Source: Algoriphagus resistens
GTDB taxonomy: Bacteria; Bacteroidota; Bacteroidia; Cytophagales; Cyclobacteriaceae
Direction: 5' to 3'
Length of the DNA: 64,000 bases
NCBI RefSeq assembly: GCF_001442615.1
Contig: NZ_LMXN01000006.1
Span: 248,001 to 312,000, forward strand
A program made the position numbers and the translations under genes. Below the pieces are notes generated by a model. The model was not told the DNA's origin and made no database searches. It saw only the letters and a list, made by a program, of their open reading frames with translations. Positions 1 to 64,000 of the stretch are shown here, one piece after another (the stretch's first letter is position 1; every line of letters begins with the position of its first letter).

Positions 1-1
1 G

Positions 2-280
2 TCTCTTTCTGAAGGTGGCAAACCAATCATGGCCATGACCTCTACTACCCGGAAAGGCACTTCAAAAATAGTCCCGTTCTTAAAAGAAGGTGCCGGAGTG
101 GTCACCACCCGGGCTCATATGCAATACGTGGTCACAGAATACGGTATGGTCAACCTCTATGGAAAAAACTTGCGTCAACGCGCATATGAACTGATGCGGA
201 TCGCCCATCCAGATCACAGGGAAAATCTGGAAAAAGCCATTGTAACGCGATTTGGAAGTTTCATATATCCATTCAGGTGA
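2..280 (+). CDS. Acetyl-CoA hydrolase/transferase family protein, C-terminal part (5' end outside window)
   Basis: The frame is open to the left edge, so this is the last 92 codons of a longer gene. The text SEGGKPIMAMTST, then VVTTRAHMQYVVTEYGMVNLYG and a tail ending IYPFR, is the C-terminal domain of the acetyl-CoA hydrolase / 4-hydroxybutyrate CoA-transferase family. Members move CoA between acetate or similar short acids and acyl-CoAs, in the cytoplasm. The catalytic glutamate region lies upstream and cannot be judged. The ending is normal (GSFIYPFR, then TGA). A second, diverged copy of the same tail lies at 1922-1972, beyond an accessory patch. The family call is firm; whether the full gene is intact is unknown. 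Confidence 0.85.
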   Translation, partial: SLSEGGKPIMAMTSTTRKGTSKIVPFLKEGAGVVTTRAHMQYVVTEYGMVNLYGKNLRQRAYELMRIAHPDHRENLEKAIVTRFGSFIYPFR

Positions 281-443
281 ACTTGCCACCTAGGCTAAAG
301 CGATTGATGGGCTTCGAGCTTCACTGGGCAACCGAAGTAGTCTTATTTGAATCCTCCGCCTTCCTAATGGAAAATCCCTGACCCAAACCTTCGTTTAAGG
401 TATGGATACTTGCTTTTTAACCACGGGCTAATTTGTATCCTTT

Positions 444-890
444 TTGCAAGTCCATTCCCTAATTGAATTGCATGTACAGCGTGTTCACAATGAAAAGTTG
501 CTCATGCTTTTGGCTCAAGTCGATCTCCTTGATAGGGATAAATTAGGCATCCGAATTCAAAAAAACGGTGTAGAGCCTTTGATAGTCCAGTCGATCCATT
601 ATCTCAAGGATGGAGTAAACCATTCCCATTTAGCTGACTATTAAACGCTAAGTGCCCTATCCTTTCAACATGGGACGCTATCGCCACCAGAGCATAAAAT
701 CATCCTTGCAGGGGCATACTTGGAAGTATTTTCGAAACGCATCAAAGAAGATGATACCGAAGAGCAAATAAATGACCTTCGAAACCAGCTTGCTCCGATC
801 AAAGTGCAGGTGAAGGGCAAAGACATTTACAATAATGCTGTTGTCGCAGAAAGAAACCTTGGCTGGTTTTTACGGCATGAGGTTGTTTAA
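444..890 (+). pseudogene. Unrecognised protein remnant with an in-frame stop
   Basis: Frame 3 reads from a TTG at 444 (a stop lies just upstream at 429) to 890, broken once by TAA at 642-644. On both sides of that stop the text looks like real protein: DLLDRDKLGIRI and HYLKDGVNHSHLADY before it, KIILAGAYLEVFSKRIKEDD and AERNLGWFLRHEVV after it. I do not recognise the family. Composition (charged helices, few repeats) suggests a cytoplasmic protein, and the true start may have been lost. It sits between a CoA-transferase gene end and an AbiE-type module, in a patch of several broken genes. A sequencing error at 642 would give one 148-residue protein instead. Confidence 0.45.
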
Positions 891-915
891 TATCAGACAT
901 CTAGTAAAAACAAAC

Positions 916-943
916 GTCAAGTTTTTTAATCAAAAAACTTGAC
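916..943. repeat. Perfect inverted repeat upstream of the antitoxin gene
   Basis: Two 12-nt arms, gtcaagtttttt (916-927) and aaaaaacttgac (932-943), flank a 4-nt loop. This is the outer of two inverted repeats ahead of the AbiEi-type gene at 1030. It may be a second operator, or a terminator for the remnant ending at 890, since the stem base is A/T-rich. Confidence 0.7.
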
Positions 944-967
944 AAACAGACCCAATCAGGTTTAATA

Positions 968-1013
968 TTTGTCCAGTTTATTATTGAAAAAACTGGACAA
1001 ATGCTTATCTTTG
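968..1013 (+). promoter_or_regulatory. Promoter with overlapping inverted-repeat operator for the AbiEi-type gene
   Basis: TATCTTTG at 1006-1013 matches the Bacteroidota -7 element TAnnTTTG, and TTG at 984-986 lies 19 nt upstream as the -33 element. An inverted repeat with 12-nt perfect arms, tttgtccagttt (968-979) and aaactggacaaa (990-1001), covers the -33 box. Streptococcal AbiEi is known to repress its own operon by binding inverted repeats in the promoter, so this is a likely autoregulatory operator (inference). The start codon is 17 nt past the -7 element, so the leader is very short. Confidence 0.65.
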
Positions 1014-1029
1014 TGATAGATTTATCAGC

Positions 1030-1752
1030 ATGAAAGTCACCGATTTAGTCGAAACCAAAATTGAACGACTGCCCAAAGGGCATGTGTTTACCTTCTCCGA
1101 TGTCAGTTCGGGACAGGAAGGGAAAGAAGCTGTCATAAAAGCCCTAAACCGCATGGTGCGTGTTGGAAAGCTTGAAAAACTGGCAAAAGGCAAATTCTAT
1201 AAGCCCGAAGCAACAGTTTTCGGCAAGTTACAGCCCGAGCTTAGACAAGTCGTGAAAGACCTCTTGGAAAGAGAGGGAAAGGTAATTGGCTATCTGACAG
1301 GTTTGAGTATTTACAGCCAGCTTGGCCTGACCACACAAATCAGCAACGTCATACAAATTGGAAAAAATGATATACGTCCTAAAGTAAATCGGGGACGCTA
1401 TACTATTTCCTTTATCCAACAAAAGAACCCAATCACACAGGACAACATCCCATTGCTTCAAATTTTGGATGCAATCCGCTATATCAAAAAAATTCCCGAT
1501 ACGTCGGTAACAAGCGCATTTAAGCGCATCAGTTCAATTATCGACAGCCTTTCATTTGCCGACAAGCAAAAGGCGATGAAGCTGGCTTTAAAATACCCCC
1601 CCTCCACAAGAGCAGCCTTGGGAGCCATTTTGGATACTACTCAAAACCGCATCGATACGAGTTCTTTGCGCAAAACACTTAACCCAATCACATCCTACAC
1701 CTTGGGAATTGCCGAGGAATGGCCAGTTGCCAAAAAATGGAATATCACATGA
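1030..1752 (+). CDS. AbiEi-type antitoxin (DUF6088 family)
   Basis: A 240-residue protein whose first 60 residues (PKGHVFTFSDV, then ALNRMVRVGKLEKLAKGKFYKP) form the winged-helix domain of AbiEi/DUF6088 antitoxins. The rest matches the C-terminal part, with YLTGLSIYSQLGL and IGKNDIRPKVNRGRYTISFI. In type IV AbiE systems this protein represses the operon and neutralises the AbiEii nucleotidyltransferase. It has its own promoter and operator (968-1013). Its stop overlaps (ATGA) the start of an AbiEii gene at 1749 that is broken. The antitoxin frame is intact and full length, so it may survive as a lone DNA-binding repressor. Family assignment is from sequence pattern only. Confidence 0.8.
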   Translation: MKVTDLVETKIERLPKGHVFTFSDVSSGQEGKEAVIKALNRMVRVGKLEKLAKGKFYKPEATVFGKLQPELRQVVKDLLEREGKVIGYLTGLSIYSQLGLTTQISNVIQIGKNDIRPKVNRGRYTISFIQQKNPITQDNIPLLQILDAIRYIKKIPDTSVTSAFKRISSIIDSLSFADKQKAMKLALKYPPSTRAALGAILDTTQNRIDTSSLRKTLNPITSYTLGIAEEWPVAKKWNIT

Positions 1753-1921
1753 AATTGCACGAAAACAAACAACTCTTCCGACAGGCAGTCCAGTTTACTT
1801 CTCAACAAATGGGCATTCCTGAAATCTATGTGTAGAAGGACTATTGGGTAACCTTCATTCTGCATGCGATATTTTCAAGCCCTATTGATACTGAAACAGT
1901 TCTTAAAGGCGGGACATCCTG
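1749..1921 (+). pseudogene. Broken AbiEii-type nucleotidyltransferase toxin
   Basis: The frame starts with ATG at 1749, overlapping the antitoxin stop as in real abiE operons. It reads LFRQAVQFTSQQMGIPEIYV, stop (TAG at 1833), KDYWVTFILHAIF, then VLKGGTS. AbiEii proteins have an N-terminal helix, the motif VEKDYWVT and then KGGTSL, the start of the nucleotidyltransferase core. Here the glutamate codon of EKDYWV is a stop, and the reading breaks off right after KGGTS (about 1921), where a CoA-transferase tail begins. The catalytic domain is gone, so no toxin can be made. Confidence 0.8.
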
Positions 1922-1972
1922 GGGAAAGCCATAGTGGACAAATTAGGAAGTTACATATACCCATTCAGATAA
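1922..1972 (+). pseudogene. Orphan 3' tail of an acetyl-CoA hydrolase/transferase gene
   Basis: Sixteen codons and a stop read GKAIVDKLGSYIYPFR, the same ending as the gene at 2-280 (EKAIVTRFGSFIYPFR). The two 51-nt DNA stretches differ at 14 positions, several of them synonymous. They look like tails of two related genes rather than a recent duplication. No upstream part of this copy remains: it joins directly to the broken toxin. The joint near 1919-1924 is a deletion or integration scar. Confidence 0.75.
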
Positions 1973-2055
1973 AAAGTATGTAAAATCCAGAAGCCCGTTT
2001 TTATTTATTCTGCTTCTCTTTAGATTAGCGAATTAATACTAACCCAAAACAGCTA

Positions 2056-3402
2056 ATGTCTTCTAAAAAATATGCTTTTTTCCTCTCAATCACAGCCGCT
2101 CTGGGCGGCTTTTTATTTGGATTTGACACTGCTGTAATCTCAGGGGCCGAGCGGGCAATTCAGGATGTCTGGAAATTAAGTGACCTTACCCACGGGCTTG
2201 CTATTGCTATGGCACTATATGGCACTGTCATCGGTGCCTTATTCGGAGGAATCCCTTCAGATAAATTTGGACGCAAGAAAAGTCTTCTCTGGATCGGGGC
2301 ACTGTATCTGATTTCTGCCGTAGGTTCGGCAATTGCTCCAGATCCCTACTCCTTTATGTTTTTTAGATTTATCGGAGGATTGGGCGTTGGTGCTTCTTCA
2401 GTAGTGGCCCCCATGTATATTTCTGAAATTGCCCCAGCCAAAAACAGAGGACTGCTTGTTGCGCTTTATCAGTTCAATATAGTCTTCGGAATCCTAATGG
2501 CCTATCTGTCCAACTACCTGATAGGCACAGCCGGAATAGCCAATGACTGGAGATGGATGCTTGGAATGGAGGCAGTTCCAGCGTTGATTTACACCCTGAT
2601 GATTTTTAGGATTCCCGAGAGCCCACGCTGGCTTATTGCAAAGTTCAATGACCAGGTGAAGGCGAGAGAGATTCTCACCCGAACAGACCCTGAGGGAGTC
2701 GATGAGGCTATTCGGTTGGCGATCATTGAAGAGCAAAGCATCAAACAAAAGGGAAGCTTCTCAGCCCTATTCAGTAAAGCATTTTTATCCACCACCATGC
2801 TAGCTGTATTTATTGCCTTTTTCAACCAGGTTTCAGGTATCAATGCAATAATCTATTTTGCCCCACGCGTCTTCGAGATGGCAGGAATATCTACAGAATC
2901 TGCGCTTTTCTCTACCATTGGTATAGGTGTGGTAAATTTGTTTGCCACCTTTGTAGGCTTGTATTTAATCGATAGAATCGGCAGGAAAAAACTGATGTAC
3001 ATCGGCTCGCTTGGCTATATCATCTCCCTTTCGCTCATGGCATACAATTTCCTTGTAGGAGGAATTGATAATTTCTGGTTACCCCTATTTGTCTTTGCAT
3101 TCATTACTTCACATGCAGTGGGACAAGGGTCTGTTATTTGGGTATTTATATCCGAAGTATTCCCCAATGAACTTCGTGCCTATGGCCAATCCATCGGCTG
3201 TTTTACCCATTGGATATTAGCCGCATTGATCGCAAATGTGTTTCCTTATTTTGCTACCCAATTTGGCCCGGGATATATTTTTGCATTCTTCGCTCTAATG
3301 ATGGTTTGGCAATTGCTCTGGGTAAAATTTAAAATGCCGGAAACCAAAGGAAGATCCTTGGAAGAGATACAACAAGACTTACATAATACCAATGCAGCAT
3401 AA
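2056..3402 (+). CDS. Sugar porter family MFS transporter
   Basis: A 448-residue, 12-helix inner-membrane transporter of the major facilitator superfamily, sugar porter branch. Diagnostic pieces are GGFLFGFDTAVISG in helix 1, the loop motif FGRKKS near residue 70, PESPRWL near 187, the second-half loop DRIGRKK near 306, and PETKG near 428. Such proteins import hexoses or other sugars with H+ or Na+. The PfkB kinase gene follows with an 11-nt overlap, so import is coupled to phosphorylation, probably of fructose or a similar sugar (inference). The ATG at 2056 gives the usual short N-terminus. No clear promoter was found in 1973-2055. Confidence 0.92.
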   Translation: MSSKKYAFFLSITAALGGFLFGFDTAVISGAERAIQDVWKLSDLTHGLAIAMALYGTVIGALFGGIPSDKFGRKKSLLWIGALYLISAVGSAIAPDPYSFMFFRFIGGLGVGASSVVAPMYISEIAPAKNRGLLVALYQFNIVFGILMAYLSNYLIGTAGIANDWRWMLGMEAVPALIYTLMIFRIPESPRWLIAKFNDQVKAREILTRTDPEGVDEAIRLAIIEEQSIKQKGSFSALFSKAFLSTTMLAVFIAFFNQVSGINAIIYFAPRVFEMAGISTESALFSTIGIGVVNLFATFVGLYLIDRIGRKKLMYIGSLGYIISLSLMAYNFLVGGIDNFWLPLFVFAFITSHAVGQGSVIWVFISEVFPNELRAYGQSIGCFTHWILAALIANVFPYFATQFGPGYIFAFFALMMVWQLLWVKFKMPETKGRSLEEIQQDLHNTNAA

Positions 3403-4255
3403 AGTAGTCATATTCGGAGAAATGTTATGGGATTGCTTACCCTCAGGTGCTGTTCCGGGAGGGGCTCCCATGAATGTTGCCTTAAATCTTCATCAGCTAG
3501 GCTTAGAGTCAAGACTCATTTCTGCTATTGGAAATGACCAGGCTGGGCAAAAGCTCTTGGAGTTCTTAACAACATTCCAACTTCCTGTGGATCTGATTCA
3601 GGTGGATCAAGATCATGAGACTTCCAGCGTTTTGGTAAACGATACGGATCCAGAGAACATAAAGTACACAATAGTTTCTCCGGTGGCATGGGATTACATA
3701 CACTGGAATGCCAGAATGGATGCCGCTGCAGCTGCTTCGGACGCATTGGTGTTTGGTACACTAGGGGTGCGGAATGCAGAGAGCCTAACCACTCTTCTCA
3801 AATTACTTCATCATAAAACCCTCCGGATATTTGATGCAAACTTTCGGCCACCATTTTATGATTTTGAGATCATAGTGACCTTATTAGGTTTTACCGACAT
3901 TCTAAAAATCAATGAGGATGAGCTGGAGATTTTTGCTGACTATTTTGCTATAGACTCAAGCATAATCAGTGTATGTAATCATCTGGATACGCATTTCCCG
4001 ATGGATCTTATCTGTGTCACGCAGGGCTCAAAGGGTGCCATACTTTACAAAGCAGGGAAAATAATCAGCCATGAAGGCTATAAAGTAACAGTGGCTGACA
4101 GTATCGGGGCTGGAGACGCTTTTCTCAGCGGGTTCATCAAAACCTATTTAGCGAATCAGCCACTTGACCAAGTTCTTGACTTCGCATGTAAACTAGGCGC
4201 CTTCGTAGCAGGCAAAAAAGGAGGAACACCGAGGTATGAGATCTCTGATCTATAA
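3392..4255 (+). CDS. PfkB-family carbohydrate kinase (fructokinase-like)
   Basis: A 287-residue cytoplasmic ribokinase-superfamily sugar kinase. The N-terminal substrate motif is VPGGAPMNVALNLHQLG. The C-terminal signature is DSIGAGDAFLSGF, with Asp242 as the expected catalytic base and GAGD as the anion hole. The sequence resembles bacterial fructokinases, but the substrate cannot be fixed from sequence alone. The start overlaps the end of the transporter gene, the usual sign of translational coupling. Length is slightly short for the family (about 290-320) but both core motifs are present. Confidence 0.88.
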   Translation: MQHKVVIFGEMLWDCLPSGAVPGGAPMNVALNLHQLGLESRLISAIGNDQAGQKLLEFLTTFQLPVDLIQVDQDHETSSVLVNDTDPENIKYTIVSPVAWDYIHWNARMDAAAAASDALVFGTLGVRNAESLTTLLKLLHHKTLRIFDANFRPPFYDFEIIVTLLGFTDILKINEDELEIFADYFAIDSSIISVCNHLDTHFPMDLICVTQGSKGAILYKAGKIISHEGYKVTVADSIGAGDAFLSGFIKTYLANQPLDQVLDFACKLGAFVAGKKGGTPRYEISDL

Positions 4256-4334
4256 CAAGGTAGGCACAGGTGCTGTCAGTCTCTGTTAACAAACTGACCA
4301 CTGTGACTGAAGAGCTGATCACTTAGACTGAATA

Positions 4335-4727
4335 CTAAAACCCTCCCTTAATCTTCTCAGCAATCTCTGCCAGTTCCCCGTTACCCAATTTTAGCTTTGG
4401 GCGGGTAAAATTGATGTCATCCATGGTATTCAAAGGCACGAGATGCACATGGACATGGGGGACTTCTAAACCAATCACAGCAACACCTATTCTTGTGCAT
4501 TTGATTGTCCTGTCCATAGCTTTGGCTACCCGCTGGGCAAAAAGATGCAGGCCAGAAAGTGCTTCGGGCTCCAGATTAAAAATATAATCAACTTCTTGCT
4601 TAGGAACAACCAGCACATGGCCTTTTACCAAAGGCATGATGTCCAGAAAAGCAATGTAGTTTTCATCCTCAGCTACAATGTGGCCTGGAATTTCTCTATT
4701 GATGATTTTGGTGAAAATTGATGCCAT
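4335..4727 (-). CDS. HIT family protein (histidine triad nucleotide hydrolase)
   Basis: A 130-residue HIT protein reading MASIFTKIINREIPGHIVAED at the N-terminus and VPHVHVHLVPLN near residues 89-100. The HVHVH triad (91-95) is the nucleotide-binding and catalytic motif. HIT/HINT proteins hydrolyse AMP-lysine-like or dinucleotide substrates in the cytoplasm. An in-frame start 27 nt further upstream would put the greA terminator hairpin inside the gene, so the ATG at 4727 is preferred. The gene follows greA in the same direction, past a terminator. Confidence 0.92.
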   Translation of the reverse strand: MASIFTKIINREIPGHIVAEDENYIAFLDIMPLVKGHVLVVPKQEVDYIFNLEPEALSGLHLFAQRVAKAMDRTIKCTRIGVAVIGLEVPHVHVHLVPLNTMDDINFTRPKLKLGNGELAEIAEKIKGGF

Positions 4728-4732
4728 AATCT

Positions 4733-4765
4733 GTAAAAATAAAAATCCCGGCATATACCGGGATT
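4733..4765 (-). terminator. Rho-independent terminator after greA
   Basis: The 8-nt arms aatcccgg (4744-4751) and ccgggatt (4758-4765) form a hairpin. Read on the minus strand it is followed by TTTTTATTTTT. It lies just past the greA stop and just before the HIT start. Confidence 0.8.
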
Positions 4766-4769
4766 GAGT

Positions 4770-5243
4770 TTAGAATGAAATGTCCAATATTTCGAATTGA
4801 AGTGTTCCTGCAGGAGCTTTTACTTCGGCGATTTCACCTACTTTCTTTCCTACCAGGCCCTTACCAAAGGGAGAGGCAAGGGAAATCTTTCCGGCTTTCA
4901 AATCAGCCTCTTCCTCAGACACTAAGGTATAGCTCACGGTCATGCCGTTTTTCACGTTTTTGATCTTCACCGTAGTCAGGATTCCAACTTTGGAAGTATC
5001 CAGCTGTGAGCTGTCCAGAATCCGGGCATTCCCCACCACTGCTTCCAATTTTGCAATCTTAAGCTCCAAATGGCCCTGCGCATCCTTGGCTGCATCATAT
5101 TCTGCATTTTCGCTTAGATCACCTTTGTCTCTAGCCTCGGCAATTTGGTTGGAAATATCAGTTCTTCCTTTCGTCTTAAGCATTTGAAGTTCGTCCTTCA
5201 ACCGCTTCAAACCTTCTTCAGTATAGTATTGTATTGTTCCCAT
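4770..5243 (-). CDS. greA: Transcription elongation factor GreA
   Basis: A 157-residue protein of normal GreA length. The N-terminal coiled coil begins YYTEEGLKRLKDELQ and carries the tip signature ARDKGDLSENAEYDAAKD, whose acidic residues reach into the RNA polymerase secondary channel. The C-terminal FKBP-like domain includes ISLASPFGKGLVGKKVGE. GreA stimulates cleavage of backtracked transcripts. The gene has a clear promoter (5329-5359) and a leader hairpin followed by T-rich sequence (5264-5301), and ends at a strong terminator. Confidence 0.97.
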   Translation of the reverse strand: MGTIQYYTEEGLKRLKDELQMLKTKGRTDISNQIAEARDKGDLSENAEYDAAKDAQGHLELKIAKLEAVVGNARILDSSQLDTSKVGILTTVKIKNVKNGMTVSYTLVSEEEADLKAGKISLASPFGKGLVGKKVGEIAEVKAPAGTLQFEILDISF

Positions 5244-5263
5244 AATCTACTCTTAGTAAAAGC

Positions 5264-5301
5264 CACAAAAAGAAAATAACGGTCGCAAGACGGGACCGTT
5301 A
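5264..5301 (-). promoter_or_regulatory. Terminator-like hairpin in the greA leader
   Basis: The arms taacggtc (5277-5284) and gaccgtta (5294-5301) pair perfectly around a 9-nt loop. On the minus strand the stem is followed at once by ATTTTCTTTTT. It lies between the greA promoter and start codon, so it could end transcription early (attenuation). E. coli greA has a similar leader that yields short RNAs; relevance here is inference. Confidence 0.55.
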
Positions 5302-5328
5302 CCTTGTTTTTGGCTTGTATTTGAGCTA

Positions 5329-5359
5329 CAAAGATAACAAAGCTTTGAAACAAAGCAAA
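5329..5359 (-). promoter_or_regulatory. Bacteroidota-type promoter for greA
   Basis: On the minus strand TTTG (5359-5356), 19 nt of spacer, then TATCTTTG (5336-5329) fit the -33/-7 consensus TTTG, N19-21, TAnnTTTG. The expected start of transcription is near 5322, giving a leader of about 80 nt. Confidence 0.7.
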
Positions 5360-5473
5360 ACCGGATTTTTTTTCTTCTACCCTGTGGCCGATGTACCAGG
5401 GCATTCCAGAACGTGTCGCCTGCGGCGTGCCTACCTCAAGAAAGGGCCAGTTTACCCGAATTGACAACACAAG

Positions 5474-6184
5474 CTACCTTAATCTTGGCTCGTCGCTCGC
5501 TAGCAACCATTCATTCCCCTCACAGGTTTTGCAGGATCCCATTTCTTGAATCCCCGGCCTCAACGCTCCACAGTGCGTACAACTGTAGGTTTTTTTCATC
5601 ACAAATTCCTTACAAGGAAAATTATAAATGGAAGGCAAAATAGGCAATCCCGGAATGACTTTATCGTCAGGAAAATAAAAAACACTTAGATCGCCGGAAG
5701 TCTCCAAATAAGCGAATTTCACTTGACCAAGATGAGAGACGGACTGCTGCCGGAGTTGGGAAAACAACTCATCATAAGCCAGGGATTCGTTAAGGAAATT
5801 TTTATAGATGATTTTACCATTTTCTATCAATTTCACCGGTTTCCCCTCTACAAATTCTTCCACTTTCTCAAAATGGCCTGTCAGGTAAGTGATCAATTTG
5901 TATAGACTTATAACAACAATAAAGACTAAAATAGCTGGTAGTAAAGCCACGTCTTCATAAAACATTGGATCTCCTGCCGCAGAGCCAAGTGAGATAATTA
6001 TTGCCAATTCGAATACTGAAAGCTGTTTAATACCCCGCTTCCCGGATAGCCTGAGCACAATAAGTACAATAAAAAACATTACTGCAGTGCGGAGAATTAC
6101 TTCTGCCAAAAATGCGTAAGGGATATCCTCGCCGATCAATAAACGTCTAACGTCAAAAAGATCCAGTGATTCTCCAGATTCCAT
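5474..6184 (-). CDS. DUF421 family membrane protein (YetF/YcaP-like)
   Basis: A 236-residue protein with about three N-terminal membrane helices (residues 20-105; YAFLAEVILRTAVMFFIVLIV, then LSGKRGIKQLSVFELAIIISLGSAAGDPM), the classic opening of DUF421. A small soluble domain follows (VEGKPVKLIENGKIIYKNFL). The last 50 residues carry a likely zinc-binding knuckle, CTHCGALR and CKTCEGNEW, an extra not always seen in the family. DUF421 proteins of spore formers and enterics are linked to membrane and stress phenotypes, but the biochemical role is unknown. It stands alone on the minus strand. Confidence 0.85.
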   Translation of the reverse strand: MESGESLDLFDVRRLLIGEDIPYAFLAEVILRTAVMFFIVLIVLRLSGKRGIKQLSVFELAIIISLGSAAGDPMFYEDVALLPAILVFIVVISLYKLITYLTGHFEKVEEFVEGKPVKLIENGKIIYKNFLNESLAYDELFSQLRQQSVSHLGQVKFAYLETSGDLSVFYFPDDKVIPGLPILPSIYNFPCKEFVMKKTYSCTHCGALRPGIQEMGSCKTCEGNEWLLASDEPRLR

Positions 6185-6377
6185 AGTATTCTCCGAAAGT
6201 AAAACGATGGCGCCTCCTCGCGACAGTGACTTTTATATAGCCTACAGACATTTAAGTTGTAGTATCTATTTTGGGCTTACTCTGAACTTTCACTTGACCA
6301 GTTTGGTCTTTTAAATCTGAGTAAACTTTTCACAGCCATGGCCGGTCAATGGAGGCATCATCGCTTTGTTATAATTT

Positions 6378-6761
6378 CTAATCCGTTAATTTTATTTTCC
6401 CATTTTCATCATAAATAATAGTCTTTGACTGTTCTCCCGCACCTACAAAAGTGACTTCATAGTAGGTGATGCTCTCCTCTTCAAAAATTCGTTTTCCCGT
6501 GATTTTATCTATGGAAAGAGAATTGTCCCTTGCTATTGCGTCGAGCACAGGTGAAGGAAGTTGAACAGTATCTACCTGATCCAACGTTCCGGGAAGTATG
6601 GTACCGTCCCGCTTCACGATATTCGTATCTGCTTCATGAAGCTCTCCCCCCATTTCATTCTGTGCTTCAACACTTTCTTCATAAGCCTTCTCTGATCGCT
6701 CTTTACAGGAAACAGTAAGAATTGTCAAGGCGACTAGGCTAACTAACAAATATTTTCTCAT
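6378..6761 (-). CDS. Small predicted lipoprotein
   Basis: The ATG at 6761 gives 127 residues starting MRKYLLVSLVALTILTVSCKE, a lipoprotein signal with lipobox LTVSC. An upstream in-frame start at 6788 would spoil the signal, so the later one is chosen. The mature part is acidic and helical at first (SEKAYEESVEAQNEMGGE). It then has a short domain, ITGKRIFEEESITYYEVTF and KTIIYDENGKI, that reads like a PepSY/YpeB-like or beta-lactamase-inhibitor-like fold. No specific family was recognised. No operon partner is evident. Confidence 0.7.
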   Translation of the reverse strand: MRKYLLVSLVALTILTVSCKERSEKAYEESVEAQNEMGGELHEADTNIVKRDGTILPGTLDQVDTVQLPSPVLDAIARDNSLSIDKITGKRIFEEESITYYEVTFVGAGEQSKTIIYDENGKIKLTD

Positions 6762-7145
6762 AGGTGATTTTGTTATATGATCTCTCAATAGGGCGCGTGA
6801 GATCAGTGTCTTGAACTAGTGCATCCCAAAAATCCGCCCAATTTAAATTCACCTGACCTAGCAGGCATTTAATTTCATCATCCCCAAGATCCTGATTACA
6901 AAATAAAAATCTGGAGTAAGACTACTGGATTGTCGTATACAGAATAATTCCCTCAAAAATGTAAAGCATACATTCATAAAAATACCTACTTAAAAAAATG
7001 AATACACGGGAGCCCAACAGCGCAACGACACAATGGCACGACTACCTTCTCACTTACAATACACTCATTTTGAGCTTTTTATTTCCCAAAATGTGGTTTT
7101 CAAAAATTCGATTTTACAAATTTGACTGGTAAAAATTGAAGGGCA
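6762..7145. other. Intergenic region without recognised genes
   Basis: About 380 nt of AT-rich sequence between two minus-strand genes. No open frame with protein-like content, no long inverted repeat and no exact TAnnTTTG element was seen. It presumably holds the lipoprotein promoter and the end of the dehydrogenase transcript. Confidence 0.5.
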
Positions 7146-8081
7146 TTAAAGATCTTTAAATTCCTTCTTGATCCTTTTCACCAAAACTTTATTAATCTTT
7201 TCATACGATTCATAAGTCCATCCAGCCACATGGGGACTAAATAAAACATTCTCACGGGCAGCGAGTTTTTCAAATTCAGCTTTTTGCTCCGGGGTAAATT
7301 TTTGGAATTTTTCATTTTCCAGCACATCCAGTAAGGCTCCCCGTAAAATACCTTCATCCAACCCTTCATTCAATGTCCTGAAATTTATGACCTCCCCCCT
7401 GGCTGTATTAATCAGCCAGAAAGGTTTAGCGAAACTTTTCAGCTCTTTCAGTGTGAAAAAATCTCTTGTCTCAGGAGTAAGCGGTACGTGTATGCTCAAA
7501 ATATCTGCTTCCGCTTTCACTTTTTCCCACATCACTTCCCGCACGAAATCATCTCCAAAATCCATCTTATATTTATCGAAGGCGAGAATATCCACTTTAA
7601 AACCCCGGAGTCGCTGTGCAAAGGACTTGCCCATATTGCCATACCCCATGATGCCGACGGTTTTTCCCATCAGTTCATGGCCACGGTTTCCTTCTCTGTC
7701 CCAAATTCCCTTTCTGACTTCCTGGTCTGCTTTTCCCACCTTATTAAATAATGCCAAAAGCATCCCGATGGCATGCTCAGCCACTGCATCCCGGTTTCCT
7801 TTAGCAGCATGAAAAAGCTTAATGTCCTTTTCGGCCATGTACTCCAAATCAATCTTGTCCAGCCCAGCTCCGGCTCTACCTATAAATTTGAGGTTGGTGG
7901 CACGCCTTAGCAGATCCCGGTCCATCGGCGTTTTTGATCGGATAATGAGGCCATCAAATTCGGAGACTGTATCCAAGATTTCATCTCGGGTGATTAGCGG
8001 TGAGTATATGACCTCATGTCCTCCCTTCTGCAACATGGGTATAATACTTTCATGCATTTCGTCAATTATGAGAATCTTCAT
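7146..8081 (-). CDS. NAD-dependent D-2-hydroxyacid dehydrogenase
   Basis: A 311-residue cytoplasmic enzyme of the D-isomer-specific 2-hydroxyacid dehydrogenase family. The Rossmann motif GYGNMG is at 146-151. HVPLTPETRDF follows, then the catalytic NTARGEVI arginine, an acidic residue in DVLENE, and the catalytic histidine in SPHVAGWTYES. It lacks the ACT domain of serine-pathway SerA, and its length matches the short phosphoglycerate/hydroxypyruvate/lactate dehydrogenase-like group. Substrate is not deducible. It is separated by 11 nt from mgtE upstream on the same strand, so they may be cotranscribed. Confidence 0.9.
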   Translation of the reverse strand: MKILIIDEMHESIIPMLQKGGHEVIYSPLITRDEILDTVSEFDGLIIRSKTPMDRDLLRRATNLKFIGRAGAGLDKIDLEYMAEKDIKLFHAAKGNRDAVAEHAIGMLLALFNKVGKADQEVRKGIWDREGNRGHELMGKTVGIMGYGNMGKSFAQRLRGFKVDILAFDKYKMDFGDDFVREVMWEKVKAEADILSIHVPLTPETRDFFTLKELKSFAKPFWLINTARGEVINFRTLNEGLDEGILRGALLDVLENEKFQKFTPEQKAEFEKLAARENVLFSPHVAGWTYESYEKINKVLVKRIKKEFKDL

Positions 8082-8092
8082 TTTTGAAGGAA

Positions 8093-9505
8093 TTAAATAT
8101 GTAATAAAGAAATGGCAACCAAAAAATAAACGGCAAGTCCAATAAGATCATTTGCAGTGGTGATAAAAGGCCCCGAGGCCAAGGCAGGGTTCACTCCAAA
8201 TTTATCCAGAACAATAGGTGTGATCGTTCCCATAAATGAGGAAAGCAATACCACTGAGAATAAGGCTATAGAAACAACCAATGCGAAAGAAACCTCATTA
8301 TGGTAAATCAGCACGACTACCGCAAACACAAAAGTCGCCAGGATTAGACCATTTAACAAAGCCACTAACAATACTTTGAGAAAACGCTTTGCCAATGAAT
8401 CATCAAAGATTGACTTATTGGCCAAAGACTGGACTACCAGGGAAGACGACTGAATCCCCACATTACCTCCAGTGGCAGTAATCAGCGGAATAAAGAATGC
8501 CAATGCTGTCACCTTGCTTAGCCCCTCCTCAAAAAAACCGATAAACCCTGCTCCCAGCAAACCTCCACAAATCCCAATCAACAGCCAGGGAAGCCTTGCC
8601 TTGGTAAGTTTGATAACGCTATCGTATTCATCCACCGCATCAGAGATACCTGTCATCGCCTGCATATCTTCCTCAGCTTCTTCTCTGATCACATCCAGAA
8701 TATCATCGACGGTGATCCTTCCCACCAGCTTGTTTTTTGCATTGACTACCGGTACAGATTCCAGATCGTACTTACGCATGATCTCAGCAACCTCCTCCTG
8801 ATCCATGTGGGTAGGAACTGAGATTACTTCTTCCTCGTAGATATCTTCAATCTTCGTGTCTTCAGATGCAAGGATAATACGTTTCAGAGAGACCAGTCCC
8901 AATAATTGCTGCCGGTTGTTCACCACAAAAATGGAGAATATCTTATTTACATTTTCTGCCTGACGGCGGATCTCATTGATGGTTTGTACTACATTCCAGT
9001 TTTTATTTGCGCGGATGTATTCCTTGGCCATAATTCCTCCGGCGGTGTCTTCATCGTAGCGTAGGAGTTCGAGGATCTGGTCAGACTTGACCTTATCCTG
9101 GAAATGGCTAATGATATCTTCCCGCTCTCTTTCCAAAAAAAGATTGAGTATATCCGCGCCGTCATCGGAGTCCATCAATTCAATCAAGTTGGCCATTTCC
9201 TGGATTTCCAGTTCCTTGAGCACTCTGTGTTGATTGGTGGCTTCCAGTTCAATGATAATATCCGCAGCCAGCTGCGCATCTAATACCCGCAAAACATAGA
9301 TCGCATCCTCCATCGAAAGCTCATCAAGCAGCGCAGCAATATCTGCCACATTCACTCCATCCAGAGACTCCTGAATGAAGTTCAAATCCTGTGATTCAAT
9401 CGCCTGACGGAGACTTTCCAGGTATTCTTTCGAAAGTTCAAACTGCTTAATGATTTCCACGGGAAGCTTCGATTGTTTGGGTGAGAAATATGAAATCGGC
9501 GACAT
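8093..9505 (-). CDS. mgtE: Magnesium transporter MgtE
   Basis: An inner-membrane Mg2+ channel of about 470 residues. The N-terminal helical MgtE-N domain reads [22 protein letters not shown]. Two CBS domains include [14 protein letters not shown] and [28 protein letters not shown], which sense cytosolic Mg2+. A five-helix pore follows with the conserved [17 protein letters not shown]. The start is uncertain. ATG at 9505 overlaps the 3' end of ksgA by 59 nt, GTG at 9460 would overlap by 14 nt and fits the usual family length, and a still longer frame to 9607 is unlikely. It probably forms an operon with ksgA and the dehydrogenase gene. Confidence 0.93.
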
Positions 9506-10232
9506 CCAGCTGCTCTGCCCGTAAATCCAAAATCGGATTTGAATTAAAGTCAACTGGCAGATTAAAAGGTTTAAGGCAGTTTCGCAATGTTTTGCGACGA
9601 TTGCCAAATCCTGCCTTTACTACCTGTTTAAAGAGTTTTTCATTGCAATCCAGTTGTTCTGTCGCATTCCGGGTCAATCTGATTACTCCGGAATTTACTT
9701 TGGGAGGAGGGTCAAATACGTGCGGAGGAACTGTAAACAGGTATTCTATATCGTAAAAAGCCTGCAGGAGCACTGATAATATCCCATAGTCTTTGTTCCC
9801 CTTTGGCGAGGCAATCCGTTCAGCCACCTCCTTTTGAAGCATGCAAACCACTTCAGTCACCTGATTTTTTACCTCAAGCACCTTGAAGAAAATCTGCGAG
9901 GATATGTTGTAAGGGAAATTCCCTGCAATGGCAAACTTATCCTGAAGTACTTCCTCTAGGTTCATTTTCAAAAAGTCGCCTTCTATGATCTTCTCCCCTA
10001 GTTCAGGATATTTTTTATTCAAATAGGCAATAGATTCTTTATCGATATCAATCAAGAACAAATCCAGCTCCTGCTTCAAAAGAAAATCAGTAAGCACCCC
10101 CATGCCAGGACCTATCTCCAGAACTTTAGATACCTTGTCATGCCCTTTGACCGCTTGGGCGATTTGCTCAGCAATGCTCAAATCGGTCAAAAAATGCTGT
10201 CCCAAGTGTTTCTTGGCTTTGACCTTTTCCAT
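9447..10232 (-). CDS. ksgA: 16S rRNA dimethyladenosine transferase KsgA (RsmA)
   Basis: A 261-residue methyltransferase that dimethylates two adjacent adenines in the 3' hairpin of 16S rRNA during small-subunit assembly. The opening [11 protein letters not shown] is typical. The SAM site [14 protein letters not shown] is at 39-52, and the catalytic NFPYN (105-109) takes the place of NIPYN. The C-terminal domain includes [12 protein letters not shown] and [13 protein letters not shown]. It starts about 120 nt from the divergent pdxA and overlaps mgtE at its 3' end. Confidence 0.95.
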
Positions 10233-10353
10233 CGGTTAGCTCAGATAAATTTTTATAAATTGCGAAACCAAAATTAAGAGAATAATTCTAAAGGACTAGC
10301 TAATACAGGCAGGCTTGACCAAACCTTAACAGCTAGACCATATTATATATTAT

Positions 10354-11376
10354 ATGCATCAACGAAAGATCAAACCCGTAATCGGAATAAGCATAGGCGA
10401 CATCAATGGTATAGGCGTAGAAGTCACCATGAAAGCCTTGATGGACAATAGAACGTATAAATCATTTACCCCGCTGATCTATGCGCATGGTAAGGCGCTG
10501 ACTTTCTACAGGAAACAATTGGGGTTGGAAGACTTCAATTTTGCCCAGATCAAAAGTGTAGACGAGATTCAGCATAAGCGCATCAATGTAATCAACGTGG
10601 CCGAAGAATGTCCAGAGGTGATTCCAGGAGTGGAAACTCAGGAAGCCGGGAAATTTGCGCTGGAAACCCTGAAAATGGCAGTTAATGATCTCAAAGAAGG
10701 AAAAATCCAAGCGCTGGTCACAGCTCCATTAAATAAGAATAACGTGAATTCAGAGATTCTACCCTTTGTGGGACATACGGAGTTTATTACTCAGGCCGTA
10801 GGTTCTACAGAAAGTCTGATGCTGATGGTGTCAGAGAAGCTGCGGGTGGGTTTGGTCACAGGCCATGTACCTTTGGCAAAAGTGGCTGAGAATGTCACAC
10901 AGGAGCGAATTATCCAAAAAGCAAACATTCTTTTAAAAAGTCTCGAAAATGACTTTGGCATTAACAAGCCAAAAATCGCAATCTTGGGATTGAACCCACA
11001 CGCAGGTGAAGATGGACTGCTGGGAGTGGAAGAAGAGGAAATTATCAAGCCGGCAATTCATGCCTTAAAGGATCAGAATAAAATGGTCTTCGGCCCCTAT
11101 CCTGCCGACGGCTTTTTTGGCATGGCTCATCAGACCAAATTTGACGGTGTTCTGGCGATGTATCATGACCAAGGTTTGGTACCATTCAAATCCATGGCTT
11201 TCAGTACTGGGGTTAACTTTACTGCCGGATTACCCGTAGTAAGAACTTCGCCGGATCATGGCACTGCCTATAACATTGCAGGAAAAAATGTGGCAGACGA
11301 AGGCTCTATGAGAGCCGCTATTTTTCTGGCAGCAGACATTATTATACAACATAACCCGCAGGAATCAGAGGATTAA
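10354..11376 (+). CDS. pdxA: 4-hydroxythreonine-4-phosphate dehydrogenase PdxA
   Basis: A 340-residue NAD-dependent enzyme of the DXP-dependent pyridoxal phosphate pathway that oxidises 4-phosphohydroxy-L-threonine. It opens VIGISIGDINGIGVEV. The metal-binding histidines lie in PFVGHTEFITQ, MYHDQGLVPFK and SPDHGTAYNIAG. The length matches the family. It heads the conserved block of housekeeping genes running to accC. It is divergent from ksgA, a pairing also seen in other bacteria. Confidence 0.95.
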   Translation: MHQRKIKPVIGISIGDINGIGVEVTMKALMDNRTYKSFTPLIYAHGKALTFYRKQLGLEDFNFAQIKSVDEIQHKRINVINVAEECPEVIPGVETQEAGKFALETLKMAVNDLKEGKIQALVTAPLNKNNVNSEILPFVGHTEFITQAVGSTESLMLMVSEKLRVGLVTGHVPLAKVAENVTQERIIQKANILLKSLENDFGINKPKIAILGLNPHAGEDGLLGVEEEEIIKPAIHALKDQNKMVFGPYPADGFFGMAHQTKFDGVLAMYHDQGLVPFKSMAFSTGVNFTAGLPVVRTSPDHGTAYNIAGKNVADEGSMRAAIFLAADIIIQHNPQESED

Positions 11377-11582
11377 GAAGTAAATGAGAGGTTTATTGAA
11401 AGAAATCGGGTCTGTTAGTCAGCAGACAGTACCCAATCGGCACACCGAGGTATGATTATTTCCATTGTGGGATCTTCCCGAAATAAGTTCGGGACAGGCT
11501 ATCTGGCTAATCAAAAACAAAAATAACCAGGTGAAACCAAAGATTATTTCAACATCTCTTTCTTCCTTTTATAATAATTCAC

Positions 11583-11612
11583 TATTTTTGCGGTCTTAAA
11601 TCGAGAGGAGGT
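11583..11612 (+). promoter_or_regulatory. -7 promoter element and Shine-Dalgarno site for the DUF177 gene
   Basis: TATTTTTG at 11583-11590 fits the Bacteroidota -7 consensus, though no good -33 box lies 19-21 nt upstream. The leader carries gaggaggt (11605-11612), a near-perfect Shine-Dalgarno site. It is unusual for Bacteroidota and supports the GTG start at 11616. Confidence 0.5.
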
Positions 11613-11615
11613 ATC

Positions 11616-12188
11616 GTGAAATTCTGGAGAACATTTGATATTGAGGTCATTAAGTTCCTCGAAGGCATCCACGAAATTGACTTTGAAATTGGAGATTCAT
11701 TTTTCCAGCACTTCGAAGACAATGAACTTGTCGAAAAAGGCAATTTGACCGCACGGGTCATCATGAAAGTCGGAGCAAACGTAATTGAAATGGATTTTCA
11801 TATCGCAGGCAAAGTCACGTTGACCTGCGACAGGAGTCTGGAGTCTTTTGAACATCCTCTGGATTTTCATGAAAAGATGCTTTACAAGTATGGCTCTGAA
11901 GAAAAGGAGATCGACGAAAATGTCTATATGATCACTCGGGATACACCGAAAGTGAATGTAGCCCAGTTGATTTACGAATTTATTTTATTGGCTTTGCCAC
12001 TAAAGAAAATTCATCCCGATTACAGAAACGAAATGGATGATGATGAGTACGAAGGAGAAGGAATCTATGCTTATATAGATGGACAAGATTCTGATGGCTC
12101 AGGTAGCGAATCTGATTCCGACGAAGATAAAAATGAACCGGTTGATCCTAGATGGGATCTTTTAAAAAAGTTAAAAAACAAGGAATAA
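11616..12188 (+). CDS. DUF177 (YceD-type) protein, 23S rRNA accumulation factor
   Basis: A 190-residue protein starting from GTG, with a strong ribosome-binding site. DUF177 signature parts are VGANVIEMDFHIAGKVTLTCDRSLESF and the hydrophobic stretch VAQLIYEFILLALPLKKIHP. The last 40 residues are highly acidic (DGSGSESDSDEDKNEP). DUF177/YceD is almost always next to rpmF, as here (18 nt), and is linked to ribosome assembly. In this position Bacteroidota lack the plsX found between rpmF and fabH in many other bacteria. Confidence 0.88.
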   Translation: MKFWRTFDIEVIKFLEGIHEIDFEIGDSFFQHFEDNELVEKGNLTARVIMKVGANVIEMDFHIAGKVTLTCDRSLESFEHPLDFHEKMLYKYGSEEKEIDENVYMITRDTPKVNVAQLIYEFILLALPLKKIHPDYRNEMDDDEYEGEGIYAYIDGQDSDGSGSESDSDEDKNEPVDPRWDLLKKLKNKE

Positions 12189-12206
12189 TCATAAACCACG
12201 CATAAA

Positions 12207-12398
12207 ATGGCACATCCTAAACGAAAAATTTCGAAAACCAGAAGAGATAAAAGAAGAACTCATTACAAGTTGGAGGCACCGGGTTTGGCAAAATGCCCTA
12301 CTACAGGAGAAATGCACCTTCCACACAGAGCTTTCTGGTTGGATGGTAAGCTGTACTACAAAGGACAGGTTATCATCGAGAAAGAAATTTTGGCATAA
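12207..12398 (+). CDS. rpmF: 50S ribosomal protein L32
   Basis: A 63-residue basic protein beginning [20 protein letters not shown], the standard L32 N-terminus. [14 protein letters not shown] follows, where only one of the usual zinc cysteine pairs is partly kept; zinc-free L32 forms are common. It follows DUF177 by 18 nt and ends at a strong terminator. Confidence 0.97.
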
Positions 12399-12417
12399 CA
12401 AGTCATCTGAACTTATT

Positions 12418-12453
12418 AAAAATCCATCCGCTAATTGGGGATGGATTTTTTTT
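12418..12453 (+). terminator. Rho-independent terminator after rpmF
   Basis: The stem aaaaatccatcc (12418-12429) pairs with ggatggattttt (12439-12450) and runs into eight or more T residues. It separates DUF177-rpmF from the fabH transcript. Confidence 0.85.
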
Positions 12454-12515
12454 GTTTTCAGCCCCAATCCGGTCAGCTTACTACCAAACCTATTACTTCC
12501 CATTAACGGATTTCT

Positions 12516-12547
12516 TTTGGTAGAGAATGACAATTGTAATATTTTTG
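12516..12547 (+). promoter_or_regulatory. Bacteroidota-type promoter for the fabH operon
   Basis: TTTG at 12516-12519, a 20-nt spacer and TATTTTTG at 12540-12547 match the -33/-7 consensus exactly. The start codon of fabH lies 82 nt downstream. It lies just past the rpmF terminator, as expected for a new transcript. Confidence 0.75.
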
Positions 12548-12629
12548 CCTTCCTTACAGGATAGAACACATCCATAACATACAGTTTGGGATGATTTTGA
12601 TTTGATCATCTCAGCTTAACCCCAGCATA

Positions 12630-13628
12630 ATGGACAAACTTAGAGCCATGATCACCGGAATACAAGGTTACGTTCCGGAATACAGGTTAACTAACAAAGA
12701 ACTTGAGAAGCTTGTAGAAACCAATGACGAGTGGATCGTCTCAAGAACTGGAATAAAAGAAAGAAGAATACTAAAGGGAGAAAACCAAGGTACATCTATA
12801 ATGGGGGCCGAAGCTGTAAAAGGTCTTTTGGAAAAAACCGGTATTGATCCTCTGGAGGTGGATTTGATTATTTGTGCCACAGTCACTCCCGATATGCCTT
12901 TTCCAGCAACCGGAAATATCATTGCAGATATGGTAGGTGCAAAAAACAGCTACAGCTTTGATGTGGGCGCCGCATGTTCAGGTTTTTTATTTGCATTGCA
13001 GATGGGAAGCCAATTTATCCAGACAGGAACCCATAAGAAAGTAATTGTGGTCGGTGCTGATAAAATGTCTGCAATAGTCGATTATACCGATAGAGCTACG
13101 TGCATCTTATTCGGTGATGGTGCAGGAGCAGTAATGCTTGAGCCGACTACTGAAGATCTGGGTATAGTGGACGCCATTCTTAAATCTGACGGATCCGGGG
13201 CACCATACCTACATATGAAAGCCGGCGGAAGCCGCAGACCGGCCACTCATGAAACGGTAGATGCGAATGAGCATTTTGCGTATCAGGAAGGTTCTACTGT
13301 ATTCAAGTTTGCGGTAACCAATATGGCCGATGTAAGTGCGGAAATTATGGAAAAAAACGGCTTGACCGGTGATGATGTCGCCTGGCTGGTTCCCCATCAG
13401 GCGAACCTGCGCATCATCAACGCTACTGCCAACCGCATGGGAATCGGATCGGATAAAGTGATGATGAATATTGAAAAGTATGGCAACACAACAGCAGCCA
13501 CTATACCTCTTTGCCTTTGGGACTACGAAAGCCAATTGAAAAAGGGAGACAACTTGGTGCTCGCTGCATTTGGGGGCGGATTTACCTGGGGTTCCATTTA
13601 TCTTAAATGGGGCTACGATCCAAAATAA
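12630..13628 (+). CDS. fabH: 3-oxoacyl-ACP synthase III FabH
   Basis: A 332-residue ketoacyl-ACP synthase III, the first condensation step of type II fatty-acid synthesis (acyl-CoA plus malonyl-ACP). The catalytic triad is visible: Cys116 in [11 protein letters not shown], His in [10 protein letters not shown] and Asn in [10 protein letters not shown]. The C-terminal [13 protein letters not shown] is typical. In Bacteroidota the enzyme often prefers branched primers. Its own promoter lies at 12516-12547, and efp follows after 28 nt. Confidence 0.95.
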
Positions 13629-13656
13629 ATTTCAAGAAAATATACATTAATACTAT

Positions 13657-14220
13657 ATGGCGAGTACTGCAGATTTTAAAAACGGACTATGTTTGGTCAT
13701 GAATAATGACATCTACACTATTGTAGAGTTCCAGCATGTAAAACCAGGAAAAGGTCCTGCCTTTGTCCGAACAAAAATGAAAGGAATCACTTCAGGAAAA
13801 ACGCTGGATAAAACCTTCAGTGCAGGCGAGAGAGTAGAAACTGCCCGCGTAGAAAAAAGGCCACATCAGTTTCTTTATGCTGATGATATGGGTTACAACT
13901 TCATGGACACCACTTCATTTGAGCAGATTACTATTGAGGAAAAGCTGATTGAAAGAGCAAATCTTTTGAAAGACGGTCAGTTAGTGGATATTTTGATCCA
14001 TGACGAAACTGAAACTCCTCTTGCAGTTGAACTTCCTCCATTTGTGGAATTGATGATTACCTACACAGAACCGGGCATCAAAGGTGATACGGCCACAAAT
14101 GCTTTGAAACCTGCTACCGTAGAAACCGGTGCAACCGTGATGGTACCTTTATTCGTGGAGCAAGACATCCTGATCAAAGTAGACACCCGTGATGGTTCCT
14201 ACTCCGAAAGAGTAAAATAA
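13657..14220 (+). CDS. efp: Elongation factor P
   Basis: A 187-residue translation factor that rescues ribosomes stalled at polyproline. The N-terminal KOW-like domain has [18 protein letters not shown], with the loop lysine of GKG at the usual modified position. Two OB domains follow, ending [15 protein letters not shown]. Its place between fabH and accB is common in Bacteroidota. No lysine-modifying partner gene is seen nearby. Confidence 0.96.
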
Positions 14221-14318
14221 CTTAGTTAAGCTGTGTGATTTCATTAAATTACACAGCTTAGTTCTTTTATAACCCATTTTAAAAAAACTGCCTTAGGGCA
14301 CCTCTAACTAATAGACCT

Positions 14319-14792
14319 ATGAAAGCAAAAGAGATTCAGGAGTTGATCGATTACATCTCCAATTCTGGTTTGGCGGAAGTTAAAATCAAGACTGACGAGT
14401 TTGAACTTTCTATAAAGAAATATGCAGAATCCTCTGCTCCCAGAATGGTAGAAGTTGCAGCGCCTGCCCCTCAGGCAGTCCCAGCCCCAGCGCCTTCTCC
14501 GTCAGTGCCCACAGCGGCTGCACCAGTCGCAGAAACCACCGCTTCTAATCTGGTAGAGATCAAATCACCGATGATTGGTACCTTTTACCTTACCTCAAGT
14601 CCAGATGCTGATCCGTTTGTAGCGGTAGGCGATTCTGTAAAAGCCGGTGAGACAGTTTGCATCATTGAAGCCATGAAGCTTTTCAATGAAATCGAATCCG
14701 AAATCTCCGGTAAAATCGTCAAAATCCTAGTAAGCAATTCTACACCTGTAGAATATGACCAACCTTTATTCCTGGTGGATCCAGCTGGATAA
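14319..14792 (+). CDS. accB: Biotin carboxyl carrier protein of acetyl-CoA carboxylase
   Basis: A 157-residue AccB. The N-terminal part ([20 protein letters not shown]) is followed by an Ala/Pro-rich linker near 48-75. The biotinyl domain has [11 protein letters not shown], with Lys120 as the biotin site. It carries carboxyl-biotin from AccC to the carboxyltransferase. accC follows after 24 nt; accA and accD are not in the window. Confidence 0.96.
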
Positions 14793-14816
14793 TTTTTTCA
14801 CTTAAAGTAAAAAGCT

Positions 14817-16166
14817 GTGTTTAAAAAAATACTAATCGCCAACAGAGGTGAGATTGCCCTTAGGATCATCCGTACCTGTAAGGAAATGGGGATAGAAACT
14901 GTGGCGGTATATTCCACTGCGGATAAGGATAGTTTACATGTAAGATTTGCAGATGAAGCCGTCTGTATCGGGCCCGCTCCCAGCCGCGAATCTTACCTGA
15001 ACATTCCACGGATAATCGCCGCTGCAGAAATCACAAATGCCGATGCTATACACCCGGGCTACGGATTCCTTTCTGAAAATGCGGAATTTTCAAAAATCTG
15101 TGAAGAATACGGAATCAAGTTCATCGGTGCCAGCGCTGAGATGATCAATCAAATGGGTGACAAAGCCACCGCCAAAGCAACCATGAAAGCAGCTGGGGTC
15201 CCTACTATTCCAGGTTCAGAAGGGATCTTGGAATCCATGGAACAGGGAATCAAGCTGTCCAATGAAATGGGTTATCCGGTCATTCTAAAAGCAACTGCCG
15301 GAGGCGGTGGACGTGGAATGAGAATTGTGAAAGAGGAAGCTGGATTCAAAAAGGCATGGGATGATGCCAGAATGGAATCAGGAGCGGCATTTGGAAATGA
15401 CGGGTTGTATCTAGAAAAATATGTAGAAGAGCCACGTCACATCGAAATTCAAATAATCGGGGATAAAACCGGAAAAGCCTGCCACCTGTCTGAGCGCGAT
15501 TGTTCTATCCAGAGAAGACACCAGAAACTAGTCGAAGAAACACCTTCACCTTTCATAACAGACGAACTTCGTGAGGCAATGGGTGAAGCCGCCATCAAAG
15601 GTGCTGAAGCAATTGGCTACGAAGGCGCAGGTACAGTGGAATTCCTGGTGGATAAGCACCGCAACTTCTTCTTCATGGAAATGAACACCCGTATCCAGGT
15701 GGAGCATCCGATCACTGAAGAAGTAACCGATTTTGATCTGATCAAAGAGCAGATCAAAGTGGCGGCTGGCGAGACTATTTCCGGCAGAAACTACTACCCT
15801 AAGCTATTTGCGATGGAATGTAGAATCAATGCAGAAGATCCTGCCCATGGTTTCAGACCAAGTCCGGGTAAAATCCAGAACCTCCATATACCCGGTGGAC
15901 GTGGAGTCAGAATTGATTCCCATGTATATGCCGGATACGTGATTCCTCCAAACTACGATTCTATGATTGCCAAGCTAATTGTCAGTGGCCAATCCAGAGA
16001 GGAAGTGATCGTGAGAATGAAGAGAGCCTTAGAGGAATTTGTAATCGACGGGGTGAAAACCACCATTCCTTTCCACATCGCACTTTTAGAAAACGAGCAA
16101 TTCAAAGAAGGAAACTTCACTACCAAGTTCTTGGAAGATTTTGATTTCTCCGTGATAAAAGGGTAA
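14817..16166 (+). CDS. accC: Biotin carboxylase subunit of acetyl-CoA carboxylase
   Basis: A 449-residue ATP-grasp enzyme that carboxylates biotin on AccB. The N-domain opens [19 protein letters not shown]. The ATP-grasp core holds the glycine loop [10 protein letters not shown] and the catalytic [12 protein letters not shown]. The C-domain ends in [12 protein letters not shown]. The start is a GTG at 14817. The gene closes the operon at a strong terminator. Confidence 0.97.
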
Positions 16167-16186
16167 ATCTCGCATTGAGAAATTAT

Positions 16187-16216
16187 AAAAGCCATTCCTT
16201 CTGGAATGGCTTTTTT
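16187..16216 (+). terminator. Rho-independent terminator after accC
   Basis: The 12-nt arms aaaagccattcc (16187-16198) and ggaatggctttt (16203-16214) enclose a TTCT loop and run into T residues. Confidence 0.9.
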
Positions 16217-16848
16217 GGTTTAAAGATCATCTGGTCCAATTTCACTGTATACATCTGTCAAAATAGCCCTCACAGCTACTATAATCACTAACCCTACCCG
16301 GGAATCCATTCCAAACTAGCTCCAACACTTTTCCGCTTGATCTTTAAAATGAATTTCATTCCGTGGATCTGGAATTTATTGGCTCTTCTGGTTTTGCCGC
16401 GCTCCCTTATAAAGCTTTCCTAGTAGAAAGCCAGGCACGAAGCCTTTATATTTTCTATATCCCATCTTATCTGTCAGTTCTGGGAGGTTATAGTGTATTC
16501 AGGCCTCAACTTGTTTGGATTTTAAAATGCTTTGCACATGAGAAACATACAAAAGAACCCCAAGGACGGAACCAACTTTTTCATTGCATGGGTAGAATAG
16601 TAGGAGTAATTACTAACCATTTATCCTGCCTTATAAAGCTACAAAAAGAATTACGTAAGCATCATTAGTTTGATACAGACAACATCTGTTATTTATAAAG
16701 TTTATAAAAGAATATTCTGTTATTATATTTTTTAAGATAAGTTTTACTCCTTTTATAAAGAAAAATAAATAAAATTGTTGCTTTCAGGATAGCTTTTGAT
16801 CAAATTATCACTAGTTTATAAGTGATTTAAATGACCGTGTAACCCAAA
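16217..16848. other. Long intergenic region, AT-rich toward the 3' end
   Basis: About 630 nt without a convincing gene. A 101-codon frame at 16363-16668 has no recognisable domain and a poor start. From 16660 on the sequence is strongly AT-rich with runs of tttata. It probably carries the regulatory region for the cytochrome operon that starts at 16849. No exact -33/-7 pair was found. Confidence 0.5.
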
Positions 16849-19161
16849 ATGATCCATTTACCTCTTAAAAGATTCCTTGCGTACTTTTGCCTGGGCTTGG
16901 CAATTTTCAGTTGCAACCCGAAGCAAAGTGGTGAAATCCAGCTTTCGGATATCGAGCAGGTGAGCTATAACTTTCATATCCGCCCTATCCTATCAGACAA
17001 ATGCTTTGCGTGCCATGGCCCGGATGCCAACAAACGTGAATCCGACTTGCGCCTGGATACTGAAACCGGCGCATATGCTGCTCTGAAAGAAGATTCGAGC
17101 AAATTTGTGATCAAGCCAGGAAGCATAGAAGAATCTACCGTTTACCATAGAATAACCTCGGAAGATCCGGGAGAGCTTATGCCTCCTCCCGAATCCAACC
17201 TTGCCTTATCTGAATCAGAAATCCAACTGATCAAAAAATGGATTGAGCAAGGTGCTAAATATGAACCCCACTGGGCTTTTGTAAAAGCAGAAAAACCGAA
17301 ATTACCTGAGCAAACGGATTGGACGATCAATGAAATTGACCGGTTTACACTCAAAAAAATGCAGGAGAAAGGGCTCTCTCCCAACCCGGAAGCCAAGGCA
17401 CATGAATTGATCAAGCGCGCAAGCTTAGATCTTACCGGATTACCACCTAGTCCTGAGGTTTTGGATAAGTTCGGGGATTTTTCAGGCGCGTTTTCTTACG
17501 GGGATTTACTTGACGGCCTATTGGATGATCCCGGTTTTGGGGAGAAAATGGCGATTCTCTGGATGGACATTTCCCGCTACTCTGACAGCTATGGTTACCA
17601 GGATGATAATATCCGTACTCAGTGGCCGTACCGCGATTGGGTAATCCATGCTTTCAATGAAAATATGCGGTACGACCAATTTGTGACCTGGCAGCTTGCG
17701 GGAGATCTTTTGCCAGATGCCAATAAAGAACAGATTTTGGCAACCGCTTTCAACAGAAATCACAAATACACGGAAGAAGGTGGGGTAATCGATGAAGAGT
17801 ATAGAATCGAATACGTCCTTGATAAGACAAATACAGTGAGCAAAGGACTTTTGGGAATCACCATGGAATGTGCTCAATGCCATGACCATAAGTATGACCC
17901 GTTCTCCCAGAAAGAGTATTATGAAATGTTCGCCTTTTTCAACAATACCCCAGAAAAGGGATATCAGGGAGATGTGTCCCAATCCAAACCGGCCAAAGCC
18001 CCCATCCTATGGGTAGATCAAGAGGATCTGTCCGGCATTATGAGTTTTATCAACTATTCAGACACCTCCAAATTGAGTATCTCAGTGATGGGGGAACTGG
18101 AGGAGCAGCGGCCGACCTATATCCTGGATCGGGGTGTTTACGATGCTCCCACAGTGGAAGTAGAGCCATCCACGCCTGCTTCTATAATGGAATTTCCGCA
18201 GCGACTGGAAAAGAACCGACTAGGCCTTGCAAAATGGATTACAGCGCGGGAAAACCCACTGACGGCAAGAGTATTTGTAAATCTGATGTGGCAAGAGATT
18301 TTCGGTCAGGGTATAGTCAAATCCGCGGGTGATTTTGGGATGCAGGGCGATCTTCCTACTCATCCTGAACTGTTGGATTGGCTGGCTGTAGACTTTATGG
18401 AGAACGGCTGGGATATCAAGCGGTTGATGAAGCAGATTCTAAGCTCTGCCACCTATAAGCAGTCGGCTGTAATTTCTGACAAACACCTTAAGACCGATCC
18501 GGACAACTTGTATTTGGCAAGGGCTCCCCGACTGCGCCTTCCTGCAGAAAACATCCAGGATCTGGTCTTAGCCAGCAGTGGGCTGCTCGTTAGAAAGCTT
18601 GGTGGGCCGAGTGTAAAACCCTACATGCCAGAAGGACTCTGGGAGGCGGCTACTTCAGGAAGGGGGGTATTGGCAACCTATATTCAGGATAAAGGTGACA
18701 AGCTTTACCGGCGGGGACTATACAATTTCATTAAACTAACAGTCCCTCCTCCCAAGGCTATCATTTTCGATTCCAGCAACCGGGATCGCTGTGAAATAGG
18801 GAGAAGCCGTACCAATACCCCACTTCAGGCATTGGTGATGATGAACGATCCCATGATCTTGGAAGCTTCACGTGTTTTGGCCAGCAAAATGTGGGATGAA
18901 AACAAGGATGAAGAGAAAGCAATCGCTACTTCCTTTAAGCGTATTGTATGCAGAGCTATGAGCGATGAAGAAAAGTCTATCCTACTCTCCTATTACGAAG
19001 ATCAATTAGAAAGATTTAGCAAAAATCCGGCTCAGGTTCTCCCTACCTTACGTGTGGGTGAATTTCCACTGGAAGAAAAAAACATCAATCCGGAAACTGC
19101 AGCGCTCATGCAAGTAATCGTGAGTATTTATAATCTGGAAGAAACCATTACCAAAAGCTGA
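16849..19161 (+). CDS. Planctomycete-type cytochrome c lipoprotein with DUF1549 and DUF1553 domains
   Basis: A 770-residue exported lipoprotein (signal to Cys22, lipobox AIFSC). Domain order is: a PSCyt1 heme domain with CFACHG near residue 60 and LMPPPE; DUF1549 (residues about 150-355), with LTGLPPSPEVLDKF, WMDISRYSDSYGY and a second CxxCH, CAQCHDHKYDPF; and DUF1553 (about 440-730), with RVFVNLMWQEIFGQGIV and NTPLQALVMMNDP. These proteins are abundant in Planctomycetes and marine Bacteroidota near sulfatases and glycan genes, but their reaction is not established. It lies 1 nt from the DUF1501 gene, its constant partner. The usual central LamG-like insert seems absent. Confidence 0.9.
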   Translation: MIHLPLKRFLAYFCLGLAIFSCNPKQSGEIQLSDIEQVSYNFHIRPILSDKCFACHGPDANKRESDLRLDTETGAYAALKEDSSKFVIKPGSIEESTVYHRITSEDPGELMPPPESNLALSESEIQLIKKWIEQGAKYEPHWAFVKAEKPKLPEQTDWTINEIDRFTLKKMQEKGLSPNPEAKAHELIKRASLDLTGLPPSPEVLDKFGDFSGAFSYGDLLDGLLDDPGFGEKMAILWMDISRYSDSYGYQDDNIRTQWPYRDWVIHAFNENMRYDQFVTWQLAGDLLPDANKEQILATAFNRNHKYTEEGGVIDEEYRIEYVLDKTNTVSKGLLGITMECAQCHDHKYDPFSQKEYYEMFAFFNNTPEKGYQGDVSQSKPAKAPILWVDQEDLSGIMSFINYSDTSKLSISVMGELEEQRPTYILDRGVYDAPTVEVEPSTPASIMEFPQRLEKNRLGLAKWITARENPLTARVFVNLMWQEIFGQGIVKSAGDFGMQGDLPTHPELLDWLAVDFMENGWDIKRLMKQILSSATYKQSAVISDKHLKTDPDNLYLARAPRLRLPAENIQDLVLASSGLLVRKLGGPSVKPYMPEGLWEAATSGRGVLATYIQDKGDKLYRRGLYNFIKLTVPPPKAIIFDSSNRDRCEIGRSRTNTPLQALVMMNDPMILEASRVLASKMWDENKDEEKAIATSFKRIVCRAMSDEEKSILLSYYEDQLERFSKNPAQVLPTLRVGEFPLEEKNINPETAALMQVIVSIYNLEETITKS

Positions 19162-19162
19162 T

Positions 19163-20617
19163 ATGGAAAAGGAAATTTTAGAAGAAGGACTGAATCACAA
19201 TCGCAGGAAATTTCTCTCCAGGCTTAGCCTTGGTGTGGGCAGTCTAGCACTGGGATCACTTTTGGTGCCTGATTTATTTTCTGGAAAATCAGAAGCGGAG
19301 GAAGCCATGATGAATGCACTTCCACATTTTGCCCCCAAGGCAAAAAGAGTCATTTATCTTTTTCAGAATGGAGCTCCTAGTCAGTTGGAATCATTTGATT
19401 ATAAACCCCTTCTGAACAAACGAATGGGAGAAGAACTTCCTGAATCTATCCGGGGCACACAGAGACTGACAGGAATGACCGCTGGCCAATCTTCATTTCC
19501 TCTGGTAGGTTCCAATTACAAATTTGATCAGTATGGAGAATCAAGAGCCTGGATATCTGAGGTGTTTCCACATACAGCTGGAATCGTAGATGATATCTGT
19601 ATTGTCAAATCCATGCATACCGATGCCATCAACCATGACCCTGCGCTGACTTTCTTCCAGACAGGGGCCCAGGTAGGAAACCGTCCCAGCATGGGCTCCT
19701 GGCTCAGCTATGGATTGGGAAGTGAAAACAGTAATCTTCCGGCATTTTCGGTTTTACTGAGCCGGGGACGTGGAAATGGGCAGGGAGTTTACTCGAAACT
19801 ATGGAGCAACGGTTTCCTGGATGCCACTCATCAAGGTGTTCAGTTTTCTAATTCAGAAGATCCCGTTCTATATCTAAAAGATCCAGAATCTATGAGCCGC
19901 CCGGAAAGACGCAAGATGATAGATCAGATTGCTGCGATGAATGAGTTGAGCATGAAGCAGTTCAACGATCCGGAGATCACCGCCAAAGTAAAACAATATG
20001 AAATGGCCTATCGCATGCAAACCGCTGTACCGGAGATGACCGATGTTTCCAAAGAGCCTGAGAGTATCATCAAACTATATGGGCCAGATTGTCTGGTTCC
20101 AGGTACCTATGCTGCCAACTGCCTATTGGCAAGAAAACTCTCAGAAAGTGGTGTTCGCTTTGTCCAACTTTACCATCAAGGCTGGGATCAACATGGCAAC
20201 TTACCAAATGAAATGCGGCTTCAGGCAGAAGATGTGGATCAGGCCTCGGCAGCATTGATTACGGACCTGAAGCAACGAGGCTTGCTGGACGAGACTTTGG
20301 TCATCTGGGGAGGAGAATTTGGAAGAACAAATTACTGTCAAGGGAAAATCTTAGTGGACAACTATGGGCGGGATCATCATCCACGTGCATTCTCAATCTG
20401 GATGGCAGGTGGCGGAGTAAAGTCGGGAATGGTATACGGTGAGACTGATGAATTTGGATATAACATCACCGAAAACCCTGTACATGTGCACGATTTTCAA
20501 GCCACAGTCCTGCACCTGATGGGAATTGACCATGAACGGATGACCTACAAGCACTTGGGCAGGAGATATCGCTTAACAGATGTCTCTGGTAAAGTAGTTA
20601 AAGATTTAATTGCTTAA
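19163..20617 (+). CDS. DUF1501 family protein with Tat-type signal
   Basis: A 484-residue protein with a twin-arginine-like signal (HNRRKFLSRLSLGVGSLALGS), so probably exported folded. DUF1501 is related to alkaline-phosphatase/sulfatase-fold proteins. Family text here includes FQNGAPSQLESFDYKP, SMHTDAINHDPALTFFQTG and WGGEFGRTNY, then HHPRAFSIWMAGGG, with several His/Asp residues that could bind metal. It pairs with the DUF1553 cytochrome upstream (1-nt gap) and the membrane cytochrome downstream. The enzymatic activity is not known. Confidence 0.9.
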   Translation: MEKEILEEGLNHNRRKFLSRLSLGVGSLALGSLLVPDLFSGKSEAEEAMMNALPHFAPKAKRVIYLFQNGAPSQLESFDYKPLLNKRMGEELPESIRGTQRLTGMTAGQSSFPLVGSNYKFDQYGESRAWISEVFPHTAGIVDDICIVKSMHTDAINHDPALTFFQTGAQVGNRPSMGSWLSYGLGSENSNLPAFSVLLSRGRGNGQGVYSKLWSNGFLDATHQGVQFSNSEDPVLYLKDPESMSRPERRKMIDQIAAMNELSMKQFNDPEITAKVKQYEMAYRMQTAVPEMTDVSKEPESIIKLYGPDCLVPGTYAANCLLARKLSESGVRFVQLYHQGWDQHGNLPNEMRLQAEDVDQASAALITDLKQRGLLDETLVIWGGEFGRTNYCQGKILVDNYGRDHHPRAFSIWMAGGGVKSGMVYGETDEFGYNITENPVHVHDFQATVLHLMGIDHERMTYKHLGRRYRLTDVSGKVVKDLIA

Positions 20618-20624
20618 CATCCCT

Positions 20625-22754
20625 ATGCTTAAGATTTCCTCGATTAGATCCTTTCTGGAAAGCACACTGTTTTTCTGGGTAGGTCTTACACTCATTATCA
20701 CACTTGCAGGAGATTCCCTGGTCTTGCCAGATTGGTTGCAAGTAATAGGCAGAAGCCATCCCATACTTTTGCACTTTCCTATCGTATTGCTCTTGATGGG
20801 TTTGCTGTTCTTCTGGATTCCAGGGATTGACAAAAAATCTGAGATCAGAGAAATAGGAGAAATCAGTTTTCTGGCAGGTTGCAATTTTGCAGGAATAACC
20901 GTCCTGGCAGGGCTGATTCTTGCTCAGGAAGAGTATGCCGGTGAAATTCTGACCTGGCATAAATGGGGAGGTTTAGTGGTTTTCGCAGGCTGTATTCTCC
21001 TTTATTTTTTTAGGTCCCTTAACCCAAATTTCATTCGTTTATGCAGTGTGGCACTAGCACTGGCTATTATAGCCACTGGGCATTGGGGAGCTGGCTTGAC
21101 GCATGGAGAAGATTTCCTCCTGGCTCCTATTCAATCAGATAACATGGAAATAATCCCATTAGCCGAAGCCGAGATTTTTGACGACGTGGTCCAACCTATT
21201 TTGCAGGCCAAATGCATCAGCTGTCATAAGGAAGGGAAAATAAAGGGGGAACTGAGAATGGATTACCTCGAAGGCTTGCAGAAAGGAGGGAAATCGGGGC
21301 CCTTTGTCGTTGCCGGGGATTTCGAGAAGTCACTCCTCACCCAGCGAATCAATCTTCCTGAGGATGACAAGAAACATATGCCTCCAAAAAACAAGGCCCA
21401 ATTGACGGACGAGGAACTTTTGATCCTAAATGAATGGGTTGCCTCGGGAGCGAGTTTTGATCAAAAACTGGTAACTCTTCCTGCAAAAAATGAATTATAC
21501 CAATTGGCATCGGTGAAGTTTGAAGGGAACAAAATCTATTCCTTTAAGTCGGCCGACGCAGAGGCTATTGCAAAATTAAACACGTCATTTCGATCTGTTC
21601 AGGCACTTTTCCCGGAGTCTCCCGCTTTGGATGTCTCTTACTTTGGTATCTCAGCCTTCCAGCCAAATTCACTAGCTGACCTGCAAACTATAAAAAATCA
21701 AATTGTCCGTTTTAGTATGGATAAAATGCCATTGGCAGGTATTGACCTTAGTTTCTTACGGGATTTTGCTCATCTGGAAGAACTCCATTTGAATTTTGCT
21801 GATTTGGATTCAGATCAGTTAAAAGTCATTTCTGGATTGGACAAACTTGAAATTCTTTCCCTATCGGGAAACCCTCTCAATGAAGCCTCCTTAGAAAATC
21901 TCGCTAAAATGAATTCATTGAAAAAACTTTATTTATGGCAAACGGGATTAAGCCAACAAGATCAGATGCGTATTATCAACGCGCTTCCTACCACTGAAAT
22001 AGAATTTGGTTTTGACGGGAAAGGAATAATCTACGAACTGAACAGTCCGGTCATCACCCAGAAAACTTCCATTTACCAAGATAGCCTGGAGCTTAAAGTT
22101 ACCCACCCAATAAAGACCGCTGAAATCCGCTATACCTTAGACGGTACAGAGCCGGACAGCATCTCAAGCCCTGTTTTTACAGCGCCGATTTTCGTGAAGA
22201 ATACTGGCAAATTAATTGCAAAAGCATATGCTAAAGACTGGATAGGTTCAAAAACAACCGAAGCAATTTTTATACATTCGGGGATTAGTCCATCTGGATT
22301 CTCTCTTCTCTCTGAGCCTAATTCGAAATACAGGGCTTCTGGAGCAGCGACACTTTTTGATCTGCAAAAAGCTGAAGCTTCCAATCATGGTCAAAAATGG
22401 CTCGGGTTTCAGGATGCCCCAATGGAACTGGAGGTAAGCTTTGATGGAGAATCCAATCCAAAGGAAATATCTCTCAGTCTCCTTTATAATGAAGCCGCAC
22501 ATATTTTCCCTCCTGCTAAAGTTGTTATCCAGGGGTTGGAGAATGGAAAATGGAAAGTACTTGCAAGCCAAACACCTACAGTAACTGCAAAGCCATTGCC
22601 TGCCAGGTCTGAATTGCTAAACCTTGAGCTGGAAAGCACTGGCTATGAGAAGCTGAAAGTTACACTTACACCCTTGCCACATTTACCAAAATGGCATCCC
22701 AATGCAGGAAGTAAAGGTTGGGCCTTCGTGGATGAAGTGATCTTTAATGAGTAA
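20625..22754 (+). CDS. Membrane-anchored cytochrome c domain protein with LRR-like and chitobiase-like regions
   Basis: A 709-residue mosaic. First come about four membrane helices (RSHPILLHFPIVLLLMGLLF and on), then a PSCyt1 heme domain with CISCHKEG and HMPPKNKAQLTDEEL. A leucine-rich stretch follows (LEELHLNFADLDSDQLKVI, LEILSLSGNPLNEASLENL), then a chitobiase/FN3-associated module (AEIRYTLDGTEPDSISSPVF). It ends in a discoidin-like beta domain, with GWAFVDEVIF at the C-terminus. A TTG at 20610 would overlap the previous gene, so ATG 20625 is chosen. The heme plus carbohydrate-binding-like parts suggest electron transfer at the cell surface linked to glycan use (inference). Confidence 0.85.
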   Translation: MLKISSIRSFLESTLFFWVGLTLIITLAGDSLVLPDWLQVIGRSHPILLHFPIVLLLMGLLFFWIPGIDKKSEIREIGEISFLAGCNFAGITVLAGLILAQEEYAGEILTWHKWGGLVVFAGCILLYFFRSLNPNFIRLCSVALALAIIATGHWGAGLTHGEDFLLAPIQSDNMEIIPLAEAEIFDDVVQPILQAKCISCHKEGKIKGELRMDYLEGLQKGGKSGPFVVAGDFEKSLLTQRINLPEDDKKHMPPKNKAQLTDEELLILNEWVASGASFDQKLVTLPAKNELYQLASVKFEGNKIYSFKSADAEAIAKLNTSFRSVQALFPESPALDVSYFGISAFQPNSLADLQTIKNQIVRFSMDKMPLAGIDLSFLRDFAHLEELHLNFADLDSDQLKVISGLDKLEILSLSGNPLNEASLENLAKMNSLKKLYLWQTGLSQQDQMRIINALPTTEIEFGFDGKGIIYELNSPVITQKTSIYQDSLELKVTHPIKTAEIRYTLDGTEPDSISSPVFTAPIFVKNTGKLIAKAYAKDWIGSKTTEAIFIHSGISPSGFSLLSEPNSKYRASGAATLFDLQKAEASNHGQKWLGFQDAPMELEVSFDGESNPKEISLSLLYNEAAHIFPPAKVVIQGLENGKWKVLASQTPTVTAKPLPARSELLNLELESTGYEKLKVTLTPLPHLPKWHPNAGSKGWAFVDEVIFNE

Positions 22755-22763
22755 AACGAACAC

Positions 22764-23648
22764 TCAGCTCCCCTCCTTGCTGAGTATCTCCTTATACTTC
22801 TCAATGTGCTGTTTTACATGCTCATCAAGTTGCGGTTCATGGATATCTTTGATCTGATGCATTTTTTCTAAAATTGCTTTGGCCACCAAAACACGGGCTG
22901 CTTCCTTGTTGTCTGAAGGAATAATGTACCAAGGTGCGTGCGGTTTGGAAGTTTTGTTGATAGCTTCTTCATAGTACTTCTGGTAATCATCCCACAGCTC
23001 ACGTTCTTTAAGGTCACCGGGAGAAAACTTCCAGTTATGCTTCGCTTTATTCAATCGTCTCAACAAGCGCTGACGTTGCTCTTCTTTACCCAGGTGGAGA
23101 AAAAACTTCAAAATCACCGTACCGTTTTCACTGATTTGCTTCTCAAAGTTATTGATCTGCTCAAAACGTTTTTCCCAAAATTCTTCTGTGATATCCTCTT
23201 CTGAATTTATTCCAGGGATATTTTCACCCAAAATATAGGAGGGATGTACCCGTGTGACAAGAACATTTTCATAGTGTGTGCGATTGAATACCCCATATTT
23301 TCCACGCTGGGGAAGTGCAATGATATGCCTCCAGAGGAAATCGTGCTGAAGCTCAAGTGTAGAAGGCGTTTTGAAGCTATGCACCACTACCCCACGTGGG
23401 TTAAATTCTTTGAAAACCTCCCTGATCAAACTATCCTTTCCTGCCGTATCCATTCCCTGAAGACAGATTAGCACTGAATATTTATTGTGCGCATACATAA
23501 TATCCTGATGTTCACTCAGTTTCTCCCTCAACTTATTCAATTCTTTCTCTTTCTTTTTTTCTGAAGCTTCCAGGTCTATCGCTGTAGGAATAGCTTTGAG
23601 AGAAATAGAATTGGTCACTTTGAAATCATCTATAGAAATATTTTTCAC
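22764..23648 (-). CDS. Polyphosphate kinase 2 family protein (PPK2)
   Basis: A 294-residue cytoplasmic phosphotransferase that uses polyphosphate to phosphorylate nucleotides. The Walker A loop GMDTAGKDS is at 65-73. The lid and Walker B region read FNRTHYENVLVTRVHPSY, and EQINNFEKQISENGTVILKFFLHL and NWKFSPGDLKERELW follow. The pattern is very close to the class III PPK2 known from Cytophaga hutchinsonii, which makes ADP and ATP from AMP (recalled, not aligned). It is convergent with the cytochrome operon, and a weak hairpin covers its last codons. Confidence 0.92.
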   Translation of the reverse strand: MKNISIDDFKVTNSISLKAIPTAIDLEASEKKKEKELNKLREKLSEHQDIMYAHNKYSVLICLQGMDTAGKDSLIREVFKEFNPRGVVVHSFKTPSTLELQHDFLWRHIIALPQRGKYGVFNRTHYENVLVTRVHPSYILGENIPGINSEEDITEEFWEKRFEQINNFEKQISENGTVILKFFLHLGKEEQRQRLLRRLNKAKHNWKFSPGDLKERELWDDYQKYYEEAINKTSKPHAPWYIIPSDNKEAARVLVAKAILEKMHQIKDIHEPQLDEHVKQHIEKYKEILSKEGS

Positions 23649-23767
23649 GCGGTTTGGGATTTTTTGTGTGGATAAAAAGTATGTTTTTAAGTATCTAACA
23701 AGATAATATTTTATCTTAACCCAATAGAAAAACCCAATCTTTTATTACTCTTTCCCCAACTTTAAAA

Positions 23768-24889
23768 ATGACTCAAAATTCTATTTCTCCAGGTATAAGC
23801 AATAGATACCTGGCCCTTGACGTATTGCGTGGCTTGACAGTTGCATTTATGGTTGTAGTCAATACCGCCGGAGATTGGAGTAACTTGTTTGCTCCTTTAG
23901 CACATGCTAAATGGCATGGCTTCACTCCTACAGATCTTGTTTTTCCCACGTTCCTTTTTGTAGTCGGTAATGCCATGAGTTTCTCTATGAAAAAACTTCA
24001 GCAAATGAATGCAGGAGAGTTTTTCAAAAAAGTAGGAAAAAGAACAGTTTTGATCTTTCTGATCGGCTGGCTCCTAAGTGCATTTCCATTCTATGATGTG
24101 GCAAGCATTACCGAAGTAAGACTCTTCGGGGTATTACAGCGAATCGCACTTTGCTACTTTTTCGCCTCTATTGTTCTTTATTATGGCGGGATAAAATTAG
24201 GGTGGATAGTTAGCGCTCTGTTACTCTTAGGCTATTGGGCCATCATGTATTTCTTTGGAGATGCCGGGGACCCCTACGGCCTCACTGGAAATGCTGCTAT
24301 CAAACTTGATCTTGCGCTCATTGGACCGGAAAGAATGTACGGAGGCGAAGGGATTCCATTTGACCCTGAAGGGATTTTAAGCACCTTACCAGCCATCGTC
24401 AATGTAATAGCTGGTTATCTGGCAGGAAAAATGATCCAGAAAGTAGGCAATAATATGAGTGCAGTGAAAAAATTAGTGGCAGTTGGGTTGGTATTGATCA
24501 TTGTGAGTTATGCCTGGGATACCTTATTCCCCATAAACAAAAAAATATGGACGAGTTCGTATGTTTTGCTTACTACCGGTATTGATCTGTTGTTACTCGC
24601 CCTACTTGTAGGAGTAATTGAAATCAAAAACTGGAAAGGATGGACGTATTTCTTCGAAGTTTTCGGAAGAAACCCGCTCATTCTTTATGTGTTAGCTGGT
24701 TTGCTGGTAACTGTATTATCACTTATACCAGTGGGCGAGACTACGCTCAAAGGCTTTATTTATACCAATTTCTTTACCAGCTGGCTGGCACCCAAAACAG
24801 CCTCATTCTTATTTGCATTTAGCTATATGCTCGTCATCTGGCTGATTGGTCTCTGGATGGATAAAAGAAAAATATACATCAAAGTGTAA
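23768..24889 (+). CDS. DUF5009 / heparan-alpha-glucosaminide N-acetyltransferase-like membrane protein
   Basis: A 373-residue membrane protein with about ten helices. The opening RYLALDVLRGLTVAFMVVVN, then FTPTDLVFPTFLFVVGNAMSFSM, is the hallmark of the DUF5009/DUF1624 group. This group is related to lysosomal HGSNAT, which acetylates terminal glucosamine across a membrane. LLSAFPFYD, RLFGVLQRIALCYF and FEVFGRNPLILYVLAG are further family segments. In Bacteroidota such genes often sit in amino-sugar or glycan loci, but none is obvious here. A 19-bp inverted repeat lies just past the stop. Confidence 0.87.
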   Translation: MTQNSISPGISNRYLALDVLRGLTVAFMVVVNTAGDWSNLFAPLAHAKWHGFTPTDLVFPTFLFVVGNAMSFSMKKLQQMNAGEFFKKVGKRTVLIFLIGWLLSAFPFYDVASITEVRLFGVLQRIALCYFFASIVLYYGGIKLGWIVSALLLLGYWAIMYFFGDAGDPYGLTGNAAIKLDLALIGPERMYGGEGIPFDPEGILSTLPAIVNVIAGYLAGKMIQKVGNNMSAVKKLVAVGLVLIIVSYAWDTLFPINKKIWTSSYVLLTTGIDLLLLALLVGVIEIKNWKGWTYFFEVFGRNPLILYVLAGLLVTVLSLIPVGETTLKGFIYTNFFTSWLAPKTASFLFAFSYMLVIWLIGLWMDKRKIYIKV

Positions 24890-24920
24890 ATACAATGATT
24901 TGTTAACCAGATATATAGCC

Positions 24921-24969
24921 ATAAAAATGTAACTTAAGGCTGATTTTTAACCTTAAGTTACATTTTTAT
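24921..24969. repeat. 19-bp perfect inverted repeat reaching into a start codon
   Basis: The arms ataaaaatgtaacttaagg (24921-24939) and ccttaagttacatttttat (24951-24969) pair perfectly around an 11-nt loop. The last two bases of the right arm are the A and T of the ATG at 24968. It may end the upstream transcript, since five T residues are in the stem base. It may also hide the start codon of the downstream gene. Confidence 0.85.
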
Positions 24970-25969
24970 GAAACTAAGAATCGGAGTTTACAATGTAGAG
25001 TGGATGCGTGATCTTTTTGATACAGAAGGAAATCCCAAAACCACTGGTAAAGAACTCACTAGAAGCCAGCAGCTCGCCGAGGTGATAAAGGAGATGAATC
25101 CGGACTTTCTAGGAATTGTAGAAGGTCCAAACACCTTGGCGGACGGATCAAAAACTGCCTCTGGGCAGATGGAAATCTGGACTCAAACCTTCATTCCAGG
25201 TTCGAACTACAAAGGAGTACATGGGTTTCCGTCTGCCGGCCAGCAGGAATTATGCGCCATTTACAATCCAGATAAAATCAATGTACTCTTTACCCCGGAA
25301 ACCAAAACCGGGAAGCGGTTTGACGAACCCTTCCTTCAAGACACGACAAACCGCCTGATTAAAGAGCAATACCGACACTATAGGCCACCCCTTGAATTGA
25401 GTATTTTGGGACTTGATGATTCATTTATCACCAGGGTAATTATTGCCCATACGAAGTCAAAGGGTATTTTCGACATGGTGGACTATGCTAGATTTGAGCA
25501 AATATCTGCCCGTGACCGATTAAAGTTATTTGCAGAATGCATGTCAATCCGCGAGCGTTGCGATGAATACCTGGAAAAGGGTCAGCAAGTCATGGTGATG
25601 GGAGATATCAACGATGGGTTTGAGCTGGATTTCTACGAAAATAAATTCTCGAAAAGCGCTGTGGAAATCCTGTTGGGTGACCTCTGGAAACCTGAGTTTG
25701 TGTTGAAATCGGTTTTGCCCAAACCAAAACTAAACAGCTACGGCTACACGCCCAATTCCAGCAAATACAAAGATAGAATCACAGGCGATCAAATTAATGT
25801 CCTGATAGATCATATACTTGCAAGCCAAGGAGTAAACGTGGTGCAAGGAGCTGTTTGGAATCCCTATTTAGAAAAGGATGATACCAAAATCCAAGCTGTA
25901 GCCGACTCACTTAAAAAAGGGTCGGACCATTTTCCTATTCTTTGCGAAATAGCTATAACTAACCCCTGA
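24968..25969 (+). CDS. Endonuclease/exonuclease/phosphatase family protein
   Basis: A 333-residue member of the DNase I-like EEP superfamily. It shows KLRIGVYNVEWMRDLF at the start, then PDFLGIVEG (catalytic Glu region), VMGDINDGFE (Asp-Asn pair) and GSDHFPILCEI (catalytic His) at the end. No signal peptide is seen, so it is probably cytoplasmic. The substrate could be DNA, a phosphoester or a lipid headgroup. The conserved N-terminal strand starts at once, so ATG 24968 must be right even though it lies at the base of a 19-bp hairpin. A DUF4287 gene follows after 6 nt. Confidence 0.87.
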   Translation: MKLRIGVYNVEWMRDLFDTEGNPKTTGKELTRSQQLAEVIKEMNPDFLGIVEGPNTLADGSKTASGQMEIWTQTFIPGSNYKGVHGFPSAGQQELCAIYNPDKINVLFTPETKTGKRFDEPFLQDTTNRLIKEQYRHYRPPLELSILGLDDSFITRVIIAHTKSKGIFDMVDYARFEQISARDRLKLFAECMSIRERCDEYLEKGQQVMVMGDINDGFELDFYENKFSKSAVEILLGDLWKPEFVLKSVLPKPKLNSYGYTPNSSKYKDRITGDQINVLIDHILASQGVNVVQGAVWNPYLEKDDTKIQAVADSLKKGSDHFPILCEIAITNP

Positions 25970-25975
25970 TAAACC

Positions 25976-26530
25976 ATGGATCAAACCGAACAAACAATGA
26001 TTGACAATCTTGGCGAAGATACAGGTAAAAGCCTGGACCTATGGATTGGGATCGTTCAGAAAGAAAATTTCAAAAAGCATGGCGAAATCGTCAAATTTCT
26101 GAAAAATGAACATTCTTTTACGCATGGTTATGCCAATCTGATCGTTCATAAAGCGTTAAAATCTGATGCAGGATCCAGTTCAAATCCAGATGAACTGATT
26201 GAAAAGCAATATAAGGGCAAGGAGCATTTTTTGCAGATTTACGAAACGCTACGTTCCAAGATCAAGGCATTTGGCGAGGACGTGGAATTTGCACCCAAGA
26301 ATTCGTACGTAAGTGTGAGACGCAAAAAACAATTTGCGATGTTAATTCCCGCTACCAAATCCAGATTCGAAATCGGAATTAACCTAAAGGGCCATCCTGC
26401 TGAAGGTGTATTGGAAATCGACACAAAAACCAATGGCATGTGCAGTCATAAGATTAACCTGAAAGATGAAAATGACATTTCTCCGGAAGTGATCAATTAT
26501 ATCAAGGACGCATATGAAGCCGCAGGATAG
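25976..26530 (+). CDS. DUF4287 and DUF5655 domain protein
   Basis: A 184-residue soluble protein. Residues 1-60 (TGKSLDLWIGIVQKENFKKH, then LKNEHSFTHGYANLIVHKAL) are a DUF4287 helical domain. Residues about 82-180 (KGKEHFLQIYETLRSKIKAFG, then FAPKNSYVSVRRKKQFAMLIP) match DUF5655. The latter is found in proteins related to nucleic-acid transactions, but its function is not known. It is likely cotranscribed with the nuclease/phosphatase gene just upstream. Confidence 0.82.
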   Translation: MDQTEQTMIDNLGEDTGKSLDLWIGIVQKENFKKHGEIVKFLKNEHSFTHGYANLIVHKALKSDAGSSSNPDELIEKQYKGKEHFLQIYETLRSKIKAFGEDVEFAPKNSYVSVRRKKQFAMLIPATKSRFEIGINLKGHPAEGVLEIDTKTNGMCSHKINLKDENDISPEVINYIKDAYEAAG

Positions 26531-26631
26531 CTAATACCACTCACAAAATAGGATCACTTTTGGTCAATTAGTGAAGTGTTTCTAAGGCATTTTAGGGATA
26601 TCTTGATTTTCAAAGTTACACTTCCTGTTCT

Positions 26632-28917
26632 ATGCTTAAAATCCAGATTTTCAGATCTTTCCTTCGAACGTATGTCTGCCTTCTCCTTTTATCTCTCAGC
26701 GGTCAAAATTCCTTTTCGCAAATAACCGAAGACACCTACCACAAAGCAGAATATTTTCTCAGTGACAGGATCCAGCAAGAGGTCTATCATTTGGATGTAA
26801 GCCCGAATTGGCTGGATGATAAAAAGGTTTTTTGGCATCAGAGCTACACCAAAGACGGTAAGCGGTTTTTCCTAACTGATATAGAAAAAGGACAGACCAA
26901 AGAAGCTTTTGATCATGAAAAACTCGCCGGGCTATTAGGTGAAAAAAGCGGAAAAACGATTGATTTCAAAAATCTTCCCTTCAATCGCATCCAACTCAAA
27001 GAAGACGGATCACTGGCCTTTGAATGGTTGAACAACTACTGGTCCTATAAAGACGGAAATCTGGAGTCAACCAGAGCCTCATCAGATACCAGGGACAGAT
27101 CTGTGTCTATTTCCCCTAATGGCAATTGGAAAGCCTATGTAAAGAATTTTAATCTTTTCGTAGAAAATCTGGAAACAGGCGAAGAAATCCAGCTGAGCTA
27201 CGATGGAAAAAAAGATTATGAATATGCTTCATTCTGGGGCTGGTCAGATATGGTTCTTGGTGAAAATGGCGAGCGGCCAGAGCACTTAAGCATCAATTGG
27301 TCACCGGATTCCAAGAAAATCCAAACCCAGATTGTGGACTTACGCCTGGCAGAAAAAATGCTGCTTTTGGACAATAGTCAAGATGATAAATTCCGTCCCC
27401 AACTAATGGGCTATTACAGGGCATCTCCCGGAGATACCACTGTGGTGATGTACACGCCTGTTTTATTTGATGTGGAAAGTCAGCAGGAGACGAAGTTTTC
27501 AGGACTCTCGCTACCGCACTTCATCGGGATGAACTTAAGCTGGGATAGTGAAAGTGAAAACCTCTATGGGATCTATTTACAAAGAGGATTCAAAAGTTTT
27601 GATCTTATCGAGCTCAATGCCGACTCCAAAGAAATCCGTAAAGTCTATACCGAATCATCCCCGACACATGTCAATAACCACACAATTTTCAGAAGGCTTG
27701 ATAATGGGCAGTTCATCCTCGGCACGGAGAAATCCGGATGGAATCAGCTCTGCTTGATGGACTGGAAAACCGGGAAACTTGTGAATCGAATCACATCGGG
27801 GGAATACGTAGTCAAAAACCTGCTTTCCGTTGATGAAAAAAACAGCATTATCTATTTCGAAGCTTCTGGCAAGGAAGAAAATACAAACCCTTACTATCCA
27901 TTTGTTTACAAAGTAAATTTTGATGGCACAGGACTGGAATTACTGACGCCAGAAAATGCTTTTCATTCAATCAGTTACAGCAGCGGAAGTGATTATTTCG
28001 TCGATAATTACTCTACCGTGAACCAGCCCACAGTCTCTGTGGTAAGGGAATTAAAAACAGGAAAAATCGTACATGAGATTTCCAAAGCTGACATTTCCAA
28101 CCTACTCAAAAAAGGCTATCAAAGCCCCAAGCCATTCACAGCAACAGCAAAAGATGGGAAAACTACCATCTATGGAATCTATTACCTCCCAACAGACTTC
28201 AACCCAAAAAAGAAGTATCCGATCATAGATTATACCTATTCTGGCCCGCACATAGCTATTACACCAAAAACATTCCGGGCTGGACTAGTGGGCCTGCAGC
28301 AGCCGATGGCTGAATTGGGATTTGTAGTAGTGACAGTTGATGGATTAGGGACTTCAGACAGAGGAAAGGAGTTCAATGACGTTTCATACAAAAATCTCGG
28401 AGACGGTACTACCGACCATGTGCTGGCCATCAAGGAACTTGCTGCTAAAAACAAATTTATGGATGTAGAAAAAGTCGGGATATTCGGTCACTCAGCCGGT
28501 GGATATGATGCAGGCCGGGCGATGCTGCTACATCCGGATTTTTACAAAGTAGGTGTAGCCTCTGCCGGTGACCATGATCACAGAATGGAAAAAGCGTGGT
28601 GGCCGGAGATGTACATGGGGTATCCAGTCGGGGATTTCTACCATGAGCAGTCCAATGTCACAAATGCTGCAAATCTTAAAGGACATTTGCTATTGGCACA
28701 CGGAGGAATAGATGAAAATGTGAACCCCTCTGCTACGTTCAAGTTCGCCGAAGCCTTGATCAGGGCAGGCAAAGACTTTGATTTATTCATCTGGCCAAGC
28801 CGGAACCACAACTTTGGCAGAACTGATGGAGACTACTTCACCAAAAAGCGCTGGGACTACTTTATTGAGCATCTTATGGGAGAAAAGCCATTGAGGCACT
28901 ATCAGATTCAGAAGTGA
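26632..28917 (+). CDS. S9 family (DPP IV-like) exported serine peptidase
   Basis: A 761-residue exported prolyl oligopeptidase-family peptidase. A signal peptide (about 1-30, ending NSFSQ) is followed by an eight-bladed propeller (about 50-480) and an alpha/beta hydrolase domain. The nucleophile is Ser621 in GHSAGGYDAG, with Asp694 in GGIDENVNP and His726 in SRNHNFG. The segment ASFWGWSDMVLGENG resembles the DPP IV region that binds the substrate N-terminus. It probably trims X-Pro dipeptides from peptides in the periplasm. A bidirectional terminator at 29161-29194 follows. Confidence 0.92.
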   Translation: MLKIQIFRSFLRTYVCLLLLSLSGQNSFSQITEDTYHKAEYFLSDRIQQEVYHLDVSPNWLDDKKVFWHQSYTKDGKRFFLTDIEKGQTKEAFDHEKLAGLLGEKSGKTIDFKNLPFNRIQLKEDGSLAFEWLNNYWSYKDGNLESTRASSDTRDRSVSISPNGNWKAYVKNFNLFVENLETGEEIQLSYDGKKDYEYASFWGWSDMVLGENGERPEHLSINWSPDSKKIQTQIVDLRLAEKMLLLDNSQDDKFRPQLMGYYRASPGDTTVVMYTPVLFDVESQQETKFSGLSLPHFIGMNLSWDSESENLYGIYLQRGFKSFDLIELNADSKEIRKVYTESSPTHVNNHTIFRRLDNGQFILGTEKSGWNQLCLMDWKTGKLVNRITSGEYVVKNLLSVDEKNSIIYFEASGKEENTNPYYPFVYKVNFDGTGLELLTPENAFHSISYSSGSDYFVDNYSTVNQPTVSVVRELKTGKIVHEISKADISNLLKKGYQSPKPFTATAKDGKTTIYGIYYLPTDFNPKKKYPIIDYTYSGPHIAITPKTFRAGLVGLQQPMAELGFVVVTVDGLGTSDRGKEFNDVSYKNLGDGTTDHVLAIKELAAKNKFMDVEKVGIFGHSAGGYDAGRAMLLHPDFYKVGVASAGDHDHRMEKAWWPEMYMGYPVGDFYHEQSNVTNAANLKGHLLLAHGGIDENVNPSATFKFAEALIRAGKDFDLFIWPSRNHNFGRTDGDYFTKKRWDYFIEHLMGEKPLRHYQIQK

Positions 28918-29160
28918 AGAAATTCTATAAATATAATTCCAACAGGAGACTAGTTAACATGTTTTCCTTGTTGTTTCCTGGCTAAAGGTTCGGAAGGCAG
29001 GAAAATCCAAGTCTCCCGGGTTATGGGAAATCTGCTTCAGAGCAAAAATATCCTAGGCAATTTTTTGTTTCTTACCGATAGAAAAGGGAAAATATAATTT
29101 AGAAAATTACCATTTATAGTGAGGCCAGATAATTGATTGGATCAAGAGGTTACAACCATA
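28918..29160. other. Intergenic region between convergent genes
   Basis: Together with the adjoining terminator this is a 360-nt gap between converging genes. Apart from the hairpin at 29161-29194, no gene or repeat was seen. Confidence 0.5.
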
Positions 29161-29194
29161 AAAAATGCGCAGATCCAGAGATCTGCGCATTTTT
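29161..29194. terminator. Bidirectional Rho-independent terminator
   Basis: The 15-nt perfect arms aaaaatgcgcagatc (29161-29175) and gatctgcgcattttt (29180-29194) enclose a 4-nt loop. With A and T tracts at both ends it can serve the S9 peptidase gene and the minus-strand blue-copper gene alike. Confidence 0.92.
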
Positions 29195-29280
29195 ACTTTT
29201 CAAATTAAAGACGAATGCAATTTAGACAAAAGCCGGATATACGCCACTTCCTACATCGTTCTTCCGACTTCCGTCCCCTT

Positions 29281-31386
29281 TTACTTCACCACTTTCAAAA
29301 TTCCCTGCATGGTATAGAAATGCCCAGGAACTGTACATACATAAGTATATTCTCCAGGTTCGGTTGGAGCTATGAAGTAAATTGTATTTGATTCACTCGG
29401 CTGTAGCAATTTGGTGTGGAACAGCACTTTATTAGTAGTTGGAATGTAATCCTTCTGCTGGCCTTCCAGGCCCAGCTTCATGGCAGCCTCTCCTACTTCT
29501 ATGGCTGTTCCCGGCATCACTATGACCAAGTTGTGCAGCATGTCATCCACATTCTGAAAAACCAGCTTCACCTTACTTCCTGCCTTCACCTGCACCTGCG
29601 CAGGATCAAATTTCAATCCCGGTTTAGTTCCCATATTGATGGTAATATCTGCTTTTCCCTCCCAGCTAGCCGGCATAGCAGTGACATGCTTTCCCATTTT
29701 TGGAGCAACAGGTTTAGCTGCATCTGACTGCTTTTTGGCTGCAGCCGCTTGAGCTTTGGTCTCTGCATCCGCCTGGGCATGGGCGGCACTGTCGGCGGCA
29801 GCTTTCATCATCTTTTCATGCTCGTGGCGGGCCTTGAACGGGGCTACATCAACTAATTCTCCGGCACCAAAATTATTGAGCGTATAGTACCCCACGTTAT
29901 GGAGTAGTGGTTTTCCTTCTGTAGACTTTACACCCTCTGCTTTGATCTCGTGGATGTAACCTAACCGCAAATTCTCCACAACTAAACGGGCTTTCATTCC
30001 GTCTTCGGATACTACTACCCCAATGATCGTACAGGTTTCATTATTTATCACCGGGCTTCCATATGCTGCCTGATATTTATAGGTAAAGCCAGTCACCTGA
30101 TAGTTTGAAGGATCTTCCGCCAACTCTTTATCTACAGGCTCGGTAAACTCGATCTCAAAACCGTCTGGTTTTGACTTGATCGTTTTCATCTCGAAAGGCA
30201 TCCTTCCTGTCCACACCAAGCGCTGTAAACTAAATAATTCCTTTCCAGTAGATGACCAACCACGGCTCGTCATCCCTACAAACATGGATGCGTCATTTCC
30301 CCAAACCATTCGTAGAATCCCCGAAGAAAACCCTTCTCTAAAAGGAAAAACAACCCCCTGATATACACCATCGATTTTTTCAAAATCTACCCGCGCAATA
30401 TTACTTTGGCCTTGATCGCCTACAAAAACCTGATTGGCAAATGGACCAAATCCACCTTTTGTATTATCATTCAAAAACCCTGAGGTAGAAATCCCTAAAA
30501 TCCCATGCGGTAACCAAATAGCCGGGGCTTTCAGCCCGGGAACCCGTTTAGCCACATCATAAAAAGGCTCACCGGTATTAGGAATATCTTCTTTTCGCAA
30601 GGTCACAGGTGACCCAGGTAAATCTGACCAAGCCAAGCTCTCTGCATTACCCAGGAAATCACCTTTCTCTACGTGGGAGATTCTTCCTGAGCCAACCCAG
30701 TCGCCCTGATTCTCCGTATAAAAGAAGTCCCCTTCAGCATTCATCCCATAACCGGCCGGGGAACGCATACCGGCTGCAAAAGGGATCATTTCACCTTCCG
30801 GAGTAATTTCTAATGCCCATCCTCTCCACGGCACCAAACTCACACCATGCCCCAGGCTATTGCTCCAGCCCACGTTAAGTGTTACAAGCATATTTCCATT
30901 TGGAAGGAAAGTAGGTCCGTAAGAATATTCATGATAATTTCCTGAAAGAGGCCAGGAGTAGATTTTCTCATAGACATCCGCTTGCCCATCACCATCGGTA
31001 TCCCGTAATCGGGTCAGTTCACTTCTTTGCGTCACGTAGATATCGCCATCTTTGTAGGCTAAGCCCAGAGGCTCGTGTAATCCAGTTGCAAATTTCTTAT
31101 AAACCGGCTTTTCACTGCCTGAAATACCCGGACTGGAAACTATCCAAACTTCCCCTCTTCGGGTGCAAATAGCCAAACTACCGTCGGGTAAAGTTGCCAT
31201 TCCTCCCACTTCCAATATCACATCTTCGGGAACCGGTAAAGAGATCAACTTGTAAAAATCATCTTCGGTCTCCGGCACCATCATCTGTGCTTTATTCTGA
31301 GCTTTTAGTTCAACTTGGCCGATAAATAGGCAAGCCATGGCAAAAGCAAATCCTTTTATACTAGTGAGTTTCTTAAGATTTTTCAT
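29281..31386 (-). CDS. PQQ-dehydrogenase-like propeller protein with C-terminal blue-copper domain
   Basis: A 701-residue exported protein (signal about 1-30, ending VELKAQ). The main part is a sugar-dehydrogenase-like propeller of the heme/PQQ protein group (GLHEPLGLAYKDGDIYVTQ, RLRDTDGDGQAD, ENQGDWVGSGRISHVEKGDF). An Ala/Lys-rich linker (about 530-570) leads to an azurin/plastocyanin-like domain. Its copper ligands are clear: His618 in DMLHNLVI, Cys684, His689 and Met693 in CTVPGHFYTM. The copper domain could accept electrons from the propeller or pass them to cytochromes. It follows a DUF1080 gene by 15 nt on the same strand, so the two form an operon. Confidence 0.88.
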   Translation of the reverse strand: MKNLKKLTSIKGFAFAMACLFIGQVELKAQNKAQMMVPETEDDFYKLISLPVPEDVILEVGGMATLPDGSLAICTRRGEVWIVSSPGISGSEKPVYKKFATGLHEPLGLAYKDGDIYVTQRSELTRLRDTDGDGQADVYEKIYSWPLSGNYHEYSYGPTFLPNGNMLVTLNVGWSNSLGHGVSLVPWRGWALEITPEGEMIPFAAGMRSPAGYGMNAEGDFFYTENQGDWVGSGRISHVEKGDFLGNAESLAWSDLPGSPVTLRKEDIPNTGEPFYDVAKRVPGLKAPAIWLPHGILGISTSGFLNDNTKGGFGPFANQVFVGDQGQSNIARVDFEKIDGVYQGVVFPFREGFSSGILRMVWGNDASMFVGMTSRGWSSTGKELFSLQRLVWTGRMPFEMKTIKSKPDGFEIEFTEPVDKELAEDPSNYQVTGFTYKYQAAYGSPVINNETCTIIGVVVSEDGMKARLVVENLRLGYIHEIKAEGVKSTEGKPLLHNVGYYTLNNFGAGELVDVAPFKARHEHEKMMKAAADSAAHAQADAETKAQAAAAKKQSDAAKPVAPKMGKHVTAMPASWEGKADITINMGTKPGLKFDPAQVQVKAGSKVKLVFQNVDDMLHNLVIVMPGTAIEVGEAAMKLGLEGQQKDYIPTTNKVLFHTKLLQPSESNTIYFIAPTEPGEYTYVCTVPGHFYTMQGILKVVK

Positions 31387-31401
31387 GCTATTTCCTATTT
31401 A

Positions 31402-33279
31402 CTACCAAACGATTGAATAAGTAACTACACCCACCTTGTCTTTTAACTTAACAGGCAAAACGAGTTCCTTCGATCCATCTGCTGCGTTTCTTACACTAGG
31501 CGATTCCTTCCCTTCAAATTCAATGTAATAGGACTTGTCATCAATGGCATATAGTCCATTCGGCAATCGTTCGATAGCGGATCCCTGAGCCACAAGGCAA
31601 AAGATCTGCTGAGCCTCATTATCGGTAACCATACTTAATGTATGGACTAATTTCTTCCCAGAATCTTTGGTATCAAAAGTCTCCTGAATGCTGACATCTG
31701 CCATCTTATAAGAAATAATTGGAGCACCGTCCTTTTTCAGGGAATACCCTTCGTAAGTAAAGTTTTCGATTTCCTCAGGCCAGGCCGAATCCTTTGATGC
31801 CAAAACAGCCAAGCTAGGCTTACCTCCAAATTCTATCACATTTCCCAGCGGCAACATCAGTTGGGTTTCTCCACGGCCATACCACATAGGAGTGGTTTCC
31901 ACAAAATCTCCTCTCCACACACTCAAGAATTCTCCCCTACTCAAATCAATTGCATAGTTTACTCCTTCCGGTTCCCCAACAGCCACCGTATGGGTGCGCT
32001 TTTCTCCCTGATGCATAATAAATCCCCTTTGCATCTCAGCCTTTTCATTGACCTTCACAGCTATCTGACCGACTGGATCATTGGCCCGCAATGGAACATT
32101 AAGTGGTGTTTTGGCAATCCCCATTCCTTCTACAGTCAGCGTAATATCATTGCTTGGAGCATACCAATGGCCAAAAGTCTTAAAGTAATTCAATTTGAGC
32201 TGATGTACTCCTGCTGTCAATTGGGTAGAACCATTGGCTTTGCCAGTAACACCATCTACATATACGACTTCCTTTTCATCGATAAACAGTTTACCAGCTC
32301 CGTTGATCACTCCCGGTGGAGTATCGTCAGGAACCCAGGCTAGATTTAGGTTAAAAAAGTATTCTCCTGCAGCAGGAACGGTCAACGTTCCTTCTATTGT
32401 ACCTGAAAACTCATTCCGGGTAGCTGGAGCCAAATGGGCCAAAACATCAATGTCCATTTTTCCTTTAGGACTAACTTTCGCAAAGTCATTGATGGTTTTA
32501 ATGCTGTCGTAATAAGAAAGACTCATATCAGCGAGTGTCACTTCTTCCGGTCCATAGATTTTGTAACTGATATTACGTAGAGCTACACCACCATGGTCAC
32601 CTTGGATCACCAATGGCCCTAAAGCCTGTTCATCTTCAAAAAAAGCTGCCTGTGTGGGGCCAGTCACTTCAATGTTCTTTTGGACAAGCACATCATTTTG
32701 GTGAACAGAAATAAATTTGGCATTCGAGACTTTTTTGCCTTCGGAATCGAATCGAGGTGCTCGGAACACAATTTTTAAGGATTGCCAGAGACCAGGAGCC
32801 CTACTTACATTCACCAAAGGAGGATGCCCTTCGTACCCTTCACGTCCCTTTCCTCTACTGCCGTCCCATCGTTGATAAATGCCACCTGCATCTGAAAATT
32901 TTGGATCTTGCTCAGCCCAGGAGTCAAATAACTGAACTTCATACCTTCCCTGCAGATAAATTCCTGAATTGCTTCCTTTCGGCATCATGAAATCCAATGC
33001 CAATTCAATATCTCCGTGCTCAAAAGATGTTTTGATGGGTTGGTTGCCCTCTTTCATCAGGGTATTCAGTAAAACACCAGTACCGTTTATGACTTTAGAT
33101 TTTTCTCCATTAAGGTCATAGAAGACATCTTTCACGATGGTCCAATTATCCCCGGTAGCCTGGAATTCTGTAAGGTTTTGGAGAGGCAGCACTTCAAAGG
33201 GAATGGGACTCTCCTGTGCCACAGATGCTATCACCCTGAAAAACAGGCAACAACATATTAGAAATAGGTTATTATTCAT
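31402..33279 (-). CDS. Exported DUF1080 (3-keto-disaccharide hydrolase type) protein
   Basis: A 625-residue exported protein with a signal peptide (to about residue 22, ASVAQ). The N-terminal DUF1080 concanavalin-like domain (about 35-235) has DFMMPKGSNSGIYLQGRYEVQLFDSW and PLVNVSRAPGLWQSLKIVFRAP. A PA14-like region follows (TLTVPAAGEYFFNLNLAW, GKLFIDEKEVVYVDG). The last 220 residues are an unassigned beta-rich domain (RGFIMHQGEKRTHTVAVGEPEG). DUF1080 members include 3-keto-glycoside hydrolases acting on oxidised disaccharides. Its partner downstream is the PQQ/copper protein. A -7-like element TACCTTTG lies upstream on the minus strand (33312-33305). Confidence 0.87.
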   Translation of the reverse strand: MNNNLFLICCCLFFRVIASVAQESPIPFEVLPLQNLTEFQATGDNWTIVKDVFYDLNGEKSKVINGTGVLLNTLMKEGNQPIKTSFEHGDIELALDFMMPKGSNSGIYLQGRYEVQLFDSWAEQDPKFSDAGGIYQRWDGSRGKGREGYEGHPPLVNVSRAPGLWQSLKIVFRAPRFDSEGKKVSNAKFISVHQNDVLVQKNIEVTGPTQAAFFEDEQALGPLVIQGDHGGVALRNISYKIYGPEEVTLADMSLSYYDSIKTINDFAKVSPKGKMDIDVLAHLAPATRNEFSGTIEGTLTVPAAGEYFFNLNLAWVPDDTPPGVINGAGKLFIDEKEVVYVDGVTGKANGSTQLTAGVHQLKLNYFKTFGHWYAPSNDITLTVEGMGIAKTPLNVPLRANDPVGQIAVKVNEKAEMQRGFIMHQGEKRTHTVAVGEPEGVNYAIDLSRGEFLSVWRGDFVETTPMWYGRGETQLMLPLGNVIEFGGKPSLAVLASKDSAWPEEIENFTYEGYSLKKDGAPIISYKMADVSIQETFDTKDSGKKLVHTLSMVTDNEAQQIFCLVAQGSAIERLPNGLYAIDDKSYYIEFEGKESPSVRNAADGSKELVLPVKLKDKVGVVTYSIVW

Positions 33280-33380
33280 TATAGGTTATATAGGTTATTA
33301 CTCCCAAAGGTAGTTTACTATGTATTTTAAAAAAATAGGATTATTCAAAGCAAAAATTTAACTGATTGGATATATCCAAT

Positions 33381-33405
33381 AAAAAAGCAGGAGAAAATCT
33401 CCTGC
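33381..33405 (-). terminator. Rho-independent terminator after the DUF3078 gene
   Basis: The arms gcaggaga (33387-33394) and tctcctgc (33398-33405) flank AAA. On the minus strand the stem is followed by six T residues. A separate 16-nt palindrome, attggatatatccaat, lies just beyond at 33365-33380. Confidence 0.8.
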
Positions 33406-33508
33406 CCTTTATTTGAAAACTAAACCAACTATTATTTAACTACCACAATGAATTCAAAAATAATACTTTTATAATCAAATCAAAATTCCAAATAAAAATT
33501 TGTTAAGA

Positions 33509-34408
33509 TTATTTCTCTTCTGGGAAGTTACCTCGTTTAAATGCAATTCCTAATGCTAAACCCTGGCTAAATTGGATTTTGCTGTCTTGATCCAAATCAT
33601 AGATCATCAGACTTGTCAGGCTAACATTCACTAAATTAGATACTTTCGCTGTCAGACCGAAGTCCAGCCGATGGTCTATCGCATCAAAAGCAAGGGTTTC
33701 GTAGTTTGCATACATTTGATATCTCACCATTAAAGAAAGATTTTCGGATAACTGTTTGTTGTAATCAGCCATTAAGCTGAAGGCTAGCCATTCCGTTCTT
33801 ACAGTTTCACCTATATCCACACCGTAGTTCTCCGGTACATTCAGGTATAAATCCGTGTCGCTCACAAAAGTCCAACGAGGTGAGAATGGAGAAAGACGCA
33901 AGCTAAACTCATCATTTGGCTTATACTCAACACCAATAGAGGTAGTTAGGTACGCCGGATTGAGAAATTTAGATATAAGAATCCTATCTGCCCCTTCCGG
34001 AAACTCATAACCCGGGGCAAACTGAGACAGGAAATTAACCGCAAAGAAATAATTCCATTTGTCATTGATCTGATACCCTACCTTAGAATCCAGGAAAATA
34101 CGGTCATTAGACTTACGGCCCTCTTCATCCTTATTTTTTACCACTCCGTAAATGAAATCCATTGTATTGTCCCAAGACCATTTGTCTTTTGCATAATTTG
34201 CACGACCATTAAGGTAAATACCCAATGCTAATGAATTCACTCCACCACCTTGCCAGTTACCACTGAAAGACGCTTGATTTACATTCAAGCCACCGCCTAT
34301 TTCTTTCAGCCAGTAGCTCGTGTCCTGAGGAGTTAAGACCTCTTCATCTTGGGCAAATACTTGCCCACAAAACAAAATAAAGAGGAAAAGTGTAGTAATT
34401 CTTTTCAT
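33509..34408 (-). CDS. DUF3078 family exported protein (predicted outer-membrane barrel)
   Basis: A 299-residue protein with a signal peptide (MKRITTLFLFILFCGQVFAQ). The opening TSYWLKEIGGGLNVNQASFSGNWQGGGVNS is the Bacteroidota DUF3078 signature. The rest is alternating beta strands with many aromatic residues (NGRANYAKDKWSWDNTMDFIYG, KWNYFFAVNFLSQF), ending KFRG-like in AFKRGNFPEEK. This suggests a transmembrane beta-barrel. The function is not known. It is divergent from the DUF202 gene with a short shared AT-rich control region. Confidence 0.85.
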   Translation of the reverse strand: MKRITTLFLFILFCGQVFAQDEEVLTPQDTSYWLKEIGGGLNVNQASFSGNWQGGGVNSLALGIYLNGRANYAKDKWSWDNTMDFIYGVVKNKDEEGRKSNDRIFLDSKVGYQINDKWNYFFAVNFLSQFAPGYEFPEGADRILISKFLNPAYLTTSIGVEYKPNDEFSLRLSPFSPRWTFVSDTDLYLNVPENYGVDIGETVRTEWLAFSLMADYNKQLSENLSLMVRYQMYANYETLAFDAIDHRLDFGLTAKVSNLVNVSLTSLMIYDLDQDSKIQFSQGLALGIAFKRGNFPEEK

Positions 34409-34456
34409 AATTAATAGATGTTGAATTATTTCAATATAAATAAATACAATGCAAAT

Positions 34457-34732
34457 ATGGAAAATGACTTGGAAAGAGAACTAATAATTCGGGATTTTTT
34501 GGCAAGACAGCGTACAACGCTGGCAAATAATAGAACTTTATTGTCTTTTATCCGAACATCTTTGTACTTCTTGGTCTCAGGCACTGCTCTTTTTGAGGTG
34601 AAGGAATTAGATCATGTTAGAGATTTGGGGTACTTGGCATTTGGATTGAGTTTGGTATTCCTAATCTTAGGATTTGTGAATTATTTTCGGGTCAAGGAAA
34701 AACTCAAAAAAGGAAAATACCTAAAAATGTAA
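34457..34732 (+). CDS. DUF202 (YidH) family small membrane protein
   Basis: A 91-residue protein from ATG 34457 (MENDLERELIIRDFLARQRT). LANNRTLLSFIRTSLYFLVSG is the DUF202 signature. There are two membrane helices and a basic C-terminus (KEKLKKGKYLKM). DUF202 domains are fused or linked to VTC-type polyphosphate machinery in eukaryotes, but in bacteria the role is unknown. An in-frame TTG at 34418 would add 13 unlikely residues. An SLC13 permease follows after 3 nt. Confidence 0.83.
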   Translation: MENDLERELIIRDFLARQRTTLANNRTLLSFIRTSLYFLVSGTALFEVKELDHVRDLGYLAFGLSLVFLILGFVNYFRVKEKLKKGKYLKM

Positions 34733-34735
34733 TTA

Positions 34736-36517
34736 ATGACATTTGAAATCTGTCTTGTTTTTTCAATTGTTGGCCTTGCCATCGTATTATTCTTCACAGA
34801 AAAGTTCACCATAGATACTGTTTCTATTGGGGTAATGGCTGCTTTTCTGCTTACTGGGATTCTGGATGTAGATGAAGGATTATCGGGGTTCTCCAATCCC
34901 GCCACTATTACAGTGGCTGCAATGTTTGTAGTATCTGCCGCTATTTTCAATACCGGGCTTTTGGACAGCTTCACGCAACGCTTAAGTGCCCAAGCTGATA
35001 AAGGCCAAACCCATCTCTTAGTTACTCTGATGCTATCGGCAGGCTTTCTTTCTGCTTTCATAAGTGACACTGCAGTGGTGGCTTTACTGATGCCCGCAGT
35101 GATACGCCTAAACCAAACAAACAATATCCCTCCTTCCAAATTGCTCATGCCCCTCTCTTTTGGTGCTTTAATGGGCGGGATTTGCACCTTACTGGGGACA
35201 AGTACCAATATTTTGGTCAGTGGGATAGCTGAAAAAGCAGGACTCCCTTCTTTTGGCGTATTTGAGATGAGCTTGATGGGATTGGTTTTTTTTGGTTCCG
35301 GTTTGCTTTACATGCTGACTATCGGAAAATGGCTTACGCCAAACAGAAAAGCGAAATCGGGTTTGGGAGAAAGTATCCAACTAGGCAATTACCTTTCCGA
35401 ATTGATCATTCTGAAAGAATATGATCAGCTGAACATCCCCCTTTTCAAGCAAAAACTTTTTGAAAAGCTTGCCATAAAACCATTGCAGATCATCCGGTCA
35501 GATCGCAGAAAGATACACGTGTACCCAAACACCTCCATACAGGAAGGAGACATTATCCGAATCAACTGCGATAAAGAAACGCTGGAGAAAATCAAATCAA
35601 CCCGGGGAATAGAACTGAAAGCAGACTTAAAATGGAATGAAGAGAATATAACTGATGAGGACGAAAGACTTTACGAGGCCTTAGTAACACCAAATTCATT
35701 CCTTATAAACAAAAGCATCAAAGAACTGAATTTCAAAAAACTATACAACCAGGTGTTGGTAATCGGAATCAGGCATAGATCTGATATGCTGGATTCCCTT
35801 CTTGCAAGGACCAACCTGCGCGCCGGTGATATTTTGCTCTTGCGGGCCACAGAAGAATCCATCCAAAGTGTAGAGACCAGTGACGATTTATTGCTTATCT
35901 CAGAGACGAAAAGCCACCCAATAAACAAGACAAAAAGCATATTTACGCTAGTTGTATTAGCTCTGATCATAGGTTTGGCATCCTTTGAAGTGTTTCCTAT
36001 TGTAGTAACCGCAGTTGCTGGGGCCATTGCACTGATTATGCTTGGATCTCTCAGCACCGAACAGGCTTACAAAGCAATTGACTGGAAAGTCATCTTAATG
36101 CTTGCCGGTGTGCTATCCATGGGAACAGCACTTGATAAGACAGGCGGGGCAGAACTAATAGGCACTAGCATCGTGCAAAACCTAGGTCAATTTGGCCCCA
36201 GAACTGTCATGAGTGCCTTGTTCGCACTGACCTTCATTTTGACAAATGTGATGTCAAACAACGCCACTGCCGCCCTTCTCGCGCCCATAGCTATCAGCAT
36301 AGCCACTGCGCTGGGTGTGGATTCAAGGCCTATGCTCATGGCCGTAACTTTTGCGGCCAGTCTGAGTTTTATGACACCTATGGGATATCAGACCAACACA
36401 ATGATCTATACTCCTGGAAATTATAAATTTAGCGATTACATCAAAATAGGAACCCCTTTAAACCTGCTCCTTTGGATAGTTGCAACTATCGGAATTCCTT
36501 ATTTCTTTCCTTTTTGA
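34736..36517 (+). CDS. SLC13 (DASS) family permease with two TrkA-C/RCK-C domains
   Basis: A 593-residue inner-membrane transporter. The N-terminal helices hold TVAAMFVVSAAIFNTGLLD and the first substrate loop LMGGICTLLGTSTNILVSG. The second half repeats it with LTNVMSNNATAALLAPIAIS. Between them, at about residues 205-385, two RCK-C domains (KPLQIIRSDRRKIHVYPN; LNFKKLYNQVLVIGIRHR) provide cytosolic ligand sensing. Relatives import dicarboxylates, citrate or sulfate with Na+; the present substrate is unknown. The 3-nt gap to the DUF202 gene suggests cotranscription. Confidence 0.9.
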   Translation: MTFEICLVFSIVGLAIVLFFTEKFTIDTVSIGVMAAFLLTGILDVDEGLSGFSNPATITVAAMFVVSAAIFNTGLLDSFTQRLSAQADKGQTHLLVTLMLSAGFLSAFISDTAVVALLMPAVIRLNQTNNIPPSKLLMPLSFGALMGGICTLLGTSTNILVSGIAEKAGLPSFGVFEMSLMGLVFFGSGLLYMLTIGKWLTPNRKAKSGLGESIQLGNYLSELIILKEYDQLNIPLFKQKLFEKLAIKPLQIIRSDRRKIHVYPNTSIQEGDIIRINCDKETLEKIKSTRGIELKADLKWNEENITDEDERLYEALVTPNSFLINKSIKELNFKKLYNQVLVIGIRHRSDMLDSLLARTNLRAGDILLLRATEESIQSVETSDDLLLISETKSHPINKTKSIFTLVVLALIIGLASFEVFPIVVTAVAGAIALIMLGSLSTEQAYKAIDWKVILMLAGVLSMGTALDKTGGAELIGTSIVQNLGQFGPRTVMSALFALTFILTNVMSNNATAALLAPIAISIATALGVDSRPMLMAVTFAASLSFMTPMGYQTNTMIYTPGNYKFSDYIKIGTPLNLLLWIVATIGIPYFFPF

Positions 36518-36605
36518 TTTAAGGCCGCCAGACAGATGAATCTATCGGGGCTTATTGCTTTATTACATAGGACAACAGATTTCAAAACAACTTAAACTAA
36601 ACGTT

Positions 36606-36818
36606 ATGAGAATATTCAGTATAGTACTAATCGTAGCCGGAATTCTGATGCTTTTCAGCAGTAGTTTCTCTTTTACTACCAAAGAAAAAGTAATTGATGC
36701 CGGCCCGTTACAGGTAAGTGCGGATAAGAAGCGTGAAGTGAAATGGCCTACCTATGCAGGAGGAATTGTTATTGCAGCTGGGGTGGTTATGCTGGTAGTA
36801 AGCCAGAAAAAAAGGTAA
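36606..36818 (+). CDS. Small two-helix membrane protein of unknown function
   Basis: From ATG 36606, 70 residues: a first helix (MRIFSIVLIVAGILMLF), a polar part (TTKEKVIDAGPLQVSADKKREVKWP) and a second helix (YAGGIVIAAGVVMLVVSQKKR). Similar tiny proteins occur widely in Bacteroidota without a known job. The frame could be extended upstream to 36555, but the added residues are unlike a signal or helix. It stands alone between the permease and ppx. Confidence 0.7.
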   Translation: MRIFSIVLIVAGILMLFSSSFSFTTKEKVIDAGPLQVSADKKREVKWPTYAGGIVIAAGVVMLVVSQKKR

Positions 36819-36828
36819 ATTCCTGACT

Positions 36829-36836
36829 TATTTTTG
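36829..36836 (+). promoter_or_regulatory. -7 promoter element ahead of the Ppx/GppA gene
   Basis: TATTTTTG matches the Bacteroidota -7 consensus and lies 22 nt before the preferred start. No good -33 box is visible. Confidence 0.45.
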
Positions 36837-36858
36837 CCTTAACTAACCACTCTTGCTT

Positions 36859-37749
36859 TTGAAATTAGCCGCAGTAGATATTGGCTCCAATGCCATCAGG
36901 ATGCAGATCACCAGCGTGACCCAATACGAAGGAAAAATCAGTTTTAAGAAAGTAGAATACTTACGGTTCCCTTTGCGTCTGGGTCTGGATGTTTTTAATC
37001 ACCAAAAGATCTCTGACACCAACAGGAGAAAATTCATCAAATTGATGAAAGCTTTTAAGATACTTATTGATCTATATGAAGTCGATGATTACATGGCCTG
37101 CGCTACTTCAGCAATGAGGGAAAGCGTCAATGGAAAAGAAATAGTTTTTGAGGTAAAGGAAGAAATTGGCTTGAAAATCAACATTATAGATGGGAATAAG
37201 GAAGCGGAACTGATCAATAAATCCCTTAACAAGTTCTTTGACGAAAAGACCTACCTGCATATTGATGTGGGCGGGGGAAGTACAGAACTGAATATCTATA
37301 AGGACCGTGAAAAAATAGCTTCCAGATCATTTCAGATAGGCTCAGTCAGAGCGCTACAAGACCAGGTAGCTGTTCCTGTCTGGAATTCCATGGAGCGCTT
37401 TGTGCGCAAGCATTTAGAAAATTCCCATTCAGCCACTGCCATCGGAACCGGTGGAAACATTAACAAGATTTTTGAACTTTCCTTGCCCCGCAAAAATAAG
37501 CGCTACTTAGCCATTGAAAAAATCGCAGAAGTATTAAACCGCCTGGAATCGCTCACATTTGAAGAACGTGTAAATAAGCTAAACTTAAATTATGATCGCG
37601 CTGATGTGATAATTCCCGCCGGAAAGATTTATCTGCGGGTGATGCAGGCAGCAAAGTCAAAAAAAATGATTGTGCCCGACCTAGGACTGAAAGACGGTAT
37701 TATTCAAGTACTCTACGAACGTAACCTTGCAAAAAAGCCCCTTTTATAG
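36859..37749 (+). CDS. Ppx/GppA phosphatase family protein (exopolyphosphatase)
   Basis: About 296 residues of the ASKHA-fold Ppx/GppA family, which removes phosphate from polyphosphate or pppGpp. The phosphate-1 loop AAVDIGSNAIRMQI opens the protein, the middle holds YMACATSAMRES, and the second loop is IDVGGGSTELNIY. It has only the two core domains, lacking the C-terminal HD part of E. coli Ppx. There is no ATG at the start: TTG codons at 36853 and 36859 are both possible, and 36859 (MKLAAVDIGSN) fits relatives best. It converges with ppk1, so synthesis and breakdown of polyphosphate are encoded side by side. Confidence 0.88.
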   Translation: MKLAAVDIGSNAIRMQITSVTQYEGKISFKKVEYLRFPLRLGLDVFNHQKISDTNRRKFIKLMKAFKILIDLYEVDDYMACATSAMRESVNGKEIVFEVKEEIGLKINIIDGNKEAELINKSLNKFFDEKTYLHIDVGGGSTELNIYKDREKIASRSFQIGSVRALQDQVAVPVWNSMERFVRKHLENSHSATAIGTGGNINKIFELSLPRKNKRYLAIEKIAEVLNRLESLTFEERVNKLNLNYDRADVIIPAGKIYLRVMQAAKSKKMIVPDLGLKDGIIQVLYERNLAKKPLL

Positions 37750-37758
37750 GGGCCTTTT
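37731..37758. terminator. Terminator hairpin overlapping the Ppx gene stop codon
   Basis: The stem gcccc (37737-37741) and ggggc (37749-37753), flanked by A and T runs, has the gene's TAG stop in loop and stem. It lies only 8 nt from the end of the convergent ppk1 gene and may serve both. Confidence 0.65.
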
Positions 37759-37765
37759 CGTGTGT

Positions 37766-39889
37766 TTACTCTACCAGTTGAACCTGCATTACATTTCCTA
37801 CATCCAGATTGAAAAACTCACGGTGTACATTGAATTCAGGTTCATCTCCTATCGGCTGCTTTGCTAGGTAAGTGCCGTCTTCCTGCATCACATAAGAATT
37901 TACATTGTCTTTTAAGTTATAGGCAAGAATATTCATCAATTGCTTTTCGAGCAAAGGAGACTCAACTTTAAACAGCGCCTCCAATCTTTTATCAAAACTT
38001 CTTACCATCATATCTGCACTTCCGGCGTAAGTCTTGGAATCACCATTGTTATGAAAATAGTAGATTCTGGAATGCTCCAAGAAATCCCCCACAATAGATA
38101 GTACTTCAATATTTTCGCTCAATCCTATTCTTCCTGGCCTCAGGCAGCAGATACCACGAACGATCAATTTGATTGTTACACCGGACTGTGACGCACGGTA
38201 TAATGCATAGATTATCTCAGAATCTTCCAGAGAATTTACCTTAATGAAAACACCGCTAGGAAGGCCGTTTCTGGCATTTTCCGCTTCCTTCTCAATATAC
38301 TCGATCAACTGGTTCCGCATGTCCCGCGGGGCTGTGATCAGGTTTTGGTATTGAGATGGCATGGAGTGGCCTGTGATTACGTTGAAAAACTCTGACACAT
38401 CATTTGCCAAAACCTCATTCGTAGTCATTAAACCTATATCAGTATAAAGCCTTGCTGTATCTTCATTGTAATTGCCGGATCCCAGGTGGACATATCGCGT
38501 GATTTCTCCCCCATCCCTTCTTACAATCAAAAGAAGTTTGGTGTGGGTTTTCAAATGGGAAATCCCGTAAATCACAAAACACCCGGCTTTCTGCAGTTTC
38601 TTGGCTTCCCGGATATTGTTCTCCTCATCAAATCTGGCTTTAACTTCAAAAAGCACTGAAACATGCTTGCCATTTTCAGCAGCTTTAAGTAAAGCTTTGG
38701 TGATTCTGCTGTCCTTTGCCAATCTATAAATGGTCATTTTGATAGCCATCACATCCGGATCCTCTGATGCTTTCTCTACCAAATCCAAGATCGAATCAAT
38801 ATTATTGTACGGATGGTGCAGCAGTATGTCCTTCTCCTTCAATACGTCAAAAATATCAGCAATTCCTTCATCCTGATAAGAAAGCGGCTTTACAGGATCG
38901 GGAATTTGAGGCAGACGCTCCCGGAATTTCTTATTTCCTACAACCTGCCAGAGGCCGGTAAAATCCATCAGGCTGGATCTCTTTATCATAAATACAGAAT
39001 CCATTTTCAGATTCCATCTTTCTAAAAGTGAATTCAACATCCATTTACTATAGCCTTCTTCTATTTCGATTTTCACCACCCGACCACTTTTTCTTTCCAT
39101 CAATTTCCGCTTCACTTCTTCTAGAAAGTTAGCGTCCATATCTTCACTTTCTTCCAGCGTGAAATCACCATTTCTTGTGATTCTAAACAGACTTATACCT
39201 TCAATTTCCACATTCCTGAAAAGTGAAACAATGTTTTCCCGAATAACCTCTTCTATAGGGACAAGGAGCAGTGAATCCTCCCGTTCGATTTCAAAAAAAC
39301 GGGGGATATTGGCAGGAATCTGGACAAAACTCATCTTCCGCATATCCTGTCTGTCCCCGGGACTGGTGGTCACCACACCAAATACCAACAGCTTATTCAT
39401 CAGAATCGGAAATGTGCGATAACCATCGTACACCATCGGCGTGAGCATCGGGTAGATTGCTTTTACGAAGTAATCATGAACCTTCCCCTGCTCTTTCTCT
39501 GTCAGCTTGGAAATATTGCAGAGAATCACCCCCTGCTCCTGCAGCTCGGGCATTATTACTTGGGTAAAATGCTCATGTTGGGCAGAATGAAAAGCATGGC
39601 TTTCATTCATCAACTTCGCCTTGAAAGGCTCTTCTCTAAGCCCGGAATAATCAACCCGCTCCTTATCGTAATCCAGGTAATTATACAATGATCCAACCCG
39701 GATCATAAAAAACTCATCCAGATTAGAGGCTGTAATAGCAAGAAATTTAAGTTTTTCAAAAACACTGCGATGCGCTTTCTTAGACTGATCCAAGACACGC
39801 TCATTAAACTTTAACCAACTTAAATCCCTGCTTACCAGGTCACTCTGTTGTATAATCGTATCATATTTTTCTACAACTGCCAGTTTCAT
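37766..39889 (-). CDS. ppk1: Polyphosphate kinase 1
   Basis: About 707 residues from ATG 39889 (a TTG three codons upstream is less likely). PPK1 builds polyphosphate from ATP at the membrane face. The N-domain has SRDLSWLKFNERVLDQS, and the middle has IRVGSLYNYLDYD. The catalytic PLD-like domains hold HLKTHTKLLLIVRR, with the autophosphorylated histidine region, and YVHLGSGNYNEDTARLYTD. The length is normal. Together with Ppx next door and PPK2 at 22.8 kb it makes a full polyphosphate cycle. Confidence 0.96.
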   Translation of the reverse strand: MKLAVVEKYDTIIQQSDLVSRDLSWLKFNERVLDQSKKAHRSVFEKLKFLAITASNLDEFFMIRVGSLYNYLDYDKERVDYSGLREEPFKAKLMNESHAFHSAQHEHFTQVIMPELQEQGVILCNISKLTEKEQGKVHDYFVKAIYPMLTPMVYDGYRTFPILMNKLLVFGVVTTSPGDRQDMRKMSFVQIPANIPRFFEIEREDSLLLVPIEEVIRENIVSLFRNVEIEGISLFRITRNGDFTLEESEDMDANFLEEVKRKLMERKSGRVVKIEIEEGYSKWMLNSLLERWNLKMDSVFMIKRSSLMDFTGLWQVVGNKKFRERLPQIPDPVKPLSYQDEGIADIFDVLKEKDILLHHPYNNIDSILDLVEKASEDPDVMAIKMTIYRLAKDSRITKALLKAAENGKHVSVLFEVKARFDEENNIREAKKLQKAGCFVIYGISHLKTHTKLLLIVRRDGGEITRYVHLGSGNYNEDTARLYTDIGLMTTNEVLANDVSEFFNVITGHSMPSQYQNLITAPRDMRNQLIEYIEKEAENARNGLPSGVFIKVNSLEDSEIIYALYRASQSGVTIKLIVRGICCLRPGRIGLSENIEVLSIVGDFLEHSRIYYFHNNGDSKTYAGSADMMVRSFDKRLEALFKVESPLLEKQLMNILAYNLKDNVNSYVMQEDGTYLAKQPIGDEPEFNVHREFFNLDVGNVMQVQLVE

Positions 39890-39960
39890 TGCATTCAAAG
39901 TTAATAATAAGAGAGCAAGTTAAGCTTTGCTTACTTATTTTGGGTTTATCATTGTGTTAT

Positions 39961-39991
39961 CAATTAAAAAAGGGGCTGAAAAGCCCCTTTT
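39961..39991 (-). terminator. Rho-independent terminator after gyrB
   Basis: The arms aaaaggggct (39968-39977) and agcccctttt (39982-39991) form a hairpin that on the minus strand runs into TTTTTTAATT. It lies 7 nt past the gyrB stop. Confidence 0.88.
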
Positions 39992-39997
39992 GAATGA

Positions 39998-41974
<1,977 letters not shown>

Positions 41975-42124
41975 TCAAATTGGGTCTAAGAAGGTGATTT
42001 TATGTTCTTTTTTAGCAGTCGCAAGATAGGTAAAAAAAGTGACTCTACACAGCTTTCTGTGATACTCAGTTGCACAAAAAACCAGCTAAAAACCCTATCC
42101 GCTATTGTGATGGTTTACAGAGAG

Positions 42125-42496
42125 TTAATACTGGTTTGTACTCAACATCACCAGCGTACAGGCCTGCACTACCTGGATACCTGCGGATTTCGCCTTTTGA
42201 AAAAACAGGGGGTTCTCGGTTCCCGGATTGAAAATGATCCTTTTAGGAGATAGGCTGATCAAATAATCAATCCATTCTTCTTGGTTTGCAGGACCGATAT
42301 AAAGTGTAATTGTATGAATCTCTGGTAAATCAGGTTTACTGCGAAGATCCAGGATTTCTTTTCCAAAGACTTTACCTGATTTAATCCCAATTGGAATAAA
42401 AGGCAGAGCAGCATCAGCAAATCTTCCGGCAGCAAAATACGCATACCTGGAAGGATTCGTCGTTGCCCCTACTATCAAAGTGACTTTTTCAGACAT
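42125..42496 (-). CDS. CoA-binding domain protein (YccU-like)
   Basis: A 123-residue Rossmann-fold protein. SEKVTLIVGATTNPSRYAYF is the nucleotide loop, and SPKRIIFNPGTENPLFFQKA is the second signature of the small CoA-binding (YccU/YneT) family. Start ATG 42496 overlaps the upstream acyltransferase gene by 8 nt; ATG 42511 is an alternative. The coupling to two acyltransferase genes (42489-44272) may hint at acyl-CoA sensing, but this is inference. Confidence 0.85.
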   Translation of the reverse strand: MSEKVTLIVGATTNPSRYAYFAAGRFADAALPFIPIGIKSGKVFGKEILDLRSKPDLPEIHTITLYIGPANQEEWIDYLISLSPKRIIFNPGTENPLFFQKAKSAGIQVVQACTLVMLSTNQY

Positions 42497-43457
42497 CTCC
42501 TCTGCTTCCATAGATCTTATCCCGCTCAAATGTGTCCATATGTCTATGCTTTTTTGTTTCATAGATATCAGCTAAAGTGATCAGAATACCTGTCTCTTCC
42601 ACTTCTCCAAATTCATCATTCAGCGCTGTTCCAAAAGTCATCATGGTAGGCGAAAGATTCATATACGTATTGATCAACGGTGGAATATTCTCTCCGTAAG
42701 TCCGAATCCTTCCATTTAGCAATTTATAACCTTCTTTGTATTCCAATCCCTCAAATGGGTTACCTGCCTTGGGCAGATCTGTCTCATACCCCAGCTCCAG
42801 CTCTTTCTTTGGTTTGACCAATCCATCCCTATCGGGAAAATAGTAATGCATGAACATCAACAATAAATCTCTTGCCTCTCTACTAAAGTGGGGGTACATG
42901 GTCACTTTCCCAAAGAGATACTTGACATCGGGATTCATTAAAACTACTGCTCCCAGACCGTCCCAAAGGTTGTCTAGACTGAAAATTCCCTTCCGGTTAT
43001 CAAATGCAGGTTGGTATTTGGGCTGTACAAACGAGCGTCCCAGCTCTATTGTAAAGGGAATATAATCCTGGACAAACCGATCTGAAAAATCAAATAAATG
43101 GGTCGTAGAAAGATTTAGAGAACCGTCCTCTTGGACTGAATTTTTACAATTGATCAATCGATAACCAGCTACTATTTCCTCATCTACCGGGTTCCAGGTC
43201 ACCAGTTGCTCGTAGCAATTTTCACAGATATCATTCTCATCCAGATCCAGCTCTAACCCCGTCCCCCCTCCGGCGTTCCTAAATGTAAGTTCTCTCAATC
43301 TCCCAATCTCCCGAACGACATTCGGAGAATTATGAAAATTAACCAAATAAACCAGGTTGTCCCCATTGTTGGTATATCGTAAAAATCGATCCGGAACCAA
43401 TTCAGCTTTTAACAGCTCTTTATCAATTGCCGGAATTATGTCTGCTTCTTTATTCAT
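42489..43457 (-). CDS. GNAT-fold N-acyltransferase (OlsB/GlsB-like)
   Basis: A 322-residue protein with the acetyltransferase-like fold of OlsB/GlsB. NVVREIGRLRELTFRNAGGGTG, EIVAGYRLINCK and ELGRSFVQPKYQ are characteristic of the enzymes that attach a 3-hydroxy fatty acid to ornithine or glycine. The neighbour at 43454-44272, overlapping by 4 nt, is a PlsC-type O-acyltransferase. That is the two-step pair known from Bacteroides glycine-lipid synthesis (GlsB then GlsA). The amino-acid substrate cannot be told from sequence. It probably works at the inner membrane face. Confidence 0.8.
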   Translation of the reverse strand: MNKEADIIPAIDKELLKAELVPDRFLRYTNNGDNLVYLVNFHNSPNVVREIGRLRELTFRNAGGGTGLELDLDENDICENCYEQLVTWNPVDEEIVAGYRLINCKNSVQEDGSLNLSTTHLFDFSDRFVQDYIPFTIELGRSFVQPKYQPAFDNRKGIFSLDNLWDGLGAVVLMNPDVKYLFGKVTMYPHFSREARDLLLMFMHYYFPDRDGLVKPKKELELGYETDLPKAGNPFEGLEYKEGYKLLNGRIRTYGENIPPLINTYMNLSPTMMTFGTALNDEFGEVEETGILITLADIYETKKHRHMDTFERDKIYGSRGDV

Positions 43458-44272
43458 TCTTTTTTACCAAGTTCATAAACTATTCCCTTAATATGTTCCG
43501 CCCATTCCCCATCTGATTTTGAGGAATTTAGGCTTTCAACGGGAATCAGCTCACCTACGGTGATTACTACTTTTTGCCCTCTTTGCTTGTAGAGCTCATC
43601 TGCCAAATAGAACATCTCAATATTAGCCTGGATACCTATTTTCTTTCTCCAATGTGCCAAATTGTAAAAAAATTTAGAGTTTTTCCCGCCAATAAAACAA
43701 GGTAAGATATCTTTTTTGAATTTCTTGGCTTTAGTGACGAAGCTCTTTTTCCATGGCAAATCTCTGATTCCATCCTCACTTTTTCGGGAAACCAAGCCTG
43801 CCGGAAAAATCATAACCGCATAGGATCCCGCATATGCCTCATCAATCGCCGCCCAAGTGCCCAAAGAGTTTTTGCCATGTTTGTTGATAGGAATGAAAAG
43901 CGGAGAGAAATTTTTGAACTGCATCAAAAGATCATTGACCAAAAACCTCATGTCACTTCTTACCTTGCCTATAGCCTGCATCAGGGCAATCCCATCTATT
44001 CCTCCCAGTGGGTGGTTGGCAGCAATGATTATTCCCCCTGTTTTTGGAATCCGCTCTACTCCTTCCAAAACGATGTCAATCTCAAGCTCATCTATCAATG
44101 CATCCACGAATTCCAACCCTGACAGGTGTTGAATTTTCCCCACCACCTCATTCATCCATTCCTCATGGGTCACGCGTTTGATGTAGCTTAATACAAACCC
44201 GGGCATCCAGTTAAGAAGTTGCGGATTCTTGGATTTTATGGCCTTTTCTATGTCAATAATTTTCTCAGGCAT
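43454..44272 (-). CDS. PlsC-type lysophospholipid/amino-lipid O-acyltransferase (GlsA-like)
   Basis: A 272-residue acyltransferase. The block GGIIIAANHPLGGIDGIAL places His87 and Asp93 at the catalytic site, with NHPLGGID instead of the NHxxxxD of classical PlsC, as in the hemolysin/GlsA group. A second block, NKHGKNSLGTWAAIDEAY, and then MIFPAGLVSRKS fit the phosphate- and substrate-binding motifs. With the N-acyltransferase gene that overlaps it, it likely completes an amino-acid lipid by adding a second fatty acid. The promoter of this three-gene unit should lie in 44273-44400. Confidence 0.84.
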   Translation of the reverse strand: MPEKIIDIEKAIKSKNPQLLNWMPGFVLSYIKRVTHEEWMNEVVGKIQHLSGLEFVDALIDELEIDIVLEGVERIPKTGGIIIAANHPLGGIDGIALMQAIGKVRSDMRFLVNDLLMQFKNFSPLFIPINKHGKNSLGTWAAIDEAYAGSYAVMIFPAGLVSRKSEDGIRDLPWKKSFVTKAKKFKKDILPCFIGGKNSKFFYNLAHWRKKIGIQANIEMFYLADELYKQRGQKVVITVGELIPVESLNSSKSDGEWAEHIKGIVYELGKKE

Positions 44273-44871
44273 GCTGAATTTCGGGTGGACAATTTAAGGT
44301 TGATCACCAGGTGAAGCAGGTGTTCCTTTTCCAAAATAAAGCTAAAAGTACAAAAAAACAGGTTTTTGGAAGGAATAGCTGGCATAGATCTAAGTAGTCC
44401 ACTGAAAACCAACATACTTATTTTACTAAATTGATAATATGCTTTAAAGAACCGGTGCCAATTAGTGTCTGGATTTGAATTTTCCGCTTAAACTATTGCT
44501 TTTCCCATCCTAAATTTTATGCGTATGCCTTTACATGTTTACCCGTGAAACTGTAGGTATGGGTGAGAAAAATGTCATCTTCTCAAAATAGCTTGACATA
44601 AGTAGCTCAGTGTCCACGCTCAACTGACCTTCTTAATAGCAACAAACCCCAAGGGTTGTAACTTTTCATACCCCTTGAGAGTGCCTGGTTGAGCAGAGAA
44701 AAATAAGTATTCCAGCCACGAAAGGGACTAAATTAGATCCAAACAGAATTCCAATAGGTGCATTTACGCGGATATACATCAAATTTCAACCAGAATTTCT
44801 AAAACGGAAAATCACCTCCCCGGTTCGTTTCTCATTAATTCCCTATTTTTGCCCTTACTAATAGTATACTT
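44273..44871. other. 600-nt intergenic region with a -7 element
   Basis: A divergent control region between the acyltransferase operon and the methyltransferase gene. TATTTTTG at 44844-44851 is a good plus-strand -7 element, 20 nt before the ATG. No gene, tRNA or long repeat was seen in the rest. Confidence 0.5.
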
Positions 44872-45768
44872 ATGAGCGAATCCATCCTATCACTTTGCCC
44901 TGGACCATGGCAGGATTATGAACTTATTGACACTGGAGGATTTGAAAAATTGGAAAGGTTTGGTGAATTCATTCTTAGCAGACCCGAGCCTCAGGCGATC
45001 TGGGACAAAACGCTCCCTGAAAGTGAATGGCAAAATCTGGCACACGCACATTTTGCCAAAGAAAAAAGCAATCCTGAAAAGGGTAAATGGGAACAGCTAA
45101 AGAAGATGCCACATAATTGGGCGATAGCTTATTCGAACGCGGAAGGACTAAACCTGAAATTAAATCTTGCGCAGACTTCCTTCAAACATATCGGACTTTT
45201 CCCTGAGCAGGCTGTAAACTGGGATTACCTATACAAAACTATCAAGCGTTCACCGGTGGCAAAGCCAAAAGTTCTGAATCTTTTTGCCTATACTGGTGCT
45301 GCAAGTGTGGCCGCGAAAGCTGCCGGAGCTGATGTGACCCACCTTGATTCGGTAAAGCAGGTGGTAACTTGGTCAAGGCACAACATGGAATCCTCTGGCC
45401 AATCTGACATCAGATGGATGGTGGATGATGCAATGAAATTCATCAAGCGTGAAGCCAGACGTGGAAATACATACAATGGTATTATCCTGGATCCTCCCGC
45501 GTATGGTCGTGGTCCAGACGGGGAAAAGTGGGTCCTGGAAGAGCAGATCAATGAAATGCTGAAAGTGTGCGCGGAAATCCTAGACCCCAAAGACCATTTT
45601 CTTCTTCTCAACATGTACTCGCTGAGCTTCTCCTCGCTCATTGCTGCAAACCTGATCAACACCACTTTTAAAAATGTACAGAACGCAGAACATGGCGAAC
45701 TTTACCTTCAGGACAACCAAAGTAAAAAACTCCCACTTGGAATATTCTTCAGATTTTCAAGTTTTTGA
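44872..45768 (+). CDS. Class I SAM-dependent rRNA (cytosine) methyltransferase, RlmI-like
   Basis: A 298-residue methyltransferase. The SAM site VLNLFAYTGAASVAAKAAGADVTHLD and catalytic loop GIILDPPAYGRG are shared with the RlmI/Methyltrans_SAM group that modifies 23S rRNA cytosine. It lacks the N-terminal PUA domain of E. coli RlmI, as many Bacteroidota members do, so the exact target is uncertain. It is followed 15 nt later by an aminotransferase gene. Confidence 0.85.
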   Translation: MSESILSLCPGPWQDYELIDTGGFEKLERFGEFILSRPEPQAIWDKTLPESEWQNLAHAHFAKEKSNPEKGKWEQLKKMPHNWAIAYSNAEGLNLKLNLAQTSFKHIGLFPEQAVNWDYLYKTIKRSPVAKPKVLNLFAYTGAASVAAKAAGADVTHLDSVKQVVTWSRHNMESSGQSDIRWMVDDAMKFIKREARRGNTYNGIILDPPAYGRGPDGEKWVLEEQINEMLKVCAEILDPKDHFLLLNMYSLSFSSLIAANLINTTFKNVQNAEHGELYLQDNQSKKLPLGIFFRFSSF

Positions 45769-45782
45769 TTTAAACACCGACA

Positions 45783-46973
45783 ATGAATAACCGTCAGCTT
45801 TTTCTCCAACATTTAGCTCAAACTACAGATTTCCCTTTGATGATAGAAGTGGAAAAAGCGGAGGGAATCTATCTTTACGGTCCGAAAGGAGAGAAATACA
45901 TCGATCTGATCTCGGGAATCGGAGTGAGTAATGTAGGCCATAGACATCCAAAGGTCTTGAATGCTATTCAAGGGCAACTGGATAAATACCTTCATCTGAT
46001 GGTCTATGGAGAATACGTCCAAAGTCCACAGGCCCGGTTAGCCAAAGCAATTTGCGATACATTACCTGAATCACTTGACAATGCTTACTTAGTAAACAGT
46101 GGCAGTGAAGCTGTAGAAGGTGCATTAAAACTAGCTAAAAGATATACCGGAAAACCAAACTTGGTTTCATGCGTGAATGCATATCACGGAAGCTCACATG
46201 GAGCTTTGAGTGTCGGTGGAAATGAGATTTTCAAACAAGCCTATCGTCCATTACTGCCGGGAGTGAGTCATATCATGTATGGGGAGTTTTCAGACTTGGC
46301 AACTATCAATTCAGCTACTGCAGCTATACTAATCGAGACCATACAGGGCGAAGCTGGAATACGTGTTGCCACAAAGGAATATTTCCAGGCTTTGCGCAAG
46401 CGGTGCGACGAAACCGGAACGCTGTTGATTTTGGACGAGGTCCAGTGTGGATTTGGACGGACAGGGAAATTCTGGGCATTCGAGCATTTTGGAATTGTTC
46501 CGGATATCGTGGTGTGCGCCAAGGGAATGGGTGGAGGTATGCCAATCGGCGCATTCATCGCCAATAAAGAAGTAATGGGTGCATTCAAAAATAACCCCAT
46601 TCTTGGCCACATAACCACTTTTGGGGGGCATCCTGTAAGCTCAGCAGCTTCTCTTGCCACCATACAGGTACTACAAGAAGAGAAACTGATAGAAGAAGTA
46701 GATAAAAAAGCCAATTTATTCAAAACACTTTTAGTACATCCAAAAATCAGAAGCATTAGAAATAAAGGATTGCTGATGGCCGTGGAGTTCGAATCTTTCA
46801 ATGCCCTAAAGCCAATCATTGATTCAGCAATTAAACTCGGCGTGATCACAGATTGGTTTTTATTCTGCGACGATTCAATGCGGATCGCCCCTCCCCTAAC
46901 GATCAGTATCGAGCAAATTCATAATGCATGCGCAGTGATTCTACAGGCTATAGAAACGGTTGATCGTAAGTAA
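45783..46973 (+). CDS. Class III aminotransferase (acetylornithine/ornithine type)
   Basis: A 396-residue PLP enzyme of the ArgD/ornithine group. Clear parts are the N-terminal YIDLISGIGVSNVGHRHPKV, AYLVNSGSEAVEGALKLAKR (PLP phosphate loop) and LILDEVQCGFGRTGKFWAFE. Lys247 in VVCAKGMGGGMPIGAF is the Schiff-base lysine. The substrate could be acetylornithine, ornithine or another omega-amino acid. No arginine pathway genes are next to it, so it is not named argD here. Confidence 0.9.
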   Translation: MNNRQLFLQHLAQTTDFPLMIEVEKAEGIYLYGPKGEKYIDLISGIGVSNVGHRHPKVLNAIQGQLDKYLHLMVYGEYVQSPQARLAKAICDTLPESLDNAYLVNSGSEAVEGALKLAKRYTGKPNLVSCVNAYHGSSHGALSVGGNEIFKQAYRPLLPGVSHIMYGEFSDLATINSATAAILIETIQGEAGIRVATKEYFQALRKRCDETGTLLILDEVQCGFGRTGKFWAFEHFGIVPDIVVCAKGMGGGMPIGAFIANKEVMGAFKNNPILGHITTFGGHPVSSAASLATIQVLQEEKLIEEVDKKANLFKTLLVHPKIRSIRNKGLLMAVEFESFNALKPIIDSAIKLGVITDWFLFCDDSMRIAPPLTISIEQIHNACAVILQAIETVDRK

Positions 46974-47042
46974 ACCTTCTCATTTTTTTGATAGTCAGAA
47001 ACTTCTTTTCTTCCCATTGAGTTAAAATACAAAGTGAATTCC

Positions 47043-47462
47043 ATGAAAAATCAAGAAAAGAAGAACTATCCTATTGAGAAATCTGAAGACGAATACCGCA
47101 AGGAACTGGATGCTGATTCCTACCGTGTATTAAGAGAAAAAGGAACTGAAAGAGCCTTCTCAGGGGAATACTATCTGAATAAGGCAACAGGAATCTATGA
47201 ATGCAAAGCCTGTGGAAATGAGATTTTTCACTCTTCAAAAAAGTATGACAGCGGCTGTGGATGGCCAAGTTTCACCGAGCCGGTAAACCCAGATGCAATC
47301 GAGGTGCACATGGACTATTCACATGGTATGATCCGGGAAGAAATTTTATGCTCCAGTTGTGGCTCGCATTTGGGACATCGCTTTCCAGATGGGCCGACTG
47401 ACCAAGGTGGCATCAGATATTGCATTAATTCTGTAAGCCTGGACTTTAAAAACGGTCAATAA
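47043..47462 (+). CDS. msrB: Peptide-methionine (R)-S-oxide reductase MsrB
   Basis: A 139-residue MsrB from ATG 47043. Two zinc CxxC motifs, CKAC and CSSC, are present. The active site has YDSGCGWPSF, GSHLGHRFPDGP and the catalytic Cys127 in RYCINSVSLDF. It repairs methionine-R-sulfoxide in proteins, probably in the cytoplasm since no signal is seen. A GTG at 47034 would add only three residues. It ends at a strong terminator. Confidence 0.95.
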   Translation: MKNQEKKNYPIEKSEDEYRKELDADSYRVLREKGTERAFSGEYYLNKATGIYECKACGNEIFHSSKKYDSGCGWPSFTEPVNPDAIEVHMDYSHGMIREEILCSSCGSHLGHRFPDGPTDQGGIRYCINSVSLDFKNGQ

Positions 47463-47536
47463 GATTAAACCCTTGAGGTTTTGAATCCTTGGGAGGTTAG
47501 CGGCTATCTGCGGGTACGAGTTATGACTTTCAGAAG

Positions 47537-47572
47537 AAAGCCACTTGGATATGCGGTTCCAAGTGGCTTTTC
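47537..47572. terminator. Terminator between msrB and the DUF1080 gene
   Basis: The 13-nt perfect arms aaagccacttgga (47537-47549) and tccaagtggcttt (47558-47570) enclose an 8-nt loop and have A and T tracts outside. It lies between convergent genes and can work in both directions. Confidence 0.85.
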
Positions 47573-47607
47573 TACACCGTAGTTCGGATTAACTTAAGGT
47601 TGAAGGA

Positions 47608-48375
47608 TCAAAGCTCCCTGACCCAGATATTTCTGAACCTTACGGGGTTGCCATGGTCCTGAAGTTTAATCGGTAATTTTTCAGGATGTGCTTTATAGTT
47701 TGGAATCCCGATATATTCGGTAGGTCCTTTTAGGATTACATGATTTTGAACCAATACGCCATTCATCAAGACGGTCACTGTAGCAGGAGAAGTCAAAATC
47801 CCATCTTTGTTAAAACGGGGGGCTTTGAAGATGATATCATAATAATTCCATTCACCGGCCGGTCTTAACGCCATAGCCAAGGGAGGAAATTGTTTGTAGA
47901 TACTACCTGCCTGTCCATTTGTATAGGTCTTGCTTTCGTAGCTGTCCAGCACCTGTACTTCGTACATCCCCATCAGGAAAAAGCCTGAGTTACCTCTGCC
48001 CTGGCCTTCACCTACTATTTCTGTAGGTGCGGACCATTCCACATGATACTGGGCATCACCAAAAGGAAGCTTAGATTGTATATCACCCTTTCCTTTGGTG
48101 ACTACCAATTCCCCGTTTTCTATTGTCCATTCAGCTGCACTAGAACCATCTTTTGCACTGACAAATCCATCTAGGTTAGTTCCGTCAAAAAGCACAATTG
48201 CGTCAGAAGGAGGCGCTGTATTATTGGCTCCGGGAGTAACTTTTGGAGGAACTGGCGTGTAAAATTCTGTGGCCTCAGGCCTCATCGCCGGCGGGGTTTT
48301 CTCTTGGGCGACTGCTAAAGAACTTAAAGTCAATGCACTTGCGACAAAGGCCAGTACCGGTATTCTCTTTTTCAT
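47608..48375 (-). CDS. Exported DUF1080 family protein
   Basis: A 255-residue protein with a signal peptide (MKKRIPVLAFVASALTLSSL and on, cleaved near AVAQ). A single DUF1080 domain follows: IVLFDGTNLDGFVSAKDGSS, GNSGFFLMGMYEVQVLDSYE, AGEWNYYDIIFKAPRFN and NHGNPVRFRNIWVREL-like text at the end. The family has a concanavalin-like fold, and some members hydrolyse 3-keto-glycosides. It is the second DUF1080 protein of the window, without accessory domains. Confidence 0.9.
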   Translation of the reverse strand: MKKRIPVLAFVASALTLSSLAVAQEKTPPAMRPEATEFYTPVPPKVTPGANNTAPPSDAIVLFDGTNLDGFVSAKDGSSAAEWTIENGELVVTKGKGDIQSKLPFGDAQYHVEWSAPTEIVGEGQGRGNSGFFLMGMYEVQVLDSYESKTYTNGQAGSIYKQFPPLAMALRPAGEWNYYDIIFKAPRFNKDGILTSPATVTVLMNGVLVQNHVILKGPTEYIGIPNYKAHPEKLPIKLQDHGNPVRFRNIWVREL

Positions 48376-48599
48376 AGGTTTGTTATTAAGGGAAAAGAAC
48401 TTAGAAGAGGGATAAATTACTCCAATTTGTGCTCAATCAAAAAACCATTGGTGGATTTTTAAACCAAAGCCAAATCCATCCATCTATTTCTGCGGTTTCT
48501 TTAGCTGTCCATACCTTGATAGTTTAGCTAAAACCTGACATGAATGCGCATCTATTCCTAACACTATAAGTCAGCAGGTATCCATCTTCTCAATTATTT

Positions 48600-49025
48600 T
48601 TAACGGGAATAGGATAAAGTGATTTTGCCGGACAGCTTACCCTTAGGAGTATCCAATGCTATATCTTCAGTAAGGACCAACTCCTTATCTGTAACTTTAA
48701 GCAGTTTATAAATCTCATCACCAAGCACACCTTTAGTGATCAATTGGTTTCCCTTCAGCTCCCATGTTCCTTTTCCATTATCATATTCTCCCACCAGCTT
48801 TTGGTAAGTTCCGTCTTCACTGAGAATCAATTTACTGGATAGATGCTGGGTGAGCCCTCCGTTGATTGTGACGACCACATCTTCCCCACTGGTCTTGAGA
48901 AATAAATAATCACTTCCTTTCCATGTCCCAATTAGCTTTCCCTCACTGCTTCCAGTACATGAAAACATGATAAGTAAGAGAATAAGTAAGGGAACTATTC
49001 CCCAAGTTCGGTTAACTAGTGTCAT
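48600..49025 (-). CDS. Lipocalin-like lipoprotein
   Basis: A 141-residue protein with a lipobox (LLLIMFSCTGS). The mature part opens KLIGTWKGSDYLF, and later segments (SEDGTYQKLVGEYDNGKGTWEL, LVLTEDIALDTPKGKL) are like the small lipocalin-type domains of Bacteroidota lipoproteins. The likely place is the periplasmic or outer-membrane face. Ligand and role are unknown. It stands alone, with the IS630 remnant upstream. Confidence 0.75.
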   Translation of the reverse strand: MTLVNRTWGIVPLLILLLIMFSCTGSSEGKLIGTWKGSDYLFLKTSGEDVVVTINGGLTQHLSSKLILSEDGTYQKLVGEYDNGKGTWELKGNQLITKGVLGDEIYKLLKVTDKELVLTEDIALDTPKGKLSGKITLSYSR

Positions 49026-49187
49026 ATCAAGTTGATAAAATCTGTTTAATAATATGACTTACCATCAAAAATGACAGGTACACTATAAAGTCACAATTAC
49101 GAAAGAAGAACTGGATTTCCTCTAAGGAGGAATAAGTAAGGGCAAACACAGTTCACTTCAAAATCTGAATGCCTGTATTTTGACAAC

Positions 49188-49675
49188 TTGTGACCAAGGT
49201 GTTCATGGTCACAAACTTATCTTTTTATCTAATGAACCTTTGACGAGAAAACGGTATGAAAGTGTAACGAAGAGGGAGACAAAAGTTGATTGGGCTATTT
49301 TCATAAAGGAATTGGCCGATCAGCATTACCCTGTGGCCAAATAATAAGGCTTGTGATGGATAATCTGGGTACATACAGCCTGTCGCACTATATGGATGAA
49401 GCTTTTTTGCCACGGGAGGCAACGTGCTATGGGACCGATATGAATTTATTCATACACCGAAGCATGGCAGTTGGCTGAATATGGCGGAACTAGAGATCAA
49501 TGTTCAAATTGGACAATGCCTAAACAGGAAAATTGATAAGAGAGAAACAATGAAGCAGGAAATATGAGCTTGGCAGGAAGACAGAAATAACAAACAGTCA
49601 ACAATAAATTGGCAGTTCACTACTGATTCGCCAAGGATAAGACTAAAAAGACTTTATCCGACAATTACTAATTGA
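49188..49675 (+). mobile_element. IS630-family transposase remnant (C-terminal DDE part, frameshifted)
   Basis: Text in changing frames spells the IS630 core. VTKRETKVDWAIFIKELADQ is in one frame and ends at double stops (49309). IIRLVMDNLGTYSLS (second Asp) is in the next. Then TPKHGSWLNMAELEINV (catalytic Glu) and WQFTTDSPRIRLKRLYP follow, with a further stop at TGA after KQEI. The N-terminal half and the terminal inverted repeats were not found. It is an old, dead insertion in a 790-nt gene-free gap (49026-49814). A 9-bp inverted repeat at 49188-49214 lies in the coding remnant and may be chance. Confidence 0.85.
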
Positions 49676-49814
49676 CATGACACTAGCTTTGATTTCATTT
49701 ATTAAGTTGCTTTTGAGGCAGCTAGAATTATCAAGCTATAGCTCCACTTTTCAAAAGGTCTCTAATAAACCAGTCTTGTACATACATCTGAAGGAAAAAC
49801 ATAGATCTTAAAGA

Positions 49815-50435
49815 CTACAGGTTTTCCTGTCTGGACCCTTCAAACTTTCCCATCGAAACATGCCCCCGTTGGGTTACCCCTTTACCTAGACATACATTGA
49901 AAAGCGTTTGAAAAAGAATCCGAATATCCAATAGGAAGTTTAAATTATCTACATACCAAACATCAAGCTTAAGCTTGGTATCCCAGGAAATAGCATTCCT
50001 ACCATTAATCTGTGCCCAGCCCGTTACCCCTGGCTTTACTTCATGCCTCCTCACTTGCTCTTCAGAATAAAGTGCTAAATAGTCATCCAGCAACGGTCTC
50101 GGTCCAACAAGGCTCATATCACCTTTAAGCACATTGATTAGTTGGGGAATTTCATCTAACGAAGTCTTTCTTACCATCCTTCCGAATTCGGTAATCCGCT
50201 CTGTGTCTGACAAAAGTACCCCTTCCTCATTGACAAAGTCTGACATAGTTTTGAATTTCAAAATCTGAAAAGGGGTATTCCCTTTACCTGGCCGGGTCTG
50301 GGCATAAAAAGGATTTCCACCGTGGTGAATGCTTAAAGCAATCAGCAATACCAGGAATACCGGGAGAAGAATTATAAACATTAAAAAAGCCAGAACTAAA
50401 TCTATCGCCCTTTTGAGTAAATTACGGTAAATCAC
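49815..50435 (-). CDS. Undecaprenyl-phosphate sugar phosphotransferase (PglC/bacterial sugar transferase)
   Basis: A 206-residue monotopic phosphoglycosyl transferase. NLLKRAIDLVLAFLMFIILLP is the re-entrant membrane helix. FKTMSDFVNEEG, ITEFGRMVRKTSLDEIPQL and NVLKGDMSLVGPRPL carry the catalytic Asp-Glu and phosphate motifs. It moves a phospho-sugar from UDP-sugar to undecaprenyl phosphate as the first step of glycan or O-glycoprotein assembly. It is short, like PglC, without the large N-terminal domain of WcaJ. It directly abuts the aminotransferase gene upstream. Confidence 0.9.
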   Translation of the reverse strand: MIYRNLLKRAIDLVLAFLMFIILLPVFLVLLIALSIHHGGNPFYAQTRPGKGNTPFQILKFKTMSDFVNEEGVLLSDTERITEFGRMVRKTSLDEIPQLINVLKGDMSLVGPRPLLDDYLALYSEEQVRRHEVKPGVTGWAQINGRNAISWDTKLKLDVWYVDNLNFLLDIRILFQTLFNVCLGKGVTQRGHVSMGKFEGSRQENL

Positions 50436-51575
50436 TTATTTGAATGTTTTACTAAGTTCTTCTTGAATTACTGAAACAATCATCTCCTGGTCTTGCAGTG
50501 TTAAATCAACTGAACTGGGTAGGCAAAGTCCATTTTCAAATAGTTTTTCAGCCGTATTTCCACCATAATATGGAGTCATATTGAAAACAGGCTGCGTATG
50601 TAGGGGCTTCCACAGAAACCTGCTTTCAATACCCTTATTCATCAATGCTATTTTCAGTTGATTGTTAGAAAAACCTGTTTTCTCCTTATCCACCAAAATA
50701 GTGGTCAGCCAATAATTGGACAGTGAATCATTGGACTCACTCTGAAATTCAATTCCAGGGAAATTTTTTAGTAATTTCCGATACCTCTGATTTACAAGTC
50801 TTCTACTTTTTATGCAGCTATCCAATTGTTCAAGCTGGGCAAGTCCTACCGCTGCGGACAGGTTATTCATTTTATAATTATAACCGATTTCCAGGTGATG
50901 GTAGAAAGGCAAGTCCTCTCTGGCCTGAGTGGACAGATGCCTTGCATGCTGTATGAATGAAGTATCGTTCGAAACCAAGGCTCCACCACCACCAGAAGTA
51001 ATAATCTTATTTCCATTAAAGGAAAAAACACCAATTCGTCCAAAAGTCCCGCAATACCTTCCCTGGTATTTGCTACCTATGGCCTCTGCCGCATCTTCCA
51101 GAACCGGAATATTGTATTTCACAGATAATTCTACTATCTCCTTCATCTTGGCTGGCATTCCAAACAAATGTACTATTACTATAGCTTTTGGCTTTTTGCC
51201 TTTCGCCATCCTGCTAAGAATCGTGTCCTCAAGAAGCTCCGGGCAAATATTCCATGTATCTTTTTCACTGTCTACAAAAATCGGATTCGCTCCCAGGTAT
51301 ACGATTGGGTTAGCTGACGCACAAAAAGTAAAGGACTGACAAATCACTTCATCATCAGGTCCTACACCCAAAAGCACCATCCCAAGATGTAAAGCAGAGG
51401 TCCCTGAATTAAGCGCGACGGCTTCGTGCGTCTTTAGCCGCTTTGAAAGCTTATTTTCAAAACGATTGATAAATTGACCGAAAGCGGCAATATGTCCAGA
51501 GTTTAACGCTTGCTGAGCATATAAACTTTCGTTACCGTTAAGCACGGGAAATGAAAGGGGAATCTTAAAGACCAT
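50436..51575 (-). CDS. DegT/DnrJ/EryC1/StrS sugar aminotransferase (PglE-like)
   Basis: A 379-residue PLP enzyme making amino sugars from UDP-4-keto sugars. It shows LNSGTSALHLGMVLLGVGPDDEVI, PVLEDAAEAIGSKYQG, and Lys190 in FSFNGNKIITSGGGGALV as the Schiff-base residue. The pairing with a PglC-type transferase fits synthesis of a bacillosamine-like sugar for O-glycans (inference). The acetyltransferase (PglD) and dehydratase (PglF) of that route are not beside it. The last codon of this gene touches the first codon of the transferase gene. Confidence 0.9.
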   Translation of the reverse strand: MVFKIPLSFPVLNGNESLYAQQALNSGHIAAFGQFINRFENKLSKRLKTHEAVALNSGTSALHLGMVLLGVGPDDEVICQSFTFCASANPIVYLGANPIFVDSEKDTWNICPELLEDTILSRMAKGKKPKAIVIVHLFGMPAKMKEIVELSVKYNIPVLEDAAEAIGSKYQGRYCGTFGRIGVFSFNGNKIITSGGGGALVSNDTSFIQHARHLSTQAREDLPFYHHLEIGYNYKMNNLSAAVGLAQLEQLDSCIKSRRLVNQRYRKLLKNFPGIEFQSESNDSLSNYWLTTILVDKEKTGFSNNQLKIALMNKGIESRFLWKPLHTQPVFNMTPYYGGNTAEKLFENGLCLPSSVDLTLQDQEMIVSVIQEELSKTFK

Positions 51576-52185
51576 TCAATATTTTAACTAAGGCAGTCAA
51601 AATATAGTGTAAAAAATCAAACTGCAATATCAAAAACAATAATTCCTTATGCTCCCAAGACTTTTAACTGAACAAAGGATAACGATCAATTAACCCGGCC
51701 ACCTTACTAACCTGATTTATCCGGAAGGATATCAACGCATTATTTTAAACACAAACAACTACTAAACAGATCCTTATAAAAAACTCCTAGTTCGCATTCA
51801 TACACTAATTTCACCTGCATACACTAAACAATAAATCTGAGAGTAAATTTTCTGTCCGCTCTCTGTCTGTTGTGTAATTCGTCTTTGTGGCTGTTTCAAT
51901 ACCTTGATTAAGATACTTGGTCCATAACCTCCTCAAACAGCTATGTAATTAGTCTTCAAGAAACGACTTAAAATCCTGCAATTAAAATGAAAGGCTTGGG
52001 CTAGCAGGTAAAAATTCTCTTTCCCCGTCAGCCTGGCCAAAAATCCTGAGGTATCCCATTTTCTTTTCCCCGATTTTAGGTTGTTCTTTTGTGGGAGGAT
52101 CACAAAACACCCGGGGTTTTGGAAACCTTATCCGTTAAAATTAAAAAAGCCTTATTTTCACAACTCAGAAATAATACCCTCACCG
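51576..52185. other. 610-nt intergenic region
   Basis: A divergent region between the sugar aminotransferase gene and the S66 peptidase gene. An open frame from 52081 only extends the peptidase upstream. No -33/-7 pair, RNA gene or repeat was seen. On the minus strand a near-match to the -7 element (TATATTTTG) lies at 51605-51597. Confidence 0.45.
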
Positions 52186-53226
52186 ATGCAAAAACGCGCT
52201 TTCCTTAAATCCCTTGGACTTCTTACCGCTTCTTTCCCTTTACTATCCTGGGATTCAGCCCATCCAGCTTATGACCCTAAAGTTCTTTTGCCGGAGGCGA
52301 TCAAAAAGGGAGATACAGTGGGCTTGATTTCCCCATCAGCGGCTACAGCAGATAGAATGCAGTTCACCTATGCCAAAGAGGCTTTGGAAGCCTTGGGATT
52401 CAATGTGAGACTGGGTAAAAACCTCATGAATCGCCGGGGGCATCTTGCAGGAACAGATAACGAACGGGCCGGGGATCTAAATGAGATGTTTAAAGATAAA
52501 AATGTGAAAGCAATCGTAAGTATCCGCGGTGGTTCGGGCGCTGCAAGGATTTTGCCTCTGATTGACTATAAGGCAATCTCCAAAAACCCAAAACCACTTT
52601 TAGGATATTCCGATATCACAGCTTTGCATTGTGCGATTCAGGCGAAAACCGGGTTGATTACTTTCCATGGCCCGATGGGTTCAGGGAGTTGGAACAGCTT
52701 CAATGTGGATCAATTTGAAAAAGTGTTTATTAAGCGGGAAAAAGTCACCTATCAGAATGTACACTCCGAAAGTGATGACCTGGTCGTTAAATCAAACCGA
52801 ATTCAAACACTTAAAGGTGGAAAGGCTGAGGGGAAGATCCTGGGAGGAAATTTAACCGTTTTGACAGCAATCTCAGGTTCTCCTTATTATCCGGATTTCA
52901 AAGATGCCATTCTTTTTATAGAAGATGTGGGAGAAGATCCTTACAAAATGGACCGAATGATGAGCACGCTAAAACTCAACGGAACATTGGATCATATCAA
53001 AGGTTTTATCTTCGGGCAATGTTCTGACTGCGAGCCAGGCAGTGGATATGGTTCTCTTACTTTGGACCAGGTACTCGATGACTACGTACTTCCTTTGGGT
53101 ATCCCCGCATACTCTGGCGCGATGATTGGACATATTTCCAAGCAATTTATCATTCCTGTAGGTGCGAAAGTTGGCATGGATGCGGACAAAGGAACCATTT
53201 CGCTGCTAGAGCCCGTATTTCAATGA
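52186..53226 (+). CDS. LD-carboxypeptidase (peptidase family S66), exported
   Basis: A 346-residue S66 peptidase from ATG 52186 (MQKRAFLKSLGLLTASFPLL, a Tat-like or Sec signal). The frame opens 35 codons upstream but that part is unlike the family. The nucleophile is Ser142 in LLGYSDITAL, and the other site residues lie in LFIEDVGEDPYKMDRM (Glu) and GAMIGHISKQFIIPVG (His). These enzymes trim the terminal D-alanine of murein tetrapeptides for cell-wall recycling. A GDSL lipoprotein gene follows after 13 nt. Confidence 0.9.
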   Translation: MQKRAFLKSLGLLTASFPLLSWDSAHPAYDPKVLLPEAIKKGDTVGLISPSAATADRMQFTYAKEALEALGFNVRLGKNLMNRRGHLAGTDNERAGDLNEMFKDKNVKAIVSIRGGSGAARILPLIDYKAISKNPKPLLGYSDITALHCAIQAKTGLITFHGPMGSGSWNSFNVDQFEKVFIKREKVTYQNVHSESDDLVVKSNRIQTLKGGKAEGKILGGNLTVLTAISGSPYYPDFKDAILFIEDVGEDPYKMDRMMSTLKLNGTLDHIKGFIFGQCSDCEPGSGYGSLTLDQVLDDYVLPLGIPAYSGAMIGHISKQFIIPVGAKVGMDADKGTISLLEPVFQ

Positions 53227-53239
53227 TAAATGATTCCTA

Positions 53240-53968
53240 ATGAAATTCACACTTCTCCTATTTGCTATTTTAGGAACCCTTTCCTGCAACAGTTCAAAGA
53301 ATATGCTTCCAGACGATACAGATTTACCTATGACAGAGAACCCGACCGATACTTCCGCCCAACTCACCTATTTAGCTCTTGGTGACAGCTACACTATCGG
53401 CGAAGGTGTAAGCGATGTCGGACGATATCCGAACCAATTGGTTGCACTATTAAATACCGGAACAGAGAAATCATGGGCTGCTCCAAAAGTAATTGCCCAA
53501 ACTGGCTGGACAGTAGATGAACTGGATAAAGGAATCGACAGAGCAGACATAGAAGGAAATACGTATGATCTGGTGACCCTTTCAATCGGGGTAAATAACC
53601 AATACAGGGGACTTCCTATTGCTATATTTGAAGAGGAATTTGAAAACATGCTACTACGGGCGATCAGCTTTGCTGCTATCAATGCTGACCACGTGGTTGT
53701 ATTATCAATTCCGGATTGGGGAGTCACTCCTTTTGCTGTGCAAAGTGGCAGAGATATAAGCAAGATTGCCGATGAGATCGATGCATATAATCGTGTTAAA
53801 GCAGAACTATGTAAAAGACATGGGGTGACATACATAGATATCACAACTCAATACAGAAGCTTAGGTGCCCAGGCAGATATGCTTGCTGCCGATGGATTGC
53901 ATCCTAGCGCCAAAATGTATGGTCTTTGGGCTGAAAAACTATTTCAACAGGTTAACATGATTTATTAG
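53240..53968 (+). CDS. SGNH/GDSL hydrolase lipoprotein
   Basis: A 242-residue lipoprotein (lipobox GTLSC, Cys16) with a GDSL hydrolase domain. Block I is LALGDSYTIGEG (Ser50), block III is LSIGVNNQYRG, and block V is DGLHPSAKMYGLWA (Asp218, His221). The family cleaves esters of lipids, acylated sugars or murein. Here an envelope substrate is likely from the export signal and the neighbouring cell-wall peptidase. Confidence 0.9.
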   Translation: MKFTLLLFAILGTLSCNSSKNMLPDDTDLPMTENPTDTSAQLTYLALGDSYTIGEGVSDVGRYPNQLVALLNTGTEKSWAAPKVIAQTGWTVDELDKGIDRADIEGNTYDLVTLSIGVNNQYRGLPIAIFEEEFENMLLRAISFAAINADHVVVLSIPDWGVTPFAVQSGRDISKIADEIDAYNRVKAELCKRHGVTYIDITTQYRSLGAQADMLAADGLHPSAKMYGLWAEKLFQQVNMIY

Positions 53969-54054
53969 ATCCGTTAAGTCTAACTGCAAGCCGGCAGAAG
54001 TAAGAAGACAGACAATCGAAGCCTTGCCTGATAAACACGTTAAATTATATTGAT

Positions 54055-54357
54055 ATGAAACTATCTGAAAAAAACATAAACCGAATAAAGAAACTTTGTA
54101 AGAAATACAAGGTTAAGACATTTTCGGCATTTGGTTCTGTGGCTCGTGACGATTTTAACGATGATTCTGATATTGACTTTGTTGTAGGTTTTGAAGAAAC
54201 CGACCCTTTCAAATACTCAGATTTATATTTTCAACTTAAAGAGAATTTAGAAAATTTACTTCATCGACATATTGACTTAATCGAAGAACGTGGAATAAAA
54301 AATCAAATTTTTAGAAAAGAGCTGGATAGCATTAAAATTCTGATTTATGGACAATAG
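54055..54357 (+). CDS. MNT-type nucleotidyltransferase antitoxin
   Basis: A 100-residue minimal nucleotidyltransferase. FSAFGSVARDDFNDDSDIDFVV gives the GS-x10-DxD motif, and HRHIDLIEERGI the third acidic residue, so it looks catalytically able. In MNT/HEPN pairs this protein silences the HepT RNase by adding AMP to the tyrosine of its RX4-6HxY motif. The 3' end overlaps the start of a HepT-like gene at 54347, but that gene is broken. The antitoxin frame itself is intact. Confidence 0.88.
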   Translation: MKLSEKNINRIKKLCKKYKVKTFSAFGSVARDDFNDDSDIDFVVGFEETDPFKYSDLYFQLKENLENLLHRHIDLIEERGIKNQIFRKELDSIKILIYGQ

Positions 54358-54687
54358 AATGAGTGCTTAGTTGGAAGATATTATTAAATCTATTGACGAA
54401 ATATTTGAGTTTCTTCCCGAAAAAAGAGATTTCTTTGAATACCTAAAAGACTTAAAAACCAAAAAGCAGTTGAAAGAAATATTGAAATAATCGAAGAAGC
54501 AATTAACCGAATAGTTAAACATAAAGACTCCGATTTTAAGATAAACAACGCACAAAAGATAATTGGGACTCGAAATAGAATTGCTCACGAATAGGATAGC
54601 ATTTCTGACGAGGTTATTTGGACGATAATAATACGAGAGCTACCTGAATTGAAAAAAGAAATCCAAAGCATAGTGGAAAAGCACTAG
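54347..54687 (+). pseudogene. Broken HepT-like (HEPN) toxin
   Basis: Starts ATG 54347 inside the MNT gene end, as in live pairs. A stop comes after seven codons (TAG, likely an old Trp), and a one-base frameshift lies near 54466 (LKDLKTK, then AVERNIEIIEEAINRI). A second stop (TAG at 54592) falls right after RNRIAHE, where HepT proteins carry the tyrosine of RX4-6HxY. The ending IIIRELPELKKEIQSIVEKH is otherwise good. The RNase cannot be made, and its target tyrosine is lost. Confidence 0.87.
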
Positions 54688-54711
54688 CCACAGTCAAGTA
54701 ACCTGAAGTGA

Positions 54712-54775
54712 TGAAATCGAGCATGTCGAAAACGACACACACCGGGATGATTATAATGCATGCGAGATTCCATAT
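54712..54775 (+). repeat. 64-nt structured repeat, copy 1
   Basis: It matches copy 2 (61287-61350, opposite strand) at 57 of 64 positions. A 14-nt box (54712-54725) runs into a small hairpin, TGTCG AAAA CGACA (54724-54737), followed by a 32-nt identical core (54744-54775). The 5' box and the core can pair: AATC and GCATG with CATGC and GATT, around tandem G.A mismatches. It begins 25 nt after the HepT remnant stop, and a lipoprotein gene starts 27 nt later. Confidence 0.85.
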
Positions 54776-54801
54776 AGCATTTGAAAAACTAGTATAAAAA
54801 G

Positions 54802-55485
54802 ATGAAAATTATCCTATTTCTACTTATCAGTACCCTATTTGGGGTAATAGCCTGCGAGAAGCAAGCTGATAAAACCACACAAACCTGGTGGATCAATTCT
54901 GCTAAAATGGACTGTACCGGGGTTGCTCCCATGTCCTGTCTGCAAATACAAAAAGGATCTGAGATCGATCCCAAAGGCTGGGAATTTTTCTACAGTGCTA
55001 TCCAGGGTTTTGACTATGAGCCGGGAAATATCTACCAGATCACTGTAAAGGTCATAGAAAAAGAGATTCCCCTCCCTGCAGATGCTTCTTCTCAAAATTA
55101 TGAACTGGTAGAAATCCTCAGTAAAAAACCGGATCCTGCCTTGCGGTTGACTAATAGCTGGAAACTCTTAAAAGTGGGTGATATCGAAAATCCAACCGGG
55201 TTTAAAAACAAAGAAGCATTGATATTTGAGTTTGATGCCTCAAGAAGAACCTATGTCGGAAATATGGGATGTAATTCTGTCCGCGGCGAAATCAAGGAAA
55301 ACAACGGTGAAAAATTACTGCTTGGATCCGGAGCAGCTACGATGATGGCCTGCCCTGATATGGCTGCAGAGCAGGCAATCTCTAAAGCTCTGCTGGATAC
55401 ACGAGGATATAAACTGGAAAACAACCAACTTTACTTTCTGAATGAAGGCGGGGAAACCTTGATGGTTTTCCAGGCTGTAGATTAA
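54802..55485 (+). CDS. DUF4377 and META domain lipoprotein
   Basis: A 227-residue lipoprotein (lipobox GVIAC). Residues about 27-105 are DUF4377: WWINSAKMDCTGVAPMSCLQIQKG, then WEFFYSAIQGFDYEPGNIYQI. Residues about 120-227 are a META/HslJ domain: SWKLLKVGDIENPTG, VGNMGCNSVRGEI and ATMMACPDMAAEQAI. HslJ-type proteins are linked to heat and novobiocin resistance, but the mechanism is unclear. The FAH gene follows after 8 nt, and the series of closely spaced genes runs on to transketolase. Confidence 0.88.
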   Translation: MKIILFLLISTLFGVIACEKQADKTTQTWWINSAKMDCTGVAPMSCLQIQKGSEIDPKGWEFFYSAIQGFDYEPGNIYQITVKVIEKEIPLPADASSQNYELVEILSKKPDPALRLTNSWKLLKVGDIENPTGFKNKEALIFEFDASRRTYVGNMGCNSVRGEIKENNGEKLLLGSGAATMMACPDMAAEQAISKALLDTRGYKLENNQLYFLNEGGETLMVFQAVD

Positions 55486-55493
55486 GGTTACCT

Positions 55494-56105
55494 ATGAAAA
55501 TTATTTGCATTGGCCGTAATTACGCGGCACATATTGAGGAACTGAAAAATGAAACCCCGGGAAATCCGGTAGTATTTCTTAAACCCGATACGGCGCTGTT
55601 AAAAGACGGTGCTCCATTTTTCTATCCTGATTTTTCCCAGAACATCCATCATGAAGCAGAGTTGGTGCTGAAAATTTCCAAGCAGGGAAAATACATACAG
55701 AAACAATTTGCACACCGGTATTTTGATGAGATAGGAATCGGGATAGATTTTACTGCCCGTGACCTTCAGGATCAATGCAAGGCCAAGGGATTACCTTGGG
55801 AAATAGCCAAGGGATTCAATGGTGCTGCTCCCATTGGAAAGTTCAAATCAGTAGAAGATTTTGAAGATCAGAAAAACATAGATTTTCACCTGACTATCAA
55901 TGGAGAAACCCGCCAAAAAGGCAACACGTCACTGATGCTTTTTGATTTTGGGGATATCATAGCCTATGTTTCCCAATTTTTCATGCTAAAAACAGGAGAC
56001 CTCATCTACACCGGCACACCTGCCGGCGTGGGGCCTGTACAGATCGGGGACAAATTGGAAGGATTTATAGGTACGGAAAAGTTATTGGATTTTGAAGTTA
56101 ACTAA
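55494..56105 (+). CDS. Fumarylacetoacetate hydrolase family protein
   Basis: A 203-residue member of the FAH fold. KIICIGRNYAAHIEEL, then HHEAELVLKISKQGK (metal-binding Glu), DFTARDLQDQCKAKGLPWEIAKGFNGAAPIG and IYTGTPAGVGPVQIGD are the hallmarks. Relatives act as acylpyruvate hydrolases or oxaloacetate decarboxylases. The short form here resembles YcgM/FAHD1. Its 3' end overlaps the next gene by 14 nt. Confidence 0.92.
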   Translation: MKIICIGRNYAAHIEELKNETPGNPVVFLKPDTALLKDGAPFFYPDFSQNIHHEAELVLKISKQGKYIQKQFAHRYFDEIGIGIDFTARDLQDQCKAKGLPWEIAKGFNGAAPIGKFKSVEDFEDQKNIDFHLTINGETRQKGNTSLMLFDFGDIIAYVSQFFMLKTGDLIYTGTPAGVGPVQIGDKLEGFIGTEKLLDFEVN

Positions 56106-57966
56106 GTTAAGCTACGCATTCCTTTTTCTTGGATTTATTAATATGTTAGAGTCAACTGCCCAGGTAGTAGATAAAGGCTATTTCAAGAACCCTATCAATC
56201 CAGGAACCAGAAATTATCTATCGGGAAATTTTGCTGAATTGAGACCCAATCACTTCCATACGGGTTTGGATTTTAAAACCGGGGGTCAGGAAGGGGTCCC
56301 TGTTTTGGCAGCGGCAGACGGCTGGGTACACCGGATCAAAATCTCCTCATTTGGCTATGGAAATGTTATCTACCTAAAACATCCAAATGGTAAAATCACG
56401 CTTTACGGTCACTTGCGCAATTTCAATAAGGAGCTCAGTGACTACATGCGCAAGAAAATGTATGCTGCTAAAGCCAATGAACTGGAAGTCTATCTTGAGC
56501 AGGGAGAGATCCCCGTAAAACAGGGCCAACGGATCGCCGATAGCGGAAATACCGGGGGTTCGGGAGGACCACACCTGCATTTTGAGATCCGGGATAGCTT
56601 GGACCGGGCGATGGATCCACTCTTATTTGGATTCTCCGAAATCATCGATAATACACCTCCGGTTCCCCAAAGCATAGCCATTGTTCCCTTGGATATAGAT
56701 TCCCGCGTGAATGGGAAATTTGCCCGACTAGAAGTCACTCCAGTAGCAAGCGGATCAACTTATCGCCTTCCAAATGATATCAAAATCACTGGAAAAGTAG
56801 GTATAGAAATCCGAAGCTTCGATCAACTCGACGGAGCTAGCAATAGAAATGGTTTTCCTACTTTTGAACTGTTGGATGAAAAAGGGACGCTTTTCAACCT
56901 CACCGTGGATAAGGTTAATTTCAACTATTCCCGACAATTTCTCCAGCATACCTATCAAAATCGCTATACCAGGCTTTATTACCAGAAGAACTTGAAGTTT
57001 GAATTTATCAGTCCTAAATCAGACACAACTGGCCACTTGCAACTAGAACCTGGCATAAAAAAAGCGTTCAGGCTAAAGTTACGGGACGCCTATGGAAATG
57101 AGCGACAGGTTAGTTTTACGCTACAAGGCCAGGATTTGGAAACCGTGGTAAATGATGGGACTGCACCGGCCAAAGCGTCTTTGGAATACATCAATAACAT
57201 TTTGAAAATCAAGGCTCCCGTTACACCAAAAGGAGGCTTGGCAAAGTTTTATCTGGGAGCAAATCAATTTGAAATGCTCCCCGCCTATCAGGATACCGAT
57301 AGCCGTACGTATCTCTGGGACTTGGATTTTGGTATTCCTGAGGAAATTGACATCTGCTCGGAGGTGGTGATCCCAGAGATCAATGCACTTATTCCTGCGG
57401 GAAAAGAGATCTCCTATTCCGAGAGAAACCTGCAAATGAATTTCAACCACGAAACTGTGCTGGATGATTTATTCCTGAGAGTTTCGCAGTCTGGATCTGC
57501 GGTAAGCCCACATTTGAATGTGAACAGTAACCGGGAATTTCTTTGGAATGCAATGAATATACGTTGGAATTTGCCTGACTATTCCGGAAACAAGGCACGG
57601 TCCCATGCTTATTATACCTCGGGTGGGGCTAAATCTTTTTTGGGAGGAACATGGGAGGGGAACACCCTGGATTTCGGATCCAGATACCTGGGGGAAATCT
57701 CCATTTTGCAAGACGACATCAAGCCCACCATTAAGGTTATCCGCGTCAATTCATCGGAAATCCGTTTTGTAATCCGGGATGAGCTCTCCGGCATCGACAG
57801 CTATGAAGCCTTTGTAGATGGCAAATGGGTACTGATGAGGTATGAATACAAACAAGCCGTGATTTGGTCCGAAAAACTAACAAATGAACCGTTCAAAGGA
57901 GAAGTTTTGCTAAAAGTTACCGATAAAGCTGGCAATACTGCTGAATGGAAAGGAACGATTGGTTAA
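56092..57966 (+). CDS. M23 family metallopeptidase, exported
   Basis: A 624-residue exported protein. The start is a TTG at 56092, overlapping the FAH gene; the signal MKLTKLSYAFLFLGF requires it, since the next ATG lies after the signal core. The lysostaphin-like domain holds HFHTGLDFKTGGQEG (Zn His and Asp) and SGGPHLHFEIRDS (HLH). After it come about 430 residues of beta-rich unknown sequence ending RVNSSEIRFVIRDELSGIDSYEAFVDGKW-like text, typical of Bacteroidota M23 proteins. It probably cuts peptidoglycan cross-links in the periplasm. Confidence 0.9.
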   Translation: MKLTKLSYAFLFLGFINMLESTAQVVDKGYFKNPINPGTRNYLSGNFAELRPNHFHTGLDFKTGGQEGVPVLAAADGWVHRIKISSFGYGNVIYLKHPNGKITLYGHLRNFNKELSDYMRKKMYAAKANELEVYLEQGEIPVKQGQRIADSGNTGGSGGPHLHFEIRDSLDRAMDPLLFGFSEIIDNTPPVPQSIAIVPLDIDSRVNGKFARLEVTPVASGSTYRLPNDIKITGKVGIEIRSFDQLDGASNRNGFPTFELLDEKGTLFNLTVDKVNFNYSRQFLQHTYQNRYTRLYYQKNLKFEFISPKSDTTGHLQLEPGIKKAFRLKLRDAYGNERQVSFTLQGQDLETVVNDGTAPAKASLEYINNILKIKAPVTPKGGLAKFYLGANQFEMLPAYQDTDSRTYLWDLDFGIPEEIDICSEVVIPEINALIPAGKEISYSERNLQMNFNHETVLDDLFLRVSQSGSAVSPHLNVNSNREFLWNAMNIRWNLPDYSGNKARSHAYYTSGGAKSFLGGTWEGNTLDFGSRYLGEISILQDDIKPTIKVIRVNSSEIRFVIRDELSGIDSYEAFVDGKWVLMRYEYKQAVIWSEKLTNEPFKGEVLLKVTDKAGNTAEWKGTIG

Positions 57967-57991
57967 ATTAGGCGCCCTAAACAACTAGCAT

Positions 57992-58441
57992 ATGCAATTA
58001 AAAGAAGGCCAAATGGCCCCGGATTTTGAAGCGAATATTGAAACAGGAGAAACGATCAAGCTTTCCGACTATCGAGGGAAAAAGGTGGTCCTCTATTTTT
58101 ACCCTAAAGATGCCACACCGGGATGTACTGCCCAGGCATGCAATCTGAGAGATAACTACGAAGAGTTGCAGAAAGCAGGCTATGTGGTTTTTGGGATCAG
58201 TTCAGATGCGGAGAAATCTCATTTGAAGTTTAAAGAAAAGCAAGCCTTGCCTTTTTCTTTGATTGCTGATACTGACCTGAAAGTCCATGAAGCCTACGGC
58301 ACCTGGCAAGAAAAAAATACGTTTGGCAAAACCTACATGGGAACCGTCCGAACCACTTTTGTAATAGATGAAGAGGGAATAATCTCCGAAATCATAGAAA
58401 AAGTAAACACTAAAGATCATACAGCTCAAATACTCAAATAA
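57992..58441 (+). CDS. bcp: Thioredoxin-dependent thiol peroxidase (Bcp family)
   Basis: A 149-residue atypical peroxiredoxin. YFYPKDATPGCTAQACNLRD has the peroxidatic Cys in PGCT and the resolving Cys five residues on, as in Bcp/PrxQ. It reduces hydrogen peroxide and lipid hydroperoxides at the cost of thioredoxin. It sits 25 nt after the M23 gene and 11 nt before the transketolase genes. Confidence 0.95.
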   Translation: MQLKEGQMAPDFEANIETGETIKLSDYRGKKVVLYFYPKDATPGCTAQACNLRDNYEELQKAGYVVFGISSDAEKSHLKFKEKQALPFSLIADTDLKVHEAYGTWQEKNTFGKTYMGTVRTTFVIDEEGIISEIIEKVNTKDHTAQILK

Positions 58442-58452
58442 ACCTATTAAAC

Positions 58453-59304
58453 ATGGAAAAAAAATCAATAGAACAACTCGAGCAAATCGCCTCGCAGGTA
58501 CGTAGAGATTGCCTCCGTATGGTGCATGCTGTCCAGTCCGGGCACCCGGGGGCATCACTGGGGTGTACTGAGTTTTTTACAGCTCTGTACTTTGACCAGC
58601 TCAATCACGATCCTAATTTCAATATGGAAGGAAAAGGCGAAGATCTCTTCTTCCTTTCCAACGGCCATATTTCACCGGTATGGTATTCGGTGCTTTCCAG
58701 ATCAGGCTATTTTTCCCCTGAGGAAATGAATACGTTCAGAAAGCTGAATTCCAGGCTTCAAGGTCACCCTGCGACCGAGGAAGGGCTTCCAGGAATCAGA
58801 ATCGCTTCAGGTTCATTGGGACAGGGATTATCTGTGGCAATCGGTGCGGCACAGGCAAAGAAAATCGATGGCGACAAAAGCACCGTGTATGTGCTGATGG
58901 GCGATGGTGAGCAGGAAGAAGGCCAAATCTGGGAAGCTGCAATGTATGCAGCACACTGGAAAGTGGACAATCTGATCGCTACAATAGATCTTAACAGACA
59001 GCAGATCGACGGTGCAACTAAGGACATCATGAATTTGATCGATCTGAGAGCAAAATATGAATCTTTCGGCTGGGAAGTAAATGATATCTTTCAGGGCAAT
59101 GACATGAAGTCTGTGGTAGAAGGCCTTGAAAAAGCAAAAGGGCTGAGTCGTCAGGGAAAACCTGTATTGAACCTACTTCATACAGAAATGGGCTTTGGCG
59201 TTGACTTCATGGTGGGTACGCACAAGTGGCATGGCATAGCGCCAAGTGACGAGCAACTCGCAGAAGCTTTAGGACAACTTCCGGAAACTCTTGGCGATTA
59301 TTGA
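58453..59304 (+). CDS. Transketolase, N-terminal subunit
   Basis: A 283-residue TPP-binding half of transketolase. VQSGHPGASLGCTEFFTALY, IASGSLGQGLSVAIGAA and YVLMGDGEQEEGQIWEAAM, then ATIDLNRQQIDG, carry the TPP-diphosphate and metal motif. It must pair with the C-terminal subunit made by the next gene (36 nt on). Split transketolases are common in Bacteroidota, archaea and some Firmicutes. It serves the non-oxidative pentose phosphate pathway. Confidence 0.95.
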   Translation: MEKKSIEQLEQIASQVRRDCLRMVHAVQSGHPGASLGCTEFFTALYFDQLNHDPNFNMEGKGEDLFFLSNGHISPVWYSVLSRSGYFSPEEMNTFRKLNSRLQGHPATEEGLPGIRIASGSLGQGLSVAIGAAQAKKIDGDKSTVYVLMGDGEQEEGQIWEAAMYAAHWKVDNLIATIDLNRQQIDGATKDIMNLIDLRAKYESFGWEVNDIFQGNDMKSVVEGLEKAKGLSRQGKPVLNLLHTEMGFGVDFMVGTHKWHGIAPSDEQLAEALGQLPETLGDY

Positions 59305-59340
59305 TCAGGGGATTTTTAGACTATTCAACGAAAAGAAAAC

Positions 59341-60309
59341 ATGGAAAAGACATTGGATTTAAAATTCAACTATACAGAAAAAAAAGATACACGCTCAGGC
59401 TTCGGTGACGGCTTCCTTGAGGCTGGACGCAGAAATCCAAATGTGGTGGGACTTTGTGCGGATTTGATCGGTTCATTGAAAATGGGTGCGTTCCAGAAGG
59501 AATTTCCTGAAAGATTCTTTCAGACCGGTATCGCTGAGGCAAATATGATGGGCATTGCCGCGGGTATGACCATCAACGGTAAGATCCCTTTCACAGGTAC
59601 TTTCGCCAACTTCTCAACAGGCCGTGTGTACGATCAGATACGTCAGTCAATTGCCTATTCTGGCAAAAACGTGAAAATCTGTGCCTCCCACGCTGGTTTG
59701 ACCCTGGGAGAAGACGGTGCTACCCACCAGATTCTGGAAGATGTGGGCATGATGAAAATGCTTCCGCACATGACCGTGATCAATCCTTGTGATTATAACC
59801 AGACTAAAGCAGCTACCATCGCGATCGCTGATTACGAAGGACCTGTTTACCTGAGGTTTGGACGTCCATCCTGGCCTATTTTCACTGATCCTGCCCAGAA
59901 GTTTGAAATCGGGAAAGCCTGGAAAATGATCGAGGGCACCGATGTGACTATCTTCGCTACCGGGCACTTGGTGTGGGAAGCTGTAGTGGCAGAAGCAATG
60001 CTTAGATCAGAAGGCATTTCTGCCGAGGTGATCAATATCCATACAATTAAGCCGCTGGACCAGGAAGCAATCCTTGATTCTGTTGCTAAAACAGGCTGCG
60101 CAGTGACTGCCGAAGAACATCAGTACAATGGCGGTCTTGGTGATAGTGTTGCTCAGACACTTGCCCGACATAATCCTGCTCCAGTGGAGTATGTAGGTGT
60201 AAATGACAGCTTTGGCGAGTCGGGGACACCTACTCAGTTACTGGATAAATACGGACTTGATGCCGCCAATATCGTAGCTGCTGCCAAGAAAGTATTGGCT
60301 AGAAAATAA
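59341..60309 (+). CDS. Transketolase, C-terminal subunit
   Basis: A 322-residue pyrimidine-binding and C-terminal half. DTRSGFGDGFLEAGR, FFQTGIAEANMMGIAAGM (the Glu that activates TPP), SHAGLTLGEDGATHQILEDVGMM and VYLRFGRP are the usual family text. The tail GYGESGTP-like DSFGESGTPTQLLDKYGLD is present. It ends before a strong terminator and is likely cotranscribed with the N-terminal subunit gene. Confidence 0.95.
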   Translation: MEKTLDLKFNYTEKKDTRSGFGDGFLEAGRRNPNVVGLCADLIGSLKMGAFQKEFPERFFQTGIAEANMMGIAAGMTINGKIPFTGTFANFSTGRVYDQIRQSIAYSGKNVKICASHAGLTLGEDGATHQILEDVGMMKMLPHMTVINPCDYNQTKAATIAIADYEGPVYLRFGRPSWPIFTDPAQKFEIGKAWKMIEGTDVTIFATGHLVWEAVVAEAMLRSEGISAEVINIHTIKPLDQEAILDSVAKTGCAVTAEEHQYNGGLGDSVAQTLARHNPAPVEYVGVNDSFGESGTPTQLLDKYGLDAANIVAAAKKVLARK

Positions 60310-60346
60310 TAAGATCCCCTTCTACTGAAGGTCCATTAAACCACTT

Positions 60347-60379
60347 AATCCACAGCCATCTAATGGCTGTGGATTTTAC
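60347..60379 (+). terminator. Rho-independent terminator after transketolase
   Basis: The 13-nt arms aatccacagccat (60347-60359) and atggctgtggatt (60363-60375) enclose a 3-nt loop and run into TT. Confidence 0.87.
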
Positions 60380-60523
60380 TTTCATCACCCTGATGTAAAC
60401 ACATCAAAAATCTCCTCATTTTTATTTTGGCAAGACAATTGAAATACATTTCTTTGAGTAAGAATCAACAAAGATTTCTCATCCAAAATTGCCGTTTATT
60501 CTCACTCACCCTCGCCTATTTCA

Positions 60524-61063
60524 ATGATTAAGCTTACTGACGATATTAGTATCCAGAAACTCACTTTCTCTGATCAACCGGAGTTGCTTGAGTTGATGCG
60601 TGAAATTTACATTCCCTCTTACCAGCATATTTGGTCTGATACAGGCGAATGGTACTTGGAGCAGATGTATAACCCTGAAGCTTTTCGCCAAGACCTCGAA
60701 GACCCTAAAAGCCATTATTATTTTGTGCTTTATGAGGGGTGGAAAATAGGGATTTTGAAGTATAGCTATCCAGAATCCCCTGCGTTGATTGACTTTCCCA
60801 ATTCCCTAAAGCTACACCGCATTTATATCAGCAAGGAATATCAAGGTAAAGGGATCGCAGCCCGCATCATGAAAATGGTAGAGTCCGTAGCACGAGAGCG
60901 GAATCTCAACTATATGTGGCTCGAAGTAATGGACACCCAGCTGCAAGCGCAGAAATTCTATAGAAAAATGGGGTTTGAGTGGTTATTTACCTATCATTTG
61001 GATTACAAAAAGCTTCTCCCTAAATACCGTGGAATTCAGATTTTGAGAAAGTCCTTAACTTGA
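60524..61063 (+). CDS. GNAT family N-acetyltransferase
   Basis: A 179-residue acetyltransferase. The acetyl-CoA loop is in HRIYISKEYQGKGIAARIMKMV (Q/RxxGxG/A), followed by NLNYMWLEVMDTQLQAQKFYRKMGFEWL. The N-terminal segment (ELLELMREIYIPSYQHIWSD) fits the PaiA/YitI-like group of small-molecule acetyltransferases. The substrate is unknown. It forms its own transcription unit. Confidence 0.88.
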   Translation: MIKLTDDISIQKLTFSDQPELLELMREIYIPSYQHIWSDTGEWYLEQMYNPEAFRQDLEDPKSHYYFVLYEGWKIGILKYSYPESPALIDFPNSLKLHRIYISKEYQGKGIAARIMKMVESVARERNLNYMWLEVMDTQLQAQKFYRKMGFEWLFTYHLDYKKLLPKYRGIQILRKSLT

Positions 61064-61133
61064 TCTTCATGTAAGATTGGTCAAATGACTGCCATTACAG
61101 CTCTCCAAATACCATTGGAATAAGGTATTTTAG

Positions 61134-61194
61134 AAAATGGCCTGTATGCTAAACCCACCCTTTATCCATTGATAGCAGGCATGCCATTTTCTTC
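61134..61194 (+). terminator. Imperfect hairpin after the GNAT gene (possible terminator)
   Basis: aaaatggcctgtatgct (61134-61150) and agcaggcatgccatttt (61174-61190) pair with three mismatches over 17 nt and end in TTTTCTTC. The loop is long (23 nt). A further inverted repeat, tggtcatc and gatgacca, lies at 61197-61221. Neither has a proven role. Confidence 0.4.
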
Positions 61195-61286
61195 ATTGGT
61201 CATCTGTTTTTCTGATGACCATACCAAAGGCAAACACAACCAAACTAAACCTTTTTCATATGATTATAATTTGTCTTTTAAGGGCC

Positions 61287-61350
61287 ATATGGAATCTCGC
61301 ATGCATTATAATCATCCCAGTGTGTGACTCTTGAGTCATGCTCGATTTCA
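61287..61350 (-). repeat. 64-nt structured repeat, copy 2
   Basis: On the minus strand the 14-nt box (61350-61337) leads into the hairpin TGACTC AA GAGTCA (61338-61325) and the 32-nt core (61318-61287). It starts 4 nt after the stop codon of the CHAT gene and in the same direction. Compared with copy 1, six of seven differences fall in the hairpin at symmetric positions. Confidence 0.85.
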
Positions 61351-61354
61351 CCTA

Positions 61355-64000
61355 TTAAAGAGCTTCTTCCAGTTTTTTCTTAATTTCATTAAAATCCGCT
61401 TTCATTTTAGCTTCAGAATTAATTTTCTCTAAAACTGAACTGATTATCTCAAAATGCTCCAGTTCAGCTATCTTCTGGCCTTTATTACCGGCCAGCTTCC
61501 ATAGCTTAAGGTACTCATTAATGATATCTTCTTTTTTAGCCTCGGAAATCCCTATAAGGAATTGCGCTAACATAATATTTGCAAAATGGGCCATTTTCCA
61601 AAAATCATCAGAGGTTGACTCACTTCCTTCTAATTCATTATAGATTCTTTGAATTGCCTTCCTAGCCTCCAGATCAATATTCTTCAGTCCACTTTTGTCC
61701 TGCAGTAAAAGATGTAGCCTGGTAAGGGTCAGCCAATTTGTAAGCGGATAGGCATCATTATAGTCAGAGAACTGACTTGCCTGCTTATACGCATGGATAG
61801 CTTCTGATAGCGCTTTCATCAAATCTTCAACCGGGGCATCCCGGAGAATATGCATTTTCCGTTTGTTTGCACTGCCAATCAAACTCCATCTTTCGGCACT
61901 TTCGCCAAAATGCTTTGCTAATCCTTCAAGATCTACGATGACTTTATCAATCTTTTTGACAGCTTCTTTCAGGCCGATTTTCTTCAACCCATATTGCTGC
62001 AAAGAAAGCTTGGCAAGAGTATTACAATACCTTTCAAAACTTTTAATAGTAAATGCTGACTTTTTGGATTTCAGTAATTGTTCGTAGCAAGTACATGATT
62101 TCTCATATTCCTGCAAGCCAGCATATATATTGGCTGATAGCTCGTAGATATTGTCCGTGAGCATAGCTCTACTTTTCATTTTCTCAAAAACAGAATCAAG
62201 CCTGTCCAGTACTCCATCATGGTTATATTCATTGGAGCCCATAGACTCAAGCGTATTCTGCAACTCAATTTCTACTTCTTCGCAAACCAGCAACTCATCA
62301 TCATTCCTGCTCCAAGCGCCTTCTTCGGACAGCTTATAAAAGGGATCTCCGTAACATTGAAAAGCTCCCCAAGTATTGGTTCTACGGCCATATTCCTTAT
62401 AAATGACTTTCCTGGCGCGCTTGACAGCCTCTCCAAATCCCAAGCCTTCAAACATATTCTCATAGAACTGTTTGGAAAACTCCAAAGCAGCCGCATCATC
62501 CACAGCCCATCCTGCCACCACTACTGCTCTTGCGCCATTGTTGATAAGCTGGGTCCCAATGTTTGCAGCAAATTTATTTCTATACTGACTTCTCTCTTCG
62601 GATCCCCTATCCACCAGTCCCAGGTAGCAGCAGTTCACAAAAACCAATTCCGCCGAGGAGCTCATCCCTGCAATCTGCGCTGGGGTTAAGAAAGTATCGT
62701 TTCCGATTACCATTCCCGTAGCGCGATTGGGGCCATATTTGAAGACTCCGTGCCCAGCGAGATGTATGATTTTATGATTTCTGGAAAAAAGCTTGAGAAT
62801 AATATCGGACGCAGTGCTGCTGATTAAGCGCTGAATCTGATAGTTGTTTTTCTTAAGAATATCAACGACGGCCTCAGCTTCCCGTTTGGCACCTGGAAGC
62901 TGGGGAAAAAACTTATCAAGAATAGGATCTCCAACCACTAAGGCTGATTTTTCCGTTACTCTCGCAATTTTTTTACGGGATTGCATAGTGGTCAACTGAC
63001 GGATCATGCCTGTATGCACACAAAGCGGAACTGCATCCAAATCTTCCTGAATCATTTCCCAAGGATATTCTGCTGATGCCAGATCTAATATCCAAGACAC
63101 ATTATTCAGTCGCTTCACTTCCTCTTTAAACTCATAGGGTATCAATAGCTCAAACATAGTTTTGGCTATCTCAGGAGAATATTGGTTTTCCAATGTCATT
63201 CTCTTAAGCAAGAGTGCTAAAGTTTTATCATTTGCCGGCATAAATTCCACCTTCTCACTCGCACCGTTTGAAGCAATAGACATCCGAATTGCTTCCTCCA
63301 CTTCTTCTATATCTTTGATTTTTAATTCATGGCTTACACTTATTCTGGTCCACCAGTCCTGAGTATTCTCATAAGGGATTCTCCAGCGTCTTCCCAGTTT
63401 ATAGTTTAGCCCCTTCTCCTTGAAAGCTACATTAAACTCCTTGCTATCATCAACCTCCAATCGCTTGATAGTTTTCAAAATGGATAAGGCTTTATCATTG
63501 AATATTTCAATAATCTCTATCTCTTCTATGCCTTTTATCTTTCCTTTATAAGCTGACTGGATATTTTTATTTGCTTTCTGTACGCCAAGAATAATCGCAC
63601 GAATAGAACTCTCTGTGGAAAGTCCGCCATAAGCATTTGCTATAGCAATCACTGAAATACCTGAAGTTGGAACGCCCGTCCCATCTAGTTGAACCTTTGT
63701 ATTTCCTTTTTTAATGGTCAAATATCTGGCTACGCCTTTTTCTACGGAATTCATCAGAGCAAATCCTGATAGTTCCCCAGGAACACCCAATCCTATAATC
63801 AATCCTCCCTTAAAAGATGATTTTGTGAAATTTTCATTTAAAACAATTTGATTGCTCCCTATAGGACCTGGGTACAAACCTAAGCCGTGTAATCTCGCCA
63901 GTTCTCCATCCAGTTGACGGTCAATCGCAAGCTCAGTGGTAAGGATTGCATCAAATTCAAAATGTCCCGCAAGCACAGGATATTTTGCATATTTCAGATC
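61355..64000 (-). CDS. CHAT-domain (caspase-like) protein, 5' end outside window
   Basis: The frame is open to the right edge, so the protein has more than 881 residues; numbering here is from the GTG at 63976. An N-terminal domain (LARLHGLGLYPGPIGSNQIV; KGGLIIGLGVPGELSG; ANAYGGLSTESSIRAIILG) resembles the module often fused to CHAT in large bacterial proteins. The CHAT protease domain holds His409 in IIHLAGHGVFKYG and Cys450 in LVFVNCCYLGLVD, the likely dyad. It ends in WGAFQCYGDPFYKLSEEG. The last 320 residues are helical and TPR-like (ELSANIYAGLQEYEKSCTCYEQLL). CHAT proteases act in immune and cell-death systems such as Craspase and gasdermin activation; the role here is inference. The 64-nt repeat lies right behind it. 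Confidence 0.85.
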   Translation of the reverse strand, partial: DLKYAKYPVLAGHFEFDAILTTELAIDRQLDGELARLHGLGLYPGPIGSNQIVLNENFTKSSFKGGLIIGLGVPGELSGFALMNSVEKGVARYLTIKKGNTKVQLDGTGVPTSGISVIAIANAYGGLSTESSIRAIILGVQKANKNIQSAYKGKIKGIEEIEIIEIFNDKALSILKTIKRLEVDDSKEFNVAFKEKGLNYKLGRRWRIPYENTQDWWTRISVSHELKIKDIEEVEEAIRMSIASNGASEKVEFMPANDKTLALLLKRMTLENQYSPEIAKTMFELLIPYEFKEEVKRLNNVSWILDLASAEYPWEMIQEDLDAVPLCVHTGMIRQLTTMQSRKKIARVTEKSALVVGDPILDKFFPQLPGAKREAEAVVDILKKNNYQIQRLISSTASDIILKLFSRNHKIIHLAGHGVFKYGPNRATGMVIGNDTFLTPAQIAGMSSSAELVFVNCCYLGLVDRGSEERSQYRNKFAANIGTQLINNGARAVVVAGWAVDDAAALEFSKQFYENMFEGLGFGEAVKRARKVIYKEYGRRTNTWGAFQCYGDPFYKLSEEGAWSRNDDELLVCEEVEIELQNTLESMGSNEYNHDGVLDRLDSVFEKMKSRAMLTDNIYELSANIYAGLQEYEKSCTCYEQLLKSKKSAFTIKSFERYCNTLAKLSLQQYGLKKIGLKEAVKKIDKVIVDLEGLAKHFGESAERWSLIGSANKRKMHILRDAPVEDLMKALSEAIHAYKQASQFSDYNDAYPLTNWLTLTRLHLLLQDKSGLKNIDLEARKAIQRIYNELEGSESTSDDFWKMAHFANIMLAQFLIGISEAKKEDIINEYLKLWKLAGNKGQKIAELEHFEIISSVLEKINSEAKMKADFNEIKKKLEEAL

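Follow-up and report, generated by a model that had tools for sequence, protein, structure and literature searches.

The window, by which we mean the whole stretch of 64,000 nucleotides of Algoriphagus resistens DNA that was analyzed, contains two copies of a repeated element. Upstream of copy 1, a gene for an MNT nucleotidyltransferase (54055-54357, + strand), confirmed by a domain match, is followed by a HepT-like frame that is broken by stops and runs to about 54690 on the same strand; the name HepT is the label given to this frame in an earlier, sequence-only reading of the window. Copy 1 occupies positions 54711-54801 (+ strand; 91 nt from its 5' ATGAAA up to the next ATG), and the ATGAAA at its right end (54802-54807, +) provides the start codon of a DUF4377/META gene (54802-55485). 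Copy 2 lies on the opposite strand at 61260-61351 (- strand; 92 nt), where its left ATG reads GTG, and follows a gene for a CHAT protease with TPR-S (61355-63976, -), whose assignment to CHAT (PF12770) was confirmed. The right ATGAAA of copy 2 (61254-61259, -) opens only four codons and no gene.

The MNT/HepT-like remnant (54055-54690) and copy 1 sit between a GDSL hydrolase gene and the DUF4377/META gene. In a relative, G009 (locus L055), the GDSL hydrolase and META genes lie side by side without the HepT remnant or copy 1, and the GDSL and DUF4377/META genes of locus L154 are apparently adjacent too. Given this adjacency, the remnant and copy 1 were probably both added there. The sequence-only reading had placed the repeat just after the stop of a conflict-type gene. 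This is true of both window copies, but not of the family, and the link to conflict genes looks incidental, given the G009 arrangement and the many kinds of proteins that we found downstream of the copies examined, among which no common gene class was seen.

The repeat had been described as a unit of 64 nt (54712-54775, +, and 61287-61350, -), and both copies were found at these positions and on these strands. They differ at 7 of the 64 positions, and six of these differences fall within the hairpin TGTCGAAAACGACA / TGACTCAAGAGTCA at three symmetric pairs, which change from T-A to A-T, from G-C to T-A and from A/A to C-G. The helices of 4 and 5 bp around tandem G.A mismatches are likewise present (AATC-GA-GCATG with CATGC-GA-GATT). 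Thus, the 64-nt repeat is real, but it is not the full unit: similarity among aligned copies and their flanks extends past 64 nt to a fixed end, CAN followed by ATGAAA, and the full element, counted between successive ATGAAA motifs, is about 92 nt long. From 5' to 3', the element consists of ATGAAATCGAGC, a variable hairpin, CACACNGGGATGATTAT, GCGA-GATTCCATNTG, an A-rich tail and the terminal CAN and ATGAAA. In copy 1 (all + strand), the 5' arm ATGAAATCGAGCATG with the left ATGAAA at its start spans 54711-54725; the variable hairpin TGTCG-AAAA-CGACA, which shows compensatory changes among copies, spans 54724-54737; the conserved core CACACACCGGGATGATTAT, mostly unpaired in the consensus fold, spans 54736-54754; and the 3' arm CATGCGAGATTCCAT spans 54759-54773. 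Within this 3' arm, TTCCAT (54768-54773) can pair with ATGAAA at every position but one, an A.C mismatch.

The ATG-to-ATG length among 208 copies is 92 nt in 65, 91 nt in 28, 89 nt in 18 and 101 nt in 15. Where copies are arrayed in tandem, neighbors share one ATGAAA, which is the right end of the first and the left end of the next. The inner parts vary strongly within a constant frame of ATGAAA, stem arm, CACACNGGGATGATTAT, stem arm, TTCCATNTG, A-rich tail and CANATGAAA. One variant with the same ends carries a long AT-rich hairpin (ATGAAATCGACACGATTAAAATCATCATT... AATGATTATTTTAATCGTC); it is found beside type A copies in loci L015, L016, L018, L029 and L030, and also in Cyclobacterium loci. 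A set of 13 3' boxes that lack a recognized 5' box within 150 nt revealed no autonomous version in the 150 nt upstream; mostly a variant or decayed 5' part or the end of a contig lies there, and there was no sign of a long element in any of them. For the exact 3' and 5' boxes, the places covered individually are the first 100 of each.

The element is abundant in the genome from which the window derives (G000, 6.13 Mb). A BLAST search with copy 1 and its flanks gave at least 56 places after the scoring of 40 of 201 candidates. We counted 161 exact 3' boxes (ATTCCATNTGRCC) and 129 exact 5' boxes (TGAAATCGAGCATG), and neither reversed-pattern control occurs at all; thus, the repeat far exceeds what would be expected by chance. 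On contigs that are not oriented, 58 of the 3' boxes lie on the forward and 103 on the reverse strand. In a first set of 38 genomes, 11 match, the own genome included; these 11 all come from the 24 members of the same genus, and none of the 14 belonging to other families gave a match. A pattern scan of named genomes returned at least 119 stretches, of which 116 of the 119 listed are labeled Algoriphagus, Cyclobacterium, Lunatibacter, Lunatimonas, Mongoliibacter, Pleomorphovibrio, Aquiflexum, Belliella or a "Cyclobacteriaceae bacterium"; the other three come from metagenome-assembled genomes labeled Bacteroidales, Flavobacteriales and Sulfuricurvum, for which mislabeling is possible. A covariance model, R1, matches 33 of 78 genomes of the family (each of another genus, the own one included, with up to 52 candidates scored per genome), and copy 2 is among its matches as G000:C40:309254-309354. 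R1 also matches 11 of 247 genomes of the phylum, four of them outside the family (G314, G318, G129 and G258); its E-values are rough, so the weakest single matches are uncertain, and those near 1e-5 in the scan of the family may be due to chance. Of the stretches fetched, a strict reading of the skeleton finds the element in 6 of 9 for G258, 1 of 3 for G314 and the single one for G129, and does not find it in the one for G318.

We then related the copies to the genes around them. Among 201 copies from the own genome and the named loci, 58 run into a further element and 4 run off the end of the locus. In the remaining 139, the usable copies, the ORF that starts at the terminal ATG is at least 100 aa long in 108 cases, 50-99 aa in 3 and shorter than 50 codons in 28. 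For intergenic ATGAAA controls without the element, the ORF reaches at least 100 aa in 137 of 351 cases (Fisher's test, p about 7e-15), and the enrichment is an upper estimate since the copies were chosen with an intact 3' ATGAAA, are related to one another, and selection keeps the hexamer at gene starts. Most copies thus terminate precisely at the start codon of the gene that follows. When solitary copies are taken by a looser choice, the left end reads ATG in 80 of the 84 located at gene starts and in 28 of the 35 located away from them; the latter figure indicates that ATGAAA is the target itself and has not merely been kept by selection. This preference is not absolute, as a copy inside a RAYT gene (L341) has CAGGAAA at its left end.

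We compared 122 downstream proteins of at least 60 aa with 194 loci for orthologs. The clearest case is reciprocal: one gene is filled in L185 and empty in L176, and the neighboring gene is filled in L176 and empty in L185. In both empty alleles, the matching upstream sequence continues straight into ATGAAA. Likewise, the gene filled in L154 has an ortholog without the element in 11 other loci, including the window gene at 55494, and L109 is filled where L013 is empty. Close empty sites contain a single ATGAAA, whereas filled sites contain ATGAAA at both ends. Some of the empty L154 orthologs start with ATGAAG, as do several FAH orthologs and the META gene of G009, all without the element; the window ortholog of L095 (44872), also without it, starts with ATGAGC, so not every empty allele shows the target in less close relatives. 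In some cases the element is common to orthologs (L098, L144 and L125; L119 and L162; L009 and L182; L185 and L178). Orthologous sites with and without the element thus differ by a clean insertion at ATGAAA, and this comparison of loci shows both the mobility of the element and its target. A mobile DNA hairpin had been among the possibilities raised in the sequence-only reading, and these sites support it.

Copies at different loci that are at least 0.97 identical make up 25 of 61 in G000, 6 of 11 in G061 and 5 of 11 in G077, the G061 and G077 loci having been picked for equal scores. By comparison, G014 has 99 model matches, and in a sample of 24 of its copies no two were more than 0.86 identical. 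The presence of near-identical copies at separate loci points to recent activity in G000, G061 and G077; the comparison across genomes is itself indicative, as the samples are small and were chosen in different ways.

A structured element had also been proposed, and here the pairs of the hairpin do covary. We scanned 92 distinct ungapped copies without a prior structure, considering pairs of columns at least three apart from the left flank to the 3' arm together with the last nine bases, the tail being left out. The strongest covarying pair among these columns joins the N of CATNTG to the N of the element's own CAN before ATGAAA, which are Watson-Crick matched (A-T, C-G or G-C) in 171 of 208 copies; the next three strongest pairs all lie in the hairpin. 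In the proposed structure, 91.5% of cells pair and none of 500 shuffles reaches the covariation score, although sequences that share ancestry may surpass shuffled ones in such a test. Pairs with a two-sided change are at least as numerous in 44 of 500 shuffles, and for the 3'-stem structure in 340 of 500. Energy-based folding is not decisive: the RNAalifold covariation term contributes -0.43 of -9.27 kcal/mol, and folding z-scores are -2.51 (RNA) and -1.53 (DNA) for the consensus-like copy L016, -0.35 and -0.96 (RNA) for the window copies and -0.54 (DNA) for copy 1. Helix 1 hardly varies within the family, and distant members replace it by compensating arms (AATGCCC/GGGCATT, AATGGCC/GGCCATT and AACATCC/GGATGTT) while keeping TTCCATNTG and ATGAAA. 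In arrays, the N of 52 copies fits their own 3' end only in 28, the upstream neighbor only in 2, both in 15 and neither in 7, so it follows the end of its own element rather than that of the adjoining copy. For insertions that lack a copy upstream, the nucleotide preceding the left ATG matches the arm in 44 of 156 cases; this is near the chance level, which is what a base belonging to the host sequence should show.

Taken together, the comparisons present an element with ATGAAA at both ends and an A-rich 3' tail of its own that most often ends on a start codon. We consider it probable, from comparative sequence evidence, that this is a small non-autonomous, site-specific mobile element of the Cyclobacteriaceae and some other Bacteroidota that inserts at ATGAAA. 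Where it ends exactly on the start codon, the inserted element becomes the 5' leader of the gene and leaves the protein unchanged.

As a mechanism, we tentatively propose a circular intermediate guided by pairing, which we regard as plausible without favoring it strongly. An enzyme acting in trans would excise the element in a circular, probably single-stranded form, the junction of which would read CANATGAAATCG. In this form, CANATGAAATC from the joined ends would pair with the GATTCCATNTG arm, and the resulting stem would present ATGAAA for cutting. Exchange within a target ATGAAA would then insert the element. Insertion at a start codon would restore the start and be nearly harmless, so that copies would survive mainly at start codons. 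We infer that the TTCCATNTG arm pairs with ATGAAA during movement.

A broader form of this proposal is more speculative, and we think it doubtful: the elements may be phylum-wide, self-guided mobile leaders, in which the element's own arm TTCCATNTG would pair with ATGAAA in both donor and target, home to start codons and rewrite many 5' leaders, with the conserved A.C mismatch sparing the arm's own complement and with a recombinase of a kind not yet described. Homing to a start codon and restoring it would explain how well over 100 insertions could pile up cheaply in one genome, and many unrelated genes would have been given the same structured leader. Fold, hexamer target and enzyme would be joined in a testable link. 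The element could also mislead the annotation of start codons and small ORFs in Cyclobacteriaceae.

An alternative is a REP/REPIN-type element mobilized by a RAYT-like or IS200-like Y1 (HUH) tyrosine transposase. REP/REPIN sequences (PMC3733652, PMC6006769 and PMC3116915) resemble the element in being high-copy, intergenic, non-autonomous hairpins with a possible guide sequence; the element differs in its length of about 92 nt, its head-to-tail tandem copies and its position at start codons. Its conserved columns contain no GTAG/CGTC foot, the stem beginning with ATGAAATC, and RAYT genes in the 87 loci screened are not flanked by it beyond background density. Miniature elements derived from IS200/IS605 are also similar in outline, with a subterminal hairpin, guide pairing with a short fixed target and no inverted terminal repeats (PMC6006769). 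Insertion next to a short fixed target and the lack of inverted terminal repeats were indeed observed here; the differences are that the same ATGAAA stands at both ends, that one arm is complementary to both, and that no cognate Y1 common to the active genomes was found among the Y1 proteins compared.

The genomes themselves offer some support for movement by Y1, given that G000, G061 and G077 have both Y1 genes and near-identical copies, while the fossil-like G014, a complete genome, has no Y1 match and no close copy pairs. However, Y1 genes are carried by 28 of the 30 genomes of the genus, whether or not these contain the element, and G010, G018 and G022 carry Y1 without element matches. The single intact Y1 of G000 is no more than 33% identical to the Y1 proteins of the other active genomes compared, so no common Y1 subfamily is apparent among them. 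Nor is the element enriched near these genes: 87 Y1/RAYT loci (259 kb) contain 7 model matches in 5 loci, or about one per 37 kb, compared with a background in the own genome of one exact 3' box per 38 kb, and none of the 5 matching loci has copies on both sides of an intact Y1 gene. Membership in the REP/RAYT class is thus not supported, and we regard mobilization by a Y1 enzyme of these kinds as unlikely. A possible lead is that Y1 subclasses without typical partner structures have been described in Bacteroidetes (PMC6006769).

Several observations concern individual Y1 loci. In L341 (G077), copies lie near a decayed Y1, one at 1302-1398 within the 5' part of a RAYT-like gene and a second at 870-966. 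In G009 (L210:1933-2033), an element has inserted, on the opposite strand, at an ATGAAA located right where a Y1 transposase gene ends. Across loci L049-L053 of the own genome, a single IS200-like Y1 gene is intact and several other Y1 sequences are decayed remnants.

As for other enzymes, clustering of 1243 ORFs from the loci revealed no gene family that stood out near the copies, and the 22 largest clusters look, by eye, like common paralogous families. RVT_1 is present in G061 and G077 and gave no match in G000, G064, G194 and G258, all of which have elements; a retroelement moved by a reverse transcriptase was rejected on the ground that G000 has near-identical copies and no RVT_1 match. 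Likewise, the element does not appear to be a MITE of DDE transposons, as its ends, by reading, are direct (ATGAAA...ATGAAA) with no terminal inverted repeats; a term search of a MITE review (PMC10969869) gave no match.

The element might instead be mainly a cis-regulatory RNA leader, the spread of which would be secondary, in which pairing of TTCCATNTG with CANAUGAAA would hide the start codon and an alternative pairing of GATTCCAT with the 5' AUGAAAUC would free it. The covarying start-codon stem, the mutually exclusive pairings on the sense strand and the position directly before start codons are all consistent with such a leader. Indeed, the CATNTG-CANATG covariation fits equally a joined circular intermediate or a 3' hairpin of the inserted form, and since it fits the latter, a regulatory RNA fits as well. 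However, no common class of genes was seen downstream, presence and absence of the element differ between close orthologs, the CATNTG/CANATG stem is decayed in copy 1 (CATATA / AAGATG), and 28 of the 139 usable copies lead into fewer than 50 codons. We therefore consider a primarily regulatory role quite improbable. No known Rfam RNA family was recognized either; the window gave no match, and nine loci gave two weak ones, both below the gathering score.

Position at start codons also recalls the MIRUs of mycobacteria, which, in the work of Supply and co-workers, are reportedly sited at stop/start codon overlaps and contain small ORFs. Like them, the element is a short dispersed unit that is often in tandem and lies in gene direction; it differs in sequence and lineage, in lacking a clear coding signal and in its conserved fold, one arm of which is complementary to the site of insertion. 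No description of MIRU insertion sites was found in passages from PMC2277376. A MIRU-like unit would carry a small ORF whose stop overlaps the next start and would so keep translational coupling in operons, and in 80 of 189 copies the frame opened by the left ATG does close exactly on a TGA that overlaps the right ATG. In 106 of the 189, however, the frame stops earlier, as it does in several distant members, and 77 copies show no clear coding signal. With the hairpin left out, third-position variability in these copies is barely raised, at 0.478 versus 0.423 and 0.439 for the other positions; with the hairpin included, third positions are not the most variable; and the synonymous share, 0.28, is below the 0.34 obtained for a frame closed in all 77. 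The small ORF is thus not conserved as coding, and a MIRU-like unit is very unlikely.

TAACTGA heptamer repeats are likewise concentrated just before start codons, also in five Bacteroidetes, but, in passages of PMC4679880, are simple heptamers with no such fold or insertion footprint. We found nothing like this element described in open-licence papers. A phage- or plasmid-borne element was rejected, as one pattern found no match in viral contigs and blastn with one copy found none in plasmids and phages.

The 3'-UTR or toxin-linked element of the sequence-only reading has a negligible probability: both window copies follow a stop codon, and the upstream gene lies on the same strand in 102 of the 150 outermost copies (102 of the 142 with a neighbor, the gene being absent from the locus in 8), but it is divergent in 40 of the 142, the distance to the upstream stop ranges from overlap to 761 nt, and the defining, fixed edge is the downstream ATGAAA with the reading frames that it opens. 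In one stretch of the own genome (L246:2430-4850), five elements are interspersed among consecutive genes that all point the same way, and several of these elements end at or beside the start of the next gene.
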